Shown: piece by piece, positions 1-64,000 of the stretch
How positions within the stretch are numbered: the stretch's first letter is position 1
Layout of the letters: every line of letters starts with the position of its first letter
Assembly (NCBI RefSeq): GCF_030282845.1
Contig: NZ_JASTWE010000003.1
Location: 1 to 64,000 of the forward strand
Length of the DNA stretch: 64,000 bases
Reading direction: 5' to 3'
Origin: Pseudodesulfovibrio pelocollis
GTDB taxonomy: Bacteria > Desulfobacterota > Desulfovibrionia > Desulfovibrionales > Desulfovibrionaceae
The notes under the pieces: generated by a model
Told to the model about the DNA's origin: nothing
What the model saw: only the letters and a program-made list of their open reading frames with translations
Database searches by the model: none
Position numbers and translations under genes: made by a program

Positions 1-513
1 ATAGTATAATTCTACAGGCAAATGCACAGGGTGGTTGTGGTAACCAAAAGAACTCTCTATTGGCACATCAAAACCGATGAAGTTCCATTTAACCTTGAAA
101 AATCCAGTCAGAAAAAAATGGATGCGGGACTTGATGTTCATTATATTAGGCGTTGTCAGAATGAACAACCCACCTTTCTTTAAGACTCGTTCAACTTCTT
201 TATACACTGCAACATGATCTGGAATGTTCTGAATGGTCTCTGAAATGATCACACAGTCGACACTTTCATCATCAAATGGAGTTTTCTTTGTCAGATCGAC
301 TCCATTAACTATTTTCACGGCATTATCTGTATTGCCATACACTGAATAATTGGTCCCGGTGACTTCATAACCGACCTCCTGCAAGCCGGCACAAAGCCGT
401 CCATCGCCACAGGAATACTCAAGCACTTTGCTCCCGACCGGGCAAAGAGCAGTTACCATCTCGAAAATCTTGGTACGTGTAAAACCAAAATTGAAATCTT
501 TCGCTGTTTTCAT
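1..513 (-). CDS. Class I SAM-dependent methyltransferase, 3' part beyond window
   Basis: Reading the minus strand from the ATG at 513 gives an open frame to base 1 with no stop, so the C-terminal part lies outside the window. In-frame TAA and TGA codons lie just upstream of the ATG, which fixes the start region. The product has a Rossmann-type SAM site (VLEYSCGDGRLCAGL, about residues 31-45), an acidic strand-2 region, and the later DDESVDCVIISETIQNIPDH and LKKGGLFILTTPN blocks typical of Methyltransf_11/25 proteins. The substrate is unknown. The gene is clearly AT-richer (roughly 43% GC by eye) than everything to its right and uses codons such as AAA, TTT and ATA freely. This suggests horizontal acquisition, perhaps the edge of a surface-polysaccharide or modification island. 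Its ribosome site is weak. Confidence 0.8.
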   Translation of the reverse strand, partial: MKTAKDFNFGFTRTKIFEMVTALCPVGSKVLEYSCGDGRLCAGLQEVGYEVTGTNYSVYGNTDNAVKIVNGVDLTKKTPFDDESVDCVIISETIQNIPDHVAVYKEVERVLKKGGLFILTTPNIMNIKSRIHFFLTGFFKVKWNFIGFDVPIESSFGYHNHPVHLPVELYY

Positions 514-605
514 GGCGGCAACTTATCAATACATATATCAAACTGCAACGATTATATCATCAGCCAACCGCCTGATGCGGGCCTTGTCGCGAGGCCAAGG
601 ACCGA

Positions 606-2312
606 TCAGTTATCCAGATAGATAAACCGCTTGATCTTCTGGGTGGGGGTCTTCTCGAAGGGTTCCACCTGCTCCACCACGCGGGCCAGGCGGGCGAAGG
701 TGGAGACCTTGGAGTTGGTCTCCTGGCGCACGGCCTCAAGGATGCCCTGGACCTTGGCCCGGACCTCGGACTCGATCATCTTCTTGACCCCGAAGACCTC
801 GTCCAGGGACTCGTAGCTGAGGTGGATGCGGGCCGAGACCTTGCCCGCCGCATCGTAGACCATGGACTCCATGACATGGTCGCAGCCGTTGATGATGGAC
901 TCGATCTCCTCGGGGTAGATGTTCTCCCCGCTGGAACCGATGATGACGTTCTTGAGGCGGCCCTTGATGAAGAGGTAGCCGTCCTCGTCGATGGAGCCGA
1001 GGTCGCCGGTCTTGAGCCAGCCGTCCTCGGTGAAGGTGTCGGCCGTGTCGCCCGGGGCCTTGTAGTATTCGCGCATGACGTTGGGGCCCTTGGCGTATAT
1101 CTCGCCCTCGCCCGTGGCCGGGTTCGGGTCGGCGATCATCAGTTCGATGCCGGGCAGGGGCGGGCCGATGGCCCGGAAGCGCTGCCGGGTGGGCGGAGCG
1201 CCCGCCAACAGCGGCGAGGTCTCGGTCATGCCGTAGCCGATGGCATAGGGCACCTCGGCCTCGCCGAGGAAGCGCTCCACCTCGGGCGACAGGGGCGCGC
1301 CACCGATGCACATGCAGCGCAGGCTGCCGCCAAAGGCCTCGATGAGCTTGCGTCCCGCGATGCGCGAGACCTTGCGCCGGGCCGGACCGATCTTCATCAG
1401 TCCGCCCATGATGCCCTTGCGCGAGAGTTTGGGCTTGATCCGACTCTTGTAGATCTTCTCGATGATCAGGGGGACCACGTTCATGACCGTGGGCCGGACC
1501 TGCTCCATGGCGGGCAGCAGGGTCTTGGGCGTGGGCGGCTTCCTGAGGTAATGGACCGAGGCCCCGCAGTGGACCGGGACAAGCAGGCCCACCGTGCACT
1601 CGTAGGTGTGGGCCATGGGCAGCACCGACAGGAAGCGGTCGGTCTCGTAAATCGGGATGGTGGCCACTCCGGCGATGACGTTGGAGACGAGGTTGCCGTG
1701 GGTCAGGACCACGCCCTTGGAGTGGCCCGTGGTGCCCGAGGTGTAGAGGATGGCGGCCACGCTGTCGCTGGTCAGGCCGGAGTCGCCCTTGCCGGTCTTG
1801 CGCTCGATGAACCGCCGGGCGGCATCGCTGAACTTCTCGAACCGCTCGCGCCCGCGCTCCACGGCCTCCTCGAAGCTGGTGCGCTGCTCATGCTCATCGA
1901 CCACGGAGAAATCATCCATGACCACCACGGTCTTGAGGTTGGAAAAACTCCCTTCCTCCACCTTGTGCATGTAGCGGTTCGAGGCCACCACCACCTTGGC
2001 CTCGGAGTGCCTGAGGATGTGGTGGACGGCGCTGACGTGGAATTCCTGCAGGATGGGCACGGCGATGGCCCCGGAGGAGACGATGGCGAAATAGGTGATG
2101 GCCCAGTTGGGCATGTTCTCGCCGATGATGGCCACCTTGTCGCCGGGGTTGACGCCGTTGGCCGCGAGCAGGGTGGTCATGTCGTGGGCCAGATCAATGA
2201 ACCGGGCGTAGGTGATGGGCTCCTCGCCGACAAAGCTCAGGGCGGGCCGGTCGGGGAAACGGCTGGCGGCTGTCACCAGCAGATCCTTCAGGGTCATGGT
2301 CTCGGTGTTCAC
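606..2312 (-). CDS. fadD: Long-chain acyl-CoA synthetase (AMP-forming)
   Basis: A 568-residue ANL-superfamily enzyme that adenylates a fatty or other carboxylic acid and transfers it to CoA. The P-loop-like motif YTSGTTGHSKG lies at 190-200, the GYGMTETSP motif at 359-367, GWLKTGDLG at 431-439, the hinge GRLKNVI near 451, and the C-terminal TPTQKIKR carries the catalytic lysine. The length is normal. The start is a GTG at 2310-2312 preceded by a strong GGAGGAG; the ATG six codons later lacks such a site. It stands alone between unrelated genes, but the ETF and acyl-CoA dehydrogenase genes at 14-20 kb would use its products. The acyl chain preference cannot be read from sequence. Confidence 0.9.
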   Translation of the reverse strand: MNTETMTLKDLLVTAASRFPDRPALSFVGEEPITYARFIDLAHDMTTLLAANGVNPGDKVAIIGENMPNWAITYFAIVSSGAIAVPILQEFHVSAVHHILRHSEAKVVVASNRYMHKVEEGSFSNLKTVVVMDDFSVVDEHEQRTSFEEAVERGRERFEKFSDAARRFIERKTGKGDSGLTSDSVAAILYTSGTTGHSKGVVLTHGNLVSNVIAGVATIPIYETDRFLSVLPMAHTYECTVGLLVPVHCGASVHYLRKPPTPKTLLPAMEQVRPTVMNVVPLIIEKIYKSRIKPKLSRKGIMGGLMKIGPARRKVSRIAGRKLIEAFGGSLRCMCIGGAPLSPEVERFLGEAEVPYAIGYGMTETSPLLAGAPPTRQRFRAIGPPLPGIELMIADPNPATGEGEIYAKGPNVMREYYKAPGDTADTFTEDGWLKTGDLGSIDEDGYLFIKGRLKNVIIGSSGENIYPEEIESIINGCDHVMESMVYDAAGKVSARIHLSYESLDEVFGVKKMIESEVRAKVQGILEAVRQETNSKVSTFARLARVVEQVEPFEKTPTQKIKRFIYLDN

Positions 2313-2398
2313 GCTCTCCTCCAGGTGCGGGCTGCCTCAACAGACGTTTCAAACGGCCAGTCAGGGCGCCCGCTTCCATACCACGCCGGGCGCAGGGG

Positions 2399-5300
2399 TC
2401 AAGCCCGGGGTTGGGCCGCTCGCCGGGGCGTCAGGCTCGACAGGACCCGGATCAGATCGGTGAAATCCACGGGCTTGGCCAGATAGTCGTCCATGCCCGC
2501 TTCCAGGAACTTCTCGCGGTCGCCCTTCATGGCGTGGGCTGTCAGGGCGACGATGGGCAGCCGCGCCTTGGGGCCAAGGCTTTCGTCGTCCCGGATCACC
2601 CTGGTGGCGGCCAGGCCGTCCATGCCGGGCATCTGGATGTCCATGAGGATTATGTCGAAATCCCCGGAGCGGAGCCTGTCCAGGGCCTGTTCGCCGTCCT
2701 CGGCCGTGACCACCCGGTGGCCAAGCTTTTCCAAAAGCCGCAGCACCGATACGCGGTTGACCGGCTCATCCTCCACCAGGAGCACGGTGAGGGGCCGCAC
2801 GCTCTCCGGAATATGGGCCACCAGATCGCAGGAGCGGCCCTGCTCGTCGGCCTCGCGGACCCTGATGAAGAGATGGATGTGCGTGCCTTCTTCGTCGCTC
2901 TCCACATACACCTGGCCGCCCATGAGACCAGCCAGCCGCTTGACGATACCAAGGCCGAGGCCGGTGCCGCCGTATTTGCGGGTATGGGAGCCGTCCACCT
3001 GCGAGAAGGCGTTGAACACTGCGGCGAGCATGTCGGCCGGAATGCCGATGCCGGTGTCGTTGACGGCCAGGAAGAGGCGCATCTCGCCCGGGGTGTCCAG
3101 GGGCTGGGTCCAGGCCTCCACGGTCACCCGGCCCGATGGTGTGAACTTGACCGCGTTGCCCACGAGGTTGAAGAGGATCTGGCGGATGCGCGCCTCGTCG
3201 CCCACCAGCATGGGCGGCACGGATCCGTCCACCTCCACGGCCATGAGCAATTGCTGCTCGGCGGCCTGGACAGTGAAGTTCTCCAGCACGTCGGTCACCA
3301 CGTGGCGCAGATCCATGGGCTCGCTCTCCAGCGAGAGCATGCCCGCCTCCATCTTGGAGAAATCGAGCACGTCGTTGATGACCCGCAGCAGGCTGCGGCC
3401 CGAGTTCAATGCCGTGTCCACATAGTCGCGCTGCTCGTCGTCGAGGCGGGTGCCGCCCACCAGCTGGAGCATGCCGAAGATGCCGTTGAGGGGCGTGCGT
3501 ATCTCGTGGCTCATGTTGGCCAGGAACTCGCTCTTGGCCCGATTGGCCGACTCGGCCGCCTCCTTGGCCCTGACCAGCTGCCGGTCCGAGAGCTTGCGCT
3601 CTTCCTCAACCCTGATGGTGGCGGCCACGATGCCCATGAGCTGCTCGTCGTTCTCGGTGGGCTCGAAGTCGCCGCGAAACAGGACGTAGAGCGCGCCCAG
3701 GGGCCTGTCGCCCATGAAGACCAGCTCTCCGGCAAAAGTGGCCGGGGGCGCGTTGTCCACGAGCGGCGGCTGCGCGGCATAGGGCGAGGTCGCGAGGTGG
3801 CGCACAAGGAACACCCCGGGCTTGCCCTCGGCAGCCATGGCGGCAAAGATTCCCTCGTCGATGCAGTCGGCACTCAGGGCGCAGGCGTTGACGCCGCGAA
3901 GGCTGACACAGCCGCTGCCGCCGTTGCCAAACCGCTTGTAGCAGCCTACCTGGCCGCCCAGCAGTTCGCGGATCAGGCCGCACAGGCTCGAAATGTTCTC
4001 GTCCGGGTCGGCGGTGAACCCCAGGACGCAGGTGTTGATGCTGGCCAGCCTGTTTTCGGCGCGCCGACGCTCGGTGACGTCGTGGGCGATGCCGACCATG
4101 CGCCGGGAGCCGCCATCCGGGCCGCTATGAAAGACACGGCCCCTCGATGAAAGCCAGCGCCACGAGTCGGCATCGGTGCGCACGCGATACTCCACCTGAA
4201 ACACAGGGGTTTCCCCGGACAGGCTGCGTTCCACCTCACGGCGCACGGCCAACGCGTCGTCGGGGTGGAGGCGGTCGTACCAGTCCTCGATGCGTCCGGG
4301 CAGCCGGTCGGGATCGCACTCCAGGAGCCCGGCCCAGCGCTCGCTCAGGACAAGCCGGTCCTCGCCCACGTCCCAGTCCCAGAAGGCGAGGTCGCCGCCG
4401 CGCACGGCCAGATCAAGCCGCTCCTCGATCTCCCGGCGCGCCCTGTCCGCAGCCACCTGCTCGGAAATGTCGAGCACGGTGACCAGATCGTGACCCGTCT
4501 CGCCCAGATGGACCGCGCTGACAAAGAGTTCCACGTCGCGCACCCGGCCGCCAGCCAGCCGGTGACGGGTGATCAGCCGTTTGCCCCCATCCGGGCCTTC
4601 GTGGCCAGGGCCGTCTGCACCTGGATCAGACGGAGAGTCCGGCCGCAATCCCTCCAGGCCCATGCCCACCAACTGCCCCGGCCCGAAGCCGTAGAACAGC
4701 TCCGCCGCCGGGTTGGCCTCCCTGATCCGCCCGCTGGCCGAGTCCACGAACAGGAGCGGCAGGTGATTGTCGGTGAACATGGCCCGGTGGCGCTCCGCGC
4801 TCTCCCACAGGGCGCTCTGGGCCCGCTTGCGGATCTCGGTCTCCTGCTCCAGGGCCTTGCCGGTGCGGTCCGCCTCAAAGGAAGTCATGAACAGCCGTCG
4901 GCCAAGCCACATGATGGCCACGGCCAGCAGGGCCACCACGGCCGCCACGGTCCAGAAGGCGGCCGCCCCCAGCCCGGACTCCTCGTCAGCGGGCGAGAGC
5001 CAGACGCGCATGGCCCGGTGAAAGGCCGAGTCCCGATCCGCCCGGAGCCTGCCCAACTCCGCGTCCATGGGGGCCAGCAGATCGGCCCTGTCCGACCTCG
5101 CGGCCAGCCGCAGGCTCACGGGATCGAAGAACACCGGCGTGTCCTGCACACCCAGCTCGCGCTGGTGGCGCAGACCGAGCAGCCGGTTGGCCACTGCGGC
5201 GTCGAGTTCGCCCCTGCCCACGGCGGCCAGCGCCTCGCGGCAGGTGTCGTACATGCGCAGGGTCACGCCCACGCCGTGTTTTCCCACCAGCCGCTTGAAG

Positions 5301-5725
5301 GCCTCCATGTGGGAGCAGTCGCGACCATAGCCCACGACCCGGCCGTCGAGATCCTCAAGGCCCGAGACTGTCAGATCGCGCACATACACCGCGCCCCAGT
5401 CGGCAACGATGGAATTGTCGGAAAAAATCACGCCTCCGTCGGCGTAGGAAAAGGGAAGGCCCGCGCAGATGTCGGTATCGCCCGAGACGAGTCTGTCGCG
5501 GCACTCGGCCCGGGTGCCCGGAACAAAGACCGTGTCGTGGCCAAGGCCCAGGCCGATGGCCCGCACGATGTCCGGGACAAGGCCCTCGGCCGCGCCGTCC
5601 GGGCCGGTGAAGGCGATGGGCGAATGATCGTAATAGCCCACCCGCACCGGTTCCTTCCCGGCCGCTGCCGGGACGTGCGCGGACAGGCAGATCAACGCTG
5701 CCAGGATGGCGATGCGAATACCCAC
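2399..5725 (-). CDS. Hybrid sensor histidine kinase with periplasmic SBP_bac_3 sensor
   Basis: A 1108-residue membrane sensor. The order is: signal peptide (1-23), a bacterial extracellular solute-binding domain family 3 (about 26-245), one transmembrane helix (about 257-276), two PAS domains (about 310-430 and 435-555, the second with the [10 protein letters not shown] and [17 protein letters not shown] blocks of PAS_3), a cysteine-containing GAF-like region (about 560-690), HisKA with [15 protein letters not shown], HATPase_c with [12 protein letters not shown], and a C-terminal receiver ([26 protein letters not shown]). The periplasmic domain probably binds an amino acid or similar small ligand. 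No output regulator is adjacent, so the receiver may pass phosphate to an Hpt protein elsewhere. The start is a GTG at 5725 with a G-rich upstream tract. Confidence 0.9.
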
Positions 5726-5864
5726 GAAACCCCCAATGAATTCGGCCGGGCCTGCACGATGCTCACCCCCCCCGGGGCGAGCGCCGCAGCCTCGTCACCG
5801 ATACCTGAAACCGGCCGGTAAATCCATTATTAGATGCGGGCCGGGCACGGCCGCGCAGGAGGGG

Positions 5865-6191
5865 TCATCCAAGGAGCCAGCGGCCCGCGGCCACCAGCCC
5901 CATGCCAAGGGCCACGGTGCCGAAGAAGCTGCGGGTTTTCCAGGCGAGCAGGAAGGCGGGAAGGGCCGCCCACAGGAAGATATTGTCCAGGCCGAGGTCA
6001 AGGCCGCCGGCCGGGAGCAGGAGCGAGGGAAAAAGCATGGCCGAGAGCACGGCCGTGGGCACATAGGAGAGCCAGCGCACCACCGGCCCGGGCAGAGCGC
6101 GCGAGGCCAGGAGCAGCACCGGGGCCACGCGCGGCGCATAGGTGACCAGGGTCATGCCCACGATGGTCAGGAGGACTGCCGCTTCATCCAT
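5865..6191 (-). CDS. azlD: Branched-chain amino acid exporter, small subunit AzlD
   Basis: 108 residues with four hydrophobic segments (around 5-25, 38-60, 67-85 and 88-107) and the family pattern VTYAPRVAPVLLLASRALP near the start. AzlD proteins pair with AzlC to export branched-chain amino acids or analogues across the inner membrane. The reading frame overlaps the 3' end of azlC by 25 nt, which points to translational coupling. The roughly 140 bp between this gene and the sensor kinase upstream hold no further gene that I can recognise. Confidence 0.85.
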   Translation of the reverse strand: MDEAAVLLTIVGMTLVTYAPRVAPVLLLASRALPGPVVRWLSYVPTAVLSAMLFPSLLLPAGGLDLGLDNIFLWAALPAFLLAWKTRSFFGTVALGMGLVAAGRWLLG

Positions 6192-6886
6192 GATTCCACT
6201 CCCGCGCCAAAGGTTGCGCCAGCAATGGTGGCGATGATCACGCTGAACCTGTCGGCCCCGGCCTGGATCAGGGCCATGGCTGCCAGCCCGGTGAACCCGG
6301 CCACGAAGACGTGCAGCCCGTTGCGCACCTGCATGGTCAAAAGGGCGATGAACATGGCGGGCAGGGCGTAATCAAGCCCCAGAGGCCGGACATCCGGGAT
6401 GCCCGCCCCGGCCAGATATCCCAGCCCGGAGGCCAGCACCCAGGCCGCGTGGGCCGTCACATTGATGGCAAACCCCGTGGTACGGTCCGTCTCGCCCCGG
6501 GCGAACCGGGCCGAGTGCAGGGCAAAGGTCTCGTCCGTGACCTGATAGGCGAAGAGGCCGAGCTGCCACTGCCGCCACTCCTTGAGCCCCGGAGTCAGCG
6601 AGGCGGTCATGAGCAGATGGCGCAGATTGACCACAAAGGTGGTGGCCACGATGGACACGGGCGGCATGCCTGCGGCGAACATGGCCACCGCGATGAGCTG
6701 GGCCGAGCCCGCGTAGACCAGCAGCGACATGAGCACGGTCTCAAGGGCGGAAAGCCCGGTCTTGTGGGCCAGTACGCCAAAGGCCGCGCCCACGGGCAGG
6801 TAGCCCATGACGATGGGCAGCGCCTGTTTGACGCCCGAGAGCCACGCGGCCCGCGCGCCCTCCCCTTCCATGCTTTTCGTGATCAT
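6167..6886 (-). CDS. azlC: Branched-chain amino acid exporter, large subunit AzlC
   Basis: 239 residues. The protein matches the AzlC pattern: VMGYLPVGAAFGVLAHKTGLS near the N-terminus, VYAGSAQLIAVAMF, VNLRHLLMTASLTP and a following FAYQVTDETFAL. It has about seven transmembrane helices and works with AzlD. I chose the ATG at 6884-6886 because a GGAG lies about 9 nt upstream. An earlier ATG at 6902-6904 and a later one at 6869-6871 are also in frame. It is transcribed away from the MocR regulator gene at 7031, which is likely to regulate it. Confidence 0.88.
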   Translation of the reverse strand: MITKSMEGEGARAAWLSGVKQALPIVMGYLPVGAAFGVLAHKTGLSALETVLMSLLVYAGSAQLIAVAMFAAGMPPVSIVATTFVVNLRHLLMTASLTPGLKEWRQWQLGLFAYQVTDETFALHSARFARGETDRTTGFAINVTAHAAWVLASGLGYLAGAGIPDVRPLGLDYALPAMFIALLTMQVRNGLHVFVAGFTGLAAMALIQAGADRFSVIIATIAGATFGAGVESWMKRQSS

Positions 6887-6965
6887 TTCCCTCTTCTCCC
6901 GCATGCCGGTGTCTTGTCCTGCCCAGGCCTTGCAGTAAAGGGGAAAATCTGCCATCGGTACAGAT

Positions 6966-7010
6966 ACAGAATTTGCAATTTTCATACGGAACAGAATGCG
7001 AGTTACAATT
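6966..7010. promoter_or_regulatory. Divergent azlC/mocR control region with direct repeats
   Basis: This stretch is AT-rich compared with its surroundings. It contains two copies of ACAGAAT (6966-6972 and 6991-6997), each followed by CAATT (6976-6980 and 7006-7010). Direct repeats of this kind are usual for MocR operators. On the plus strand TTCATA (6981-6986) and TACAAT (7004-7009) are 17 bp apart and could be the mocR promoter. On the minus strand TTGTAA (7010-7005) and TATGAA, about 16 bp apart, could serve azlC. Binding by the MocR protein is inference. Confidence 0.45.
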
Positions 7011-7030
7011 CTCGGCCACAATTCCCGGTC

Positions 7031-8530
7031 ATGAGAGCGGCCATGCGCGACGACACGACCATCGACCACCAGACAGGTGACGCCCCGTTGCCGGGCGACG
7101 GGACGCCATACCGCTATCAGGCGGTGGAGCGCCATGTCACGGCCATGGTCGAGGCCGGGGCCATCGGCCTTGGCGACCGGCTGCCCTCGCTGCGCACCCT
7201 GAGCGCCAACCTCGGGGTGTCCATCTCCACGGTCAATCAGGCCTATGTGGAGTTGGAGCGCAAGGGGGTCATCGAGTCGCGGCCGCGCTCCGGGTTCTTT
7301 GTCCGCCGCCCGGCGGTCCGGCTGCCGCGCACCGAGCGGGCCGAATCCGGCCGCCACGACGGCCCGCGTCCGGTGACGCGCAGCGGGCTGATCCAGACCG
7401 TGCTCGAATCCGTGGGCCGAAGCGACATCGTGCCCCTTGGTGTCATCGCGCCGGGCGTGGAGCTGCTGCCGCGCAAGGAACTGTCGCGGATCATGGCGGC
7501 CGTGGTGCGCGACGACCCGGCCCGGGCCATGGGCTACGCGCCCATTCCCGGCGACCCGGAGCTGGTGCGCCAGATCGCCTTCCGCTCCATGGAACACGGC
7601 ATGGCCACCGCTCCTGACGAGCCGGTGGTCACGGCAGGCTGCATGGAGGCCCTCTATCTGGCCCTGCGCTCGGTCTGCCGCGCGGGCGATACGGTGCTCA
7701 TCCAGTCGCCCACCTACTACTGCTTCCTGCAACTGCTCGAAACCCTGGGGCTGCGGGCCGTGGAGATTCCCTCCCACCCCGATGGCGGCGTGCACCCGGC
7801 GGACCTGGACCGCGCCCTGTGCGCCTACGACATCGCGGCCTGCGTCCTGGCTCCCAACTTCAACAACCCGGACGCCAGCCTGACCCCGGACGCGGCCAAG
7901 CGGGAGATCGTGTCCATCCTCGCCCGCCGCGCCATCCCGCTGGTGGAGGACGACGTGTCCACGGACCTGCACTTCACCCCCACCCGGCCCGGCACCTACA
8001 AACAGTTCGACCGGGCCGGACTGGTCCTGCTCTGCTCGTCCTTTTCCAAGACCCTCGCCCCGGGCTATCGCGTGGGCTGGATGCTGCCCGGCCGGTTCCG
8101 GCAGAAGGTGCTGGAGATCAAGGCCACCACCAATGTCTCCACCTCGGCCCCGGCCCAGATGGCCATCGCCGAATATCTGCGCCAGGGCCGCATGGAGCGC
8201 CACCTCAAGCGGCTGCGCACGGCCATCGAGCGGCAGATGGACACCATGCAGCTCCACCTGGGCCGCCATTTTCCGCCCGGCACCCGGGTCAGCCATCCTG
8301 CGGGCGGGGCCGTGCTCTGGCTCCAGTTGCCCGGCGGCGTGGACTCGGTGGAACTGTTCTTCCGCGCCCGGGCCAGGTCCATCGGCATCGCGCCCGGGGC
8401 CATCTTCTCCACCGGCGACGGCTTTGCCGGATACATCCGCCTCAGCTGCGGCGCGCCCTTCAGCGACACCCTGCACCACGGCATCCGCACCCTGGGCCAG
8501 ATGGCCTCGGCCATGCTCGGCGGAGAATGA
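7031..8530 (+). CDS. MocR-type regulator: GntR winged helix fused to aminotransferase fold
   Basis: 499 residues. The N-terminal GntR winged helix (about 22-95) has the LPSLRTLSANLGVSISTVNQ helix-turn-helix. It is followed by a fold-type I aminotransferase domain (about 115-490) with the PLP lysine in SFSKTLAPGYRVGW, the NFNNPDAS aspartate/asparagine block and an arginine near the end for carboxylate binding. MocR proteins sense PLP or an amino compound. The divergent azlCD genes are the obvious target. The start is the first ATG after the control region (7031); an alternative lies at 7043. Neither has a clear Shine-Dalgarno sequence. The 156 bp to rarD contain no recognisable feature beyond short CTGCCGC-like repeats. 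Confidence 0.88.
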   Translation: MRAAMRDDTTIDHQTGDAPLPGDGTPYRYQAVERHVTAMVEAGAIGLGDRLPSLRTLSANLGVSISTVNQAYVELERKGVIESRPRSGFFVRRPAVRLPRTERAESGRHDGPRPVTRSGLIQTVLESVGRSDIVPLGVIAPGVELLPRKELSRIMAAVVRDDPARAMGYAPIPGDPELVRQIAFRSMEHGMATAPDEPVVTAGCMEALYLALRSVCRAGDTVLIQSPTYYCFLQLLETLGLRAVEIPSHPDGGVHPADLDRALCAYDIAACVLAPNFNNPDASLTPDAAKREIVSILARRAIPLVEDDVSTDLHFTPTRPGTYKQFDRAGLVLLCSSFSKTLAPGYRVGWMLPGRFRQKVLEIKATTNVSTSAPAQMAIAEYLRQGRMERHLKRLRTAIERQMDTMQLHLGRHFPPGTRVSHPAGGAVLWLQLPGGVDSVELFFRARARSIGIAPGAIFSTGDGFAGYIRLSCGAPFSDTLHHGIRTLGQMASAMLGGE

Positions 8531-8686
8531 CCCGGTCGGACCATCGCGACACCCCCCCCTTCGCAACTGCCGCGACTGCCGCAACTGTCCGGCCGGGCGG
8601 TGATTTTTTCGCTTTACCGCGCCGGGTCGCAGGCGTAGCCTTCCCTCCTGGCGCAGGACGCCTTCACCCCAACCGACAAGCCGACC

Positions 8687-9658
8687 ATGACCGAAAGACC
8701 GCAAAGCGAGATCACCGCCGGATTTCTGGCCGCCTTCGCCGCCTTCCTCGCCTGGGGACTGCTCCCGGTCTACTGGAAGTCGGTCCAGGGCGTGGCCCCG
8801 CTGGAAATCCTCTGCCACCGCATCCTCTGGTCCCTGATCTTCATCGCCACCATCCTGTCCTTCAAGCATCGCTGGGCAGAGACCTTTGCCCCGCTGCGCT
8901 CGCCGCGCAACCTGCTCATCCTGAGCCTGAGCAGCCTGACCATCGCCGTCAACTGGCTCATCTACATCTGGGCCGTGAACAACGGCAATGTCCTGGCCAC
9001 CAGCCTTGGCTACTACATCAACCCGCTGGTCAACGTGCTCTTCGGGTGCCTTTTCTTCCGCGAGCGGCTCAACCCCTTGCAGACCGCGGCCATCGGGCTG
9101 GCCGCCCTGGGCGTGGCCAACTCCGTGGTCGGTTACGGCGAATTCCCCTGGATTTCCCTGACCCTGGCCGTGACCTTTGCCTGCTACGGCCTGCTGCGCA
9201 AGATCGCGGCCGTGGAATCCCTGCCCGGCCTGTTTCTCGAAACCATGGTCCTGGCCCCGGCCGCCCTGCTCTATGTCCTGCACCTCCAGGTCGCGGGCGC
9301 CAGCGGCTTCCTGGCGGGCGACACGCGCATCGATCTGCTCCTGGTGGGCGCGGGCGCGGCCACGGCCCTGCCCCTGATCGGCTTCGCATTCGGCGCACGG
9401 CGGCTGCGCCTGACCACCATCGGCCTGCTGCAATACATCGCGCCGACCATCGCCTTCTCCCTGGGCGTCTTCGTCTACAACGAGCCCTTTGGCCCCTCGC
9501 ACCTGCTCACCTTTGCCCTGATCTGGTCCGGGCTGGCCCTGTACACCATCGACTCGGTCCGGGCCATCCGCCGCCACCGCCGCGCCCGGGCCCTGGCCGG
9601 ACAGGACGCCCAGATACCGGGCCAGACGCCGCCGAACCCGTCGCCGACAAGCCGGTAG
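8687..9658 (+). CDS. rarD: EamA/DMT-family permease, RarD type
   Basis: 323 residues with ten predicted transmembrane helices and the RarD signatures GLLPVYWK, CHRILWS, NWLIYIWAVNNGNVLATSLGYYINPL and TIGLLQYIAPT. Members are drug/metabolite-superfamily permeases; the name comes from a chloramphenicol-sensitivity gene and the natural substrate is unknown. A basic, proline-rich tail follows the last helix. The ribosome site is weak. The gene ends only 5 bp before the -35 element of the arsR-hgcAB promoter. Confidence 0.87.
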   Translation: MTERPQSEITAGFLAAFAAFLAWGLLPVYWKSVQGVAPLEILCHRILWSLIFIATILSFKHRWAETFAPLRSPRNLLILSLSSLTIAVNWLIYIWAVNNGNVLATSLGYYINPLVNVLFGCLFFRERLNPLQTAAIGLAALGVANSVVGYGEFPWISLTLAVTFACYGLLRKIAAVESLPGLFLETMVLAPAALLYVLHLQVAGASGFLAGDTRIDLLLVGAGAATALPLIGFAFGARRLRLTTIGLLQYIAPTIAFSLGVFVYNEPFGPSHLLTFALIWSGLALYTIDSVRAIRRHRRARALAGQDAQIPGQTPPNPSPTSR

Positions 9659-9663
9659 CCCCC

Positions 9664-9703
9664 TTGACACCCACTCATTCATCGCCTATCGTCGATTGGC
9701 GAT
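9664..9703 (+). promoter_or_regulatory. Promoter and ArsR-type operator of arsR-hgcA-hgcB
   Basis: A perfect -35 TTGACA (9664-9669) is followed after exactly 17 bp by TATCGT (9687-9692). A 23-bp palindrome at 9681-9703 (left arm ATCGCCTATCG, right arm CGATTGGCGAT, one mismatched arm pair) covers the -10 element, the expected transcription start (about 9698-9700) and the first bases of the arsR ATG (9702). A repressor bound here would block RNA polymerase. The mRNA would have almost no leader. Confidence 0.8.
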
Positions 9704-10055
9704 GAAACAGAACACCCCCTTCCCCTTGCAGGCGGCGGACCCGACAGGGTCAGACCGCCTGGACAGCGACGCCCTGGCCGAGGGCCTGAAGGCGCTGGGC
9801 CACCCGGCGCGCATCCGCATCCTGGCCCATCTGCTCCAGGAGGACCGCTGCCTGTGCGGAGGGATCGTGGAGGTCATGCCCCTGGCCCAGTCCACGGTCA
9901 GCCAGCACCTCAAGGTGCTCAAGCAGGCCGGGCTGGTGCGGGGCGAGGTCGAGGGGCCGAGAACCTGCTATTGCGCGGACCGGAACGCACTCAAGCGACT
10001 GGCCGAGGCCATGCGCGCCATGCTGGACCAGCCCGGGACAGGGGGAGACGAATGA
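9702..10055 (+). CDS. arsR: ArsR/SmtB-family metal(loid)-responsive repressor
   Basis: 117 residues with a winged helix (about 25-100) whose recognition helix is in AQSTVSQHLKVLKQAGLV. The EDRCLCGG segment puts Cys50 and Cys52 at the helix that in ArsR proteins (ELCVCDL motif) carries the As/Sb thiolate site, and a second pair, Cys89 and Cys91 (TCYC), lies in the wing. The protein therefore probably responds to a thiophilic metal or metalloid. It is the first gene of an operon with hgcA, whose ATG overlaps this stop codon (ATGA). The start chosen is ATG 9702; a TTG two codons earlier is possible but lies inside the operator. An ArsR-like gene upstream of hgcAB is known from other Pseudodesulfovibrio methylators. 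Confidence 0.9.
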   Translation: MKQNTPFPLQAADPTGSDRLDSDALAEGLKALGHPARIRILAHLLQEDRCLCGGIVEVMPLAQSTVSQHLKVLKQAGLVRGEVEGPRTCYCADRNALKRLAEAMRAMLDQPGTGGDE

Positions 10056-11269
10056 ACGACAACACGGAATTTCCCATGAATAAAACCACTTGCGACAGCA
10101 CTCCTCCTCTGGACTCCCTGATGGCTCCGGTGGGCGCATGTTCGCCGCAAACCTGCGCCCCTCCGGCCGACCTGAACAGCGACGCGCCCTGCTGAGGCCC
10201 CAAACCAGACCCCCGTGCCGGGGTCCACGAACGCCCGGGCTACGCCCTCGAACCCTTTGTGGACGGGTTTCTCGACACGCCTGCCGGGCCGGTGCCCCGC
10301 GTGCGCACCCGCCTCTCGGCCCGCGACCGGTTCCAGACGGCCACGGTGCGCATCGGCTTTGGCCGCAACGACTTCAAGGTGGTGCCCGGCCTCTACTGCG
10401 TGGGCTCGCCCTCGGCCGCGTCGCCGGTCATCGTCACCGGCAACTACAAGCTGACCTTTGACGCGGTGCGGCGCGAGCTCTGCGGCCTCGACGTCTGGCT
10501 GCTGGTGGCGGACACTCGCGGCATCAACATCTGGTGCGCCGCGGGCAAGGAGCTGTTCTCCACGGACGAGGTGGCCTTCAGCGTGACGCGTACCCGGCTG
10601 GCCGAGGTGGTCTCCCACCGCACCCTGATCCTGCCCCAGCTCGGGGCCACGGGCGTGGCCGCACATGTCCTGCGCCGCAGCTGCGGCTTCTCGGCGGTCT
10701 ACGGGCCTGTGCGCGCCTCGGACCTGCCCGCCTTCATCAAGGCCGACAACACGGCGGACGAGGCCATGCGCGCCGTAACCTTCACCCTGCGCGAGCGGGC
10801 CGAACTCATCCCGGTGGAACTGTATCTCCTGGGCAAGCCATTGGTCGTGGCCCTGCTCGCCTGCTTCCTGCTCTCGGGCATCGGGCCGGACATCTTTTCG
10901 CCCGGCGCGGCGTGGTCACGCGGATTGGCCGCAGCCTGCGCCACCCTGGCGGGCATTGCGGCAGGCTGCGTGGCCGTGCCGCTGCTCCTGCCCAGGCTGC
11001 CCTGGCGCCACTTCTCGCCCAAGGGCGCGCTGCTCGGGGCGGCGGCCGGAATGATCAACGCCCTGGCCTTTGCCCCCGGCCTCCTCGAAGGAACGGCACT
11101 GGTCCTGTGGAGCACGGCCGTGGCCTCGTACCTGGCCATGAACTTCACCGGCTCGACCCCCTACACCTCGCCCACCGGAGTGGAAAAGGAAATGCGCCGG
11201 GCCATCCCCATCCAGGCGGGCGCGGCCCTGATCGCCCTGAGCGTCTGGCTGGCCGCCCCCTTTGCGTGA
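10052..11269 (+). CDS. hgcA: Mercury-methylation corrinoid protein HgcA, predicted selenoprotein (TGA at 10193)
   Basis: HgcA passes a methyl group from a corrinoid to Hg(II). The frame opens at ATG 10052, overlapping the arsR stop and preceded by GGGGGAG, and runs to 11269 with one in-frame TGA at codon 48. Read as selenocysteine, the product has 405 residues. Residues 1-48 are proline- and cysteine-rich (Cys14, 30, 35, 47, Sec48). The conserved cap-helix motif INIWCAAGK places the cobalt-ligand Cys at 162 (10535-10537). Five transmembrane helices fill about 270-405. The conserved HgcA N-terminus, PGYALEPFVDGFLDTPAGPVPRV in split form (PGYALEPF then VDGFLDTPAGPVPRV), starts before the only downstream start candidate, GTG 10259, which lacks a Shine-Dalgarno sequence. 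From that GTG the ligand would be Cys93, the number I recall from ND132 work. Family assignment is near certain; Sec insertion is inferred. Confidence 0.93.
10193..10225 (+). promoter_or_regulatory. UGA codon and candidate bacterial SECIS hairpin in hgcA
   Basis: The TGA (10193-10195) is followed by a perfect 6-bp hairpin: GACCCC (10208-10213), loop CGTGCC (10214-10219), GGGGTC (10220-10225). The loop begins 18 nt after the TGA. Known bacterial SECIS elements lie immediately 3' of the UGA, with the apical loop about 16-37 nt away and a G in the first two loop positions; here the second loop base is G. The preceding codon is Cys, giving a Cys-Sec pair. Confidence 0.7.
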
Positions 11270-11282
11270 CAAGGAAAGCATC

Positions 11283-11570
11283 ATGAAGGATTACCGCTAC
11301 CTCGACGGCGTGGCCACCCTGCGACTCGACGCGGACGCCTGCATCGGCTGCGGCATGTGCGTGGCCGTCTGCCCCCACCGGGTCTTTGCGCTGCGCGACC
11401 ACAAGGCCGTGATCATCGACTTCGACGCCTGCATGGAGTGCGGGGCCTGCGGCCGCAACTGCCCGGTCTCGGCCGTGGATGTCCGGCCCGGAGTGGGCTG
11501 CGCCTCCTACATCATGGGCGTCTGGCTCGCACGACTGACCGGCGACAGGGTCAAACCCGGCTGCTGCTGA
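11283..11570 (+). CDS. hgcB: Ferredoxin-like HgcB of the mercury-methylation pair
   Basis: 95 residues with two 4Fe-4S motifs, CIGCGMCVAVCP (20-31) and CMECGACGRNCP (50-61), an extra conserved Cys73 (GVGCASY) and a C-terminal vicinal pair Cys94-Cys95. HgcB supplies electrons to reduce the HgcA corrinoid to Co(I), and its tail cysteines are thought to hand Hg(II) to HgcA. Cys73 and the CC tail agree with the positions I recall for ND132 HgcB. The ATG at 11283 has AAGGAA six nt upstream and lies 13 nt after hgcA, so arsR, hgcA and hgcB form one operon. Confidence 0.95.
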   Translation: MKDYRYLDGVATLRLDADACIGCGMCVAVCPHRVFALRDHKAVIIDFDACMECGACGRNCPVSAVDVRPGVGCASYIMGVWLARLTGDRVKPGCC

Positions 11571-11692
11571 CCCGACGGCTTCCTTGCCCGCCGTTCCCAC
11601 ACGCCTTCTCTGGCCGCATTATTGGTGGCGCGCGGACACGGGCTTTGCTAATGTGTCAAGATAAGGCGACACTCAAGCAAGGCGAAACGGCC

Positions 11693-13513
11693 ATGGACAC
11701 CCGCAGACGATACATACTCCCGGCACTCAAGGCGGCGGCCATCTACGCCGTGTTCGGCGGGCTGTGGATCGTCCTGTCCGACAGGCTGCTCTGGGCCATG
11801 GTTCAGGACCTGGAAGCCTACGCCACACTCCAGACCTACAAGGGGTGGTTCTACGTGGCCCTCACTGCGGTCTTCGCCTTTGTGGTGGTCAGCGCCCTGG
11901 TGCGCAGGGAGGTCTCGGCCATGGAAAAGGAGAGGCGCAGCGCCGAGCGCTACCGCCTCTCGGCCGAGGGGGCCGGAATCGGCACCTGGGACTGGGACAT
12001 CGAGGGCGGGGAGATCGTCTTCAACGAGGAATTCACCCGCATGCTCGGCTATGCGTTCGACGCCTTCCCGCCCTTCTACTCCAGCTGGGAGGCGCTGGTT
12101 CACCCGGACGACAAGCCTGCGGTCATCCAGGCCCTCAACGACCATCTCGCAGGGAAAACACCGGAATTCGTCAGCGAGTACCGCATCCTCACCGCCGACA
12201 ACCGCTGGAAATGGATCATGGACAAGGGCCGTGTCTTCCAGTGGGACGATGCGGGCAGGCCGCTGAGGGCCTTTGGCGTCCACATTGACCTCACCGAACG
12301 GCGCGCCGCCGAACAGGCCCTGGAGTCGGCCAAGGAGCTGGCCGAGTCGGCCAACGTGGCCAAGTCCCAGTTCCTGGCCAACATGAGCCATGAGATACGC
12401 ACGCCCCTCAACGGCATCCTCGGCATGCTCCGCCTGCTGCGCGATCACGACCTGCCGCCCGAGCAGGCCGAGTACGTGACCACGGCCGAGACCTCGGGCC
12501 GCAACCTGCTGGCCATCCTCAACGACGTGCTCAGCCTCTCCCAGATCGAGGCCGATGCTGTGCGCGTCTGCAACGAGGGGCTCAGCCTGCCCATGCTGGC
12601 CGACTCGGTCATGCGCGTCTTCAAGACCCAGGTGGACAACAGCGGGGTGGAGCTTCTCTTTTCCATCGACCCGGCCATCCCGCCCGGCCTGTGCGCCGAC
12701 CAGGGCAAGCTGCGCCAGATTCTCTTCAACCTCGTGGGCAACGCCCTCAAGTTCACCCACCACGGCTCGGTCCGCGTCGAGATCACGGCCGTGAACGACA
12801 GACGCACCCCGGGCGGGATCATCCTCGTCTTCACCGTGGAGGACACGGGCATGGGCATCCCGCCCGACCGGCTGAGCGAGGTCTTCGCCCCCTTCACCCA
12901 GGCCGACGGCTCGTACGCGCGCAAATACGGCGGGGCTGGCCTCGGGCTGCCCATCGTCAGCCGCCTCGTCGCCCTGCTCGGCGGGGCCATCTGCCTCGAC
13001 AGCCAGCCGGACCTGGGTACGCTGGCCGTCTTCTCGGTCCAGGCCGGTGCCTCGGACGACCTCTTTCTGCCGCGGTCGGCCAAAAGCTCACAGCCCAGAA
13101 GCACCCCGGGCGAACCCCGGGCCGCGTCCTACTCCATCCTGGTGGTCGAGGACGAGGCGGTCAACAGGCTGGCGGCCGAGCGGTTCCTGGAAAAGCTCGG
13201 GCATCGGCCCATGGCCGCCCGCTCCGGCCCCGAGGCGCTGGAGCTGCTGCGCCACCACCAGTTCGACTGCGTGCTCATGGACATCCAGATGCCGGACATG
13301 GACGGCCTTGAGACCATGAACGCCATCAGGGACGCCACGGACATCGGCCGCAACACGGCCATCCCCATCATCGCCCTCACGGCCCACGCCCTGCTCGACG
13401 ACAGGGAGAAGTTTCTGGACGAGGGCATGGACGGGTACATTCCCAAGCCCATGACCTTGGACGATCTGCGAGACGAACTCGACCGGGTCATGGGCGCGGC
13501 CACCCTCAGCTAG
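11693..13513 (+). CDS. Membrane-bound PAS hybrid sensor histidine kinase
   Basis: 606 residues. Two transmembrane helices (about 8-28 and 48-66) flank a short periplasmic loop. A PAS_3 domain follows (about 82-205; GTWDWDIEGGEIVF, SEYRILTADNRWKWIMDKG), then HisKA ([15 protein letters not shown]), HATPase_c (AGLGLPIVSRLVALLGG) and a receiver (LVVEDEAVNR, MDIQMPDMDG, KPMTLDD). I chose ATG 11693 because AAGG lies about 10 nt upstream; ATG 11651 is in frame but has no such site. A stand-alone receiver gene follows 34 bp downstream and is probably its partner. The ligand is unknown; adjacency to hgcAB is suggestive but proves nothing. Confidence 0.88.
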   Translation: MDTRRRYILPALKAAAIYAVFGGLWIVLSDRLLWAMVQDLEAYATLQTYKGWFYVALTAVFAFVVVSALVRREVSAMEKERRSAERYRLSAEGAGIGTWDWDIEGGEIVFNEEFTRMLGYAFDAFPPFYSSWEALVHPDDKPAVIQALNDHLAGKTPEFVSEYRILTADNRWKWIMDKGRVFQWDDAGRPLRAFGVHIDLTERRAAEQALESAKELAESANVAKSQFLANMSHEIRTPLNGILGMLRLLRDHDLPPEQAEYVTTAETSGRNLLAILNDVLSLSQIEADAVRVCNEGLSLPMLADSVMRVFKTQVDNSGVELLFSIDPAIPPGLCADQGKLRQILFNLVGNALKFTHHGSVRVEITAVNDRRTPGGIILVFTVEDTGMGIPPDRLSEVFAPFTQADGSYARKYGGAGLGLPIVSRLVALLGGAICLDSQPDLGTLAVFSVQAGASDDLFLPRSAKSSQPRSTPGEPRAASYSILVVEDEAVNRLAAERFLEKLGHRPMAARSGPEALELLRHHQFDCVLMDIQMPDMDGLETMNAIRDATDIGRNTAIPIIALTAHALLDDREKFLDEGMDGYIPKPMTLDDLRDELDRVMGAATLS

Positions 13514-13547
13514 CCCAGCACAACCCGAAGGAGCGACCGGACAGACC

Positions 13548-13961
13548 ATGGACTCCCGCTGCGAAGCCTCGTCACCCCCCGCCGGGGCAGACACCATCCT
13601 GGTGGCCGACGATTCGGACACCAACCGCGCCCTCATCGAACTCTATTTCCGGGGCACACCCTGGCGCCTCGACTTCGCCGTGGACGGGCGTGATGCCGTG
13701 GCCCGCTTCGCCTCGGGCAGCTACGCCCTGGTCCTCATGGACATCCGCATGCCGGACATGGACGGCTACGAGGCCACCCGCCGCATCCGCGCCCTGGAGG
13801 CCGAGCGCGGCACGGAGCCCACCCCCATCGTGGCCATCACGGCCGACGCCTTTCGCGAGCACGAAGTGCAGTGTCTGGCCGCAGGCTGCACCGATTTCCT
13901 GGCCAAGCCCGTGCGCAAGGACGCCCTGCTGCGCTGCGTGGCCCGCCACACCCAACCCTGA
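13548..13961 (+). CDS. Single-domain response regulator (receiver only)
   Basis: 137 residues. The receiver has the acidic pair in ILVADDSDTNRALI, the phospho-acceptor Asp in VLMDIRMPDMDGYEATRRI and the lysine in FLAKPVRKD. There is no output domain, so it probably acts as a phosphotransfer intermediate or by protein contact. It directly follows the hybrid kinase on the same strand and most resembles the terminal receiver of such kinases. Confidence 0.85.
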   Translation: MDSRCEASSPPAGADTILVADDSDTNRALIELYFRGTPWRLDFAVDGRDAVARFASGSYALVLMDIRMPDMDGYEATRRIRALEAERGTEPTPIVAITADAFREHEVQCLAAGCTDFLAKPVRKDALLRCVARHTQP

Positions 13962-13989
13962 CCGGAACCCCGTCTGACACGCGACGCGA

Positions 13990-14025
13990 AAAGGGCCGCC
14001 CCGATCCCGGAGCGGCCCCTGCCTT
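13990..14025. terminator. Hairpin between convergent genes
   Basis: GGGCCGC (13993-13999) pairs with GCGGCCC (14012-14018) around a 12-nt loop. It lies between the receiver gene and etfA, which face each other. No clear T-run follows, so termination efficiency is uncertain. Confidence 0.55.
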
Positions 14026-14045
14026 GATGCTGTTTCAGCGACCAC

Positions 14046-15059
14046 TCAGCCGAGCAGTTCGTTGACCTTCTTCATGACCGCAAAGGCGTCGGCCACGTAA
14101 AGCACATCGCACTTGCCCTGGGCCCAGCCGCAGCCTGCGTCGGTGTTGATGGCCCGGCGCTCGCCGATGAACCGCCAGCCCACCACGTGCGGCTCCTCGC
14201 CGTGGCAGCAGGTGGAGAGTCCCTTGGCGTGGCGCGGGGAAGAGCCGGTCTGCCCCACCTGATGCATGTGCGTCAGGAAGGAGATGACCGCGTGGCCTTC
14301 GCCCGAGATATCCACCAGGGACTTGGACGAACCCAGCGAGCTTTTGGTGGCAGTCAGGAAGTTCAGGATGGTCTCCTCGGCCACGTCCACATGGACCGCG
14401 CCGTCGGCCTGCTTCTTTGTCCAGCCCGCTCCGGCCACCAGGAGCACCCGGGCGTCGGGCCGGATGGTCTGCTGGTCGGCCGAAGGGCATTCCAGCCCGG
14501 ACACGGCGGTGCGCACGGACGAGACATCCACGCTCAGCGCCTCCACCTCGGCCTTGCCCGCGCCGGAGAAGGGCACGGCGCAGCCGGAGTCAAGAGTCAG
14601 CACCCAGGGCCGCTCGCTGCGGGTCAGGGTGCCCTCCATGCGCTGGCGGTAGAACCAGCGCCGGGCCACGGGCTGCCCGCCCACCACGTCGAGGCCGGAA
14701 AGATGGGTGTCCACGCGGCCCTCAAGGCGCACGGCCAGCCCGGGCAGGGCGCGGCTGAAGCGCGAGGTGGCCGGGGCCACGATGATCTGCGCCTCGCACG
14801 CCCTGGCCACGGCCTCGGCGGCGGCCAGGTCAGAGGCATAGCGCGCGTCCGCAAAGCCGGGGCCGGACACGCCGTATATCTTCGCGCCGCATCCGGCCAC
14901 CGAGTCGGCGGCAGCGGCCACGTCAGCGCCAATGATGCCCACGGTCAGGGTGTGGCCCAGTCCCTCGGCCAGCCCCTTGGCAGCGGTGAGGGCCTCCAGG
15001 GCGGACTTGTGCAGGGTTGCGTCGCATTCGGTGTGTGCAAGAAAAAGAACGGTACTCAT
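14046..15059 (-). CDS. etfA: Electron transfer flavoprotein, alpha subunit
   Basis: 337 residues. The N-terminal half is an ETF adenine-nucleotide-alpha-hydrolase fold starting STVLFLAHTECDATLHKSALEALTAAKGLA; the C-terminal half is the FAD-binding domain (VLLVAGAGWTKK, SSLGSSKSLVDISGEGHAVISFLTHMHQVGQTG in pieces, and a final DAGCGWAQGKCDVLYVADAFAVMKKV region). With EtfB it takes electrons from acyl-CoA dehydrogenases. The start at 15059 has AGGGGAT about 7 nt upstream. It is 16 nt downstream of etfB. The C-terminal region is more divergent from housekeeping ETF than usual, as seen in anaerobe ETFs. Confidence 0.85.
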   Translation of the reverse strand: MSTVLFLAHTECDATLHKSALEALTAAKGLAEGLGHTLTVGIIGADVAAAADSVAGCGAKIYGVSGPGFADARYASDLAAAEAVARACEAQIIVAPATSRFSRALPGLAVRLEGRVDTHLSGLDVVGGQPVARRWFYRQRMEGTLTRSERPWVLTLDSGCAVPFSGAGKAEVEALSVDVSSVRTAVSGLECPSADQQTIRPDARVLLVAGAGWTKKQADGAVHVDVAEETILNFLTATKSSLGSSKSLVDISGEGHAVISFLTHMHQVGQTGSSPRHAKGLSTCCHGEEPHVVGWRFIGERRAINTDAGCGWAQGKCDVLYVADAFAVMKKVNELLG

Positions 15060-15075
15060 ATCGGATATCCCCTGG

Positions 15076-15882
15076 CTACGCCTTGAGCCATTCGACAATT
15101 TCACGGGCCATGTCATCCACTGGCACGTCCTTGACCACGCGGGTCTCGCGCCGCTGCTGGGGCACGGCCACGGCCGAGAGCTTCAGCCCGGAGCCGGACA
15201 GATCAGCGGGCTTGGCCTGCATCAGGGCGGGCATGTTCTTTTGCATGTTCTGCATGCCGATCTGCGGGTTGTTGGGCGGCTCGGGCAGTTCGCCAGTGGC
15301 CCAGCCGAACACCGCCGGAGCGCCGGACACCACCGAGATCTGGTACGCGCCGCCCTCGACGCGCTCCTTGACCTCCATGGACCCGTCGTCGCGCAGGGTC
15401 AGCTTGTCCACGCCCTGGAACTGCTCGGTGACGCCGAGCATCTCGCCCACCATCTGCATGACCGCGCCAGATCCGCGCGAGGCCGACTGCCAGCCGCCAA
15501 AGAGCAGCAGCTTTCCAGTGTCCAGACCGGCGATGCCCTTGATGGCCCCGGCCAGCACCCTGGCCGTCTCAAAGCTGTCGGTGAAGCCCGAGGCCGGACC
15601 GTCGGCCACCACCAGCTCGAACGGAGCCTTCTGGCTGACGGCCATCATCACCTGCTGCAACTTGGCCTTGGGGGCCAGGCTGACCAGCCAGACGCGGCTG
15701 CCCGGATGCTTCTTCGCCAGGGCGGCGGCCTCGTACAGGGCGTGCCCGGCCCAGGGGTCGAGCACGGCCGGAAGCATCATCTCGTTCTTGAGCGCCCAGC
15801 CGGTAGGCCCCTCCATCGGGGCCAGGGTCTGAAGCGGGTCGGGCACGATGCTGCCGCAGACCACGATATGCAATTCGCTCAT
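15076..15882 (-). CDS. etfB: Electron transfer flavoprotein, beta subunit
   Basis: 268 residues of the ETF beta fold. The start HIVVCGSIVPDPLQTLAP and the internal DPWAGHALYEAAALAKKHPGSRVWLVSLAP segment match the family nucleotide-binding halves. An insertion near the C-terminus is rich in Met, Gln and Pro (about 205-230). It pairs with EtfA encoded 16 nt downstream. The ETF:quinone oxidoreductase-like gene upstream on the same strand is the likely electron acceptor, and the acyl-CoA dehydrogenase at 18051 a likely donor. Confidence 0.85.
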   Translation of the reverse strand: MSELHIVVCGSIVPDPLQTLAPMEGPTGWALKNEMMLPAVLDPWAGHALYEAAALAKKHPGSRVWLVSLAPKAKLQQVMMAVSQKAPFELVVADGPASGFTDSFETARVLAGAIKGIAGLDTGKLLLFGGWQSASRGSGAVMQMVGEMLGVTEQFQGVDKLTLRDDGSMEVKERVEGGAYQISVVSGAPAVFGWATGELPEPPNNPQIGMQNMQKNMPALMQAKPADLSGSGLKLSAVAVPQQRRETRVVKDVPVDDMAREIVEWLKA

Positions 15883-15943
15883 TCAATTACTCCTTGGAAT
15901 GATTCCACAACCCGGCCACGGCCGGGCCGCATGACAGGACCAT

Positions 15944-15981
15944 CCGAATCGATTCGGAAGGGGCGCGCCTTGGCGCACCCC
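15944..15981. repeat. Two palindromes between etfB and the ETF-QO-like gene
   Basis: A perfect 14-bp palindrome CCGAATCGATTCGG (15944-15957) is followed by a hairpin with arms GGGG/GCGCC and GGCGC/CCCC (15960-15981, one mismatch, 2-nt loop). Both lie in the 110-bp space upstream of etfB. They may act as an intercistronic processing or partial termination site, or as a regulator site. Confidence 0.5.
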
Positions 15982-15992
15982 GTGCGTATAGC

Positions 15993-17849
15993 CTAATTCT
16001 CGACAGAATGCAGCCCGCCCGAACCGGCCAGGAAGCGGACATTGGTGCGCTCCTTGTCCCTTGGCCTCGACTTGCTGCAATTCCAGATGCATGCGCCGCA
16101 GTGGACGCATTTTTCTCGATCAAAGAGCGGCGCGCCGCCCTCGGGATTGACGGAAATGGCCTGACCCGAACACGCCTCGATGCAGACCCGCTCGCGGCAC
16201 GCCTCGCAGGTGTAGGGATCGGCAAAGCGCACATGATCCGCGTAGCCTGGCGCGGCCTGAACCTTGCCGCCCATGAGCAGCGCGTCCTGGTGCGAGACCA
16301 GCAGGGTGCCGTCCAGCGGAATCTGCGGCCACCCCACGCGGTCCATGAGGGCGTCGTGCAGCGGCTTGCCCTGCCGGGCGCACTCGGCCCTGATCTCGCG
16401 AACCTCGCCCTGGGCGATATATCCCTCGTAGTAGTCCTCAATGGTCGGGATGCGGTCCTGGGGCTTTCGCGGGACACCAGGCATGTTCAGCAGCCCGCCT
16501 GTCAGGCCGGTCAGCCCCATGCCGATGAATCCCCTGACCACGGACGAGACGAACCCGTCGCGGGATTTCTCGGCCACCTTGGCCTCGGCCTCCACCCAGG
16601 AGGCGCGGCGTCTGGCCACATAGGTGGCTTCAAGATTTTCCCCGGTAAAGGGCTTGCCCGCCTTCATCAGCTCAAGCACGGCCTCGCCGAGCATGACGCC
16701 CGTGGCCCAGGCCTCGTCCACGCCCGAGCCGGTGAGCACGTTGGTGGAGCCAGACCCCTCGCCGATGCGGGCGAATCCGTCGCCACACAAAAACGGCTCG
16801 CCGCGCCTGCCCGACTCCTGCAACGACTTCGCGCCCCAGGAGCGCAGGGTGCCGCCCTGAAGCCGCTTCCACAGATAGGGGTGGAGCATCCAGTGCTGCA
16901 TGTAGCGGTAGGCGGTGCGCACCGGATTGTCGAACCAGGAGGGCACGAAGATGCCCAGCGAGGCCACGTTGCCCGGATAAACGTAGAGGAATCCGAAAAT
17001 TTCCGGCTCGGGATAGCCGATGGTGTGCAGCACGGTGCCGGGCTGCCAGTCGCACCCCTCGGGCAGGTCCACCACGCATTTCATGCCGATGGCCCACTCG
17101 TGCTGATGCTTGCCCTCGGGCAGGCCCAGTTCGCGGTCCAGATGGCGACCCACCGGACCCACCGGACCGTCGGCCACCACGGTCAGGGCGGCCTTCATGT
17201 CCATGCCGGGCATGGAGCCGGGGGTGAGGGTGCCGTCCTTGCCCACGCCCTGGTCCGCCATGCGCACGCCCCTGACGGCCCCGCCCTCCATGAGCGGCGC
17301 GGCCACCGGGCTGCCCGGCCAGATCTGGGCCAGGCCCGTGCCCATGAGGTTTGAGCCCACCCACTGGTTGAACTGGCCGATGGAAAAGATCATGCCCGGA
17401 TGTTTCTTAAGAAACGGCGGCACATAGGGCAGCACAAAGGCGTCGTCCTCCATCCAGCGCGACAACGCCTTGTCCGCCAGCCTGAAGGCGGTCGGCCTGC
17501 GGCTCGCGCCCACGGGATCGCCCAGATAGACCACCTTCTCGTCCGTGACTTCCTGGGCCATGGGTATCTGGCTCAGGTCGAGGTCGGGAAACGACGCCCT
17601 GATGGCCCGGCCCCTGGTGACCACGCCGGACACGCCGAACCCGATGTCGTCGGCGCGCTCGTAGCAGATCACCTGCGGCGGCATGCCGGGCATGGCCGCG
17701 CTCTCCACGGCCGGGGTGCCGTCCTCGTTCATGAGCCCGCGCGTCAGGGTGGTCAAAAAACCACCCGCAGCCGGGCCAAAGCCCACACAGACGATGTCGG
17801 TCTCCATCTCGGCGCGGGGTACTTCAGGGGTGTCCGTGGAATTGCTCAT
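15993..17849 (-). CDS. ETF:quinone oxidoreductase-like flavoprotein with ferredoxin domain
   Basis: 618 residues. An FAD-binding GxGxxG-type start (DIVCVGFGPAAGGFLTTL), a GVSGVVTRGRAIRASFP segment and an ETF-QO-like ubiquinone region are followed by a C-terminal iron-sulfur domain with CEACRERVCIEACSG (about 550-564) and CVHCGACIWNCSK (about 583-595). FixC/ETF-QO proteins pass electrons from ETF to the membrane quinone pool. A two-cluster ferredoxin tail is larger than in mitochondrial ETF-QO and suits an anaerobe with menaquinone. It is upstream of etfBA on the same strand, separated by palindromes. A GXXGXXXG-like glycine-rich stretch near 425-445 may touch the membrane. Confidence 0.82.
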   Translation of the reverse strand: MSNSTDTPEVPRAEMETDIVCVGFGPAAGGFLTTLTRGLMNEDGTPAVESAAMPGMPPQVICYERADDIGFGVSGVVTRGRAIRASFPDLDLSQIPMAQEVTDEKVVYLGDPVGASRRPTAFRLADKALSRWMEDDAFVLPYVPPFLKKHPGMIFSIGQFNQWVGSNLMGTGLAQIWPGSPVAAPLMEGGAVRGVRMADQGVGKDGTLTPGSMPGMDMKAALTVVADGPVGPVGRHLDRELGLPEGKHQHEWAIGMKCVVDLPEGCDWQPGTVLHTIGYPEPEIFGFLYVYPGNVASLGIFVPSWFDNPVRTAYRYMQHWMLHPYLWKRLQGGTLRSWGAKSLQESGRRGEPFLCGDGFARIGEGSGSTNVLTGSGVDEAWATGVMLGEAVLELMKAGKPFTGENLEATYVARRRASWVEAEAKVAEKSRDGFVSSVVRGFIGMGLTGLTGGLLNMPGVPRKPQDRIPTIEDYYEGYIAQGEVREIRAECARQGKPLHDALMDRVGWPQIPLDGTLLVSHQDALLMGGKVQAAPGYADHVRFADPYTCEACRERVCIEACSGQAISVNPEGGAPLFDREKCVHCGACIWNCSKSRPRDKERTNVRFLAGSGGLHSVEN

Positions 17850-17926
17850 GGTGCCTCCGAGGCTGCCTCCGGCGGCCAGGGAACCTCTTGATAAAGATAC
17901 CCTGGACCCTTCAATACTTTTTGAAG

Positions 17927-17978
17927 AAAACGCCGCTGGGAGAGCTTGCGAACTCGATGGAATGCGTTGCGGCGTTTT
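17927..17978. repeat. Inverted repeat upstream of the ETF-QO-like gene
   Basis: AAAACGCCGC (17927-17936) and GCGGCGTTTT (17969-17978) are perfect 10-bp inverted arms around 32 nt that contain a smaller GAG/CTC hairpin. A TTCAA/TTGAA repeat (17910-17925) lies beside it. The 200-bp gap between the acyl-CoA dehydrogenase terminator and the flavoprotein start is AT-richer than the genes. It could be an operator or an extragenic palindrome. Confidence 0.5.
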
Positions 17979-17999
17979 GGGTCAGATCTCATTGTTCAG

Positions 18000-18043
18000 A
18001 AAAAAAGCGGGAGGGTTACTTTCTTCAAAAGTCTCCCTCCCGC
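18000..18043 (-). terminator. Rho-independent terminator of the acyl-CoA dehydrogenase gene
   Basis: On the minus strand GCGGGAGGG (18043-18035) pairs with CCCTCCCGC (18015-18007) and is followed by seven T residues (18006-18000). It starts 8 bp after the stop codon at 18051. Confidence 0.88.
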
Positions 18044-18050
18044 ATTTTCA

Positions 18051-20159
18051 TTAGCCCATCGGATAATCAAGCGCCTCGGGGATCATGACCTCGATCAGGG
18101 CGTTGCCCGCGCGGTCCCTGGCCTTGCGCGAACCGGCCATGCACATGTCGATCCTGGCCTTGAGGGCGCGGAACTCGGGCAGCTCGTCGCGGCAGCAGTC
18201 GCCGTGGTCGCCGGGCAGGGCGCTCGGGGCGCTGCACTTGCACTCGTTGTAGCCGTAGACCAGCTCGGTGCAGATGCGGGCCACCTCGCCAGCGGCCCGG
18301 GCGGCCTGAACGTGGCAGATATCCTTGTAGAACCCGGTCAGATCGTCGATGCCGTCGGCCAGGGTCGGGCTCATGGGGCCTTTCTCGATGAGCTCCATGA
18401 CGTCGCAGGCCAGAAAGTAGGGTCCGAGCAGCCAGCCCAGTGCGTCGGCCATGGGGAAGGTCACGCCCTGGCGCTTGTTGTGGAAGAGCTTGCGGCCCTC
18501 GTCGTCGGTGGCGTTTTGCAGATGGTTCAGGGTCCACTGCCACAGCTCCATGGCCGAGGCCAGGACAAAGCCGCCCAGGCCGGGCACGTCGCGGCCAGCG
18601 CGCTGCATCTGGCGCACCCAGGCGCTCATTGTCGCCTGGAAGACCTCGCTGGTCATGGTCAGGGTCAGGTGACGGCGCTGCACGGCCTCCGGGCCTTCAT
18701 AGGTGGCCTCAAGCTGGGTGTCGGCCCATTTCTGCATCAGGAAGCCCGGACAGTCCTCGGTGATGCCGTAGCCGCCGACCAGGGCCACGGCCTCGCGCAT
18801 CATGGTGGCGCCAACGCCGGTGTTCCAGAGCTTGACCCCGGGGTTGAGCACTCCGGCCAAGGCCTCCATGGAGGCATACTGGACCAGGGTGTCCGCCTTG
18901 AGGGCGTCGAGGCGGGCCTGATCGCGCTCGGCGGCCGGGGCGTATTCGAGGTCGATGCATTCCTTGACCTGATCGCCGATGGCGCGCAGGGCGGCCATCT
19001 GCTTGCGCGGGCCGGTCACGCCCTGGGCCTCGAAATGGGCTTCCTTGGCCTTTTCGACGGGGTCGAAGGCATCGGCCAGCCGGGACGCGGCAAAGGCCAG
19101 GGAGCAGCCCGCCTCGCCGCTGGCCCAGACATCGATGAGTCGTTGCAGGGCGTCCTCGTTGATCTGGATGCCCTTGTCAAAGCGCGGGGAGCCTTCCTTG
19201 CAGGAATCGCCGCCCCGGAAGCGGTTGCGGTGGTAGCGGATGACCGGCTCCACGGCCGAAAGCAGCTTGGCCGAGGACATCAGCCCCACCGGAATGCGGG
19301 TGCGGTGGAAGACCGCGCCGATGATCTCGGAATGGTTGTATTTGGGCACGATCACGCCGTCCACCACCTCGTAGCCGCCGATGATGCGGCTGGCCGGGAC
19401 CTTGAGGTTGAGCACGGGATCGCGGGTGGAGGAAAGCTGATGGACCATCTTGAGGGTGGGCGCGCCCCGGTCGAAGAGTCCCTCGTCCGTGTCTTCAAGG
19501 ATGACCATGAACGAGCCCTTGATGCGCTCGTCGGCCGATTCCACGGCCGCGGTGACGAAATTGGCGAAGTCCATGTTGGTGATGAACCGGCCCCGCTTGT
19601 CGATCTGGAGGACCGGCTCCTGGCCGTCCTGCCACTCGGCCACGGTGGCCTTGCCGCAGAGCACGCCGGTGTCAACGCCCACGTAAGGCAGCGGCTCGGT
19701 CAGGGCAAAGGCGCCGCGCCATATCTCGCGGTCCTCGCCCGGCTGGGGCGGCACACATTTGGCCATGTAGAAATCGCGCTGCTCCGGGGTGCCCTTTTCG
19801 TGGATGGGAGCCAGGGCCAAGTTGGAGGCCAGCGAGCAGGTGGCCGCGCCCGCGTCCACCCAGGAGAGTTCAAAGGCGACCAGAGCCAGGGCCAGGTTCT
19901 TGGGACCCTCGATGAAACCGCCCTGGTGGGGGTCCATGAACAGCGCGGTGAGGCCGGACTGGTCAAAGGCGATGAGCAGCTCGTTCTTCTGGTCGGTCCA
20001 CTCGTGGGTGTTCCTCGCGCCGTCGGCCACCAGCCTGGCGACCACGCCCCGGGCGATGGCCCTGGCGGACTGGACGGACATCTGAAGATCGAAACGGTCG
20101 GAAAAACGCCACATGATCTGGCGGACGTCGTCCCCCGGGAGCGTACGCAATGTATACAT
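18051..20159 (-). CDS. Acyl-CoA dehydrogenase (large form)
   Basis: 702 residues, longer than the usual 380-600. It has an N-terminal helical domain, the FAD/substrate region with FALTEPLPYVGVDTGVL, and the C-terminal helical domain with GGYGITEDCPGFLMQKWADTQLEATYEG, where the acidic residues near the end match the family catalytic base region. A cysteine-containing extension follows (CKCSAPSALPGDHGDCC). It oxidises acyl-CoA and reduces ETF. The start ATG at 20159 has AGGAAAGG upstream; the much longer open frame upstream is not supported. The sequence TATTATATAG on the minus strand around 20200-20210 may be the -10 region. Confidence 0.87.
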   Translation of the reverse strand: MYTLRTLPGDDVRQIMWRFSDRFDLQMSVQSARAIARGVVARLVADGARNTHEWTDQKNELLIAFDQSGLTALFMDPHQGGFIEGPKNLALALVAFELSWVDAGAATCSLASNLALAPIHEKGTPEQRDFYMAKCVPPQPGEDREIWRGAFALTEPLPYVGVDTGVLCGKATVAEWQDGQEPVLQIDKRGRFITNMDFANFVTAAVESADERIKGSFMVILEDTDEGLFDRGAPTLKMVHQLSSTRDPVLNLKVPASRIIGGYEVVDGVIVPKYNHSEIIGAVFHRTRIPVGLMSSAKLLSAVEPVIRYHRNRFRGGDSCKEGSPRFDKGIQINEDALQRLIDVWASGEAGCSLAFAASRLADAFDPVEKAKEAHFEAQGVTGPRKQMAALRAIGDQVKECIDLEYAPAAERDQARLDALKADTLVQYASMEALAGVLNPGVKLWNTGVGATMMREAVALVGGYGITEDCPGFLMQKWADTQLEATYEGPEAVQRRHLTLTMTSEVFQATMSAWVRQMQRAGRDVPGLGGFVLASAMELWQWTLNHLQNATDDEGRKLFHNKRQGVTFPMADALGWLLGPYFLACDVMELIEKGPMSPTLADGIDDLTGFYKDICHVQAARAAGEVARICTELVYGYNECKCSAPSALPGDHGDCCRDELPEFRALKARIDMCMAGSRKARDRAGNALIEVMIPEALDYPMG

Positions 20160-20461
20160 TGAACCTTTCCTGAGTTTGATTTTGTGCCGGAATTCTGGAC
20201 TATATAATAGTAGTTGGGCACGATAGGGCATGTTCCCCCACGAGTCAAAGTGTTTTTGGCTCTCAAACACCCGTTTACCCCGCATCATGCCTTGATTCCG
20301 TGACTTTCCGACCGCGCCCCGCCCCCTGGCCCGGCCCCCTGCCCTGCGTGGGCCAGACATCCGCACCGCCACGTTGATTATAATGCGCCAAGGCCCCGTC
20401 CCCTTTGACTTCCGCCCCTGTTGGCGGCACAGTGTCAATGCCCGCACCGGGCCGTAAAGCC

Positions 20462-23400
20462 ATGAATCAGCATGAACCGAGCATACCCAGCCTCGCAGAG
20501 GCCATCCGGGCCTGCCGCGCCGCGCCCCTGGGCGGTGACACGCCCGATCTGGTCGCGACCGCGTCCGCCTTTGCCGAGGCAATGGCCGGACTGGGACCCG
20601 ACAGCGACGCCGAGGCGGCCCCGGTGGCCGACGCCGTGCTCAATCTCTTCCGCATCGCCCGCTCGTCGAGTGACGGATCCACCCTGCGCGCCTGCCTGCT
20701 GGGCATGCTGGCGGCGGGCCGGTTCGGCCGCATCCTGTCCAGCCGGGTGATCACGGGCATGACCGTGTCCCTGCGCGAGCTGGCCGCCGTGGTCGCCCCG
20801 CTCCCGGCCCCAACCCGGCTGGCACTGGCCCACGAGATGCTGCGCGACATGCGCACCATGCCGGACAAGCCACTCCTCTCCTGGCTCGAAGCGCTGGCCC
20901 GCCCTCTGGGCGAAACCGACCCGGCCGGGCTGGTCCCGTTCCTGGCCGAGCTGGGCGAAGCGGGCGAACCGCTGGCCTTCCCGGTGCGTCAGGTGCTGGC
21001 GGGCGGCGGGTTCGACAAGTGGATCGAGGCCCGGCTGAGTGCGGGCGCGGACAGCGCGGACCTCGACCGCCTGTGCCTGGCCCTGGTCGCCCTCAATTCA
21101 CCGGAACTGGCGCTGAGTCTGGCCCGGGCCATGGCCTCGGGCACAATCAGGCCCACGGCCACAGCCCTGCGCGCCGTGGCCGCGCTGACCGAGGCCGGGA
21201 ATCGCGCCGTGCTCGACATGTTCCTCAAGGTGCTCGCTTCCCGTGAGAGCGGTTCCGGCAACGCGCACCTGATCGGCGCGTGTCTGGACGGCATCATCGC
21301 CCAGGACACCCCGGCCACGGGCAGGCTGATGGCCACCATCCGCCTGAAGAAACCGGCCATGCGCCGGGCGGCCGACAGCCGGGTGCCCCTGCTGGGCGAC
21401 ACCGCCCATGCGGCGTACCTCGCCGCCCTGCCCGACGCCCACCGGGCCGGGGCCGAGGCCGACGCCCTGGCCGCGCTTCAGGCCATGGCCCCGGATTTCG
21501 TGGAGATCACCAGCCGCGCGGGCACGGCCAGACGGCGCACCCTCACATCGCAGCCGACCCAGTCCGAGCGGGTCCTTTCCAACGGGACCGACCCGGCGGC
21601 CGCCTGCCCCAAACCGGGACTCATGGCCCGGCTCTTCGGCTCCCGGCGCAAGACCCTGGCAGGGGTACTGCCGGGACTGCGCAACATTCGCCACATGGAT
21701 CTCGCCTGCTCCCGGATCGAGGACCAGGAGCTGGACGGCCGCGAGCTGACCGGGCTGGACCTCTCGGACTCGACCTTTGCCCGGGTCGTCTTCCTGCGGG
21801 TCAAGATGGCCGGTTCACGGCTGACGCGCAGCGTGTTCACTGGCGGCTCGGCCACGGGATGCGCCTTCACGGCCACGGATTTTTCCGGCGCGGACCTGAC
21901 GGGCGTCGCCTTTGCCAAGTGCACCTTCACGGACTGCGACTTCACGGGCGCGGCCCTTTCCGGCTGCACCTTTGCCGACTGCCGGTTCCGCACCTGCGCC
22001 CTGGGCGGGGCGGCGCTCCTGGACACGCGCCTCTCCCTGTGCGTGTTCACGGCCTCGGCCCTGGCCGGGGCCACCCTGCACGGGGTGCGCGCCCGCTCGT
22101 GCCGGTTCGAGGACACGGACTTCACGGCCACGGAATTCACGGCCTGCGACATGGCCGGGCTGGAGTTCATCGACTGCGCCATCCGGGCGGCGCGCCTTGC
22201 CGGATGCACCCTGTACTCCGTGACCATGCCCGGCACCACCGTTGCCGGCTGCCACGTCCACGCATCGGACATCCCCCACGCCCTGTTCCTGGGCAACCGG
22301 CTCGACCGGCTGCCCGAGGCCGCCGACGGGTTCGCCTCGGTGCCTCCCGACGCCCTGGCCGAAGCCCTGACCGACACCGGGGACCACGGCGAGCCCGCGA
22401 CCCTGCGCGACTGGGCCAGGGAGCTGACCTTCATGCGGCGCGAGCGGAGCATCCAGATGGCCAACCGCAAACGGCTGACCCGGGCCATGGGCCGCCTCGC
22501 CCCGGAAAAGCGGGCCTATCTGCACATGCTCCCCCACCTGCTGGCAACCGACGTGTTCGAATCCCGCTTCGGACTCGACAGCGTGCCGCCCTGCGAGGTC
22601 TGGGGCTACACCCCGAGCCTGACAGCCATCGAGCTGACCCGGCAGTTCTTCCCTGACATCAAGCCCTCCGGGGCCAGGGCGCGGGTACGCATCCTGGCCG
22701 TCTACGCCATGGGCAGCCTCGGCACCGTGGCCCAGACCGCGCAATCGGACATCGACTGCTGGGTCTGCTTTGACAGCGACGTGACCCCTGACGCCGAGGC
22801 CGGGCTGCGCCGCAAGCTCGATGCCCTGGGCCTGTGGGCCGAAAGCGAGTTCGGACTTGAGGCGCACTTCTTTCCCATGCGCATGGACGACGTGCGCGAC
22901 AACCGGTTCTCGTCCGGGGACGAGGAAAGCTCCGGCTCGGCCCAGGCGCTGCTGCTCAAGGAGGAGTTCTACCGCACGGCGGTGCGCATCGCGGGCAAGC
23001 ATCTGGCATGGTGGGTGACTCCGGCCGGTGCGGACAGGCCTGCGCACGATGCCTGTGTCCGGGCCGCTCGCCGCTACCCGGCCATGGGCCGTCCGAGGCT
23101 TGAGGACTTCGGCCATCTCGCGCCCGTGCCGCCGGACGAGTATTTCGGGGGGTCGCTGTGGCAGATGGTCAAGGCGATCCATTCGCCCTTCAAGTCCGTG
23201 CTCAAGCTCGGCCTGCTGGAGACCTACGCCGACCCGGCCGCCTCGCACCTGCCCCTGTGCGACCGCATCAAGCGCAACCTGTTCATGAACCGGCACGGCG
23301 TGCGCCACACCGATCCCTATGCCGGACTCTTCAGCACCCTGCGCACCTACTACGCGGACCTGGGCGATGTCGGGGCCGCGAGGCTGCTCACCGAGGCCTT

Positions 23401-24325
23401 CAGGCTCAAGGCCAACCTGCGCGACATCGAATTCTTCCTGGGCAGCCCGGCCCGGGCCGAGGACACAAGCCTTGTGACCACCCTCTTCGGCCGGGAATGC
23501 ACCGAGCCGGAACGCCGCTGCCACGCCGAGGTCGCCTGGACCTTCCAGAAGTCCCTGAAGATGGGCGGCGCGGTGCGCGACTACATGGTCTCCACCTACC
23601 AGCGCATCCAGGCCGGGCTTTCCGAGGGCGACCGGCAGGACGTGCGCATCACCCCCGAGGACCTGACCCGCATGGGGCGTCGCATTGCGGCCAACTTCTC
23701 GCCCAAGCCGCACAAGGTCATGCGCGTGCCCTTCATGGACGCCCCGGGCGGCGGCTTCGCCATCCTCCATTTCTCGGCCAGGAAGGCCCCGGGCAAGCAG
23801 ACCGTCTGGGTGACGCGCGGCGGTTCGCGCGCCGAGGCCAAGAAGCTGTCCTCCGCCCTTCAGGTCCTGCACTCGGGCGGCGACCCGGCCCACATGCTCG
23901 CATGGCTGCTGGCCAACCGGCTGTACACCCCGAGAACCCTGCTCCAGGGCGACCGGACCATGGCCCCCATCTCCCTGGCAGACCTCCAGAAACTCATGCC
24001 CGCCATGCACGAGTTCTTTCCCTTTGACCAGACCTTCGAGCGAGACATCAACGAGGGCCTGAACCCCGAGCGCGTCACCCGGGCCTTCCTCCTCTTCAAC
24101 CTGATGGCCGGGCCGGACCTCAAGCGCATCGAGCAGGTCTCGGTGATCTATTCCACCAACTGGGGCGAGATGTTCTGCCGCACCTTCCGCCAACCCGGGC
24201 CGCTCCTGGAGCGCCAACCGTCGCAGTTCCTGGCCGAGGCCCTGGACCATCCGGTCACGGACATCCCGAGGATGACCCAGTTCATCCCCAAGGGGTCGCA
24301 GTGCAAGCGGGTCAACCTGATCTGA
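20462..24325 (+). CDS. cyaA: Class I adenylate cyclase with alpha-helical and pentapeptide-repeat N-terminus
   Basis: About 1287 residues, against about 850 for E. coli CyaA. Residues 1-400 look like an alpha-solenoid. About 413-600 are pentapeptide-like repeats (A/C-D/T-F-x-x units such as FTATDFSGADLTGVAFAKC). From about 640 the class I cyclase domain follows: MGSLGTVAQTAQSDIDCWVC (near 749) matches the E. coli GS...SDLDIWVC catalytic strand, then EEFYRTAVRIAGK and EYFGGSLWQMVKAIHSPFKS. It makes cAMP from ATP in the cytoplasm. No good ribosome site precedes ATG 20462; ATG 20438 is an alternative. The gene stands alone on the plus strand. The pentapeptide insert is the odd part and may be a protein-interaction scaffold. 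Confidence 0.85.
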   Translation: MNQHEPSIPSLAEAIRACRAAPLGGDTPDLVATASAFAEAMAGLGPDSDAEAAPVADAVLNLFRIARSSSDGSTLRACLLGMLAAGRFGRILSSRVITGMTVSLRELAAVVAPLPAPTRLALAHEMLRDMRTMPDKPLLSWLEALARPLGETDPAGLVPFLAELGEAGEPLAFPVRQVLAGGGFDKWIEARLSAGADSADLDRLCLALVALNSPELALSLARAMASGTIRPTATALRAVAALTEAGNRAVLDMFLKVLASRESGSGNAHLIGACLDGIIAQDTPATGRLMATIRLKKPAMRRAADSRVPLLGDTAHAAYLAALPDAHRAGAEADALAALQAMAPDFVEITSRAGTARRRTLTSQPTQSERVLSNGTDPAAACPKPGLMARLFGSRRKTLAGVLPGLRNIRHMDLACSRIEDQELDGRELTGLDLSDSTFARVVFLRVKMAGSRLTRSVFTGGSATGCAFTATDFSGADLTGVAFAKCTFTDCDFTGAALSGCTFADCRFRTCALGGAALLDTRLSLCVFTASALAGATLHGVRARSCRFEDTDFTATEFTACDMAGLEFIDCAIRAARLAGCTLYSVTMPGTTVAGCHVHASDIPHALFLGNRLDRLPEAADGFASVPPDALAEALTDTGDHGEPATLRDWARELTFMRRERSIQMANRKRLTRAMGRLAPEKRAYLHMLPHLLATDVFESRFGLDSVPPCEVWGYTPSLTAIELTRQFFPDIKPSGARARVRILAVYAMGSLGTVAQTAQSDIDCWVCFDSDVTPDAEAGLRRKLDALGLWAESEFGLEAHFFPMRMDDVRDNRFSSGDEESSGSAQALLLKEEFYRTAVRIAGKHLAWWVTPAGADRPAHDACVRAARRYPAMGRPRLEDFGHLAPVPPDEYFGGSLWQMVKAIHSPFKSVLKLGLLETYADPAASHLPLCDRIKRNLFMNRHGVRHTDPYAGLFSTLRTYYADLGDVGAARLLTEAFRLKANLRDIEFFLGSPARAEDTSLVTTLFGRECTEPERRCHAEVAWTFQKSLKMGGAVRDYMVSTYQRIQAGLSEGDRQDVRITPEDLTRMGRRIAANFSPKPHKVMRVPFMDAPGGGFAILHFSARKAPGKQTVWVTRGGSRAEAKKLSSALQVLHSGGDPAHMLAWLLANRLYTPRTLLQGDRTMAPISLADLQKLMPAMHEFFPFDQTFERDINEGLNPERVTRAFLLFNLMAGPDLKRIEQVSVIYSTNWGEMFCRTFRQPGPLLERQPSQFLAEALDHPVTDIPRMTQFIPKGSQCKRVNLI

Positions 24326-24358
24326 GGGGGTGCATGCCCGGATTCCGGGCGGCCCGGG

Positions 24359-25162
24359 TCACGACGCCTTGCGCGGCAGCAGGAGCGAGGCGAAGAAGCC
24401 CACCGAGGCCACGGCGATGATGGACGCTCCCGAGGTGATGTCGGCCATGTACGAGACCGCCAGCCCGGCCACGGTGAAGACCCCGCTGAGCAGGGCCGAG
24501 AGGACCATCATGGAACCCAGCGAACGGGTGCGCCGCTCGGCGATGAAGGGCGGGATGGTCAGCAGCGCGATGACCAGAATCAGCCCCACCACCCGGATGA
24601 CCATGACCACGCTGAGGGCCACCATGGAGATGAGCAGGCAGTAGAGCACGTCCACGGGCACGCCGCGCGCCCTGGCGAACTCCTCGTCAAAGCTCATGGC
24701 CAGAAACCCGCGATAGAAGACGAGCACCAGCCCGGTCACCAGGCAGGCCAGCCCGGCCATGATCCACAGGTCGGACCGGGGCACGGCCAGGATGGAGCCG
24801 AAGAGGTAGCTCATGAGGTCCACGTTGTAGCCGGGCGAGAGGTCGAGCAGGATGATGCCCAGGGCCATGCCCGCGGCCCAGATGACGCCGATGACCGTGT
24901 CCGCCCGCTCCCGGGCGCGCAGGGTGACCAGGGCCATGATCAGGGCCGCGCACAGGGTGAAGCCCGTGGTCACGGGCAGCACGGGCAGGCCGAGGAAGAA
25001 GGCCAGCCCAACGCCGCCGTAGGAGGCGTGGGCGATGCCCCCGGATATGAAGACGATGCGGTTGACCACCACCAGCGTGCCGATGATGCCGCAGATGAGG
25101 CTGGCCAGCAGCCCGGCCATGAGCGCGTTGCGCATGAACTCGAAGTGGAGCATCTCCATCAT
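24359..25162 (-). CDS. znuB: Zn/Mn-type ABC transporter permease
   Basis: 267 residues, ABC-3 permease family (ZnuB/MntB/TroC). Eight or so transmembrane helices are visible, with NRIVFISGGIAHASYGGVGLAFFLGLP, the ARARGVPVDVLY cytoplasmic loop and VMVIRVVGLILVIALLTIPP. The ATG overlaps the upstream ATPase stop (ATGA), so the two are co-translated. No periplasmic binding protein is encoded nearby, which leaves metal specificity (Zn, Mn or Fe) open. Confidence 0.87.
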   Translation of the reverse strand: MMEMLHFEFMRNALMAGLLASLICGIIGTLVVVNRIVFISGGIAHASYGGVGLAFFLGLPVLPVTTGFTLCAALIMALVTLRARERADTVIGVIWAAGMALGIILLDLSPGYNVDLMSYLFGSILAVPRSDLWIMAGLACLVTGLVLVFYRGFLAMSFDEEFARARGVPVDVLYCLLISMVALSVVMVIRVVGLILVIALLTIPPFIAERRTRSLGSMMVLSALLSGVFTVAGLAVSYMADITSGASIIAVASVGFFASLLLPRKAS

Positions 25163-25959
25163 GATTCGTCCCCCTCGCGATGGCGGCCCAGCACCCGGTG
25201 GGGCACATCGCCGTGGGTCACCAACTCCACCGGGCAGCACAGCTCGCCCTCGCCGCCGTAGCCCATCCTGAACATCTCGCCGGTCAGCTCCGGCGCCTTG
25301 TGGAAATGCAGGGTGCGGTTGACGCAGGCCACGGACTTGACCCCCGAGGCCAGCGAGGAAATGTCGTGGCTGACCATGACCACGGTCATGTCGCGGTTTA
25401 ACTCGGCCAGCAGCCGGAAAAGGGAGTTGCGGCTCTTGGAATCCACGCTGGCCGTGGGCTCGTCCAGGAGGAGCAGATCGGGATCGTCCACCACGGCCCG
25501 GGCGATGAACACCCGCTGCTTCTGCCCGCCCGAGAGATCGGCCAGGGCGCGCGGCGCGTGATCGAGCATGTCCACCCGTTCCAGGGCGCGGCGCGCCCGC
25601 CGGGCTTCCTCGCGCCCTCCGCCCAGCCCGGCAATGCGCCCAAGGCCCGGGCTGACAGTGCCCATGCGCACCGCGTCGAGCACGGTGATGGGGAAGGAGC
25701 CGGAAACATGGGTGTGCTGGGGCAGATAGCCGATGCGCCCGCCCGCCTCGCCCGCAGGGACGCCCAGGACACGGACAGTGCCGCTGTCGGGCCGAAGCAG
25801 GCCGAGGATGACCTTGAGCAGCGTGGACTTGCCGCCCCCGTTGGGCCCGAGCACGGCCAGAAAGTCGTCCCGCTCCACCGCCAGATCGATATTCTCCAGC
25901 ACCGGGACGCCTCCGAAGGACAGGGTCACTCCGTTGATTTCTATTACATACTCAGCCAC
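25159..25959 (-). CDS. znuC: Zn/Mn-type ABC transporter ATPase
   Basis: 266 residues with Walker A GPNGGGKST, Q-loop YLPQ, signature LSGGQKQR, Walker B LLLLDEPTASVD and the H-loop MVSHD. The C-terminal tail (about 225-266) is cysteine- and histidine-containing (GGEGELCCPVELVTHGDVPHRVLGRH in part), which may sense metal. It energises the permease encoded immediately downstream. I see no convincing Zur or MntR box in the 59 bp upstream, so it may be transcribed from the rhomboid gene. Confidence 0.88.
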   Translation of the reverse strand: MAEYVIEINGVTLSFGGVPVLENIDLAVERDDFLAVLGPNGGGKSTLLKVILGLLRPDSGTVRVLGVPAGEAGGRIGYLPQHTHVSGSFPITVLDAVRMGTVSPGLGRIAGLGGGREEARRARRALERVDMLDHAPRALADLSGGQKQRVFIARAVVDDPDLLLLDEPTASVDSKSRNSLFRLLAELNRDMTVVMVSHDISSLASGVKSVACVNRTLHFHKAPELTGEMFRMGYGGEGELCCPVELVTHGDVPHRVLGRHREGDES

Positions 25960-26018
25960 TGGCGACTCCCGGATGGTTCAGTGTCCGTCAACGAAGCGAA
26001 GCTAGCACGCCCCCTGGC

Positions 26019-27041
26019 TCATGCCAACCAGGCATAGGCCCAGGCCCCGGCCGGAAGGGCCAGGGCGGCCGCGTAGAGCGCGCCGTCGGCTCCCGACGTG
26101 GGCAGCCCGGTGCGGCTGGCGGCCAGCCCGGCCAGCCCGCCCAGAAGCAACCCCGAGGCAAAGCCGAACAGGTGCGCGCCCAGGTCGGTGTTCTCCCCGG
26201 TGCCGAGCATGGCCAGCAGCCCCAGCCCGGCGGCCACCGGCACCAGGGCCGAGCGCAGGACGCGGGCCACGCGCTGGCCCAGCGGCTCGCTGCTCAGGCC
26301 TAGGCCGTGCAGCCCCCCGCCCACGGCAAAGGGGGCGATGGCGGCCAGCACCCCGGCCGCCCCAAAGGTGGCCGTGGAAAACCCGATGGCATTGTGCGGC
26401 GCGGCCAGGACCATGGCGTTGACCAGATTGCCCAGCCCGCCCGAGAGCATGGTCAGCAGCCAGGCGAACCCCGCGCCCAGTCGCCGCGAGGCGAGCCAGA
26501 CAAAGACCCCGCCGATGACCGCGTTGCCCAGCACGTGGGCACCGTCGCCGTGCAGGGTCAGGGCCGTGAAGAGCCGCCACCACTGGCCCGAGAGGATGCG
26601 CCCGGCGTCGGCGCTGCCCAGTTCGAGCCACAGGGCCGGATAGAGCCCCAGGCCCGGATAGGCGCGGTTGTACGCCCAGAAAAAGAGCACCAGCAGGGCC
26701 ATGGCCGCCACCGTGGGCTCGCCCCCGCTCACCGGCCGCAGATCGGGCAGGGACAGCGCATGGCCGCTCGGCGAGTTCTCCTCCAGATACAGGCGAATCT
26801 CTGCGGCCGCCCGCTGGGCGAACCACTGCTGCACCTGGATCGAATACCCCTGCCCCTGATCGGGCCGCAGCCGCTGCTGCCGATGGGGAATGTGGCGCGA
26901 GGCAAGGACCAGGGACCACTGCCGGGCCGTGGCGTGATCAAGGCCGCCCGCCCCCTCGCCCAGAACCAGCGGGGCCAGATCGGTCCACGATGGCCTGACG
27001 GCCCGGCGCAGAAAGCCCTGCGGTGTCTCGTCGCTGTGCAT
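26019..27041 (-). CDS. Rhomboid-family intramembrane serine protease
   Basis: About 340 residues. A cytoplasmic N-terminal region of about 120 residues precedes six or seven transmembrane helices. The rhomboid landmarks are present: WWRLFTALTLHGDGAHVLGNAV (loop 1 and His/Asn helix), the catalytic serine in GFSTATFGAAG, and the catalytic histidine in GAHLFGFASGLLLGG. It should cleave transmembrane substrates in the inner membrane. The ATG at 27041 lacks a clear ribosome site; a TTG six codons upstream is possible. Substrates are unknown. Confidence 0.8.
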   Translation of the reverse strand: MHSDETPQGFLRRAVRPSWTDLAPLVLGEGAGGLDHATARQWSLVLASRHIPHRQQRLRPDQGQGYSIQVQQWFAQRAAAEIRLYLEENSPSGHALSLPDLRPVSGGEPTVAAMALLVLFFWAYNRAYPGLGLYPALWLELGSADAGRILSGQWWRLFTALTLHGDGAHVLGNAVIGGVFVWLASRRLGAGFAWLLTMLSGGLGNLVNAMVLAAPHNAIGFSTATFGAAGVLAAIAPFAVGGGLHGLGLSSEPLGQRVARVLRSALVPVAAGLGLLAMLGTGENTDLGAHLFGFASGLLLGGLAGLAASRTGLPTSGADGALYAAALALPAGAWAYAWLA

Positions 27042-27088
27042 GACGGCATAGTAAGGCAAATCCCGGCCGGGTCAATGCGGTTTCACCC

Positions 27089-27117
27089 TTGCATGGCATG
27101 CTCGGCCGGTCTATGAA
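27089..27117 (+). promoter_or_regulatory. Candidate promoter of the NagZ-like gene
   Basis: TTGCAT (27089-27094) and TATGAA (27112-27117) are separated by 17 bp, 28 bp before the start codon at 27145. Confidence 0.5.
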
Positions 27118-27144
27118 CGGGAAACCGCAACCCCGGAGACCACC

Positions 27145-28248
27145 ATGCGCACCACCGCCCTCGCCCTGCTGCTCGCCGCCCTCACCCTGCTTGCGCCCCT
27201 GCCCGGAAGCGCCGACGACGACCTCGACCGCATGGTCGGACAGATGCTCATGGCCGGATTCCGCGGCTTCACCGTCACCCCGGACAGCCCCATCGTGCGC
27301 GACATCCGCGAGCGCCACCTAGGCGGGGTCATCCTCTTCGACTATGACGTGGCTCTGGGCAGCCCGGACCGGAACATCGACTCCCCGGCCCAGGTGGCCC
27401 GGCTGACGGCCGACCTAGCCGGGCACGCCACGATCCCCCTGCTGGTGGCCGTGGACCAGGAGGGCGGGCGGGTGCAGCGGCTCAAGCCCGCGCGCGGCTT
27501 CACCGGATCGCCATCGGCAAGGGAACTGGGGAGCATGGACGACACGGCCATCGAGGCCGCCGGGGCCGCAGTGGGCCAGACCCTGCGCGAGGCCGGCTTC
27601 AACCTCGACTTCGCGCCCGTGGCCGATGTGGACGTCAATCCCGACAGCCCGGCCATCGGCAGGCTCGGGCGCAGCTTCTCGGCCGACCCGGCCCGGGTGG
27701 GCCGCTGCGCGGAACGCTTCCTGGCCGGATTGTCCAGCCAGGGCGTGACCGGCTGCCTCAAGCACTTCCCCGGCCACGGCAGCGCGGGCGCGGACAGCCA
27801 CCTGGGCGTCACCGACGTCACCGCCACCTGGAGCCGCGACGAGCTGATCCCCTACCGCATGCTCATCGGCCAGGGCGCGGCCCGGATGATCATGACCGCG
27901 CACATCTTCAACGCCCGGCTCGACCCGGACCACCCGGCCACCCTCTCGCGCCCCGTCATCACCGGCCTGCTGCGCGGCGAACTCGGCTTCGACGGCGTGG
28001 TCGTCACCGACGACCTGGACATGAAGGCCATCACCGACCAATTCGGCCGCGACCAGGCCATCCGGCTGGCCATCGAGGCCGGGGCGGACATCCTCCTCAT
28101 CGGCAACAACCTGACCTACGACCCGGACGTGGTACGCCTCGTTCATGACCAAATCACGGCCATGGTCCGCGACGGGATCATCGCCGAGACCCGGATCAGG
28201 GAATCCTATGACCGGATCATGCGCCTCAAGGCGGAACTGCCACGATAG
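27145..28248 (+). CDS. nagZ: Exported glycoside hydrolase family 3 (NagZ-like beta-N-acetylhexosaminidase)
   Basis: 367 residues. A signal peptide (1-23, ending GSA) precedes a single GH3 domain. The NagZ fingerprint KHFPGHGSAGADSHLG (near 211-226) holds the His/Asp dyad, and VVTDDLDMKAI carries the nucleophile Asp. NagZ removes GlcNAc from muropeptides. E. coli NagZ is cytoplasmic; this one is exported, as in some Gram-positives and deltaproteobacteria, so it may trim peptidoglycan in the periplasm. GGAG precedes the ATG. A strong terminator follows. Confidence 0.87.
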   Translation: MRTTALALLLAALTLLAPLPGSADDDLDRMVGQMLMAGFRGFTVTPDSPIVRDIRERHLGGVILFDYDVALGSPDRNIDSPAQVARLTADLAGHATIPLLVAVDQEGGRVQRLKPARGFTGSPSARELGSMDDTAIEAAGAAVGQTLREAGFNLDFAPVADVDVNPDSPAIGRLGRSFSADPARVGRCAERFLAGLSSQGVTGCLKHFPGHGSAGADSHLGVTDVTATWSRDELIPYRMLIGQGAARMIMTAHIFNARLDPDHPATLSRPVITGLLRGELGFDGVVVTDDLDMKAITDQFGRDQAIRLAIEAGADILLIGNNLTYDPDVVRLVHDQITAMVRDGIIAETRIRESYDRIMRLKAELPR

Positions 28249-28274
28249 GCGCGACGCATCACCGGACAAATGAC

Positions 28275-28311
28275 GAGGCCCCGCGCACCAACCGGTGCGC
28301 AGGGCCTCTTT
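28275..28311. terminator. Long-stem terminator between nagZ and META lipoprotein genes
   Basis: GAGGCCC/GGGCCTC and GCGCACC/GGTGCGC form a 14-bp stem with one internal mismatch and an AACC loop, followed by TTT on the plus strand. It serves nagZ and may also stop transcription of the convergent lipoprotein gene. Confidence 0.88.
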
Positions 28312-28348
28312 CGCGTCGATAAGACGGTCCGCGCCCGCAGGAATCCGT

Positions 28349-28831
28349 CTACCAGAGCCACCCGGACGAGCCGGTGGAGAGCCGGATGGGCCGCAGGGCC
28401 TCCTCCAAGGTCAGGTCCACGTCGCTGCCCGCGAGCTTGACCCCGCTCACGCGGCGCAGGAAGGAAAGATAGGAGAAAGCCTGCTCGTCCAAGGCCGGGC
28501 CGCAGGAAGTGCCGTCGTGGGTCAGGGCGTCGAAGTGAAGCACATTGCCATCCAGGGCATAGGTGCCGCTGAAGGTGCCGCAGCCCGCGCCGCCGCTCAC
28601 GGTGCCGGCAGGGGAAAACTCGATGGTCAGCGGCTCCTTGCCCACCACGGAACGTCCGGCCAGGGAGCGTACGGTCCACTGCTTGCCCACCAGGGCGCTA
28701 CGCACGGCCTCGGGGTCCGGGGGGGCGACATCCTTGGAGCCGCATCCTCCTACGAGCAGAAGGACGGGCAAAAGGACGAGGACCAGGGCGCAGGAGGCCA
28801 GCGGGGTCAATGGGCGCAAGGGGTTGGGCAT
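28349..28831 (-). CDS. META-domain lipoprotein
   Basis: 160 residues. The signal peptide ends in the lipobox LLLVGGC, so Cys30 would be lipidated; the next residue is Gly, which favours outer-membrane sorting. The remainder is one META domain: GKQWTVRSLAGRSV, IEFSPAGTVSGGAGCGTFSGTYALDG and a final beta region. META/HslJ-type proteins are linked to heat-shock or novobiocin resistance, but the biochemical role is unknown. AAGGAG lies 7 nt before the start at 28831. Confidence 0.85.
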   Translation of the reverse strand: MPNPLRPLTPLASCALVLVLLPVLLLVGGCGSKDVAPPDPEAVRSALVGKQWTVRSLAGRSVVGKEPLTIEFSPAGTVSGGAGCGTFSGTYALDGNVLHFDALTHDGTSCGPALDEQAFSYLSFLRRVSGVKLAGSDVDLTLEEALRPIRLSTGSSGWLW

Positions 28832-28893
28832 GGGGTGTCTCCTTGTTGATTTCTGCCCCCAAGTGGTACCAGCCGACGCAACCCGTTGGCAAG

Positions 28894-28927
28894 GAAAAGG
28901 CCCGGCCCGCCGAAACGGACCGGGCCT
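28894..28927 (-). terminator. Terminator of trpB
   Basis: On the minus strand AGGCCCGGTCCG pairs with CGGGCCGGGCCT across a short loop and runs into TTTT. It lies 18 bp after the trpB stop codon. Confidence 0.82.
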
Positions 28928-28944
28928 GAGTACCCGAGGGGAGA

Positions 28945-30288
28945 TTACTCCACCACGGGACAGCGCTTGAGCGCCTCTTCGATGTCGCGCTGGGGCAGCT
29001 CGAAATTGGTCAGCAGCCCCTGGTTGAAGGCGTCGTAGGAGGCGAGGTCGAGCAGGCCGTGGCCGGAATAGAGGAAGACGATGACATCGTCCGGCCCGGC
29101 CGTCTTGGCCGCCTCGATGGCCCCCTTGATGGCGTGGGAGGTCTCGGGCGCGGGCAGGAACCCCTCGGTCTGAAGGAAGAGCCGGGCCGCCTCGAAGCAC
29201 TCGGTCTGGTAGTAGGCCACGGGCTCGCACAGCCCCTCGGCCACCACGTTGCAGACGATGGGCGCGTCGCCATGGTAGCGCAGGCCGCCCGCGTGGATGG
29301 GCGCGGGCATGAAGTCGTGCCCCAGGGTGTGCATCTTGACCAGCGGGGTCAGCCGGGCCATGTCGCCGTAATCGTAGCGGTATTCGCCCCTGGTCAGGGT
29401 CGGGCAGGCGCGCGGCTCCACCGGGATGAAGCGGACCGGGTCGCCCGCCAGCTTCTGGGGCAGAAACGGCAGCACCAGTCCGCCGAAGTTGGACCCGCCG
29501 CCCACGCAGCCCACCAGATGGGTCGCCTTCTCGCCAATCATGGCCAGTTGCTCCTGCACCTCAAGGCCGGTGATGGTCTGGTGGATGATGACATGGTTGA
29601 GCACCGAGCCCAGGGCGTACTTGGTGTTGTCGTGGGTGGCGGCGTCCTCCACGGCCTCGGAGATGGCCAGCCCGAGCGAGCCCTTGCAGCCGGGATCGCG
29701 GGCCAGCATCTCGCGGCCGGTGCGGGTCTGCTCGGACGGCGAGGCGAAGATGGTGCCGCCGTAGGAGTTGATGAGCATCTTGCGGTAGGGTTTCTGCTCG
29801 TAGCTGACCTTGACCATGTAGACCACGCACTCCAGGCCGAACTGGGCGCAGGCAAAGGACAGAGCCGTGCCCCACTGGCCCGCGCCGGTCTCGGTGGCCA
29901 GCCGCTCCACCCCCTCCATCTTGTTGTAATACGCCTGGGGCACCGAGGTGTTGGGCTTGTGCGACCCGGCAGGCGAGACGGACTCGTCCTTGTAGTAGAT
30001 GCGGCATTTGGCGCCGATGGCCTTCTCCAGCCTGTCGGCCCGGACCAGTGGCGAGGGCCGCCACAGCCGGTAGATATCCTGCACCGCCTCGGGGATGTCG
30101 ATGAACCGCTCCTGGCTCATCTCCTGGGCGATGAGCGAGTCGGGGAAAATGGGGGCCAGCATGTCCGGGGTGATGGGCTTCAAAGTCTCGGGATTGAGCG
30201 GCGGGGCCAGGGGCGTTGGCAGGTCCGGCATGGGGTTGTACCACTTGGTGGGCATCCGGTCCTGGGGCAGAAAGATTCGCTTGAGCAT
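28945..30288 (-). CDS. trpB: TrpB2-type tryptophan synthase beta subunit
   Basis: 447 residues, longer than TrpB1 (about 400) and typical of TrpB2. The PLP lysine is in SPAGSHKPNTSVPQAYY; the phosphate-binding glycine loop is GCVGGGSNFGGL. The product condenses indole (or phospho-serine/serine-derived aminoacrylate) to tryptophan and may mainly salvage indole, since no trpA is adjacent. Start at 30288 with GGAGG six nt upstream. The roughly 230 bp upstream hold a leader peptide and attenuator. Confidence 0.9.
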   Translation of the reverse strand: MLKRIFLPQDRMPTKWYNPMPDLPTPLAPPLNPETLKPITPDMLAPIFPDSLIAQEMSQERFIDIPEAVQDIYRLWRPSPLVRADRLEKAIGAKCRIYYKDESVSPAGSHKPNTSVPQAYYNKMEGVERLATETGAGQWGTALSFACAQFGLECVVYMVKVSYEQKPYRKMLINSYGGTIFASPSEQTRTGREMLARDPGCKGSLGLAISEAVEDAATHDNTKYALGSVLNHVIIHQTITGLEVQEQLAMIGEKATHLVGCVGGGSNFGGLVLPFLPQKLAGDPVRFIPVEPRACPTLTRGEYRYDYGDMARLTPLVKMHTLGHDFMPAPIHAGGLRYHGDAPIVCNVVAEGLCEPVAYYQTECFEAARLFLQTEGFLPAPETSHAIKGAIEAAKTAGPDDVIVFLYSGHGLLDLASYDAFNQGLLTNFELPQRDIEEALKRCPVVE

Positions 30289-30347
30289 GATATTCCTCCA
30301 AACTGTTGCATAGGCTCCCGGGCGGGCATTGACGCCGGCCGGGCACG

Positions 30348-30428
30348 AAAAAGCCGCCGGTTCGGCAACCGACGGCTCCACAGGCCCTTGACCGCGCGCG
30401 GCGAAGCGCCACCGTCGGCAGACGGCGG
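30348..30428 (-). promoter_or_regulatory. Transcription attenuator of trpB
   Basis: Four RNA segments are visible on the minus strand. Segments 1 and 2 form CCGCCGUC-UGCC-GACGGUGG (30428-30409, 8 pairs). Segments 3 and 4 form a 10-bp stem (30376-30367 with 30362-30353) with loop GCCG, followed by UUUUU (30352-30348), a textbook terminator. Segment 2 also contains CCGACGG (30418-30412), a perfect complement of CCGUCGG in segment 3 (30375-30369), so 2:3 pairing would prevent the terminator. Confidence 0.78.
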
Positions 30429-30446
30429 GCACGCCCGGGCGCGAGC

Positions 30447-30518
30447 TCAGGACTGGGGCCGCTTGACGTTGCGCCACCCGCGTCCGCTGTAAAACGAGTG
30501 CGATATGGGTGTGTTCAT
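30447..30518 (-). CDS. trpL: Candidate trp leader peptide (23 residues)
   Basis: ATG 30518 opens a 23-codon frame, N-terminus MNTPISHSFYSG, then RGWRNVKRPQS and TGA at 30447. It contains one Trp codon (codon 15). It lies between a candidate promoter and the attenuator hairpins in front of trpB. There is no Shine-Dalgarno sequence and the predicted mRNA starts only about 3 nt upstream, so it would be translated leaderless. The single Trp codon is 46 nt from hairpin 1, farther than in E. coli, so the exact mechanism is open. Confidence 0.55.
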   Translation of the reverse strand: MNTPISHSFYSGRGWRNVKRPQS

Positions 30519-30527
30519 GGCTCAATT

Positions 30528-30556
30528 GGGTAAGCTGATTCGCTTCCCGGAGTCAA
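30528..30556 (-). promoter_or_regulatory. Candidate promoter of the trpL-trpB unit
   Basis: On the minus strand TTGACT (30556-30551) is followed after 17 bp by TTACCC (30533-30528), a weak -10. It lies downstream of the sirtuin gene and just before the leader ATG. Confidence 0.5.
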
Positions 30557-30574
30557 GGCGGGTCAGGCGAAGAC

Positions 30575-31294
30575 TCAGGGCACCAGTTCGGGCAGGATGT
30601 CGCCCGCCAGACCGTGCAGGGCGAAATCCATCAGCCCGGTGTTTGGCGTGGGCTCCGCATTGATCTCCACGGTGATGGCCCCGTGGTCCTTGGCCAGTTG
30701 GTGAAATGAGGCGGCGGGCTGGACCAGCCCTGATGTGCCCACCGAGAGGAAGACATCCACCTCCCGCAGTTGGGCCACGGCCAGACGCAGCACCCCGGGC
30801 GTCAGTGGCTCGCCGAACCAGACCACGGCGGGCCGCAGCAAATGGCCGCAGACCGGGCACTCGGGCAAGGGCGGCAGGTCGCTGAAGTCCTCGCGGGCGT
30901 GGGTGCAGACCGTGCAGCGCACCTGCCAGAGGCTGCCGTGCATCTCCACCAGTCTTCGGCTCCCGGCCCGGCCATGCAGCCCGTCCACATTCTGGGTGAT
31001 CAGAAGAAAATTCGGCATCTGCCGCTCCAGAGCGGCCAGGGCCAGATGGGCCGGGCCGGGCTCGCACCCGGCCACCAATGAACGCCGCCAGTTGTAGAAC
31101 TCCCAGACCAGTTCCGGCCGGGCCGCAAAGGCGTCGGGCCGGGCCAGGTCCTCGGCGCGATGGGTCTTCCACAGGCCGCCAGGACCGCGAAAGGTGGGCA
31201 CCCCGCTCTCGGCCGACACGCCCGCCCCGGTGAGGACCACCACCTTCCTGCCCGGGTCGAGCAACGCCTTGACCATTTCTATGTTCGCCTGCAT
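30575..31294 (-). CDS. cobB: NAD-dependent protein deacylase, sirtuin family
   Basis: 239 residues, close to the bacterial norm. Motifs: GAGVSAESGVPTFRG (NAD loop), TQNVDGLHGRAG, the catalytic His in EMHGSLWQVRC, a zinc site CTVC...CPVC, and GTSGLVQPAA. It removes acyl groups from lysines using NAD. The class III (CobB/Sirt5-like) selector Tyr/Arg pair is not obvious where expected, where the segment reads ELVWEFYNWRR, so preference for acetyl or succinyl groups is uncertain. It is upstream of trpB on the same strand, but trpB seems to have its own promoter. Confidence 0.88.
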   Translation of the reverse strand: MQANIEMVKALLDPGRKVVVLTGAGVSAESGVPTFRGPGGLWKTHRAEDLARPDAFAARPELVWEFYNWRRSLVAGCEPGPAHLALAALERQMPNFLLITQNVDGLHGRAGSRRLVEMHGSLWQVRCTVCTHAREDFSDLPPLPECPVCGHLLRPAVVWFGEPLTPGVLRLAVAQLREVDVFLSVGTSGLVQPAASFHQLAKDHGAITVEINAEPTPNTGLMDFALHGLAGDILPELVP

Positions 31295-31445
31295 CGCGTC
31301 CCCTTAGCCGTTGTTTCGGACTTGGCCGCCCTTTGGGCCGGGTCGCGGCTTGCAATCCGGCCGAATAAACGTCATAGTCCGCTTCCCATTTTCACCACAA
31401 TCCCAAACAGAACACCCGCTGTTTCGTCGCACGAAGGAGGACGCA

Positions 31446-32588
<1,143 letters not shown>

Positions 32589-32614
32589 GCTGGACCGGAC
32601 AAATCGCAAACTCG

Positions 32615-32646
32615 GGCCGCCCCCGCGCAGACGGGGGCGGCCTTTT
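32615..32646 (+). terminator. Terminator of icd
   Basis: GGCCGCCCCCG (32615-32625) pairs perfectly with CGGGGGCGGCC (32632-32642) around a 6-nt loop and is followed by TTTT. Confidence 0.92.
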
Positions 32647-32773
32647 CGTTGCTCACCAGGCTGACTCCACAACCGTGAACGACCGTGAAACCGCACCATG
32701 GCCCGGCATCCGGCCGATTTCGACCGGGATTGTTTGACCAGCCCTGAATCCTGCGGTAATTTCATGCATCACC

Positions 32774-33481
32774 ATGACCGCACGACTCCGCCACATCGGC
32801 CGCTTCATCCGGGCCGCGCCCTGGCCCTACATGACCGGGCTGGCCTCGCTCCTGCTCGCCTGCACGCTGGCAGGCCTGGGCCTGTCGCACCTGGCCCAGA
32901 CCAACCCGGCCCGGGCCGTGGTCCTGGGCGGCTGGGGCGCGGGCTGGCTGACCGTGGGCCTCTTTGCCATGGCCGACGGCATGTCCCGCTACCGCGAATA
33001 CCGGCGGATCAAGGCCATGCTCCTGCGCTTCGGCTATTCCGAGCGCATCCTCGAACCCCTGGCCCGCTCCCGCTGCCAGCGCGACGCCGCCCTGCTGGCC
33101 GCCCGCGAGGCCGGGCACGGCGACTGCGCCCGCGCCTACTTCACCGCCCTGGGCTACCGCTGGTACCACATCCTGCCCGACTCGGTCATGCGCAACCCCC
33201 TGGCCTTCCTGCGCCCGAGTTTCCTGCGCTCGTCCTTCCTGCCCGGCAAGAAGGGGGTGCGCCGCGAGGCCCCGGAAACACGGCGCAATGCCCCGAAGCC
33301 CGAGCCATCGGGCCACACCGGCCACCTGCGGTCGGATTGCGTGTCCCAGCCCGAGGCGCAGCATGGGGCGCAGCGAGGGGCGCACCACGGGGGACACTGG
33401 CCGCCAGCGCGGCCGGAATACGAATCTGCCGGGTTCCTCCCCGCAGACCACGTCCCGGCCAAGGGAAGTTCCTGCGCCTGA
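32774..33481 (+). CDS. Hypothetical protein with two membrane helices
   Basis: 235 residues that I do not recognise. Two transmembrane helices lie at about 18-38 and 47-67. A basic amphipathic segment (SRYREYRRIKAMLLRFGYSERIL) follows, then a region with CQRDAALLAAREAGHGDCARAYFTALGYRWYHILPD. The last 85 residues are low-complexity, rich in Arg, His, Pro and Gln. There is no good ribosome site, so translation from ATG 32774 is likely but unproved. It may be a small inner-membrane protein specific to this genus. Confidence 0.55.
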   Translation: MTARLRHIGRFIRAAPWPYMTGLASLLLACTLAGLGLSHLAQTNPARAVVLGGWGAGWLTVGLFAMADGMSRYREYRRIKAMLLRFGYSERILEPLARSRCQRDAALLAAREAGHGDCARAYFTALGYRWYHILPDSVMRNPLAFLRPSFLRSSFLPGKKGVRREAPETRRNAPKPEPSGHTGHLRSDCVSQPEAQHGAQRGAHHGGHWPPARPEYESAGFLPADHVPAKGSSCA

Positions 33482-33522
33482 GCTTCCACGCATCCCGCGA
33501 CACGCTCTTCCCGGACATCACG

Positions 33523-33552
33523 AAAAAGGCCCGCCATGACGGCGGGCCTTTG
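33523..33552. terminator. Bidirectional terminator between the hypothetical gene and glnN
   Basis: AGGCCCGCC (33527-33535) and GGCGGGCCT (33541-33549) form a 9-bp stem with a 5-nt loop. It is flanked by AAAAA on one side and TTTGT on the other, so it can work for both convergent genes. Confidence 0.85.
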
Positions 33553-33574
33553 TGTATCAAGGGTTTCGGAGGCG

Positions 33575-35758
33575 CTACTTGATGAAGAGCATCTCCTGGT
33601 AGCTGGGCAGGGGCCAGAGGTCGTCGGCCACCACGCCTTCCAGGGCATCGGCCACCTCGCGCACGGCGAGCATGGCGGGCAGGATCTTCTTGGTCTTGTA
33701 GACCGCTTCATCTTCCACGGACTTGAAGTTCTTCTTTTCCATCAGTTTTTCCAGATCCTCGGTATTGGCCTGGAGCTTGCGCAGCTTGGTGGTGACGTCC
33801 TGTAGGATGGAGGTGGTCGGCTCGATGCCGGCGGCCTTCATGCTGGCGGCCGTGGAGGCCAGCTCGCCCTGGTAGCGGATGGCCGCGGGCAGGATGATGG
33901 TCCTTGCGATCTTGCACACCAGCAGGGCCTCGGTCTTGATGGCCTGGTTGTACTGCTCGTGGTAGATCTCCACCCGGGAGTGCAGCTCTTCGGGGGAGAG
34001 GACGCCGTATTTGCCGAACATCTCGACCACGTCGGCGTCGCCGATGACGGGCAGGCAGTCGGCAGCGGTCTTCATGTTGGGCAGGCCGCGCCGCTTGGCC
34101 TCCTTCTGCCATTCCTCGGAGTAGCCGTCGCCGTTGAAGATGATGTGGCCGTGCTTCTTCATGATGGCCTGGATGACCTTCTGGCAGGCAGCGCCCAGCT
34201 TGGAGGCATCACCCTTGGTGATCTTTTCGATCTCGTCGCAGACGAAGTCGAGGGACTCGGCCAGCATGGTGTTCAGGGCCACCTGGGCCCCGGCGATGGA
34301 CTGGTTGGAGCCCACGGCGCGGAACTCGAAGCGGTTGCCGGTAAAGGCAAAGGGGCTGGTGCGGTTGCGGTCGCCCGCGTCCATGGGCAGCGGGGGCAGG
34401 GTGTCCACGCCCACGGTCAGGCAGTCCTTGGTCTTGCATCCCTTGAGGCTGCCCTTCTCGATCTGCTCGAAGATGTCGGTCAGCTGTTCGCCCAGGAACA
34501 CGGACATGATGGCGGGCGGAGCCTCGTTGGCACCCAGGCGATGGTCGTTGCTGGCCGTGGCGACCACTGCGCGCAGCAGCTTGCCGTATTTCTCCACCGC
34601 GCGGATGGTGGCCGCGGTGATGGTCAGGAACTGCATGTTCTCGTGCGGGGTGTCGCCGGGATTGAACAGCGAGCCCTGCGACGGGGTGGACAGCGAATAG
34701 TTGAGGTGCTTGCCCGAGCCATTGATGCCCGCAAAGGGTTTCTCGTGCAGCAGGCAGGCCATGCCGTAGCGCTTGGACACGGACTTGAGGGTGGTCATCA
34801 GTATCTGGTTGTGGTCGGTGGCCAGGTTGGACTGCTCGTAGATGGGAGCGATCTCGAACTGGCCGGGGGCCACCTCGTTGTGGCGGGTCTTGACCGGCAC
34901 GCCCAGCTTGTACAGCTCGCGCTCCACTTCAAGCATGAAGGAGAGCACGCGGCGCGGGATGGCGCCGAAGTAGTGGTCGTCAAGCTCCTGGCCCTTGGAG
35001 GGCTTGGCCCCGAACAGGGTGCGGCCGCAGACCATCAGGTCGGGCCGGGCGAAGTAGAAGTTGCGGTCCACCAGGAAGTATTCCTGCTCGGGACCGGCGT
35101 TGGACACGACCATCTCGCCGATGTCGTTGCCAAAGAGACCGAGGAAGCGGCGACCGGCCTTGTTGATGGCCTGGTTGGCGCGCAGCAGCGGTGTCTTCTT
35201 GTCCAGGGCGTGGCCCTTCCAGGAGACAAAGGCCGTGGGGATGCACAGGAAGGTGCCGTTGGGGTTCTCGATGATGTAGGCCGGGTTGGTCACATCCCAG
35301 GCGGTGTAGCCGCGCGCCTCAAAGGTGGCGCGCAGGCCGCCGGAGGGGAAGCTCGACGCGTCGGGCTCGCCCTGGATGAGCAGCTTGGGGTCGAACTCGG
35401 CGATGGCTCCGCCCTCGCCGTCCGGGGTCAGGAAGCCGTCGTGTTTCTCGGCGGTCAGGCCGGTCAGGGGGTAGAAGACATGGGTGTAGTGGGTCGCTCC
35501 CTTGGAGAGCGCCCATTCCTTCATGGCCGCGGCCACGGGACCGGCTATGGCAGGGTCCAGTTTCTCCCCGGCGTTCTTGGTCTTCATCAGGGACTTGTAC
35601 ACGTCCTTGGGCAGCATCGCCTTCATGACCTTGTCGTTGAAGACGTTGGACCCGAAGATCTGCGCCGGGGAGGTCTCGGCGAAATTCAGGGGCTGGTTGG
35701 TGGGTTTGTAGTTGGTCACCGCTGCGATGGCGGTCTGACGCGTCTGGTATCCGCTCAT
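33575..35758 (-). CDS. glnN: Glutamine synthetase type III
   Basis: 727 residues, the GSIII size (GSI is about 470). It has GSIII features: the N-terminal [14 protein letters not shown]-type region, [10 protein letters not shown] and [13 protein letters not shown] (metal and glutamate sites), [14 protein letters not shown] (nucleotide/ammonia loop) and the helical C-terminal third. It makes glutamine from glutamate, ammonia and ATP and forms dodecamers. AAGGAG lies 7 nt before ATG 35758. GSIII lacks the adenylylation tyrosine of GSI, so control is likely transcriptional or by small proteins. Confidence 0.93.
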
Positions 35759-36213
35759 GAAAAATCTCCTTCAGGCAAAATATGACGATGTTACCGGCCT
35801 CTGCCGGACCAAAGGGCAGCCTGACCCTTGACTGTCTTGCACGGCCCTCTACCAAGGACCATGCCAAATGGTGAAAAAACTTGAAATACAAAGCATTACG
35901 CCAATGCCACCTGTGCCGGACCTCGCAGAATCATACGAAAATGTATTACGATCACCCTTTTTCACCTGTTCCGTGTTCCATTTTTGCAAAACCGCGCACA
36001 TTTATAGATTAACTTGCTTGAATTTTTGGCAATTTTAATCACATTAATGAGAAAACCCAAACCATGCCAACCGGGCGGACGTGAACGGGCGCGCGGCGGG
36101 CCGAACCGGGCCTGCGTTTTGGGTGACAAAATTGCCATTTTTCCAAAAACGTCAGAAATCGCTTTCTGGCGACCGGGCCGGACTGCGCGGCTGGCCCGAC
36201 GGCGTGCGGCATG
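35759..36213 (-). other. 455-bp AT-rich upstream region of glnN
   Basis: No gene is visible. On the minus strand TGGCATGGTCCTTGGT (35866-35851) resembles a sigma-54 promoter, with GG at -24 but GG instead of GC at -12, about 90 nt before the start codon. Farther upstream are AT tracts and a half-site TGTGATTAA (around 36025-36035). The right part, up to the pseudouridine synthase stop, is GC-rich without a clear terminator. Nitrogen control through sigma-54 is plausible but not shown. Confidence 0.4.
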
Positions 36214-36861
36214 TCAGAACGGGGGCGATGACGTGAATTCCATGGGCTGGCGCGTGGACGGGTGGCGAAAGCGCAGGGTGGAGGCGTGCAGCCGGAGCTG
36301 GCCCGGAGCCGTGCCTGTACCGTAGAGCCGGTCGCCCACGATGGGGAACCCGAGGCCCTTGGCGTGGGCTGCGTGGAGGCGCAGCTGATGGGTGCGGCCG
36401 GTCAGGGGCATGAACTCCACCCGGGTGCGGCCGCCCTCCACGCCGAGCTTGCGCCAGCGGGTGACGCCCGGCTTGCCGCCCTCGGGGTCGTAGACCTGAT
36501 AGGGCCGGTTGTCCGGGTCGAGCCGGAAGGCCAGCTCGATGACGCCCGCGTCCGCCGCCACCACCCCGTCCAGCAGGGCCACATAGCGCTTGCCCACCAG
36601 CCGTTCCATGAACTGCACGGACAGGGCGCGGTGGGCCTTGGCGGTCAGGGCCAGGACAATGAGGCCCGAGGTGTCCTGATCCAGCCGGTGGACCGAGGGC
36701 TGGTCGATGCACTCCGGGCACAGGGCCTTGAGGCGGCTGACCACGCAGTCCTGGTTCTCCGGGCCGCGACCGGGCACCGAGAGCAGGCCGCCGGGCTTGT
36801 CCACCACCACGAAGAGCGGGTCGCGATGGACGATGACGAGTCCTTCCGGGATGGGGGTCAT
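36214..36861 (-). CDS. RluA-type pseudouridine synthase (catalytic half)
   Basis: 215 residues, the bare catalytic domain without an S4 domain. The catalytic Asp is in SVHRLDQDTSGLIVLA, with LLSVPGRG upstream and GRTHQLRLHAAH and GLGFPIVGDRLYG downstream. It isomerises uridine to pseudouridine in tRNA (U32-like) or 23S rRNA. Its start overlaps the stop of the upstream gene (ATGA), whose product corresponds to the N-terminal half of larger fused RluA proteins of gammaproteobacteria. Confidence 0.88.
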   Translation of the reverse strand: MTPIPEGLVIVHRDPLFVVVDKPGGLLSVPGRGPENQDCVVSRLKALCPECIDQPSVHRLDQDTSGLIVLALTAKAHRALSVQFMERLVGKRYVALLDGVVAADAGVIELAFRLDPDNRPYQVYDPEGGKPGVTRWRKLGVEGGRTRVEFMPLTGRTHQLRLHAAHAKGLGFPIVGDRLYGTGTAPGQLRLHASTLRFRHPSTRQPMEFTSSPPF

Positions 36862-37640
36862 GCCTGATCAAGCCCGCAGAGCATGGAGCCGAGGATGCGG
36901 CCGCACTTGTGGGCGCAGGAGGCGTAGACCCCGCCGTGCCGCCGGGTGCCCGAGCGGTTCTCCCGGCCGAGATAGAACTCGGCCACGCCCAGCGGGGTCA
37001 GGGAGTGGCGGGCCGCATAGCCCAGGAGCTTGGGCGCGCAGCAGTCGCCCGTGCCTGAGGGAATGCCGCCCTCGCCGTGCACGATGGCTGGCAGGGGCTT
37101 CAGCTCGCGGCGGAAGTTGGGGATGCGGTAAAGGGCGTGGATGTCGAGCATCAGGGCGCGCGAAAGCTCGCGCCGTCTGGCGGCCAGGGTGGTCCGCCCG
37201 GGGCTGCCCTCGGCCAGGCGTTCCATGTCGCGGCCGAGCCGCTTGATGAGCCGCTCCACTCCGCCGCTCATGGAGGCCAGGGCCTCGGTGTCCACCAGGG
37301 GCGGCACCCAGCCGGGCACGCGCCACACGCCGTTGAACTGGCCGGAAAAGGCCTTGAGCACCCCGGTGCGCCCCTCTTGGTCGCGGCAGACGAGCACCCC
37401 AAACATGTGCCCCCGGGCCTCGCCGAAGAGGGGGGCGGTGGAGAGGCGCGGGTCCGCGTTGGCGTCGTCAACGTGCAGGTCCACGCGCCCGGCGCTGGTC
37501 AGGGCGCGCAACAGTTCCCGTGCCTGGACCACGGCCGGACCAATGGGCAGGGAGTGCACCCTCCCGCACCGGGAGCAATACCCGGAGCAGGCGGTCCGAA
37601 TGTCGCTTTCGGCAGATATCTCGATTAGTTCCATCAGCAT
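36858..37640 (-). CDS. Accessory half of a split RluA-family protein
   Basis: About 260 residues. I recognise the features of the N-terminal region found in roughly 500-600-residue RluA-family proteins: a CSGYCSRCG cysteine cluster near the start, HMFGVLVCRDQEGRTGVLKAFSGQFNGVWRVPGWVPP, a helical middle (LAARRRELSRALMLDIHALY), and GTGDCCAPKLLGYAARHSLTPLGVAEFYLG with CAHKCGRILGSMLCG near the end. The function of this region is unknown; it may bind RNA or iron/zinc. The stop overlaps the synthase start. ATG 37640 was chosen because upstream sequence is a long palindrome; ATG 37634 is the alternative. No Shine-Dalgarno sequence is seen. Confidence 0.72.
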   Translation of the reverse strand: MLMELIEISAESDIRTACSGYCSRCGRVHSLPIGPAVVQARELLRALTSAGRVDLHVDDANADPRLSTAPLFGEARGHMFGVLVCRDQEGRTGVLKAFSGQFNGVWRVPGWVPPLVDTEALASMSGGVERLIKRLGRDMERLAEGSPGRTTLAARRRELSRALMLDIHALYRIPNFRRELKPLPAIVHGEGGIPSGTGDCCAPKLLGYAARHSLTPLGVAEFYLGRENRSGTRRHGGVYASCAHKCGRILGSMLCGLDQA

Positions 37641-37646
37641 ATGAAC

Positions 37647-37687
37647 GTACAGTGACCCCACCGCGATGTGCGATGGGGCCACTGTAC
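37647..37687. repeat. 41-bp imperfect palindrome before the split RluA operon
   Basis: GTACAGTG, CCCCA and CGC on the left are mirrored by GCG, TGGGG and CACTGTAC on the right, with single mismatched bases between blocks and a 5-nt centre. The element ends 7 bp before the start codon at 37640 and lies 31 bp after greA. It may be an operator or a 5'-UTR hairpin; there is no T-run to make it a terminator. Confidence 0.6.
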
Positions 37688-37718
37688 ACCGAAGGCAAGT
37701 GAGAACCAAGTGCAAAAT

Positions 37719-38213
37719 CTACCGGATTTTCAACCCCGCTGAACCCAGGAACTGGACAGAGAGAATCTCGTATTCGATGCGGCCGCGCGGGGCGTCCACC
37801 ACGACCTCGTCGCCAGCCTCCTTGCCGAGCAGGGCGAGGCCCATGGGCGAGAGCACAGAGATGGAGCCGTTCTTGTGGTCCGCGTCGTCCGGGCCAAGCA
37901 GGGTGAACCGCTTGGTCTCCTCGGTCTCGATGTCCTCGATCTCCACCGTGGCCCCGAATATGGCGCGCTCACCGCCCAGGGTGTCGAGATCGAGCACGTC
38001 AAAGAGCGGCATGCGCGAGTTGATGTAGGTGATGCGCGCCTCCAGCATGCCCTGGCGCTCGCGGGCGGCGTCGTAGCCCGCGTTCTCGCTCAGGTCGCCC
38101 TCCTCGCGGGCCTCCTTGATGGCCTGGATGATGGCGGGCCGCTGCGCCCTGAGATCTTCGAGTTCCTGCCTGATCTTTTCAAAGCCTTGTTTGGAAATGG
38201 GAATCCTGTCCAT
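37719..38213 (-). CDS. greA: Transcript cleavage factor GreA
   Basis: 164 residues. The N-terminal coiled-coil hairpin (IPISKQGFEKIRQELEDLRAQRPAIIQAIKEA in outline) has the acidic tip EEGDLSENAGYDAARERQ, with the Asp/Glu pair that activates cleavage of backtracked RNA. The C-terminal FKBP-like domain ends with SPMGLALLGKEAGDEVVV. It acts in the RNA polymerase secondary channel. Start ATG 38213 has AAGGAAA upstream. Confidence 0.93.
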   Translation of the reverse strand: MDRIPISKQGFEKIRQELEDLRAQRPAIIQAIKEAREEGDLSENAGYDAARERQGMLEARITYINSRMPLFDVLDLDTLGGERAIFGATVEIEDIETEETKRFTLLGPDDADHKNGSISVLSPMGLALLGKEAGDEVVVDAPRGRIEYEILSVQFLGSAGLKIR

Positions 38214-38242
38214 TGCGTGTTTCCTTCCGGTGTATGTAAGGT

Positions 38243-38287
38243 AAAAAAAAAGAGCAGTTGCGCGGCTTCTCAAGGGAGGGACCGCGC
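38243..38287 (-). promoter_or_regulatory. Candidate leader terminator upstream of greA
   Basis: On the minus strand GCGCGG (38287-38282) can pair with CCGCGC (38265-38260), followed after 8 nt by nine T residues (38251-38243), 30 nt before greA. E. coli greA has a comparable leader terminator that yields the GraL RNA. The spacer between stem and T-run is longer than ideal. Confidence 0.35.
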
Positions 38288-38383
38288 CCCTGCGTTTATC
38301 GTCTCGTGTGCGTGACAAATGAATACATAGAACATGAACGCGCATTGGTCAAGCCTTGGCTGAGCGGAAAACGCATTCCGCAG

Positions 38384-38534
38384 TTGACACGGGCGGGCGG
38401 AGTGCATCACAAATGTTACTTTGCGCGGCGGGGGACATGGACGCTCCCCGCCTTTCCTGCGGCCTGCACCCGGGCCGGGAAACCCAACCGCCAGACGCCT
38501 GCCGGGATGGCGGGCTACCGCAACGGAGGATTCG
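38384..38534 (+). promoter_or_regulatory. Promoter and leader of the BMP-transporter operon
   Basis: TTGACA (38384-38389) and TCACAA (38407-38412) are 17 bp apart. The leader of about 115 nt can fold a GCCTGCC/GGCGGGC hairpin just before the GGAGG ribosome site. No known riboswitch consensus was recognised. This and the greA leader account for the 320-bp gap between the two genes. Confidence 0.45.
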
Positions 38535-39722
38535 ATGCCCAAGCTACGCTCACTGCTTTTCGTGATGCTCTCTGTGGTGTTCATGGCCGCACTGCTCGTC
38601 CCCGGGCCTGCCTCGGCCAAGGATTTCACCATCGGCCTGATCCTGGTCGGCCCCTACAACGACAAGGGATACAGCCAGGCCCAGTATGAGGGCGGCAAGT
38701 ATGTCGAGGCCCACATGCCCGGCGCAAGGATGATCTACCTCGACAAGGTCAACCCGGCCGACCGGCCCGGCCTGACCGTGCCCCAGGTGGTGGACGACCT
38801 GGTCGAAAAGGGCGCGGACCTGATCATCGCCGGGTCCGACGACATGAAGGACGGCATCCTCGAAGCCGCGCGCATGCACCCGGACAAGACCTTTGTCCAC
38901 ATCTCGGGCGACGCCACCTGGACCGGCGCGGCCCCGGCCAACCTCGGCAACCTCTTCAGCCGCATGGAATACCCCCAGATGATGGCCGGATTCACTGCGG
39001 CCATGGCCACCGAGACCGGCAAGATCGGCTACCTCGGCCCCCTGATCAACGAGGAGACCCGCCGTCTGGTGGCGGCCGCCTACCTCGGCGCGGCCCATGC
39101 CTGGACCACGGTGCGCGGCAGGGACGTCAAGGACCTCTCCTTCAACGTCAAATGGATCGGCTTCTGGTTCAACATCCCCGGCGTCACCGCCGACCCGACC
39201 CAGGTGGCGGGCTCCTTCTTCGACACCGGGCACGATGTGGTCATCTCGGGCATCGACACCCCGGAGGCCGTGGCCGTGGCCAGACAGAAGAGCAGCCAGG
39301 GCGCCAAGGTCTTCGCCCTGCCCTACGACTATGAAAAGGCCTGCGAAGGCCAGGGTGCCATCTGTCTCGGCGTGCCCTACTTCAACTGGGGCCCGGGCTT
39401 CCTGCGCCTGGCCACCCAGGTGCGCGACGGCAGCTACAAGCCCGCCTTCGAGTGGGACGCGCCCTACTGGGCCAAGATCAACGACCACGACAAGTCGCCC
39501 GTGGGCTTCATGCCCGGCGAGGGCATGACCCCCGAGATCCAGGCCAAGCTCGACGGGTTCGTGGCCCAGATGGGTTCGGGCCAGCTCGACCTGTTCACCG
39601 GCCCCCTCAACTATCAGGACGGCTCCGTGTTCCTCAAGCCCGGCGAAAAGGCCACGGACAAGCAGATCTGGTACATGGAGCAGTTGCTTGAGGGCATGAC
39701 GGGACAGTCCAGCGCCAGATAG
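38535..39722 (+). CDS. BMP-family ABC transporter substrate-binding protein
   Basis: 395 residues with a signal peptide (1-28, ending ASA) and no lipobox, so it is periplasmic. The PnrA/BMP pattern is clear: FTIGLILVGPYNDKGYSQAQYEG, ADLIIAGSDDMKDGILEAA, NLFSRMEYPQMMAGFTAAM and KIGYLGPL. Family members bind purine nucleosides, but members near catabolic genes can bind other ligands. GGAGG precedes ATG 38535. It is the first gene of a six-gene operon ending with glycerate kinase. Confidence 0.88.
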   Translation: MPKLRSLLFVMLSVVFMAALLVPGPASAKDFTIGLILVGPYNDKGYSQAQYEGGKYVEAHMPGARMIYLDKVNPADRPGLTVPQVVDDLVEKGADLIIAGSDDMKDGILEAARMHPDKTFVHISGDATWTGAAPANLGNLFSRMEYPQMMAGFTAAMATETGKIGYLGPLINEETRRLVAAAYLGAAHAWTTVRGRDVKDLSFNVKWIGFWFNIPGVTADPTQVAGSFFDTGHDVVISGIDTPEAVAVARQKSSQGAKVFALPYDYEKACEGQGAICLGVPYFNWGPGFLRLATQVRDGSYKPAFEWDAPYWAKINDHDKSPVGFMPGEGMTPEIQAKLDGFVAQMGSGQLDLFTGPLNYQDGSVFLKPGEKATDKQIWYMEQLLEGMTGQSSAR

Positions 39723-39725
39723 CAG

Positions 39726-41219
39726 ATGATCGTCTTACAGGACATTCACAAGCATTACGGCCGGGTTCGGGCCAACGACGGCGTCAGCCTGACCCTCGAA
39801 CCCGGCCGCATCTATGCCCTGGTGGGGGAGAACGGCGCGGGCAAGAGCACGCTCATGCGCGTGCTGGCCGGGCACACCCGCCCCACCTCTGGCACCATCG
39901 ACCTGGGCGGCCGCACCGTGGCTTTCCTCACGCCGACCCTGGCCCGCGAGCACGGGGTGGGCATGCTCTATCAGGACCCGCTTGATTTCCCGGCCATGCC
40001 CATCTGGGAGAACTTCCAGTTGGGCGCGCCCAAACGGACCAAGGGGCAGGTCTTCGACGTCATCGGCGAACTTTCCTACCGCCTCGACGCCTGCTTCCTG
40101 CCCGACGAGGCGGTCTCGTCCCTGACCGTGGGCGAGCGCCAACTGCTCGAACTGCTCCGGCTGCTGGACCTGGGGGCCACCACGCTGATCCTCGACGAGC
40201 CGACAACGGGCATCACCCCGGAGCAGAAACGCGAACTCTTCGACCTGCTCATGAAGCTGGCCCGCGAGGAGAACCACACCATCGTCCTGGTCACCCACAA
40301 GCTCTCCGAGGCCCTGGAGATGGCCGACGCCATCCTTGTCATGCGCCAGGGCGCCATTGTCGCCACCCTGACCCCGCCTTATGACGAAGGGGAACTGGTG
40401 CTGCGCATGTTCGGCGATGCGGCGGAGTCCGAAGGGGCGGACGCGCCCGGACCGGCCACCCCCAGACCGGCCGCCCTTGACGCGCCCCCCCGGCTGCGGC
40501 TGGACAACGTGGTCATGGCCGGCCCCAAGTATTCCATGGGGCCGATGCGTTTCTCGGCCCGGCCCGGCGAATGCATCGGGCTGGCCGGGCTGGACGGCAG
40601 CGGCCAGGAGCTGTTCCTGCGCGGCCTGTGCGGCCTGGACCGCATGCCCGGCGGCACCCTGACCCTGGATGGCCGGGCATACACCACCAACGATTTTCCC
40701 GTGCTGCGCCGGGCCGGGGTCCACTTCGTGCCCGCCGACCGGCTGGAGATGGCGCTCTTCCCGGCCCTGACCCTGCGCGAGCACATCGCCCTGGCCTTTC
40801 CGGGCCGTTCCGACGAGCTGGACGCCTTCTACCAGAGCCAGTGCGTGGAGCGCTTCAACCTGCGCGCCCACCCACAGACCCGGGCCAGCGAGCTGTCCGG
40901 CGGCAACCAGCAGCGGCTGCTCCTCTCCCTCATCCCGGACCACGCCGCCCTGCTGCTCATGGAGCATCCCACACGCGGCCTTGACGCGGGCTCGGCCCGG
41001 CAGGTGTGGAGCCATCTCCACGACCGCTGCCGGGCGGGCGCGACCCTGATCTTCTTCTCGCCGGACCTCGACGAGGTGCTGGCGCACAGCCACCGGGTGG
41101 CGGTCTTCTATGACCGGGCCATGGCCGCGGTGGTGGATCGCGCCCGGGCCACCACCGAGGTGGTGGGCGCGCTCATGGCAGGCAAGGACCCCGACCAAGT
41201 CCTGGGAGGCGGGCAATGA
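39726..41219 (+). CDS. Double-domain ABC transporter ATPase (sugar/nucleoside type)
   Basis: 497 residues containing two ABC modules, as in RbsA, MglA and NupO. The first has Walker A VGENGAGKST, signature LTVGERQ and Walker B LILDEPTTGI; the second has a degenerate Walker A (GLDGSGQE), signature ELSGGNQQR and LLLMEHPTRGLD. One active and one degenerate site is usual for this class. It starts 3 bp after the binding-protein gene and overlaps the next start (ATGA). Confidence 0.9.
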   Translation: MIVLQDIHKHYGRVRANDGVSLTLEPGRIYALVGENGAGKSTLMRVLAGHTRPTSGTIDLGGRTVAFLTPTLAREHGVGMLYQDPLDFPAMPIWENFQLGAPKRTKGQVFDVIGELSYRLDACFLPDEAVSSLTVGERQLLELLRLLDLGATTLILDEPTTGITPEQKRELFDLLMKLAREENHTIVLVTHKLSEALEMADAILVMRQGAIVATLTPPYDEGELVLRMFGDAAESEGADAPGPATPRPAALDAPPRLRLDNVVMAGPKYSMGPMRFSARPGECIGLAGLDGSGQELFLRGLCGLDRMPGGTLTLDGRAYTTNDFPVLRRAGVHFVPADRLEMALFPALTLREHIALAFPGRSDELDAFYQSQCVERFNLRAHPQTRASELSGGNQQRLLLSLIPDHAALLLMEHPTRGLDAGSARQVWSHLHDRCRAGATLIFFSPDLDEVLAHSHRVAVFYDRAMAAVVDRARATTEVVGALMAGKDPDQVLGGGQ

Positions 41220-42328
41220 AACGGGCAACGTCGCGGGCGACATCGCAGGAGAAATCGCGGACACAATCGCAGGAAAAGACGCAGGCATGGTCACGATTCC
41301 CGGCACTGACCGAGGCGGGCTGGCTCGGCGCGGCCCTGCTCCTGGCCCTGGGCCTGACCGTCCTGGTCACCCTGCCCTCGGGCGCGTCTCCTTTCGAGAC
41401 CATCGCGGTGCTCCTGGAGGGCGGGCTCGGCTCGGTGACCAAGCTCGGCCGCGCCCTGGCGGGCTGGGTGCCGCTGACGCTCTGCGCCGTTGGCCTGCTC
41501 GTGACCTTCACCGCCCGGCTCTGGAACATCGGCGTGGAGGGGCAGGTGGTCATGGGAGCCATCTTCTGCACCGCGGCCCTGCGCCCCTTTGACACCGGCG
41601 GCGTGCCCGAGATCATCCTGGCCATGGCCGCAGGCATCCTGGGCGGCGCGCTCTGGGCGCTGCTGGCCGGGCTGCTGCGCGTCTTTGGCCGGGTTCACGA
41701 GATTTTTTCCGGCCTGGGCCTCAACTTCGTGGCCCTGGGCGTGACCCTGTGGCTCATCTTCGGCCCGTGGAAGCGGCCGGGGGTGGCCTCCATGTCCGGC
41801 ACCGAGCCCATCGACGTGTCCCTGTGGCTGCCCCGGCTCGGCCCCATGAGCGTGAGCTGGGCCGCCCTGGCCCTGGCCCTGGCCGCCATCGTCGGTGTGG
41901 GCCTACTCCTGCGCCGCTCGTCCTGGGGGCTCAAGCTTCGGGCCGTGGGCGAGAACCCCAAGGCCGCCACCCTGTTCGCGCTGGGGCCGCGCCGCCGCCT
42001 GCTCCAGGCCTTCATGCTCTGCGGCGGGCTGGCCGGGCTGGCCGGAGCCATCCAGGTGCTGGGCGTCTACCACCGGCTGCTGCCCTCCATCTCGTCGAGC
42101 TACGGCTACACCGCCCTGCTGGTGGGCATGATGGCCTCCTTCCGGCTCGGCCCGGTGCCCTTCATCTGTTTCTTCTTCGCCGTGCTCACCGTGGGTTCCA
42201 TCCAGCTGCCCCTGCAAATGGGCCTTGATTCGTCCTTGAGCGGGGTCATCCAGGGAATAATGGTCCTGTCCGTGTTCATCGTCCACGGCCTGCGCCTATG
42301 GCTGCGCCAGAGAAGGGAGGCGGCATGA
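41216..42328 (+). CDS. ABC transporter permease, BPD_transp_2 family (first)
   Basis: 370 residues with about ten transmembrane helices and the family LWNIGVEGQVVMGAI, GRVHEIFSGLGLNFVALGV and AVGENPKAATLFALG segments. It pairs with the second permease. The first 24 residues are a hydrophilic tail encoded by five tandem 12-bp repeats, which is odd for this family. Stop and next start overlap (ATGA). Confidence 0.88.
   Translation: MKRATSRATSQEKSRTQSQEKTQAWSRFPALTEAGWLGAALLLALGLTVLVTLPSGASPFETIAVLLEGGLGSVTKLGRALAGWVPLTLCAVGLLVTFTARLWNIGVEGQVVMGAIFCTAALRPFDTGGVPEIILAMAAGILGGALWALLAGLLRVFGRVHEIFSGLGLNFVALGVTLWLIFGPWKRPGVASMSGTEPIDVSLWLPRLGPMSVSWAALALALAAIVGVGLLLRRSSWGLKLRAVGENPKAATLFALGPRRRLLQAFMLCGGLAGLAGAIQVLGVYHRLLPSISSSYGYTALLVGMMASFRLGPVPFICFFFAVLTVGSIQLPLQMGLDSSLSGVIQGIMVLSVFIVHGLRLWLRQRREAA
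41228..41287 (+). repeat. Five tandem 12-bp repeats inside the permease gene
   Basis: The units, each about ACATCGCAGGAG with 2-4 changes, lie at 41228-39, 40-51, 52-63, 64-75 and 76-87. They code for four-residue repeats (TSRA, TSQE, KSRT, QSQE, KTQA). Copy number could vary between strains. Confidence 0.8.
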
Positions 42329-43311
42329 CCGATACCATGGCCCTGGCCCTGGCCGCCGTGCTCATGGCCGCCGCGCCCCTGATCCTGGCCACCCTGGGCG
42401 AGACCCTCACCGAGAAGGCGGGCGTCATCAACCTGTCGCTGGACGGCTCCATCCTGCTGGCCGCCATGACCGCCTTTGCCGTGGCCGTGACCTTCGACAG
42501 TCCCTGGCTCGGCATGCTCGGCGGCATGGCCGTGGGCGCGGCCATCGCGGGCCTGCTCGGCGTCATCGGCATCTTTCTGGGTCAGTCGCAACTGGCCGTG
42601 GGCTTCATCCTCACCCTGCTGGCTCGCGACCTGGCCTACTTCCTGGGCCATTCCTTCTCGCGCCAGCCCGGGCCGGACCTCGGCCTGTGGACCATTCCGG
42701 GCCTGGGCGAGGTGGCCCTGATCGGCCCCGTTTTCGGCTCGCGCTCGCCCGTGGTCCACCTGAGCCTCGTGGCCGTCTTTTTGTGCTGGTGGTGGATGTA
42801 CCGCACCGAGGCGGGCATTCGGCTGCGGGCCGTGGGCGAGTCGCCCCGGGCGGCATTTGGCCGGGGCATCCGGGTGCGGCTGGTCAGGCTGTGGTACTGT
42901 CTGGCTGGCGGGGCGCTGGTGGGCATGGCCGGAGCCGCATACTCCCTGGCGGTCAAGCCCGGCTGGGGCCGCCCCCAGGGGTGCGAGGGCGCGGGCTGGA
43001 TTGCCCTGGCCATCGTCATCTTCGGCGGCTGGCACCCGGTGCGCGCGGCCCTTGGTGCAGTCCTCTTCGCCGCCCTCCAGGTGTCGGGCATCTATCTTCA
43101 GGATATCTTTCCGTCCATTCCGGCCCCGGTCTTCCAGGTGGCCCCGTTCCCCATGATGATCCTGACCCTGCTGGCCGTGAACATGGGTCGCGTGGGCTGG
43201 ATTCAGGATCTGGTCCGCCGCCACCCGCTCCTCAAGCGATTCTCCCGGGGCTGGTCCTTCGACCCCCCGGCGGCCCTGGGCCAGGACTTCGACCCCAGAA
43301 AGGGGCTGTAG
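42325..43311 (+). CDS. ABC transporter permease, BPD_transp_2 family (second)
   Basis: 328 residues, about nine or ten transmembrane helices. GETLTEKAGVINLSLDGSILLAAM is the signature of the second permease of BMP-type importers, and RAVGESPRAAFGRGI is the coupling-loop equivalent. It completes the importer of one binding protein, one double ATPase and two permeases. Confidence 0.88.
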   Translation: MTDTMALALAAVLMAAAPLILATLGETLTEKAGVINLSLDGSILLAAMTAFAVAVTFDSPWLGMLGGMAVGAAIAGLLGVIGIFLGQSQLAVGFILTLLARDLAYFLGHSFSRQPGPDLGLWTIPGLGEVALIGPVFGSRSPVVHLSLVAVFLCWWWMYRTEAGIRLRAVGESPRAAFGRGIRVRLVRLWYCLAGGALVGMAGAAYSLAVKPGWGRPQGCEGAGWIALAIVIFGGWHPVRAALGAVLFAALQVSGIYLQDIFPSIPAPVFQVAPFPMMILTLLAVNMGRVGWIQDLVRRHPLLKRFSRGWSFDPPAALGQDFDPRKGL

Positions 43312-43337
43312 CCCCCCGAGACCCCAAGGAGGCATTC

Positions 43338-44338
43338 ATGAGCAAACCGAAAATCTTCATCACCCGGCGCATCCCGGACGCGGGCATCGACCTGCTGGCC
43401 AAGACGGCCGAGGTGGCCGTCAATCCCGAGGACCGCACCCTGTCGCGGGCCGAGCTGCTGGCAGCGGTGGCCGACTGCCAGGGCGTCATCGGCCTGCTCA
43501 CCGAGAAGATCGACGCGGAGTTTTTCGAGGCCGCGCCGGGGCTCAAGGGCTACGCCAACTACGCCGTGGGCTACGACAACATCGACGTGGCCGAGGCCAC
43601 CCGCCGCGCCATCCCGGTCTCCAACACCCCGGGCGTGCTCACCGACGCCACGGCCGAATGCGCCTGGGCGCTCCTCTTTGCCACGGCCCGGCGCGTGGTG
43701 GAGGCGGACAGGGTCATGCGCTCGGGCGCGTGGCAGGGCTGGGGGCCGCTCCAATTCATGGGCCAGGGCGTGCGCGGCAAGACGCTGGGCATCGTGGGCG
43801 CGGGCCGCATCGGCACGGCCATGGCCCTGATGTCGCGCGGGTTCGACATGCCGGTGCTCTACACCAGTTCCTCGGGCAGGCGCAACGCGGTGCTCGAAGA
43901 CCGGCTTGGTGCGCGCCTCGTGCCCTTTGACACCCTGCTGGCCGAGGCGGACTTCATCTCCATCCACGCCCCGCTCACGCCCGACACCCGCCACCTCTTC
44001 GACGCCACCGCCTTTGCCCGGATGAAGCCCACGGCCTGCATCGTGAACACGGCGCGCGGCCCGGTGATCAACGAGGACGACCTCGTGGCAGCCCTCAAGG
44101 ATGGCATGATCGCCGGGGCGGGCCTCGACGTGTTCGAGCGCGAACCAGCCATGGCCGAGGGACTGGCCGGGCTGGACAACGCCGTGGTCCTGCCCCACAT
44201 CGGCTCGGCCACCATCGAATCGCGAACCGACATGGCCACCCTGGCCGCGCGCAACATGCTCGCCATGCTGGCCGGGCAGCGGCCCGAGACCTGCCTCAAC
44301 CCGCAGCTCTTCGACGGGCAGAACAGCGGAGCAACGGC

Positions 44339-44342
<4 letters not shown>
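43338..44342 (+). CDS. D-2-hydroxyacid dehydrogenase (glycerate dehydrogenase/hydroxypyruvate reductase type)
   Basis: 334 residues. The NAD(P)-binding GIVGAGRIGTAMA motif (near 157-169), the substrate loop NYAVGYDNID, the catalytic Arg/Glu region and the HIGSATIESRTDMA histidine are all present. It resembles GyaR/GhrB, interconverting glycerate with hydroxypyruvate or glycolate with glyoxylate. GGAG precedes ATG 43338. Coupling by ATGA to glycerate kinase makes glycerate the likely intermediate. Confidence 0.87.
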
Positions 44343-45706
<1,364 letters not shown>

Positions 45707-45741
45707 CCGGGATCACGGCCCAAACAGACGCATCGAACGGC

Positions 45742-45780
45742 AAAGACCGGCGCGCAGGGGGCTGCGCGCCGGTCTTTTTT
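45742..45780 (+). terminator. Terminator of the BMP/glycerate operon
   Basis: A perfect 16-bp stem (AAAGACCGGCGCGCAG with its complement, 45742-45757 and 45762-45777) with a GGGG loop runs into T residues. Confidence 0.94.
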
Positions 45781-45802
45781 GCGGACCCGGAAATTTCGCG
45801 TG

Positions 45803-46432
45803 TCAGCGGACCGGGAAATCGAAATAGGTGTCCGGGAAAGGCTCATCCTCAAGGGTGAAGTGCCACCACTCCTCGGCCAGGGGGCGGAAGCCGTGGCTGA
45901 TCATGATCCCCTGGAGCAGGGCGCGGTTGGCGCGCACCTGGGCGGCCATGGCCGGGCTGTCGGGCCAGGAGGGCGGGCCAAAGAAGTCGAAGGCAGTGCC
46001 CATGTCCAGCGGCTTGCCCGTGGCCGCATCGATGATGGTCAGGTCCACCGTGGAGCCGCGCGAATGGCCGGACTTGGCCGCGATGTAGTCGTCAAGATTC
46101 TCTGCCCAGCGCACGAAATGGTCCACGGCCCGCTGGGGCCGGTAGCCGTCAAAGACCTTGAGGCCGAGGCCGAAGCGGGCCAGGGTCGCCTGCACCCCGG
46201 CCAGGGCGCGGGCCGCCTGCACCGTCAGGATGACGCGCGGCGCCTCGTATCCGTCCACCGGCTCGCCCACGAAATTGTGGCTGGTGAAGTAGCGCACGTC
46301 GAGGACCACGCCGGGGACCGCCTCGTCCACGTGGCAGAACCCCTCGGGCAGCCCGGCCCAGGCCGGAGCGGCCAGCAGCAGGACCAGGGCCAGGGCCAGG
46401 AGGCAGGGACGTGGGGTGCGGAAATAAAGCAT
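45803..46432 (-). CDS. D-Ala-D-Ala dipeptidase, VanX/DdpX family, exported
   Basis: 209 residues with a signal peptide (1-26, ending AWA). The zinc-site motif SGHSRGSTVDLTI (SxHxxGxAxD type) and EWWHFTL (EWWH) are intact, so it should be an active periplasmic dipeptidase. AAGGAG lies six nt before ATG 46432. Without vanHA neighbours it is more likely to recycle D-Ala-D-Ala from cell wall than to give glycopeptide resistance. Confidence 0.88.
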   Translation of the reverse strand: MLYFRTPRPCLLALALVLLLAAPAWAGLPEGFCHVDEAVPGVVLDVRYFTSHNFVGEPVDGYEAPRVILTVQAARALAGVQATLARFGLGLKVFDGYRPQRAVDHFVRWAENLDDYIAAKSGHSRGSTVDLTIIDAATGKPLDMGTAFDFFGPPSWPDSPAMAAQVRANRALLQGIMISHGFRPLAEEWWHFTLEDEPFPDTYFDFPVR

Positions 46433-46534
46433 GGGCCGCTCCTTGATGGTGGCTGATGCAAGGACCATGGCGGTCCTCCCGATTTTTTCCGGATACCCGA
46501 AACCGCCAACGCGGGCAAGACCGACCCGAGTCTG

Positions 46535-46624
46535 CGCCAGGGCAAACGCATCGGATTTCGAGTCAGCGCTTCGATTGTGAAGCGGTTGCCCACCCGGCGA
46601 TTCTTTGATGCGTTTGCCCTGGCG
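46535..46624. repeat. Large palindromic (REP-like) element, copy 1
   Basis: CGCCAGGGCAAACGCATC (46535-46552) and its exact reverse complement (46607-46624) are 18-bp arms around 54 nt that contain a nested GCTTC/GAAGC hairpin. It lies between the vanX-like gene and the diguanylate cyclase stop codon. Parts recur in the same order at 52741-52792. Confidence 0.75.
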
Positions 46625-46626
46625 GA

Positions 46627-49119
46627 TCAGGCCCGTTCGACCCGGTTGCGCCCGTTCTGCTTGGCCGCATACAGGGCCGTGTCCGCGCCCTTGAGCATGT
46701 CCTCGAGGTTGGCCGAGGCCGGGTCGCCCACGCTCACGCCGATGCTCACGGTCACCGAGAGCGGAGCGCCGGTGCCGATATCCACCCGGCAGGCCGCGAT
46801 GGCCGTGCGCAGCCGCTCGGCCACGAGCAGCGCCTGCTCCGCGTTGGCCTGGGGCAGCACGGCCGCAAACTCTTCGCCCCCGATGCGGCCCAGCACGTCC
46901 ACCTGACGCAGGGTCTCGGCGGCGGTGGAGGCCATGGCCCGCAGCACCGCGTCGCCCGCGTCGTGGCCGTATGTGTCGTTGACCGCCTTGAATCGGTCGG
47001 CGTCGAACATGAGCACCGAGACGGGCTCGTCGTAGCGTCTGGCGTGGTCGATGGCCCGCTCGCCCAGCTCCATGAAGTGGCCCCGGCTGAAGAGGCCGGT
47101 CAGGCTGTCGCGGGTGGCCAGCCGCGTCAGCTCCTGCTCGGCCAGCCGCTGTTCGGTGATGTCCTGATTGATGCCGATGATGCTCGTCACCCGGCCGTTT
47201 TTGTCCTTGCGCGCCCTGGCCGAGGCCCGGATGTGCCGCAGGCCGCCGTCGGGCAGGACGACGCGAAATTCGCGGTTCCAGTCGCCGCCCTCGGTGCGCA
47301 GGGCTCCCAGCGTGGCCTCGGCCTCTGGCAGGTCCTCGGGATGCACCCGGCTGGTCCAGGCGCGGTAAAGCCCGCTGAACTCTCCGGGCTTGATGGCGTA
47401 CAATTCCTTCATGCGGGCGTCCCAGGTCAGTTCGTCGGTCAGGGTGTCCCACTCCCACACACCCACGCCTCCGGCCTCTGAGGCCAGGGCGATGCGCCGG
47501 GCGTAGGATTCGAGCTTTTCGCGCGCATCGACCCTTCGTGAGATGTCGCGCAGGATGCCCACGGCGTGCCACTGGCTGTCCAGGGAAAAGGCGGATACCG
47601 CCCGCTCCACCGGGAAGGTGGTGCCGTCCTTGCGTACGGCGGTGAACTCCTTGATCGTTCCCACGGCCGGGCCGGAGCCGGTTCGGGCGAAATGGGGATA
47701 CCCGTGTCTCGCTTCCCGCGCGTCCTGGGGCAGGGTGACGAGGCCGTGCAGATTGCGGCCCATGGCCTCCTGCTCGGTGTAGCCGAAGAGCCGCGTGGCC
47801 GCGCTGTTCCAGAAGAGTACGGTGTCTTCGGCGTTCACCATGATGATGGCGTCGATGGAGGCATCGCTCATGGCGCGCAGGGTTTGCTCCCTGGCGCGCA
47901 GGGCGGCCTCGGTTTCCTTGAGGGGGGTGATGTCGAGCAGGGTGCCCACGGCGCGGGCTGGATCGCCGCCCCGCCCGTTGGTGAAATTCCCCCGGGCCAT
48001 CACATGGCCCACGCTGCCGTCATGTCTGACGATGCGGTGGGTCAGGGCGTACGGCTTTCCCCCGGCCTGGGCAGCGGCAAAGCTCTCCTCGCTCAGGCTC
48101 CGGTCATCCGGGTGGACCAGTTCCCATATGGCGTCCATGGTGGGCGTGTAGTGCTCCCTGTCCAGGCCGAAGATGCGGTAGGTCTCGTCCGACCACCGGA
48201 CCGAGCCGGTGGCGAAGTCCATTTCCCAGCTGCCCAGGTGGGCCATTGATTGCGCCTCGGCCAGCCCCTGGCTGATGCGATGCAGATCCTGGTCCTTGCG
48301 CAGGGTCCGGTATGAGAAGACGAGCCCGCCCGCGTAGAGCAGGGCCACCAGCCCGTACATCACCGGCAGGGAGCGCGGGATGCCGGACCAGCCGGACGCG
48401 GGCAGGGCGGCCAACTGCCACGAGCCCGAGGAGAAGGACACGGGCATGAGCACGGCCTCGCGCGCCGGGTCGAAGAGGGAGGCGTCGCCGAAGAACACGG
48501 CTCCTTCCTCGCCCTTGCCGTCCACGCCCCGGATGGCCAGCTTGAGGTCGCCGTAGTCGCGCAGGCCCACGGCCTCGTACAGGCGCTCGATGTCTATGAT
48601 GGCCGACACAAGGCCCCAGAAGCGCTCCTGGTTCATGTCGCGAATGATCACGGGCGCGCGGCCCACCAGCCCGGTGCCCCCCTGGACCAAGGCGACCGGT
48701 CCGGCCACCACCAGAGAACCTGTCTCCTTGGCGCGCAGGGCCTGCTCCCACTGGCCGGGCAGGGTCCGGTAGTCGGTACCCAGAGCCTGACGGTTGCCCT
48801 CCATGGGGTAGACGAAGCGGATGACGAAGTCCGGCGCGGCCGAGATGTTCTTGAGCAGCGAGGTGTCGCGCAGGGTCTCGCTGGCAAAGCGGTTGAAGGC
48901 GTTGTTGTCCAGGCTTGGCGTCGTGGCGATGAAGGTGGCCATGCCCTGTATGCGCAGGAGGTTGCCGATGACCTCCTTCTCGATGCTCGTGCGCAGGGTG
49001 GCCATCCGCAGCGACAGGGCGAACCGCTGGTCGTTCCGGTGCCCCTGGTGGAGCAGGACGCAGAGTAGGGCGGCGGCGGCCGAGTAGATCAGAAAGCGCA
49101 TGAAAAATTGCCGTTTCAC
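46627..49119 (-). CDS. Membrane diguanylate cyclase with CHASE-like sensor and three PAS domains
   Basis: 830 residues. A transmembrane helix at 8-24, a periplasmic CHASE-like region (about 55-240, with FVYPMEGNRQALGTDYR), a second helix (about 255-273), three PAS domains (about 290-405, 410-530 and 540-660), and a GGDEF domain (about 665-830) whose active site is GGEEF. It makes cyclic di-GMP. The upstream RxxD inhibitory site is not evident. The start is GTG 49119 with GAGGA about 9 nt upstream; ATG six codons later is possible. Confidence 0.9.
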   Translation of the reverse strand: MKRQFFMRFLIYSAAAALLCVLLHQGHRNDQRFALSLRMATLRTSIEKEVIGNLLRIQGMATFIATTPSLDNNAFNRFASETLRDTSLLKNISAAPDFVIRFVYPMEGNRQALGTDYRTLPGQWEQALRAKETGSLVVAGPVALVQGGTGLVGRAPVIIRDMNQERFWGLVSAIIDIERLYEAVGLRDYGDLKLAIRGVDGKGEEGAVFFGDASLFDPAREAVLMPVSFSSGSWQLAALPASGWSGIPRSLPVMYGLVALLYAGGLVFSYRTLRKDQDLHRISQGLAEAQSMAHLGSWEMDFATGSVRWSDETYRIFGLDREHYTPTMDAIWELVHPDDRSLSEESFAAAQAGGKPYALTHRIVRHDGSVGHVMARGNFTNGRGGDPARAVGTLLDITPLKETEAALRAREQTLRAMSDASIDAIIMVNAEDTVLFWNSAATRLFGYTEQEAMGRNLHGLVTLPQDAREARHGYPHFARTGSGPAVGTIKEFTAVRKDGTTFPVERAVSAFSLDSQWHAVGILRDISRRVDAREKLESYARRIALASEAGGVGVWEWDTLTDELTWDARMKELYAIKPGEFSGLYRAWTSRVHPEDLPEAEATLGALRTEGGDWNREFRVVLPDGGLRHIRASARARKDKNGRVTSIIGINQDITEQRLAEQELTRLATRDSLTGLFSRGHFMELGERAIDHARRYDEPVSVLMFDADRFKAVNDTYGHDAGDAVLRAMASTAAETLRQVDVLGRIGGEEFAAVLPQANAEQALLVAERLRTAIAACRVDIGTGAPLSVTVSIGVSVGDPASANLEDMLKGADTALYAAKQNGRNRVERA

Positions 49120-49202
49120 GGTGAGCCATCCTCGTTCACAGGAATCGGTGGGGCGCTTGTGGCGCTACTTGGCCCACCATGCAGCATCTGTCATTCGCGG
49201 GC

Positions 49203-49215
49203 AATGAGAATCATT
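49203..49215. promoter_or_regulatory. Candidate Fur box
   Basis: AATGAGAATCATT agrees at 12 of 13 bases with the core of the Fur consensus. It lies between the divergent diguanylate cyclase (start 49119) and PHP-domain gene (promoter at 49254). Confidence 0.5.
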
Positions 49216-49253
49216 GATCACCACGCTCCGTCAGGTGCGCTGTCCGACTTTGC

Positions 49254-49281
49254 TTGACAAAGCGGCGAGAGTGGTTAGATT
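49254..49281 (+). promoter_or_regulatory. Promoter of the PHP-domain gene
   Basis: TTGACA (49254-49259) and TAGATT (49276-49281) are 16 bp apart, giving a start near 49288. Confidence 0.55.
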
Positions 49282-49370
49282 TTGCCCCGGACGTCATGGC
49301 CGACCACGCGCTCCCCCGCGCCACGTTATCCGCGCCCGCTACCCGTGAGGAGCTTCGGAACATCGAGCCC

Positions 49371-50258
49371 ATGCTGACATTCGACCTTCATTTCCATGCC
49401 AACATCCACCGCATGCCCACCAGGAGCAAGGCCCTGCGGCTGCGGAAGATCCGTCGGCACCTCAGGCAGTGCGGCCCGGACTTCCTGGCGTCCACCGAAC
49501 ATTCCTACAAGAAGCCCCTTGAGGCCTACCAGCGGCTGTCCGAGGCCACGGCCGACCTGCGCACCACCGTCATCCCGGGCGTGGAGGCCGTGTCGTCCGA
49601 GGGCATCGACATCATTTTTCTCTTTGACGACGAGGCAGGGCTGCGTCGGGGTCTTGGCGAGGTCCGCACCTTTGGCTGGTCCGTGCGCGATGTGGCCCGC
49701 ATCGCCGCCGAAACCGGCGCGCTGACCATCGTGCCCCATCCCTTCCACCTTGGCCGCACCTCGGCGGGCAACATCCTCTCGCGCCGGGCCTACCTCCGGC
49801 TGCTGGCCATGTCCGACTACGTGGAGATTCACAACGGCTCGGCCCTGACCTTTGACTCGCAGCTCACGGGCTGTGGAGCGGGGCAATTCTTCTGCAAGAC
49901 CCAGCACAAGCTCGACCTGACCCTGGACCTGCCCCTGGCCGACAGGGGTGAGGGGCTGGGCTGGGCCGTGAGCAGCGATGCCCACTACCCGGGCGAGCAG
50001 TTCATCGTCGGCAGCACCGACGCGTTCATGGCCCCCGGCGAGCCGGTGCTCGACTTCCTGCGCCGCAGAATCCGCTTCGCCCCCCACGCGCTGGTGCAGC
50101 CCCCGACCGAACATTCGGTCAACAGCCTCCACCTGCTGCGCAGCCTTCAGGGCGTGCTCAAGGAGGCCATGGTCAAGCAGTGCCTCAGGACATCGGGACG
50201 CGCCCGGGCCGCCGCTCTGGCCCTGGCCCTTTCCTGTAGCATGTTCCCCTCCGTGTAA
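49371..50258 (+). CDS. PHP-domain metal-dependent phosphoesterase-like protein
   Basis: 295 residues. The PHP metal motifs are visible: FDLHFHANIH near the start, FLASTEHSYK, GVEAVSSEGIDIIFLFDDE (motif II), TIVPHPFHLG and VSSDAHYPGEQ. It is likely to hydrolyse a phosphoester. ATG 49371 starts right at the domain; ATG 49296, nearer the promoter, would add 25 residues. A hydrophobic tail (ARAAALALALSCSMF) ends the protein. Confidence 0.75.
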   Translation: MLTFDLHFHANIHRMPTRSKALRLRKIRRHLRQCGPDFLASTEHSYKKPLEAYQRLSEATADLRTTVIPGVEAVSSEGIDIIFLFDDEAGLRRGLGEVRTFGWSVRDVARIAAETGALTIVPHPFHLGRTSAGNILSRRAYLRLLAMSDYVEIHNGSALTFDSQLTGCGAGQFFCKTQHKLDLTLDLPLADRGEGLGWAVSSDAHYPGEQFIVGSTDAFMAPGEPVLDFLRRRIRFAPHALVQPPTEHSVNSLHLLRSLQGVLKEAMVKQCLRTSGRARAAALALALSCSMFPSV

Positions 50259-50311
50259 CCCTGCCGCCTTGCTGGCGGTCGGTTCGCACCCCTGCTCCAT
50301 CCACCATCCGG

Positions 50312-51061
50312 TCAGGCGTCGGCGTAGGCATCGGCCACTTGGCGGCGCAGCACGTCCGCCAGATCACGGCCCTGGCCCGTCACCTCGTCGGCGCGATGCA
50401 CACCGGCCACGGCGCCGTGGTTGTAGACCACCACGGTCCGGGCAAAGGCCTCGGCCTCGTCGGCGTCGTGGGTGACCAGGACCATGGGGATGGACACCGC
50501 GTCGAGCATCCGTGACAATTCTTCCCGCATGCGCAGCCTCAGGGGCTGATCCAGGGCGCTGAAAGGCTCGTCGAGAAGCAGGGCGCGCGGCCTCGGGGCC
50601 ACGGCCCGGGCCAGGGCCGTACGCTGTTTCTGACCGCCCGAGAGGGTGGCCGGGCGCTGACCGGCCAGGCCGGACAGGCCGAAGAGGTCGAGCAACTCGT
50701 CCACCCGCTCAGCGTCCTCCCTGCTGATGCGGCCAAAGAGCGGTGTCAGGCCAAAGGCCACGTTCTGCCAGACGGTCCTGTGGGGGAACAGGGCGTAGTC
50801 CTGAAACACGTAGCCCACGCCGCGCCGCCGCGCCGGGAGGTTGATCCCGGCCTCCGAGTCGAAAAGCACGTCGCCGTTGATGGCGATGCGCCCCGCATCC
50901 GGCGTGAGCAGCCCGGCCAGGGCCAAAAGGGTCAGGGTCTTGCCCGACCCCGATGGCCCGAACAGGGCCAGGGCGCGGTCCGTGGCCGAGAACCGGGATC
51001 GCAACACGAATTCCCCGCTGCCGCCCCGCAGCCGCTTGACGATGTCCACTTCAAACTGCAT
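50312..51061 (-). CDS. modC: Molybdate ABC transporter ATPase
   Basis: 249 residues: Walker A FGPSGSGKT, Q-loop YVFQDYALFPHRTV, signature LSGGQKQR, Walker B LLLDEPFSALD, H-loop LVTHD. It lacks the C-terminal molybdate-binding (TOBE/Mop) domain of E. coli ModC, so feedback by the ATPase tail is absent. It is the last gene of modB-modA-modC. Confidence 0.87.
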   Translation of the reverse strand: MQFEVDIVKRLRGGSGEFVLRSRFSATDRALALFGPSGSGKTLTLLALAGLLTPDAGRIAINGDVLFDSEAGINLPARRRGVGYVFQDYALFPHRTVWQNVAFGLTPLFGRISREDAERVDELLDLFGLSGLAGQRPATLSGGQKQRTALARAVAPRPRALLLDEPFSALDQPLRLRMREELSRMLDAVSIPMVLVTHDADEAEAFARTVVVYNHGAVAGVHRADEVTGQGRDLADVLRRQVADAYADA

Positions 51062-51076
51062 CGGCTCTCCCTGCGG

Positions 51077-51841
51077 TCATGGTCTGGCAAAGCCATGGGC
51101 TTCGAGCAGGGCCGCCCCGGCGGACGAGGTGACGAAGGCCACAAAGGCCTGGGCCATGGCCGGGTCGCGACTCTCGCTCACTGCGGCGATGGGGTAGGTG
51201 ATGGGTTCTTCAAGGGCAATCTCCTGCACCACCAGGACGGCCTTGCCCGCCTTGACGGCGTCGGTGCGGAAGACGAACCCGCAATCCACCTCGTCCCGGG
51301 CAATGTAATCAAGTATCTGGCGGACGGTCTCGCCAAAGATGAGCTTCGGGGCAAGGGCATGGTACAGCCCGGCCTCGCTCAGGGCGGTGCGGGTGTATTG
51401 CCCAGCCGGGGATGTCACGGGAGTGGCCAGCCCGATGGTGCCTACCCTGTCGCCGGTCAGGTCGCCAAGTTCCGTGATTTTGGCCGGATTGTCGGCGGGC
51501 ACGGCCAGCACGAGGTCGTTGCGGACAAAGACCGCGACCGCGTCCCTGTTCACGAATCCTTCGTCCACGGCCCTTTCCATCCACTTGTGGTCTGCCGAGG
51601 CGAAGACATCCACGGGGGCGCCCTGCGCCATCTGCCGGAAGAGCGCGCCGGATGCGGCGAAGTTCATGACCACGTTCACGCCGGGGTGCTCGGCCTCAAA
51701 GGCGGTCTTGATGTCGCCGAAGGCGTCGGTCAGGCTGGCCGCGGCCGAGACGATCAGGTCCTTGGCCCTGGCCGGTGTGGCGGGCATGACGAGGCTGATG
51801 GCCATGGCCACCGTGAGGATGATTCTGGAAAGGCTGCGCAT
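51077..51841 (-). CDS. modA: Molybdate-binding periplasmic protein
   Basis: 254 residues with a signal peptide (1-26, ARA). The oxyanion-binding start VSAAASLTDAFGDI and the FNFAASGALFRQ-like segment (NFAASGALFRQMAQGAPVD) mark ModA. Tungstate binding is equally possible from sequence; sulfate reducers use both for formate dehydrogenases. Confidence 0.87.
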   Translation of the reverse strand: MRSLSRIILTVAMAISLVMPATPARAKDLIVSAAASLTDAFGDIKTAFEAEHPGVNVVMNFAASGALFRQMAQGAPVDVFASADHKWMERAVDEGFVNRDAVAVFVRNDLVLAVPADNPAKITELGDLTGDRVGTIGLATPVTSPAGQYTRTALSEAGLYHALAPKLIFGETVRQILDYIARDEVDCGFVFRTDAVKAGKAVLVVQEIALEEPITYPIAAVSESRDPAMAQAFVAFVTSSAGAALLEAHGFARP

Positions 51842-51863
51842 GACGAGTTCTCCCTTGGGGTTG

Positions 51864-52550
51864 TCAGAATCTGGGTCGCAGCAGGCGGCTGGTGGTCATG
51901 AGGATGGCGATGCAGACGAGGCTGATGACCAGGACCAGCGCATTGGCCAGATCATCGTCCCCGGCCTGCACGGCGGAATAAACGGCCAGGGACAGGGTCT
52001 GGGTGCGGCCCGGCAGGTTGCCCGCCACCATCAGGGTGGCCCCGAACTCGCCCATGGCCCGGGCAAAGGCGAGCATGGTCCCGGCCAGCACGCCGCGCAT
52101 GGCCAGGGGGAGCGACACGCGCAGGAACACGGCCAGTTCGCCCTGGCCCAGGGTGCGGGCCGCGTCCTCATAGTGCCTGCCCACCCCCTCCAGCGCGGCC
52201 CTGGCCGACTTGAACACCAGCGGGAAGGCGGCCACGGCGGCAGCGATGACCGCGCCCTGCCAGGTGAAGACCAGGGTGATGTCGAATGTCTCCTTGAGCC
52301 ACCCGCCCACCATCCCCCGGCGGCCGATGACCACCAGCAGATAATAGCCCAGCACCGTGGGCGGCATGACCAGCGGGAGCGTACACAGGGCGTCCACCAG
52401 ATCGCGGCCGGGGAATTTGCTCCTCGACAGGACATAGGCAGCGGCGATGCCCAGCGCGGCTGCCACTGCGGTGGCCAGCCCGGCCACCTTGAGCGTGAGC
52501 AGGAGCGGTTCCATGAACCGGGCCTCAAGCAGTCGATGCAGAATATCCAT
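51864..52550 (-). CDS. modB: Molybdate ABC transporter permease
   Basis: 228 residues with five to six helices, LPLVMPPTVLGYYLLVVIG and the EAA-like loop RTLGQGELAVFLRVSLPLAMRGVLAG, then RAMGEFGATLMVAGN. The gene order modB-modA-modC is not the usual modABC. ATG 52550 was chosen at the start of homology; a GGAG lies about 10 nt upstream. Confidence 0.86.
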   Translation of the reverse strand: MDILHRLLEARFMEPLLLTLKVAGLATAVAAALGIAAAYVLSRSKFPGRDLVDALCTLPLVMPPTVLGYYLLVVIGRRGMVGGWLKETFDITLVFTWQGAVIAAAVAAFPLVFKSARAALEGVGRHYEDAARTLGQGELAVFLRVSLPLAMRGVLAGTMLAFARAMGEFGATLMVAGNLPGRTQTLSLAVYSAVQAGDDDLANALVLVISLVCIAILMTTSRLLRPRF

Positions 52551-52737
52551 GGTCGTTGGTCCACTCCTTGACGTTCCCTCGGACAGTCGCGCCAGTGTCA
52601 CCCTAATCACAAGCCGTGCCAATGGGAAGGATTCATGCATTCAGGCAGGTTGGCGATACGACGCCGCAGGGAGCAGCAACGCTCACGACAAAATCGTCTG
52701 ACATGACACACAAAAACGTATGCGCAGACATTTCTGT

Positions 52738-52845
52738 AGCCAAAGAATGGCGGGTCGCTAGGGACAGCCGGGAATTCGCTGCGTTTGCCCTGTCCACCCG
52801 CCAGCCGGTCTTGTCATCCCTCGCCGACCGGGCTATCCCTGTGGC
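52738..52845. repeat. Palindromic element, copy 2, in the modB-mntP intergenic region
   Basis: Nested arms are visible: GGCGGGT (52749-52755) with ACCCGCC (52796-52802), GGACAG with CTGTCC inside, and AGCCA with TGGCT outside. CAAAGAAT (52741) and TGCGTTTGCCCTG (52780-52792) are shared with copy 1 in the same order. The whole gap 52551-52866 holds no gene; a TGGCACG at 52622-52616 (minus) is only half of a sigma-54 promoter. Confidence 0.6.
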
Positions 52846-52866
52846 TCCACTTTGACCGGAGCGTAC

Positions 52867-53445
52867 ATGGGACCCATCGAACTCTTCATCATCGCCGTGG
52901 CCCTGGCCATGGACGCCTTTGCCGTGGCCGTGGCCACCGGCGTGGCCCTCAGGACCGTCAGCCCGCGCCAGACCTTCCGCCTCGCCTGGCATTTCGGCCT
53001 GTTCCAGGCGCTGATGCCGATCCTGGGCTGGTCCCTGGGCCTCACGGTGCGCGACCACATCGAGGCCTACGACCACTGGATCGCCTTTGGCCTGCTGACC
53101 TACATCGGGGTCAAGATGATCCGCGAGGCCTTTGAGGAAGAAAAGCAGGGCCGGGGCGACCCCACCAGGGGATTCTCGCTGGTCATGCTCTCGGTGGCCA
53201 CGAGCATCGACGCCCTGGCCGTGGGCCTGAGCCTGTCCATGCTCGGGGTGTCGGTGTGGTGGCCCGCCCTGGTCATCGGGCTGGTGGCCCTGGCCTTCAC
53301 CGCCGCGGGCCTGCACCTGGGCAAGACCGTGGCCCGGGCAGAGCGCATCGGCACCTGCTCGGAGCTATTGGGCGGCACCATCCTCATCGCCATCGGCCTG
53401 AACATTCTGCGCGAGCACGGCGCGCTGGACTTCCTGCTCTCCTGA
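52867..53445 (+). CDS. mntP: Manganese efflux pump MntP
   Basis: 192 residues with six helices. Two DUF204-type repeats each carry an acidic helix: ALAMDAFAVAVATG and VATSIDALAVGLSLSM, with the aspartates needed for Mn2+. GGAG lies 5 nt before ATG 52867. The usual yybP-ykoY Mn riboswitch is not seen upstream. Confidence 0.92.
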   Translation: MGPIELFIIAVALAMDAFAVAVATGVALRTVSPRQTFRLAWHFGLFQALMPILGWSLGLTVRDHIEAYDHWIAFGLLTYIGVKMIREAFEEEKQGRGDPTRGFSLVMLSVATSIDALAVGLSLSMLGVSVWWPALVIGLVALAFTAAGLHLGKTVARAERIGTCSELLGGTILIAIGLNILREHGALDFLLS

Positions 53446-53459
53446 CCCGGGAGCCTGCC

Positions 53460-54584
53460 TCAGCCCTCCACCGGCACCAGAACCCGCAGCCGCCCGGGCA
53501 GCCGCTTGGCCTTGGCGAAGTTGTCCAGGCGCATCAGCGCCGTCTCGGTGATCTCCGTGCCCTCGGCCATGATATGGACCTTGTCCAGGCTCCAGAGCGG
53601 TTCATCGAGGATCATGCCCTGGCGCATATCGGCAAGCGCCACCTCGCGCCGGATATAGCCGTCGCCCCCGGCCGTGCCCAGTTCCAGCACGTCGAGCACG
53701 CGGGGGTCGTAGACGCCGGTGCGGGCACGCAGGGCGTCGATGGCGTCCTGCTTGTCCATGCCCTGCTCGACCAGGGCGTCGTAATCGAGACACGCCTTGA
53801 GGATGCGCGCCTCCACGGGCAGCATGGGCGTGTCGGCCAGGGAGTCGTTCTGGTGCAGGATGATCTCGGACACCCGCTCCATCCTGGGGATGTGGGCCAG
53901 CATCCTGGCCGTGATGGCCGGGTGGCCGTCATAGGCCGCCCGCTCCTCCGGGGTCAGGGGCTCGCCCCGGAAGACCTTTTCGAGCACGGTGTCGGTCAGG
54001 GTGACGCTCCCCAACTGGCAGAGCATGGCCGCGAGATCGAGGCTCAGGGTCTGGTTGAGGCCCAGCCGCTGGGCCACGAAGGCGGCCAGCCGCCGGACCC
54101 GCTCGCTGCGGCCGAAGGCCGCCGGATTGACCAGCCCGAGGATGTCGGTGAGCACCTTGATGCTGCCGCGCAGGGTGCCACGCAGCAACTCGCGCTCGGC
54201 CACCACCAGGGAATACTGGCGCATGGCCGCCTCAAGGGTGCGGATCATCTCGTCCATGGAGCAGGGCTTGGTCAGAAACCGAAAGACCGCGCCGTCGTTG
54301 ACCGCCGCGATGGCCGCCTGAAGATCGGCGTGGCCCGTGAGCATCACCCGCACGGTGTCTGGCGCCACCGCCTGGACCTTGCGCAGGAAGCGGATGCCGT
54401 CCATGCCCGGCATCTTGAGATCCGAGACCACCACCGCGTAGGGGCCGAAGAGGCGGAAGCGGTCCAGCCCCTCTTCCGGGCCAAGGGCCGTGTCCACCTT
54501 GAACCGACGGCGCAGGGAGACCCGGTAGGTATCGAGAATGTTCTGCTCGTCATCGACAAAAAGCACCTTGGGTTCGCCGCTCAT
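53460..54584 (-). CDS. Response regulator with degenerate HD-GYP-like output (first)
   Basis: 374 residues. The receiver (1-120) has VLFVDDEQN, the acceptor Asp in VVVSDLKMPGMDG and FLTKPCSMDE. The output is an HD-GYP-like helical domain in which the HD dyad is lost (LAAMLCQLGSVTLTDTVL where HDIGK is usual) and GYP is absent. It is probably a protein-binding or c-di-GMP-binding module rather than a phosphodiesterase. Its ATG region overlaps the stop of the upstream HDOD regulator. Confidence 0.82.
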   Translation of the reverse strand: MSGEPKVLFVDDEQNILDTYRVSLRRRFKVDTALGPEEGLDRFRLFGPYAVVVSDLKMPGMDGIRFLRKVQAVAPDTVRVMLTGHADLQAAIAAVNDGAVFRFLTKPCSMDEMIRTLEAAMRQYSLVVAERELLRGTLRGSIKVLTDILGLVNPAAFGRSERVRRLAAFVAQRLGLNQTLSLDLAAMLCQLGSVTLTDTVLEKVFRGEPLTPEERAAYDGHPAITARMLAHIPRMERVSEIILHQNDSLADTPMLPVEARILKACLDYDALVEQGMDKQDAIDALRARTGVYDPRVLDVLELGTAGGDGYIRREVALADMRQGMILDEPLWSLDKVHIMAEGTEITETALMRLDNFAKAKRLPGRLRVLVPVEG

Positions 54585-55780
54585 TTTCCCTCCATGTGTC
54601 GGCTGCAGGCATCGCGCCAGACCGCATAGCGGTCAGTCTTGCCCACACCTTCCAGCCAGTCAAGGTCGATGGAGGGAAAGACGTAGGTACCGCCCTGGTC
54701 GATCTCGTGTTGCAGGGAGTCGGCCGCGTGGACCACGAACCCCATGCCGAATCCATGGGCCGAGGCTTCCGGCGAGTGGTGCTCGTTGATGGCCTCCACC
54801 ACTTCCTTCTTGAAGCCCCAGAGCCCGGCGAGGTAGGCCCCCACCTCGGCGTGGCTCACCCCCAGCTCGCGCCGCTCGATGGACAGCACCGGCCCCTTGC
54901 CCAGGCGCGCCTGCTCGATCACGGGCCGGTACGCCTCGGGCATCTGGGTGACGAAGACGAGCTTGCCGATGTCGTGCAGGATGCCCGCGATGAAGCACCC
55001 CTCCACGAAATCGTCGTCACCCCCTTCAAGCCCGGCCACTACCTTGGCGCAGTACGCGGTCTGGAGGCTGTGGGTCCACAGCTTGCCGATGGAGTAGCCG
55101 GGCACGCCTGAGGCATCGGCCTCGGTGAGCAGGTGGGCACCGAGAACCAGCCCCTTGAGGGCCTCCACGCCGAGCAGGGCCACGGCATGGGCCGGAGAGG
55201 TGATCTTTTCGTAAAAGCCGAAGAACGAGGAATTGACCACCCGCATCAGGGTGGCGGAGATGCCGATGTCCTTTTCCACCAGCTTGGCGATGCGCCGCAG
55301 GTCGGGCTCGCTCCCCTTCAGCTCCCGCTCGATGCGGATGTAGAGGTCGGGCATGGCGGGCAGCGACTGCAGGCCGGTGACAATGGCGCGCACCGCCTCG
55401 TTGTCCAGGATGTGCTTGAGGTCCGTGACCCGGCGGATGGTGGCCACCACGGTCTCGGAGCTGCACGGCTTGCTCAGGAACTGGTGGGCGTGCTTGACCG
55501 ACTTGAGCACCGCCTGCATCTCCGAATAGCCCGAGAGGATCATGCGCACCGCGCCCGGCTGGCGGCGCTCCACCTCCTTGAGGAAGTCCGCCCCGTCCAT
55601 TCCCGGCATGCGCATGTCGGCGATGACCACGTCGAACTGCTCGCGGTCTATGTATTCAAGGCCCTCCCTGGCGTTGAGGGCGAAGCGGCACGTCCACTCC
55701 TTGCGCTTGCCGTAGAGCAGGGTTCGGAAGCCGTCGAGGATGTTCTGGTCGTCATCCACGAAAAGTATGGTTCGATTCAT
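54581..55780 (-). CDS. Response regulator with HDOD output domain
   Basis: 399 residues: receiver (ILFVDDDQN, VVIADMRMPGMDG, FLSKPCSSET) then an HDOD domain (about 140-330; LPAMPDLYIRI, VNSSFFGF, GILHDIGKLVFV with HD retained). HDOD proteins link signalling and c-di-GMP. Part of a tightly packed four-gene set (58027 to 53460) on the minus strand with the sensor kinase between two regulators. Confidence 0.85.
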   Translation of the reverse strand: MNRTILFVDDDQNILDGFRTLLYGKRKEWTCRFALNAREGLEYIDREQFDVVIADMRMPGMDGADFLKEVERRQPGAVRMILSGYSEMQAVLKSVKHAHQFLSKPCSSETVVATIRRVTDLKHILDNEAVRAIVTGLQSLPAMPDLYIRIERELKGSEPDLRRIAKLVEKDIGISATLMRVVNSSFFGFYEKITSPAHAVALLGVEALKGLVLGAHLLTEADASGVPGYSIGKLWTHSLQTAYCAKVVAGLEGGDDDFVEGCFIAGILHDIGKLVFVTQMPEAYRPVIEQARLGKGPVLSIERRELGVSHAEVGAYLAGLWGFKKEVVEAINEHHSPEASAHGFGMGFVVHAADSLQHEIDQGGTYVFPSIDLDWLEGVGKTDRYAVWRDACSRHMEGK

Positions 55781-55806
55781 TGGTCAATCCTTGCTGGTTG
55801 CGGGGC

Positions 55807-57978
55807 TCACTCCCCGGCGGGCAGGCGGATGATGAAGGTCGTGCCCCTGCCCGGCTCGGATTCCACGTCGATGACGCCGCCGTGCCGCTCCACAATGATG
55901 TCGTGCACGATGGCGAGGCCCTGGCCTGTCCCCTTGCCCACCTCCTTGGTGGTGAAGAAGGGGTTGAATATCTTGTCGCGTATCTCGGGACTGATGCCCG
56001 TGCCGGTGTCGGCGATGGAGATGATCACCTCGCGGTCGCCCCGGCGGGTGGCGATGGTGATGGTCCCCTTTTCCCCTGAATTGCCCACCACGTCGCCAAT
56101 GGCCTGGGCCGCGTTGACCAGGATGTTCAGGAACACCTGGTTGATGTCGCCGGGCAGGCACTGGACCATGGGCAGGGCGTCGAAGTCCGTGACCACTTCG
56201 GCCACGTACTTCCACTCGTTCTTGGCCACGATGATGGTGTTTTCCAGGGCCGCGTTGATGTCCACGGCCTTCTTCTCGCCGTCGCCGGGGTGGGCGAAGT
56301 TCTTCATGGCCCGGACGATGGTGGCCACGCGCTTGGTGCCGCCCAGGGCGCGCTCGCACGCCTTGGGCACCTCTTCGAGCACGAAATCGAGATCAGCGGT
56401 TTCGCCGAGGGCGTCGATGCGTTCCACCAGATCGGCCCGGAACCCGGCCTCGCGGCAGGCCGCAGCCAGCTGGGCCTGGGCTTCCAGCACCGCCGCCACC
56501 TCGGCAAAGGCCTCCTTGACGAAGAGAACGCTGTCGCCCACGTACTGGATGGGGGTGTTGATCTCATGGGCGATGCCCGAGGCCAGTTCGCCCACGGATT
56601 CGAGCTTCTGGGCGATGTGCAGCCGCCGCTCCAGGTTCTTGCGCTCGGTGATGTCAAGGACGATGACCCCGATGTGGTCCTCGCCCCGCAACTCCATGGG
56701 CACCAGATACCGGGCCACGGGAAAGGACTGCCCGTCGGTGTGCCGGGCAACGCCCTCCACGTAGGTGTTGTTCCTGATGGCCCGGGGGCAGAGCAGGTCC
56801 TCAAGCTGGTCCGCGACATTGGCAAAGGCCTCGGAACACGGCCTGTCCGCCAACTGCCAGGGCGAGAACCCGAACATGGCGTGGACCACGCTGTTTGACT
56901 TGACCACATGCCCGGTGCGCGGATTGAGGATGAAGAAGGCCGCGCCGATGCCCTCCAGCAGGGCCGACACCAGCTGGCCGGACTCCCGGGCCTCGATCTC
57001 GGACTCGCGCCGCTCGCGGATCTCTATGGAGAGTTGCACGGTGCGCATCTTGAGGTCCGCCGTGCGCTTCTCCACCTCCTTCTCCAGTTCGTCGCGCAGG
57101 GCCTGGAGCCTGACGTTGGGCACGATGTAGAGCTTGTTGCCGACAAGATGGATGACGAACATGAGCAGGAGCGCCCCCACCCCCAGGGTGGCAACCATGC
57201 CTGCGGCCAGGGTGCGCATCTGGCTGTCCTCCTCGCCGTCGGGGATGGCGACCTCAAGTGAGACACCCCGGTAGGCAGTGTCCTGCCGGAAGACACTCAC
57301 CGGCTCCGAGACCGGCGCGGAAGCGATGACGGGCACGCCATTGAGCAGGATGGACACCCCCGCCGAACCGTTGCCCGTCAGCCACGCCTGGCCGGGGTCC
57401 AGGGGCACGAAGGCGCAGAGCAGGCCCGCCGGGAGCCCCCCCCGCAGCACCGGCATGGCGAGCCGCCACAGGTTCACGCCGTCGCGGTCCATGACCAGGG
57501 ACACGGTGCCCGATTGGGCGGCCACAAGCTCGTCAAAGGTCCTTCCGCGCGGCACCAGGGCTTTGGCCCGGCGGTCTGTCGCATGGAGCGGGAAGCCGTC
57601 TGCGTCCTGAAGGGTGAAGGCCGCGTGGCTGTCAAGCAGGAACAGGGAGTGCATGATCCCCTTGAGCCGGTCACCCTCGCCCGGCCGGGCCAGCCCCTCG
57701 GCCAGGGCCGGCAGCCGGGAGAACTCGCCCAGCAGGACCAGCCCGGCCGACTGGTGGGCCTCCAGCGCCTGCCTGCGAAAATCCAGCTCGCAGCGGGCAC
57801 GCTCGGCCTGCATCCGCCGCGCCTTGCCATCGATGAAATGAAAAATGACGTACAGCCCCACCGCCAACTGGAACAGGAAAAAACCGACCACGCCCCAATT
57901 GAACAGCCTGGACAGGGAAACCTGTCCGCCTTTGTCCGTCACCGCACCGGCCTTGTCGTGGGTGTCCGCATTCGTCAT
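55807..57978 (-). CDS. Membrane sensor histidine kinase with PAS domain
   Basis: 723 residues. Helix 1 (about 28-48), a periplasmic sensor region (about 50-255), helix 2 (about 258-280), a long coiled coil, a PAS domain (about 335-455; GIGAAFFILNPRTGHVVKSN), and a kinase core of the HEINTP type (GIAHEINTPIQYV; HATPase GTGQGLAIVHDIIVERHGG). It is the likely phosphodonor for the three neighbouring receivers. It uses the four-helix HisKA_4-like variant often seen in Desulfovibrio. Confidence 0.88.
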   Translation of the reverse strand: MTNADTHDKAGAVTDKGGQVSLSRLFNWGVVGFFLFQLAVGLYVIFHFIDGKARRMQAERARCELDFRRQALEAHQSAGLVLLGEFSRLPALAEGLARPGEGDRLKGIMHSLFLLDSHAAFTLQDADGFPLHATDRRAKALVPRGRTFDELVAAQSGTVSLVMDRDGVNLWRLAMPVLRGGLPAGLLCAFVPLDPGQAWLTGNGSAGVSILLNGVPVIASAPVSEPVSVFRQDTAYRGVSLEVAIPDGEEDSQMRTLAAGMVATLGVGALLLMFVIHLVGNKLYIVPNVRLQALRDELEKEVEKRTADLKMRTVQLSIEIRERRESEIEARESGQLVSALLEGIGAAFFILNPRTGHVVKSNSVVHAMFGFSPWQLADRPCSEAFANVADQLEDLLCPRAIRNNTYVEGVARHTDGQSFPVARYLVPMELRGEDHIGVIVLDITERKNLERRLHIAQKLESVGELASGIAHEINTPIQYVGDSVLFVKEAFAEVAAVLEAQAQLAAACREAGFRADLVERIDALGETADLDFVLEEVPKACERALGGTKRVATIVRAMKNFAHPGDGEKKAVDINAALENTIIVAKNEWKYVAEVVTDFDALPMVQCLPGDINQVFLNILVNAAQAIGDVVGNSGEKGTITIATRRGDREVIISIADTGTGISPEIRDKIFNPFFTTKEVGKGTGQGLAIVHDIIVERHGGVIDVESEPGRGTTFIIRLPAGE

Positions 57979-58026
57979 TGATTCGCACCTGCCTGATGAG
58001 TGTTCCCGGCCACGCGGTCCGGACCG

Positions 58027-59175
58027 TTATCCCCGCTGCTCGGGCACGAGCACCTTGAAGGGCTGGCGAATGGTGCCGCGCAACTGAAACGCCTTGAGCT
58101 TGGCGATGATGCTGTGGGTCACCTCCATGCTCTTGCGGCAGAGCACCAGCCCTGACGCGTCCGTCACCGGCTCGTCCAGGATGATGCCGGGCCACAGCTC
58201 GTCGATGGTCATCTCGGCCAGGGAGTAGTGGGCCTCCTTGCCGAGGCTTCCCTCCAGATAGTAGAGCAGCTCGGGATCATACCGGTCGATGTGCTCCTCC
58301 AGGGCGGCAAAGGCAGCGCTGGGTTTGCCCGTGCGCATCAGGGCCGTGTCGTAGTCGAGCACCAGCTTGAGCATCCTGGACCCCAGGGGAATGGCCTCCC
58401 CCTTGACCGAATCCAGGGGAACGCCCGTGCCGTCGTAGTTCTTTTCCTGGTAGGCGATGATCTGGGCGACCTTTTCCATGCGCGGAATCTTCTTGAGCAT
58501 CTCTGCCCCGAGGGTCGGGTGCATGGCGAAGAGTTGCAGCTCCTCGCCCTCCAGCGGCCGCCCCGCCTGGAGCTTGGCCAGGGTCCTGTCCGGCAGCAGG
58601 ATGCAGCCGAGCTGGGAGAGCATTCCGGCCATTTCATAGAGCCAGCCGGTCTTCAGATTCATCTGCTCCACCAGGTAGCCCATGTGGCGCTTGATCCGCT
58701 GCGAGCGGCCAAAGGCCTCGGGATTGACCAGGGAGACGATCTCGGTGAGCAGTTCCACCGTGCCCTTGAGGGTCTGATTGAGCAGCACCTTTTCGGCCAC
58801 CACCAGCCGGTGCTGGCGCAACGCCGCATTGATGGCGCGCTCCAGGTCGTCCAGCGGGCAGGGCTTGAGCAGAAAGCGGTAGAGCTGGCCCCGGTTGACC
58901 GCGTCCATGGCCAGGGTGAAGTCGCCATGGCCGGTGAGCATGATGCGCACCGTGGTCGGGGCCAGGGTCTGGATCTCGGCGAGCAGGTCCATGCCCGATT
59001 TGCCCGGCATCTTCTGGTCCGAGACCACCACGGCGTATTTCTCGCCGGACTTGATCTTGTCCAGGGCCTCGTCCGCGCCCTCGGCCAAGTCGAGTTCGAA
59101 CTTCTTGCGGAAGCTGGCCCGGAAGGTCTTGAGGATGTTCGGGTCGTCGTCAACAAACAGTACACGTTCGGCCAT
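58027..59175 (-). CDS. Response regulator with degenerate HD-GYP-like output (second)
   Basis: 382 residues, paralogous to the protein encoded at 53460. Receiver: VLFVDDDPN, VVVSDQKMPGKSG, FLLKPCPLDD. Output: MAGMLSQLGCILLPDRTL replaces the HD segment, yet EKNYDGTGVPL still resembles the HHEKWDGSGYP stretch. Catalysis is unlikely. ATG 59175 has GAGG five nt upstream. First gene of the minus-strand signalling set; divergent from the sigma-54 activator. Confidence 0.82.
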   Translation of the reverse strand: MAERVLFVDDDPNILKTFRASFRKKFELDLAEGADEALDKIKSGEKYAVVVSDQKMPGKSGMDLLAEIQTLAPTTVRIMLTGHGDFTLAMDAVNRGQLYRFLLKPCPLDDLERAINAALRQHRLVVAEKVLLNQTLKGTVELLTEIVSLVNPEAFGRSQRIKRHMGYLVEQMNLKTGWLYEMAGMLSQLGCILLPDRTLAKLQAGRPLEGEELQLFAMHPTLGAEMLKKIPRMEKVAQIIAYQEKNYDGTGVPLDSVKGEAIPLGSRMLKLVLDYDTALMRTGKPSAAFAALEEHIDRYDPELLYYLEGSLGKEAHYSLAEMTIDELWPGIILDEPVTDASGLVLCRKSMEVTHSIIAKLKAFQLRGTIRQPFKVLVPEQRG

Positions 59176-59414
59176 GCGGACCTCGCTCCCACCGCGCCCG
59201 CCGCCAAGGGCGCGAAAAAGGTTTCCGACAGAAGGAGACCATAGAACAATCTGTGTCATTTGGGAATTATAAGCAAGCCGTGGCGACAAAATTTCGATTC
59301 CGGCCCCCGGGGAGCCCGCGTTTGGCGTTGTCCCCGGCCGCGTTTGCCGGTATGGCTGGGCAGACCGGCGGCCACCCTGACAGTGGCCGCGCCCGGACGC
59401 GAGGTGAACGTCCC

Positions 59415-60812
<1,398 letters not shown>

Positions 60813-60835
60813 GTCCCGCCCGGCAAGTCCTGAAA

Positions 60836-60860
60836 GTTCCTCTTTTCCAAAAACAGGAAC
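60836..60860. promoter_or_regulatory. 25-bp palindrome, candidate enhancer site
   Basis: GTTCCTCTTTT (60836-60846) and AAAACAGGAAC (60850-60860) are inverted arms with one mismatch. The centre is about 210 bp before the sigma-54 promoter at 61051, a normal enhancer distance. There is no T-run, so it is unlikely to be only a terminator. Confidence 0.6.
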
Positions 60861-61050
60861 AAAAATTTCTTATTCCGATTCAACACACTGTGATAAATGA
60901 TGTTTTTTCAATCGGATCAGCAGCATTCCCCGCGCACCACGCCCATGACGCCCCGGCAGGGGCCACCGCCGAGGCAAACAGGAACCAGCAGTTCCTGTGC
61001 GCGCCCCCTTTCCCACTGTCTTATCTTTTTATTTCATACCTTTGCGCCCG

Positions 61051-61067
61051 TGGCACGGTGTCTGCTT
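61051..61067 (+). promoter_or_regulatory. Sigma-54 (-24/-12) promoter
   Basis: TGGCACGGTGTCTGCTT has GG and GC separated by exactly 10 nt and matches the consensus TGGCACG-N4-TTGC except for one base. It lies 36 bp before the start codon at 61103. Confidence 0.85.
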
Positions 61068-61102
61068 ATTGGAGCCGTCCGCCATGGCAGCGGGAGGAGA
61101 TC

Positions 61103-61378
61103 ATGCAGCACCACGCCGACGCCACATCTGCCCGCAGGGAGACCATCAGCGGATTCATCGTGCCCATGCAGTGGGACGAGCAGTTCCGCGTGACCGAGGT
61201 GCTCATCGCCTGCGAGGCCGAGCGAGACGTGCAGGTGGCCAATCTGCACACCTTTCCGGATCTGGTCTCGCTGGCCCGCACCCGGGCGTCTGTCACCGGC
61301 ACCGTGCGCCGCGTGGGCAACGTGGAGACCATTCATGTGGAGAGCTTCACCCCCGTGGAAGCCATGGAGCCCCGGTAG
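61103..61378 (+). CDS. Small uncharacterised protein (OB-fold-like)
   Basis: 91 residues, not recognised. Beta-rich pattern: ETISGFIVPMQWDEQFRVTEVLI, VANLHTFPDLVSLA, ASVTGTVRRVGNVETIHVESF. The last block resembles that in the 90-residue protein encoded at 62055. GGAGGAG lies just before ATG 61103, under the sigma-54 promoter. Confidence 0.75.
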   Translation: MQHHADATSARRETISGFIVPMQWDEQFRVTEVLIACEAERDVQVANLHTFPDLVSLARTRASVTGTVRRVGNVETIHVESFTPVEAMEPR

Positions 61379-61455
61379 CCCATGCCGTCCTGGACCGATA
61401 TGGCCAGGCGGGCAGTGTCTCCCGTCCCCCTCAACCAAAGCACCGCCCGGGCGGC

Positions 61456-62031
61456 ATGAACATCATGGATAACGCCATCACCGATCAGGACAGCAGGCAG
61501 ACGACCGAGTGCGAGGTGCGCATATCGACCGGGGTGGCCCCGGAGGATGTGGAATCCCTGCTCGACATGGCCGCCGCCTGCGGCATGTTCAACAACGACG
61601 AACTGAGCACCGCCGAGGGCATGGTCTGGGACTGCGCCTATCAGGGCGACAGCGATGCCTGCCGCTTCATTCAGGCCAGGACCAACGAAACGGACGGCGA
61701 CACTCTGGCAGGGTTTCTCTGCTACGGCGCCATCGCCCAGTGGCCCGACAGCTTCGAGCTCATCGGCATCTCGGTGACGCCCCGGCTCCAGCGCCAGGGC
61801 ATCGGCTCGGCCATGCTCGCCGAGATGGAGCGCCAGGCGGCGGCCAGGGGAGCCAAACGCATCCTCGTCGAGACCGAAGGCGGACGGACCTTCGAGGCCG
61901 CCCGCACGTTTTACGAAGCCAACGGCTACGACAGGGAAGACAGATTCCTTCGACAATTCATTCCCAAGGAGGGCGGCGTGGTCTACCGCAAGGACTTCGA
62001 GTCCGACGCCCAAGAACGCCAGCCCCAATAA
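61456..62031 (+). CDS. GNAT-family N-acetyltransferase
   Basis: 191 residues. The acetyl-CoA loop is RLQRQGIGSAMLAEMERQAAARG (in outline QRQGIGSAM), preceded by the ELIGISVTP strand and followed by ILVETEGGRTFEAARTFYEANGY. The substrate is unknown. Start ATG 61456 (or 61465) has a weak ribosome site. It is the second gene of the sigma-54-controlled cluster. Confidence 0.82.
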   Translation: MNIMDNAITDQDSRQTTECEVRISTGVAPEDVESLLDMAAACGMFNNDELSTAEGMVWDCAYQGDSDACRFIQARTNETDGDTLAGFLCYGAIAQWPDSFELIGISVTPRLQRQGIGSAMLAEMERQAAARGAKRILVETEGGRTFEAARTFYEANGYDREDRFLRQFIPKEGGVVYRKDFESDAQERQPQ

Positions 62032-62054
62032 CGGACACAGGGAGAACAAGCGAC

Positions 62055-62327
62055 GTGTCAGCAGATTGTTACGACGACACCATCTACGGGCAGATCCTGC
62101 CCGTGGAGCGTGAGGACGACGACGAGGCCGGACTGATGATCCTGGTGGACGGCGAGGAAGAATTCCTCGTGGAGCCCGACAAGAACGGCCTGAAGCTCAT
62201 GGACCACATGGACCAGTGGGTCACGGCCCAGGGCACGGTCACCGAGGAGGGTGACGAACTGCTCATCCGGGTGCGCGACTTCACCCTTGATGACGACTGG
62301 AACTTCGGGGACGACGACAACTGGTGA
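62055..62327 (+). CDS. Small acidic protein, paralogue of the 61103 product
   Basis: 90 residues, not recognised. Starts at GTG 62055 with GGGAG about 10 nt upstream. Very acidic, with EREDDDEAGLMILVDGEEEFLVEPDKNG, then WVTAQGTVTEEGDELLIRVRDF and a tail DDDWNFGDDDNW. The second block lines up with the C-terminal half of the 91-residue protein. An OB-like barrel is my inference. Confidence 0.72.
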   Translation: MSADCYDDTIYGQILPVEREDDDEAGLMILVDGEEEFLVEPDKNGLKLMDHMDQWVTAQGTVTEEGDELLIRVRDFTLDDDWNFGDDDNW

Positions 62328-62389
62328 CGCCGTCCCGCGTCAATCCGACCTTGAACCGGCCGCGACCGCACCATCAAGCGAGAAAAACA

Positions 62390-63040
62390 GTGATCCATCC
62401 GAACACGGAAATCCGCTTCGTCAACGCGCAAATCGGCTATGGCGTGTTCGCCACGGCGGACATCCCCCGCGGGACCATCGTCTACGTCAAGGACCGCCTG
62501 GAGATCGAGCTGTCTGAAAAGGACTTCAACGCCCTGGACGAGTGCCACAGAGCCCTTGCGGGCAAATACTCCTACATGGACGAAAACGGCGTGCGCATCC
62601 TCAGCTGGGACCACGCCAAATACGTCAACCACCGGTGCGACTGCAACACCATGAGCACCGGCTACGGGTTCGAGATCGCCATCCGCAACATCTGGAAGGG
62701 CGAGGAAATCAGCGACGAGTACGGCCTCTTCAACATCGAGGAGGAGATTCCCCTGGCCTGCGGCTGCCCCAATTGCCGAAAAGCGTTGCGCCCGGACGAT
62801 ATAGAGCGCTATCATGGGGTGTGGGACATGCAGATCATCTCGGCCCTGGACAAAGCCACCGACGTGCACCAGCCCCTGATGGAATTCATGGACCCTGACG
62901 CCCGGCGTCGGCTGCGCGCCTATCTCTGCGGCGACGAGCCATACACCTCGGTACTGACCCTCAAGTGCCGCCGGGGGGGCATCGACGGCCACGCCTGCGC
63001 CGAACCGGCGCTCTCCGGGGCCGTGGGCCTACGGGGCTAG
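62390..63040 (+). CDS. SET-domain protein (predicted lysine methyltransferase)
   Basis: About 216 residues. SET landmarks: IGYGVFATADIPRGTIVYV at the start, KYVNHRCDCNT (NHxC) and GEEISDEYGL (ELxxDY-like), then a post-SET cysteine motif CGCPNCRK. It should methylate a protein lysine with SAM. GTG 62390 begins directly at the domain; a GTG at 62324 overlapping the previous stop would add 22 residues. Fourth gene of the cluster. Confidence 0.82.
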   Translation: MIHPNTEIRFVNAQIGYGVFATADIPRGTIVYVKDRLEIELSEKDFNALDECHRALAGKYSYMDENGVRILSWDHAKYVNHRCDCNTMSTGYGFEIAIRNIWKGEEISDEYGLFNIEEEIPLACGCPNCRKALRPDDIERYHGVWDMQIISALDKATDVHQPLMEFMDPDARRRLRAYLCGDEPYTSVLTLKCRRGGIDGHACAEPALSGAVGLRG

Positions 63041-63121
63041 CGCCACGCGCCTTGCGGCGGCCGCCCCGGCGACCTGAAAACGACCGCCGGAGCCGGCGCA
63101 CGATCACGGGAGGCAACGCCT

Positions 63122-64000
63122 TTGGGTCTGATTCGCCTGCTGCTCGCCATCGCGGTGCTCAACTCCCACTTCACGGTGTCCGGGCTGCCCATGGTCCGGG
63201 GCCACGAAGCGGTGCTGGCCTTCTTCGCCATCTCGGGCTTCTACATGGCCCTGATCCTCGACACACGCTATGCCTCGGCCCGGCGCTTCTACCTCTCCCG
63301 GTTCCTGACCCTCTACCCGGCCTATGTCCTGGCCGTGGCCGTGGCCATCGGGCTGCTTATCTCCTTTGACATCCACCCCATGACCTCGCGGGCCGAGCTT
63401 TCCAGGCTATTGTCCGACCCGACCGCCTTCCTGGTCATGGCCTGGACATCCCTCGGCGTCGTGGGCCAGGAACTGCTCTTCTGTCTCTCCCAGGCCCCGG
63501 AGGGCGGGCTCCAGTTCATCCCGGCGGCGCGCGACTCCATCTGGCACAGCGCCCCCCTCATCCAGGGCTGGTCCCTGTCCCTTGAGATCATGTTCTACGC
63601 CCTGGCCCCGCTCATGGTCCGCCTGCGCTCGCGCACCCTGGTGGGGCTGGCCTGCGCCAGCTTGGCCCTGCGGCTGGCCGTGCCCCTGGCCGGACCGGAA
63701 AACGTCCTGTTCTTCAAGCGGTTCTTCCCCCTGGAGCTGTGGACCTTTGCCGGGGGCATCCTGGCCTACAGGCTCCACAAGCGGCTGCCCGCCATGCCCG
63801 GGGGCATGGCCGATTACGCGGCCTTTGCCGCCCTGGCCGCAACCGTGCTCCTGGCCGGATGGACCCCTGAACCGGCCAAGCCCTACCTCATGCCCGCAGT
63901 GGTCATGACGACCATGCCCTTTGTCTTCCGCAGCTTCGGCCGGTTCCGGTTCGACCGGTTCGTCGGCAAACTGAGCTATCCCTTCTATCTCTTCCACTAC
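63122..64000 (+). CDS. Acyltransferase 3 family protein, truncated by window end
   Basis: 293 codons to the window edge, no stop. TTG 63122 is preceded by GGGAGG. Start IRLLLAIAVLNSHF and AVLAFFAISGFYMALIL, then RFYLSRFLTLYPAYVLA, follow the OafA/acyltransferase 3 pattern; eight or more helices. It probably O-acylates a surface sugar. It may share transcription with the SET gene 81 bp upstream. Confidence 0.85.
   Translation, partial: MGLIRLLLAIAVLNSHFTVSGLPMVRGHEAVLAFFAISGFYMALILDTRYASARRFYLSRFLTLYPAYVLAVAVAIGLLISFDIHPMTSRAELSRLLSDPTAFLVMAWTSLGVVGQELLFCLSQAPEGGLQFIPAARDSIWHSAPLIQGWSLSLEIMFYALAPLMVRLRSRTLVGLACASLALRLAVPLAGPENVLFFKRFFPLELWTFAGGILAYRLHKRLPAMPGGMADYAAFAALAATVLLAGWTPEPAKPYLMPAVVMTTMPFVFRSFGRFRFDRFVGKLSYPFYLFHY

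What the first reader, a model, noticed from the sequence alone, without database searches (positions are those of the whole stretch)
10052..11269. hgcA is interrupted by an in-frame TGA and is probably a selenoprotein
The frame from ATG 10052 (ATGA overlap with arsR, strong ribosome site) is in register with the HgcA coding region and is broken only by TGA 10193-10195. Conserved HgcA residues (PGYALEPF) lie between this TGA and the first possible downstream start, a GTG at 10259 without a ribosome site, and there is no ATG, GTG or TTG between them. The simplest reading is Sec insertion at residue 48. The alternative is a GTG start as used, I believe, in the Cys93 numbering of the ND132 protein. 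A selenocysteine beside a cysteine in the enzyme that handles Hg(II) would change how mercury capture and product release are viewed.
Basis: partly seen in the sequence, partly recalled or inferred. Interest (0 to 1): 0.97.

Follow-up and report, generated by a model that had tools for sequence, protein, structure and literature searches.

The report
Selenocysteine in the mercury-methylating protein HgcA
The gene for a protein that turns mercury into methylmercury carries a recoded stop codon that almost certainly inserts the selenium amino acid selenocysteine next to a cysteine; this has been reported for the protein family before, and is backed here by a conserved RNA hairpin and many relatives.

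Summary
Confirmed. ATG 10052 opens a frame into hgcA, broken only by TGA 10193-10195 (residue 48). The UGA is almost certainly read as selenocysteine. All 20 same-genus loci with the 5' end on the contig (window included) have it at the same spacing, and 29 more distant loci have Cys there. A hairpin 13-30 nt after the UGA forms 217 of 234 pairs over 39 loci, with changes on both sides in five of six pairs; it far exceeds a synonymous-codon control, and no more than 4 of its 6 pairs form in any of the 29 Cys versions. The genome has tRNA-Sec(UCA), selA, selB and selD. The rival start GTG 10259 is GTC or GTT in 8 of the 20. The family-level claim is in print: a 2026 review lists HgcA as a selenoprotein, motif CU, citing Haft & Gwadz 2023 (not held, unread). 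Added here: hairpin covariation, breadth (81 of 186 loci, plus 9 with a more N-terminal UGA), repeated Sec/Cys exchange, and the sign that ND132 'Cys93' numbering starts after this arm, so published models probably lack it. The arm's role, probably Hg(II)/CH3Hg+ handling with HgcB's Cys pair, is inferred.

The parts
9702..10055 (+). arsR-type regulator gene; its stop overlaps the hgcA start as ATGA (start taken as ATG 9702; the open frame begins at TTG 9696)
   Evidence: NF033788 72.9 bits against cut-off 55; frame 9696-10055
10052..11269 (+). hgcA, 405 codons plus stop, read with Sec at codon 48
   Evidence: NF040863 434.4 bits against 275, residues 81-404
10052..10258 (+). N-terminal arm, codons 1-69, with Cys47-Sec48; lies before the start implied by Cys93 numbering
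   Evidence: conserved in 20 of 20 genus loci; third-position bias on both sides of the UGA
10193..10195 (+). UGA codon read as selenocysteine (residue 48)
   Evidence: TGA in 39 loci, Cys codon after Cys in 29 loci at the same position
10208..10225 (+). SECIS-like hairpin: stem 10208-10213 with 10220-10225, loop 10214-10219
   Evidence: 217 of 234 pairs in 39 loci; control mean 144.9, highest of 1000 draws 160; same six pairs from RNAalifold
10259..10261 (+). GTG (Val70), the alternative start; Cys162 is residue 93 when counted from here
   Evidence: GTG in 12, GTC or GTT in 8 of 20 genus loci; no ribosome-site match in the window
11283..11570 (+). hgcB, Cys form (Cys73, Cys94, Cys95)
   Evidence: NF040864 125.4 bits against 99; translation

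Best explanation
hgcA here is a selenoprotein gene. Translation starts at ATG 10052; at UGA 10193-10195 SelB with tRNA-Sec, recruited by the hairpin at 10208-10225, inserts Sec48; the product is a 405-residue HgcA with a flexible N-terminal arm carrying Cys47-Sec48 in front of the corrinoid domain. Supported by comparison: the recoding, the hairpin, the machinery. Inferred: the part that SelB plays at this hairpin, and what the arm does. Most likely the thiol/selenol pair binds Hg(II) or CH3Hg+ and exchanges it with HgcB's C-terminal Cys pair and the corrinoid site (my estimate about 0.45); a redox role of the Cys-Sec pair is the main alternative (about 0.3). The confidence below is for the recoding.
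For: UGA at the same position in 39 loci, 20 of 20 in the genus, with Cys-Cys there in 29 others. Hairpin pairs 217 of 234 against 144.9 sd 5.5 under synonymous-codon control; Cys loci 59 of 174 against 59.8; 92.5% of cells paired over 38 distinct rows, five of six pairs with changes on both sides, covariation score 0.461 against 0.155 shuffled. tRNA-Sec anticodon tca, selB (26), selA (27), selD (28) in the genome, each over its cut-off. GTG 10259 not a start codon in 8 of 20 genus loci. Third-position excess on both sides of the UGA. A published listing of HgcA as a selenoprotein with motif CU (passages of a review).
Against: No selenium measurement exists here. The window's hairpin alone is not unusually stable (z -0.40 and 0.04) and no Rfam family matches. 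Four of 39 loci form three or fewer of the six pairs at this exact position. The codon control ignores relatedness of the loci. Two genomes with the UGA form, G248 and G169 (82% and 67% complete), lack a selB match over the cut-off. On function: 49 of 186 loci have neither a TGA nor a Cys pair in this stretch, and ND132 HgcA made in E. coli methylates mercury in lysate (passages), which, if that construct begins at the Cys93-numbering start, means that the arm is not strictly needed.
Confidence: 0.95

Rival explanations
1. The UGA is a true stop; the 47 codons before it are a leader peptide and HgcA starts at GTG 10259, giving the 336-residue form.
For: Cys93 numbering of ND132 fits a start at this Val, and the NF040863 profile begins only at residue 81. 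The GTG is present in 12 of 20 genus loci.
Against: GTC or GTT in 8 of 20; six of these eight have no ATG, GTG or TTG between UGA and Val; no ribosome site in the window. Protein-level conservation and a covarying hairpin lie between the UGA and the Val. Cys replaces the UGA in relatives.
Confidence: 0.03
2. Both forms are made: Sec insertion gives the long form, and when selenium is short termination at the UGA plus restart at GTG 10259 gives a short, arm-less HgcA. This is compatible with Sec insertion and would add regulation by selenium.
For: The GTG is kept in 12 of 20 genus loci; arm-less relatives exist (for example L153, L158, L213); E. coli-made ND132 protein is active in lysate.
Against: No ribosome-site match at the window's GTG, and the GTG is lost in 8 of 20.
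Confidence: 0.15
3. The UGA is a sequencing error or the gene is decaying.
For: One base separates TGA from the Cys codons TGC and TGT.
Against: The same TGA in 39 loci, among them single-contig genomes; the rest of the frame is open and conserved.
Confidence: 0.005
4. The UGA is read as another residue (plain read-through or a changed code).
For: An open frame alone would not exclude it.
Against: The residue in relatives without the UGA is Cys, the whole Sec machinery is present and the hairpin covaries.
Confidence: 0.01

Closest known systems
HgcA listed as a selenoprotein (NF040863, motif CU), review PMC13188914 citing Haft & Gwadz 2023
   Same: Same family, same CU motif (passages of the review; original paper not held).
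   Different: This genome's gene is another instance; the hairpin covariation, the second site and the link to ND132 numbering come from this work, and whether the original paper already has them is not known to me.
HgcB listed as a selenoprotein, motif GVGU (same review)
   Same: Partner protein of the same operon with a Sec form.
   Different: The window's HgcB has Cys there (GVGC).
ND132 HgcA / HgcAB model 9a0b
   Different: The model starts at the equivalent of residue 79 here, so it has no N-terminal arm.
Corrinoid iron-sulfur protein large subunit (2ycl, 4c1n, 2h9a)
   Different: Domain match only; no counterpart of the arm or of the membrane part was reported.
Bacterial SECIS elements
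   Same: Hairpin directly downstream of the UGA, inside the reading frame, G in the loop; selD and one formate dehydrogenase of this genome have hairpins of similar placement.
   Different: No Rfam family matched; the SECIS rules are recalled, not taken from a call.

Membership tests
HgcA (mercury methylation corrinoid protein) | Score over the curated NF040863 cut-off | tested here: met
   434.4 bits against 275
HgcA (mercury methylation corrinoid protein) | Cap-helix motif with the corrinoid-ligand Cys (NIWCAAGK) | tested here: met
   Cys162 here, residue 93 from Val70; invariant in the 58-row alignment
HgcA (mercury methylation corrinoid protein) | hgcB next to it | tested here: met
   NF040864 125.4 bits against 99
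HgcA (mercury methylation corrinoid protein) | C-terminal transmembrane domain of five helices | tested here: inconclusive
   Long helices predicted after residue 253; no membrane predictor was run
HgcA (mercury methylation corrinoid protein) | Methylates Hg(II) | not testable with these tools
   needs an assay
Bacterial selenoprotein | In-frame UGA at a position that is Cys in homologues | tested here: met
   39 loci UGA, 29 Cys-Cys at the same position
Bacterial selenoprotein | SECIS-like hairpin just downstream | tested here: met
   not significant in the window's sequence alone
Bacterial selenoprotein | selA, selB, selC, selD in the genome | tested here: met
Bacterial selenoprotein | Selenium in the protein | not testable with these tools
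   needs 75Se or mass spectrometry
HgcAB-like fusion protein (NF043039) | Score over cut-off | tested here: not met
   198.3 bits against 285; hgcA and hgcB are separate genes

The most novel reading that the evidence does not exclude
ND132 HgcA, the most studied methylator protein, is in nature a selenoprotein whose first ~69 residues, with a Cys-Sec pair, are missing from its numbering, its constructs and its structural model; the arm is the missing mercury-handling partner of HgcB's Cys pair, so that selenium supply sets how much complete HgcA, and perhaps how much methylmercury, a cell makes.
Probability: 0.3. Interest if true: 0.85.

Novelty: new member of a known kind. Interest (0 to 1): 0.56.

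Why it matters
A selenol beside a thiol on the protein that methylates mercury links the selenium and mercury cycles at one enzyme: selenol binds Hg(II) more tightly than thiol (recalled). If the model strain has the arm too, much of the biochemistry done so far concerns a protein without it, and selenium supply becomes a variable to control in methylation work. Annotation from the downstream start hides the arm.

Tried and rejected
One search used a wrong Rfam accession (RF00012, U3) and says nothing; one search made the intended tRNA-Sec search. Rfam gave only two chance-level matches around hgcA, E 6.8 and 8.5. Single-sequence folding of the window's hairpin was not significant. SelB co-occurrence was tried as a discriminator and does not discriminate, since nearly all these genomes have SelB. 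ND132 was hoped for among named genome contigs: 27 loci came back, none titled Pseudodesulfovibrio, with a notice that records near the window's genome may be left out; the ND132 gene position computed from PMC7573106 matches no locus position. The coordinates of the AlphaFold model could not be read, so the distance from Sec48 to Cys162 was not measured. In-frame TGA codons at the end of many hgcB genes were looked at and taken as ordinary stops; no test was made. The UGA of the second formate dehydrogenase (L214) was not isolated by the scripts, so it is no control. The GOS selenoproteome paper PMC2398784 was searched for three terms that might name this family: no occurrence in the main text. 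Rows below rank 6 were taken as background. Downstream start, sequencing error or decay, and UGA read as another residue were considered and put low (see rivals).

Full report
The observation. arsR ends at 10055 and overlaps ATG 10052, with GGGGGAG just upstream. The frame from 10052 has one interior stop, TGA 10193-10195, and otherwise runs to 11269. The downstream part is HgcA by the curated NF040863 model, 434.4 bits against a cut-off of 275; the next gene is HgcB, 125.4 against 99. HgcB here is the Cys form, GVGC at residue 73 and Cys94-Cys95 at the end.

Relatives. NF040863 was searched in 288 genomes of the family: 55 of 288 have a match over the cut-off. In a sample of 395 genomes of the phylum, 114 of 395 do. 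I read 193 loci: 58 from the family, 27 named ones and 108 from the phylum sample. Seven were dropped before counting: two duplicates (L100, L212), four partial or paralogous pieces (L064, L065, L066, L104) and one cut off by a contig end (L055). That leaves 186, the window's own locus L014 among them. L116 (cut short) and L148 (holds Ns) stayed in.

Conservation of the UGA. Counting codons back from the one that follows the Val, 81 of 186 have an in-frame TGA at -17 to -24: 39 at -23, 33 at -19, 4 at -24, 3 at -20, 2 at -17. Two more, at -16 and -15 (L166, L167), were not counted, being outside a Cys context. Nine others carry a CU further towards the N-terminus (L012, L033, L037, L039, L043, L045, L048, L085, L102), each with a hairpin downstream, weakest in L102. 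Twenty-nine loci have Cys-Cys exactly where the 39 have Cys-UGA or its like; 49 of 186 have neither a TGA nor a Cys pair in the stretch scanned. In the window's genus 21 genomes have hgcA over the cut-off; all 20 with the 5' end on the contig have the UGA with identical spacing. A FastTree of 182 cores needs at least 11 changes between Sec and Cys-Cys; Sec against all other states needs 18, of which starred branches force 7 (L012 was labelled 'none' there, and FastTree is the least careful method on hand).

The hairpin. In the 39 loci, bases 13-18 and 25-30 after the UGA pair in 217 of 234 cases. Drawing synonymous codons at random, which keeps the protein, gives 144.9 on average (sd 5.5, highest of 1000 draws 160). 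In the 29 Cys loci the figures are 59 of 174 and 59.8. In the 33 loci with UGA at -19 they are 144 of 198 and 93.3 (sd 5.6, highest 113). At least five of six pairs form in 35 of 39, 15 of 33 and 0 of 29; four of the 39 form three or fewer. Several of the -19, -17, -20 and -24 loci have their hairpin a few bases aside. The alignment of the 39 took no gaps. Over its 38 distinct rows 92.5% of cells pair, five of six pairs have changes on both sides, and the covariation score is 0.461 against a mean of 0.155 for shuffles and 0.038-0.101 for slid partners. RNAalifold gives the same six pairs. The codon control keeps codon usage but not the relatedness of the loci, so its margin is overstated; the contrast with the Cys loci does not rest on that. 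The genome's selD UGA and one formate dehydrogenase UGA are followed by hairpins with loops at 21-23 and 24-26 nt. Against: the window's hairpin alone is not unusually stable for its sequence and Rfam knows nothing there.

The machinery. tRNA-Sec, anticodon tca; selB 374.1 bits, cut-off 242.25; selA 613.3, cut-off 267.9; selD 323.2, cut-off 125, with a TGA of its own. SelB is over the cut-off in 50 of 54 other family genomes with hgcA. The four without it are G087, G169, G176 and G248; G169 and G248 bear the UGA form and are 67% and 82% complete. In the phylum sample I tested 80 of 105: 42 of 42 with a proximal UGA and 37 of 38 without. So SelB is compatible with Sec but does not tell the forms apart.

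The rival start. The Val codon is GTG in 12 and GTC or GTT in 8 of the 20 genus loci. Six of those eight have no ATG, GTG or TTG between UGA and Val, and the window's GTG has no ribosome site. From the UGA to the Val, differences per site between genus loci are 0.162, 0.167 and 0.404 at codon positions 1, 2 and 3; in the six codons before the UGA 0.277, 0.217 and 0.470: a coding pattern on both sides.

ND132. Counted from the Val, the corrinoid-ligand Cys is residue 93 in 21 of 21 genus loci looked at, with 332-342 residues in all. Cys93 is the number used for ND132 (passages of PMC7305189 and PMC11588087). The HgcAB model 9a0b, titled as that paper, starts at the equivalent of residue 79 here. 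Reference numbering in PMC7573106 puts nt 268, codon 90, of ND132 hgcA at CP003220.1 1150554 (passage). So the ND132 protein model very probably starts at this Val.

What is known. The review PMC13188914 (passages) lists HgcA, NF040863, motif CU, as a selenoprotein, and HgcB with GVGU, citing Haft & Gwadz 2023 and, for HgcA, one earlier work. [quoted passage not shown] That paper is not held. In the listings of my ten paper searches I saw no title or abstract start on the ND132 start codon or on a hairpin in hgcA; most listed papers were not opened, and the likeliest place is the unread paper. The finding is right and, at family level, already in print.

Function. AlphaFold2 on 58 aligned sequences (of 100 usable read-through sequences besides the window's own) gives mean pLDDT 89.2. 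Blocks of residues 1-50 are at 41-63, 51-70 at 84-87, the rest mostly 90 or more with two blocks at 73 and 79. So the pair probably sits on a flexible arm in front of the corrinoid domain. Cooper et al. propose that HgcB's flexible Cys94/Cys95 bring Hg(II) to the corrinoid and take CH3Hg+ away (passages). A second flexible arm with a vicinal thiol/selenol pair on the partner protein would be a natural exchange partner. Repeated Cys/Sec exchange and the many CC repeats in other tails (L096, L111, L168) fit a metal-binding arm. A redox role fits the pair too (Cys-Sec as in thioredoxin reductase, recalled). Against a needed role: forms without the pair exist, and E. coli-made ND132 HgcA with HgcB methylates mercury in lysate (passages).

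Verdict. Observation confirmed, interpretation supported, family-level idea known. Open and directly testable: whether ND132 has the arm, whether selenium is in the protein, and what the arm does.

Noticed in passing
L033, L037, L039, L043, L045, L048, L085, L012: A more N-terminal CU site with a hairpin of its own; six read ACUPP or SCUPP followed by K/R and PAV (L033 lies on a contig of the same length as that of L100, Fundidesulfovibrio agrisoli SG106).
   Followed up: partly
L102 (Natronincola peptidivorans DSM 18979): HgcA tail reads SCUTP and the HgcB of the same locus reads GVGU, so both partners look like selenoproteins there.
   Followed up: partly
L211, hgcB tail: In-frame TGA (PDUSDGC) followed by a conserved-looking Cys-rich end; a possible Sec in the HgcB tail.
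   Followed up: no
L138, L140, L145, L152, L182, L184, L199, L041, L124, L165: UGA in the same tail region but in other contexts: UC instead of CU, or GU/LU without a neighbouring Cys.
   Followed up: partly
G241, contig 3, 30253-30600 (L066): A same-genus genome holds only weak fragments of hgcA.
   Followed up: no
G000 contig 73, 6726-7655 (L076): selD of this genome is itself a selenoprotein gene (KAAGU) with a downstream hairpin.
   Followed up: partly
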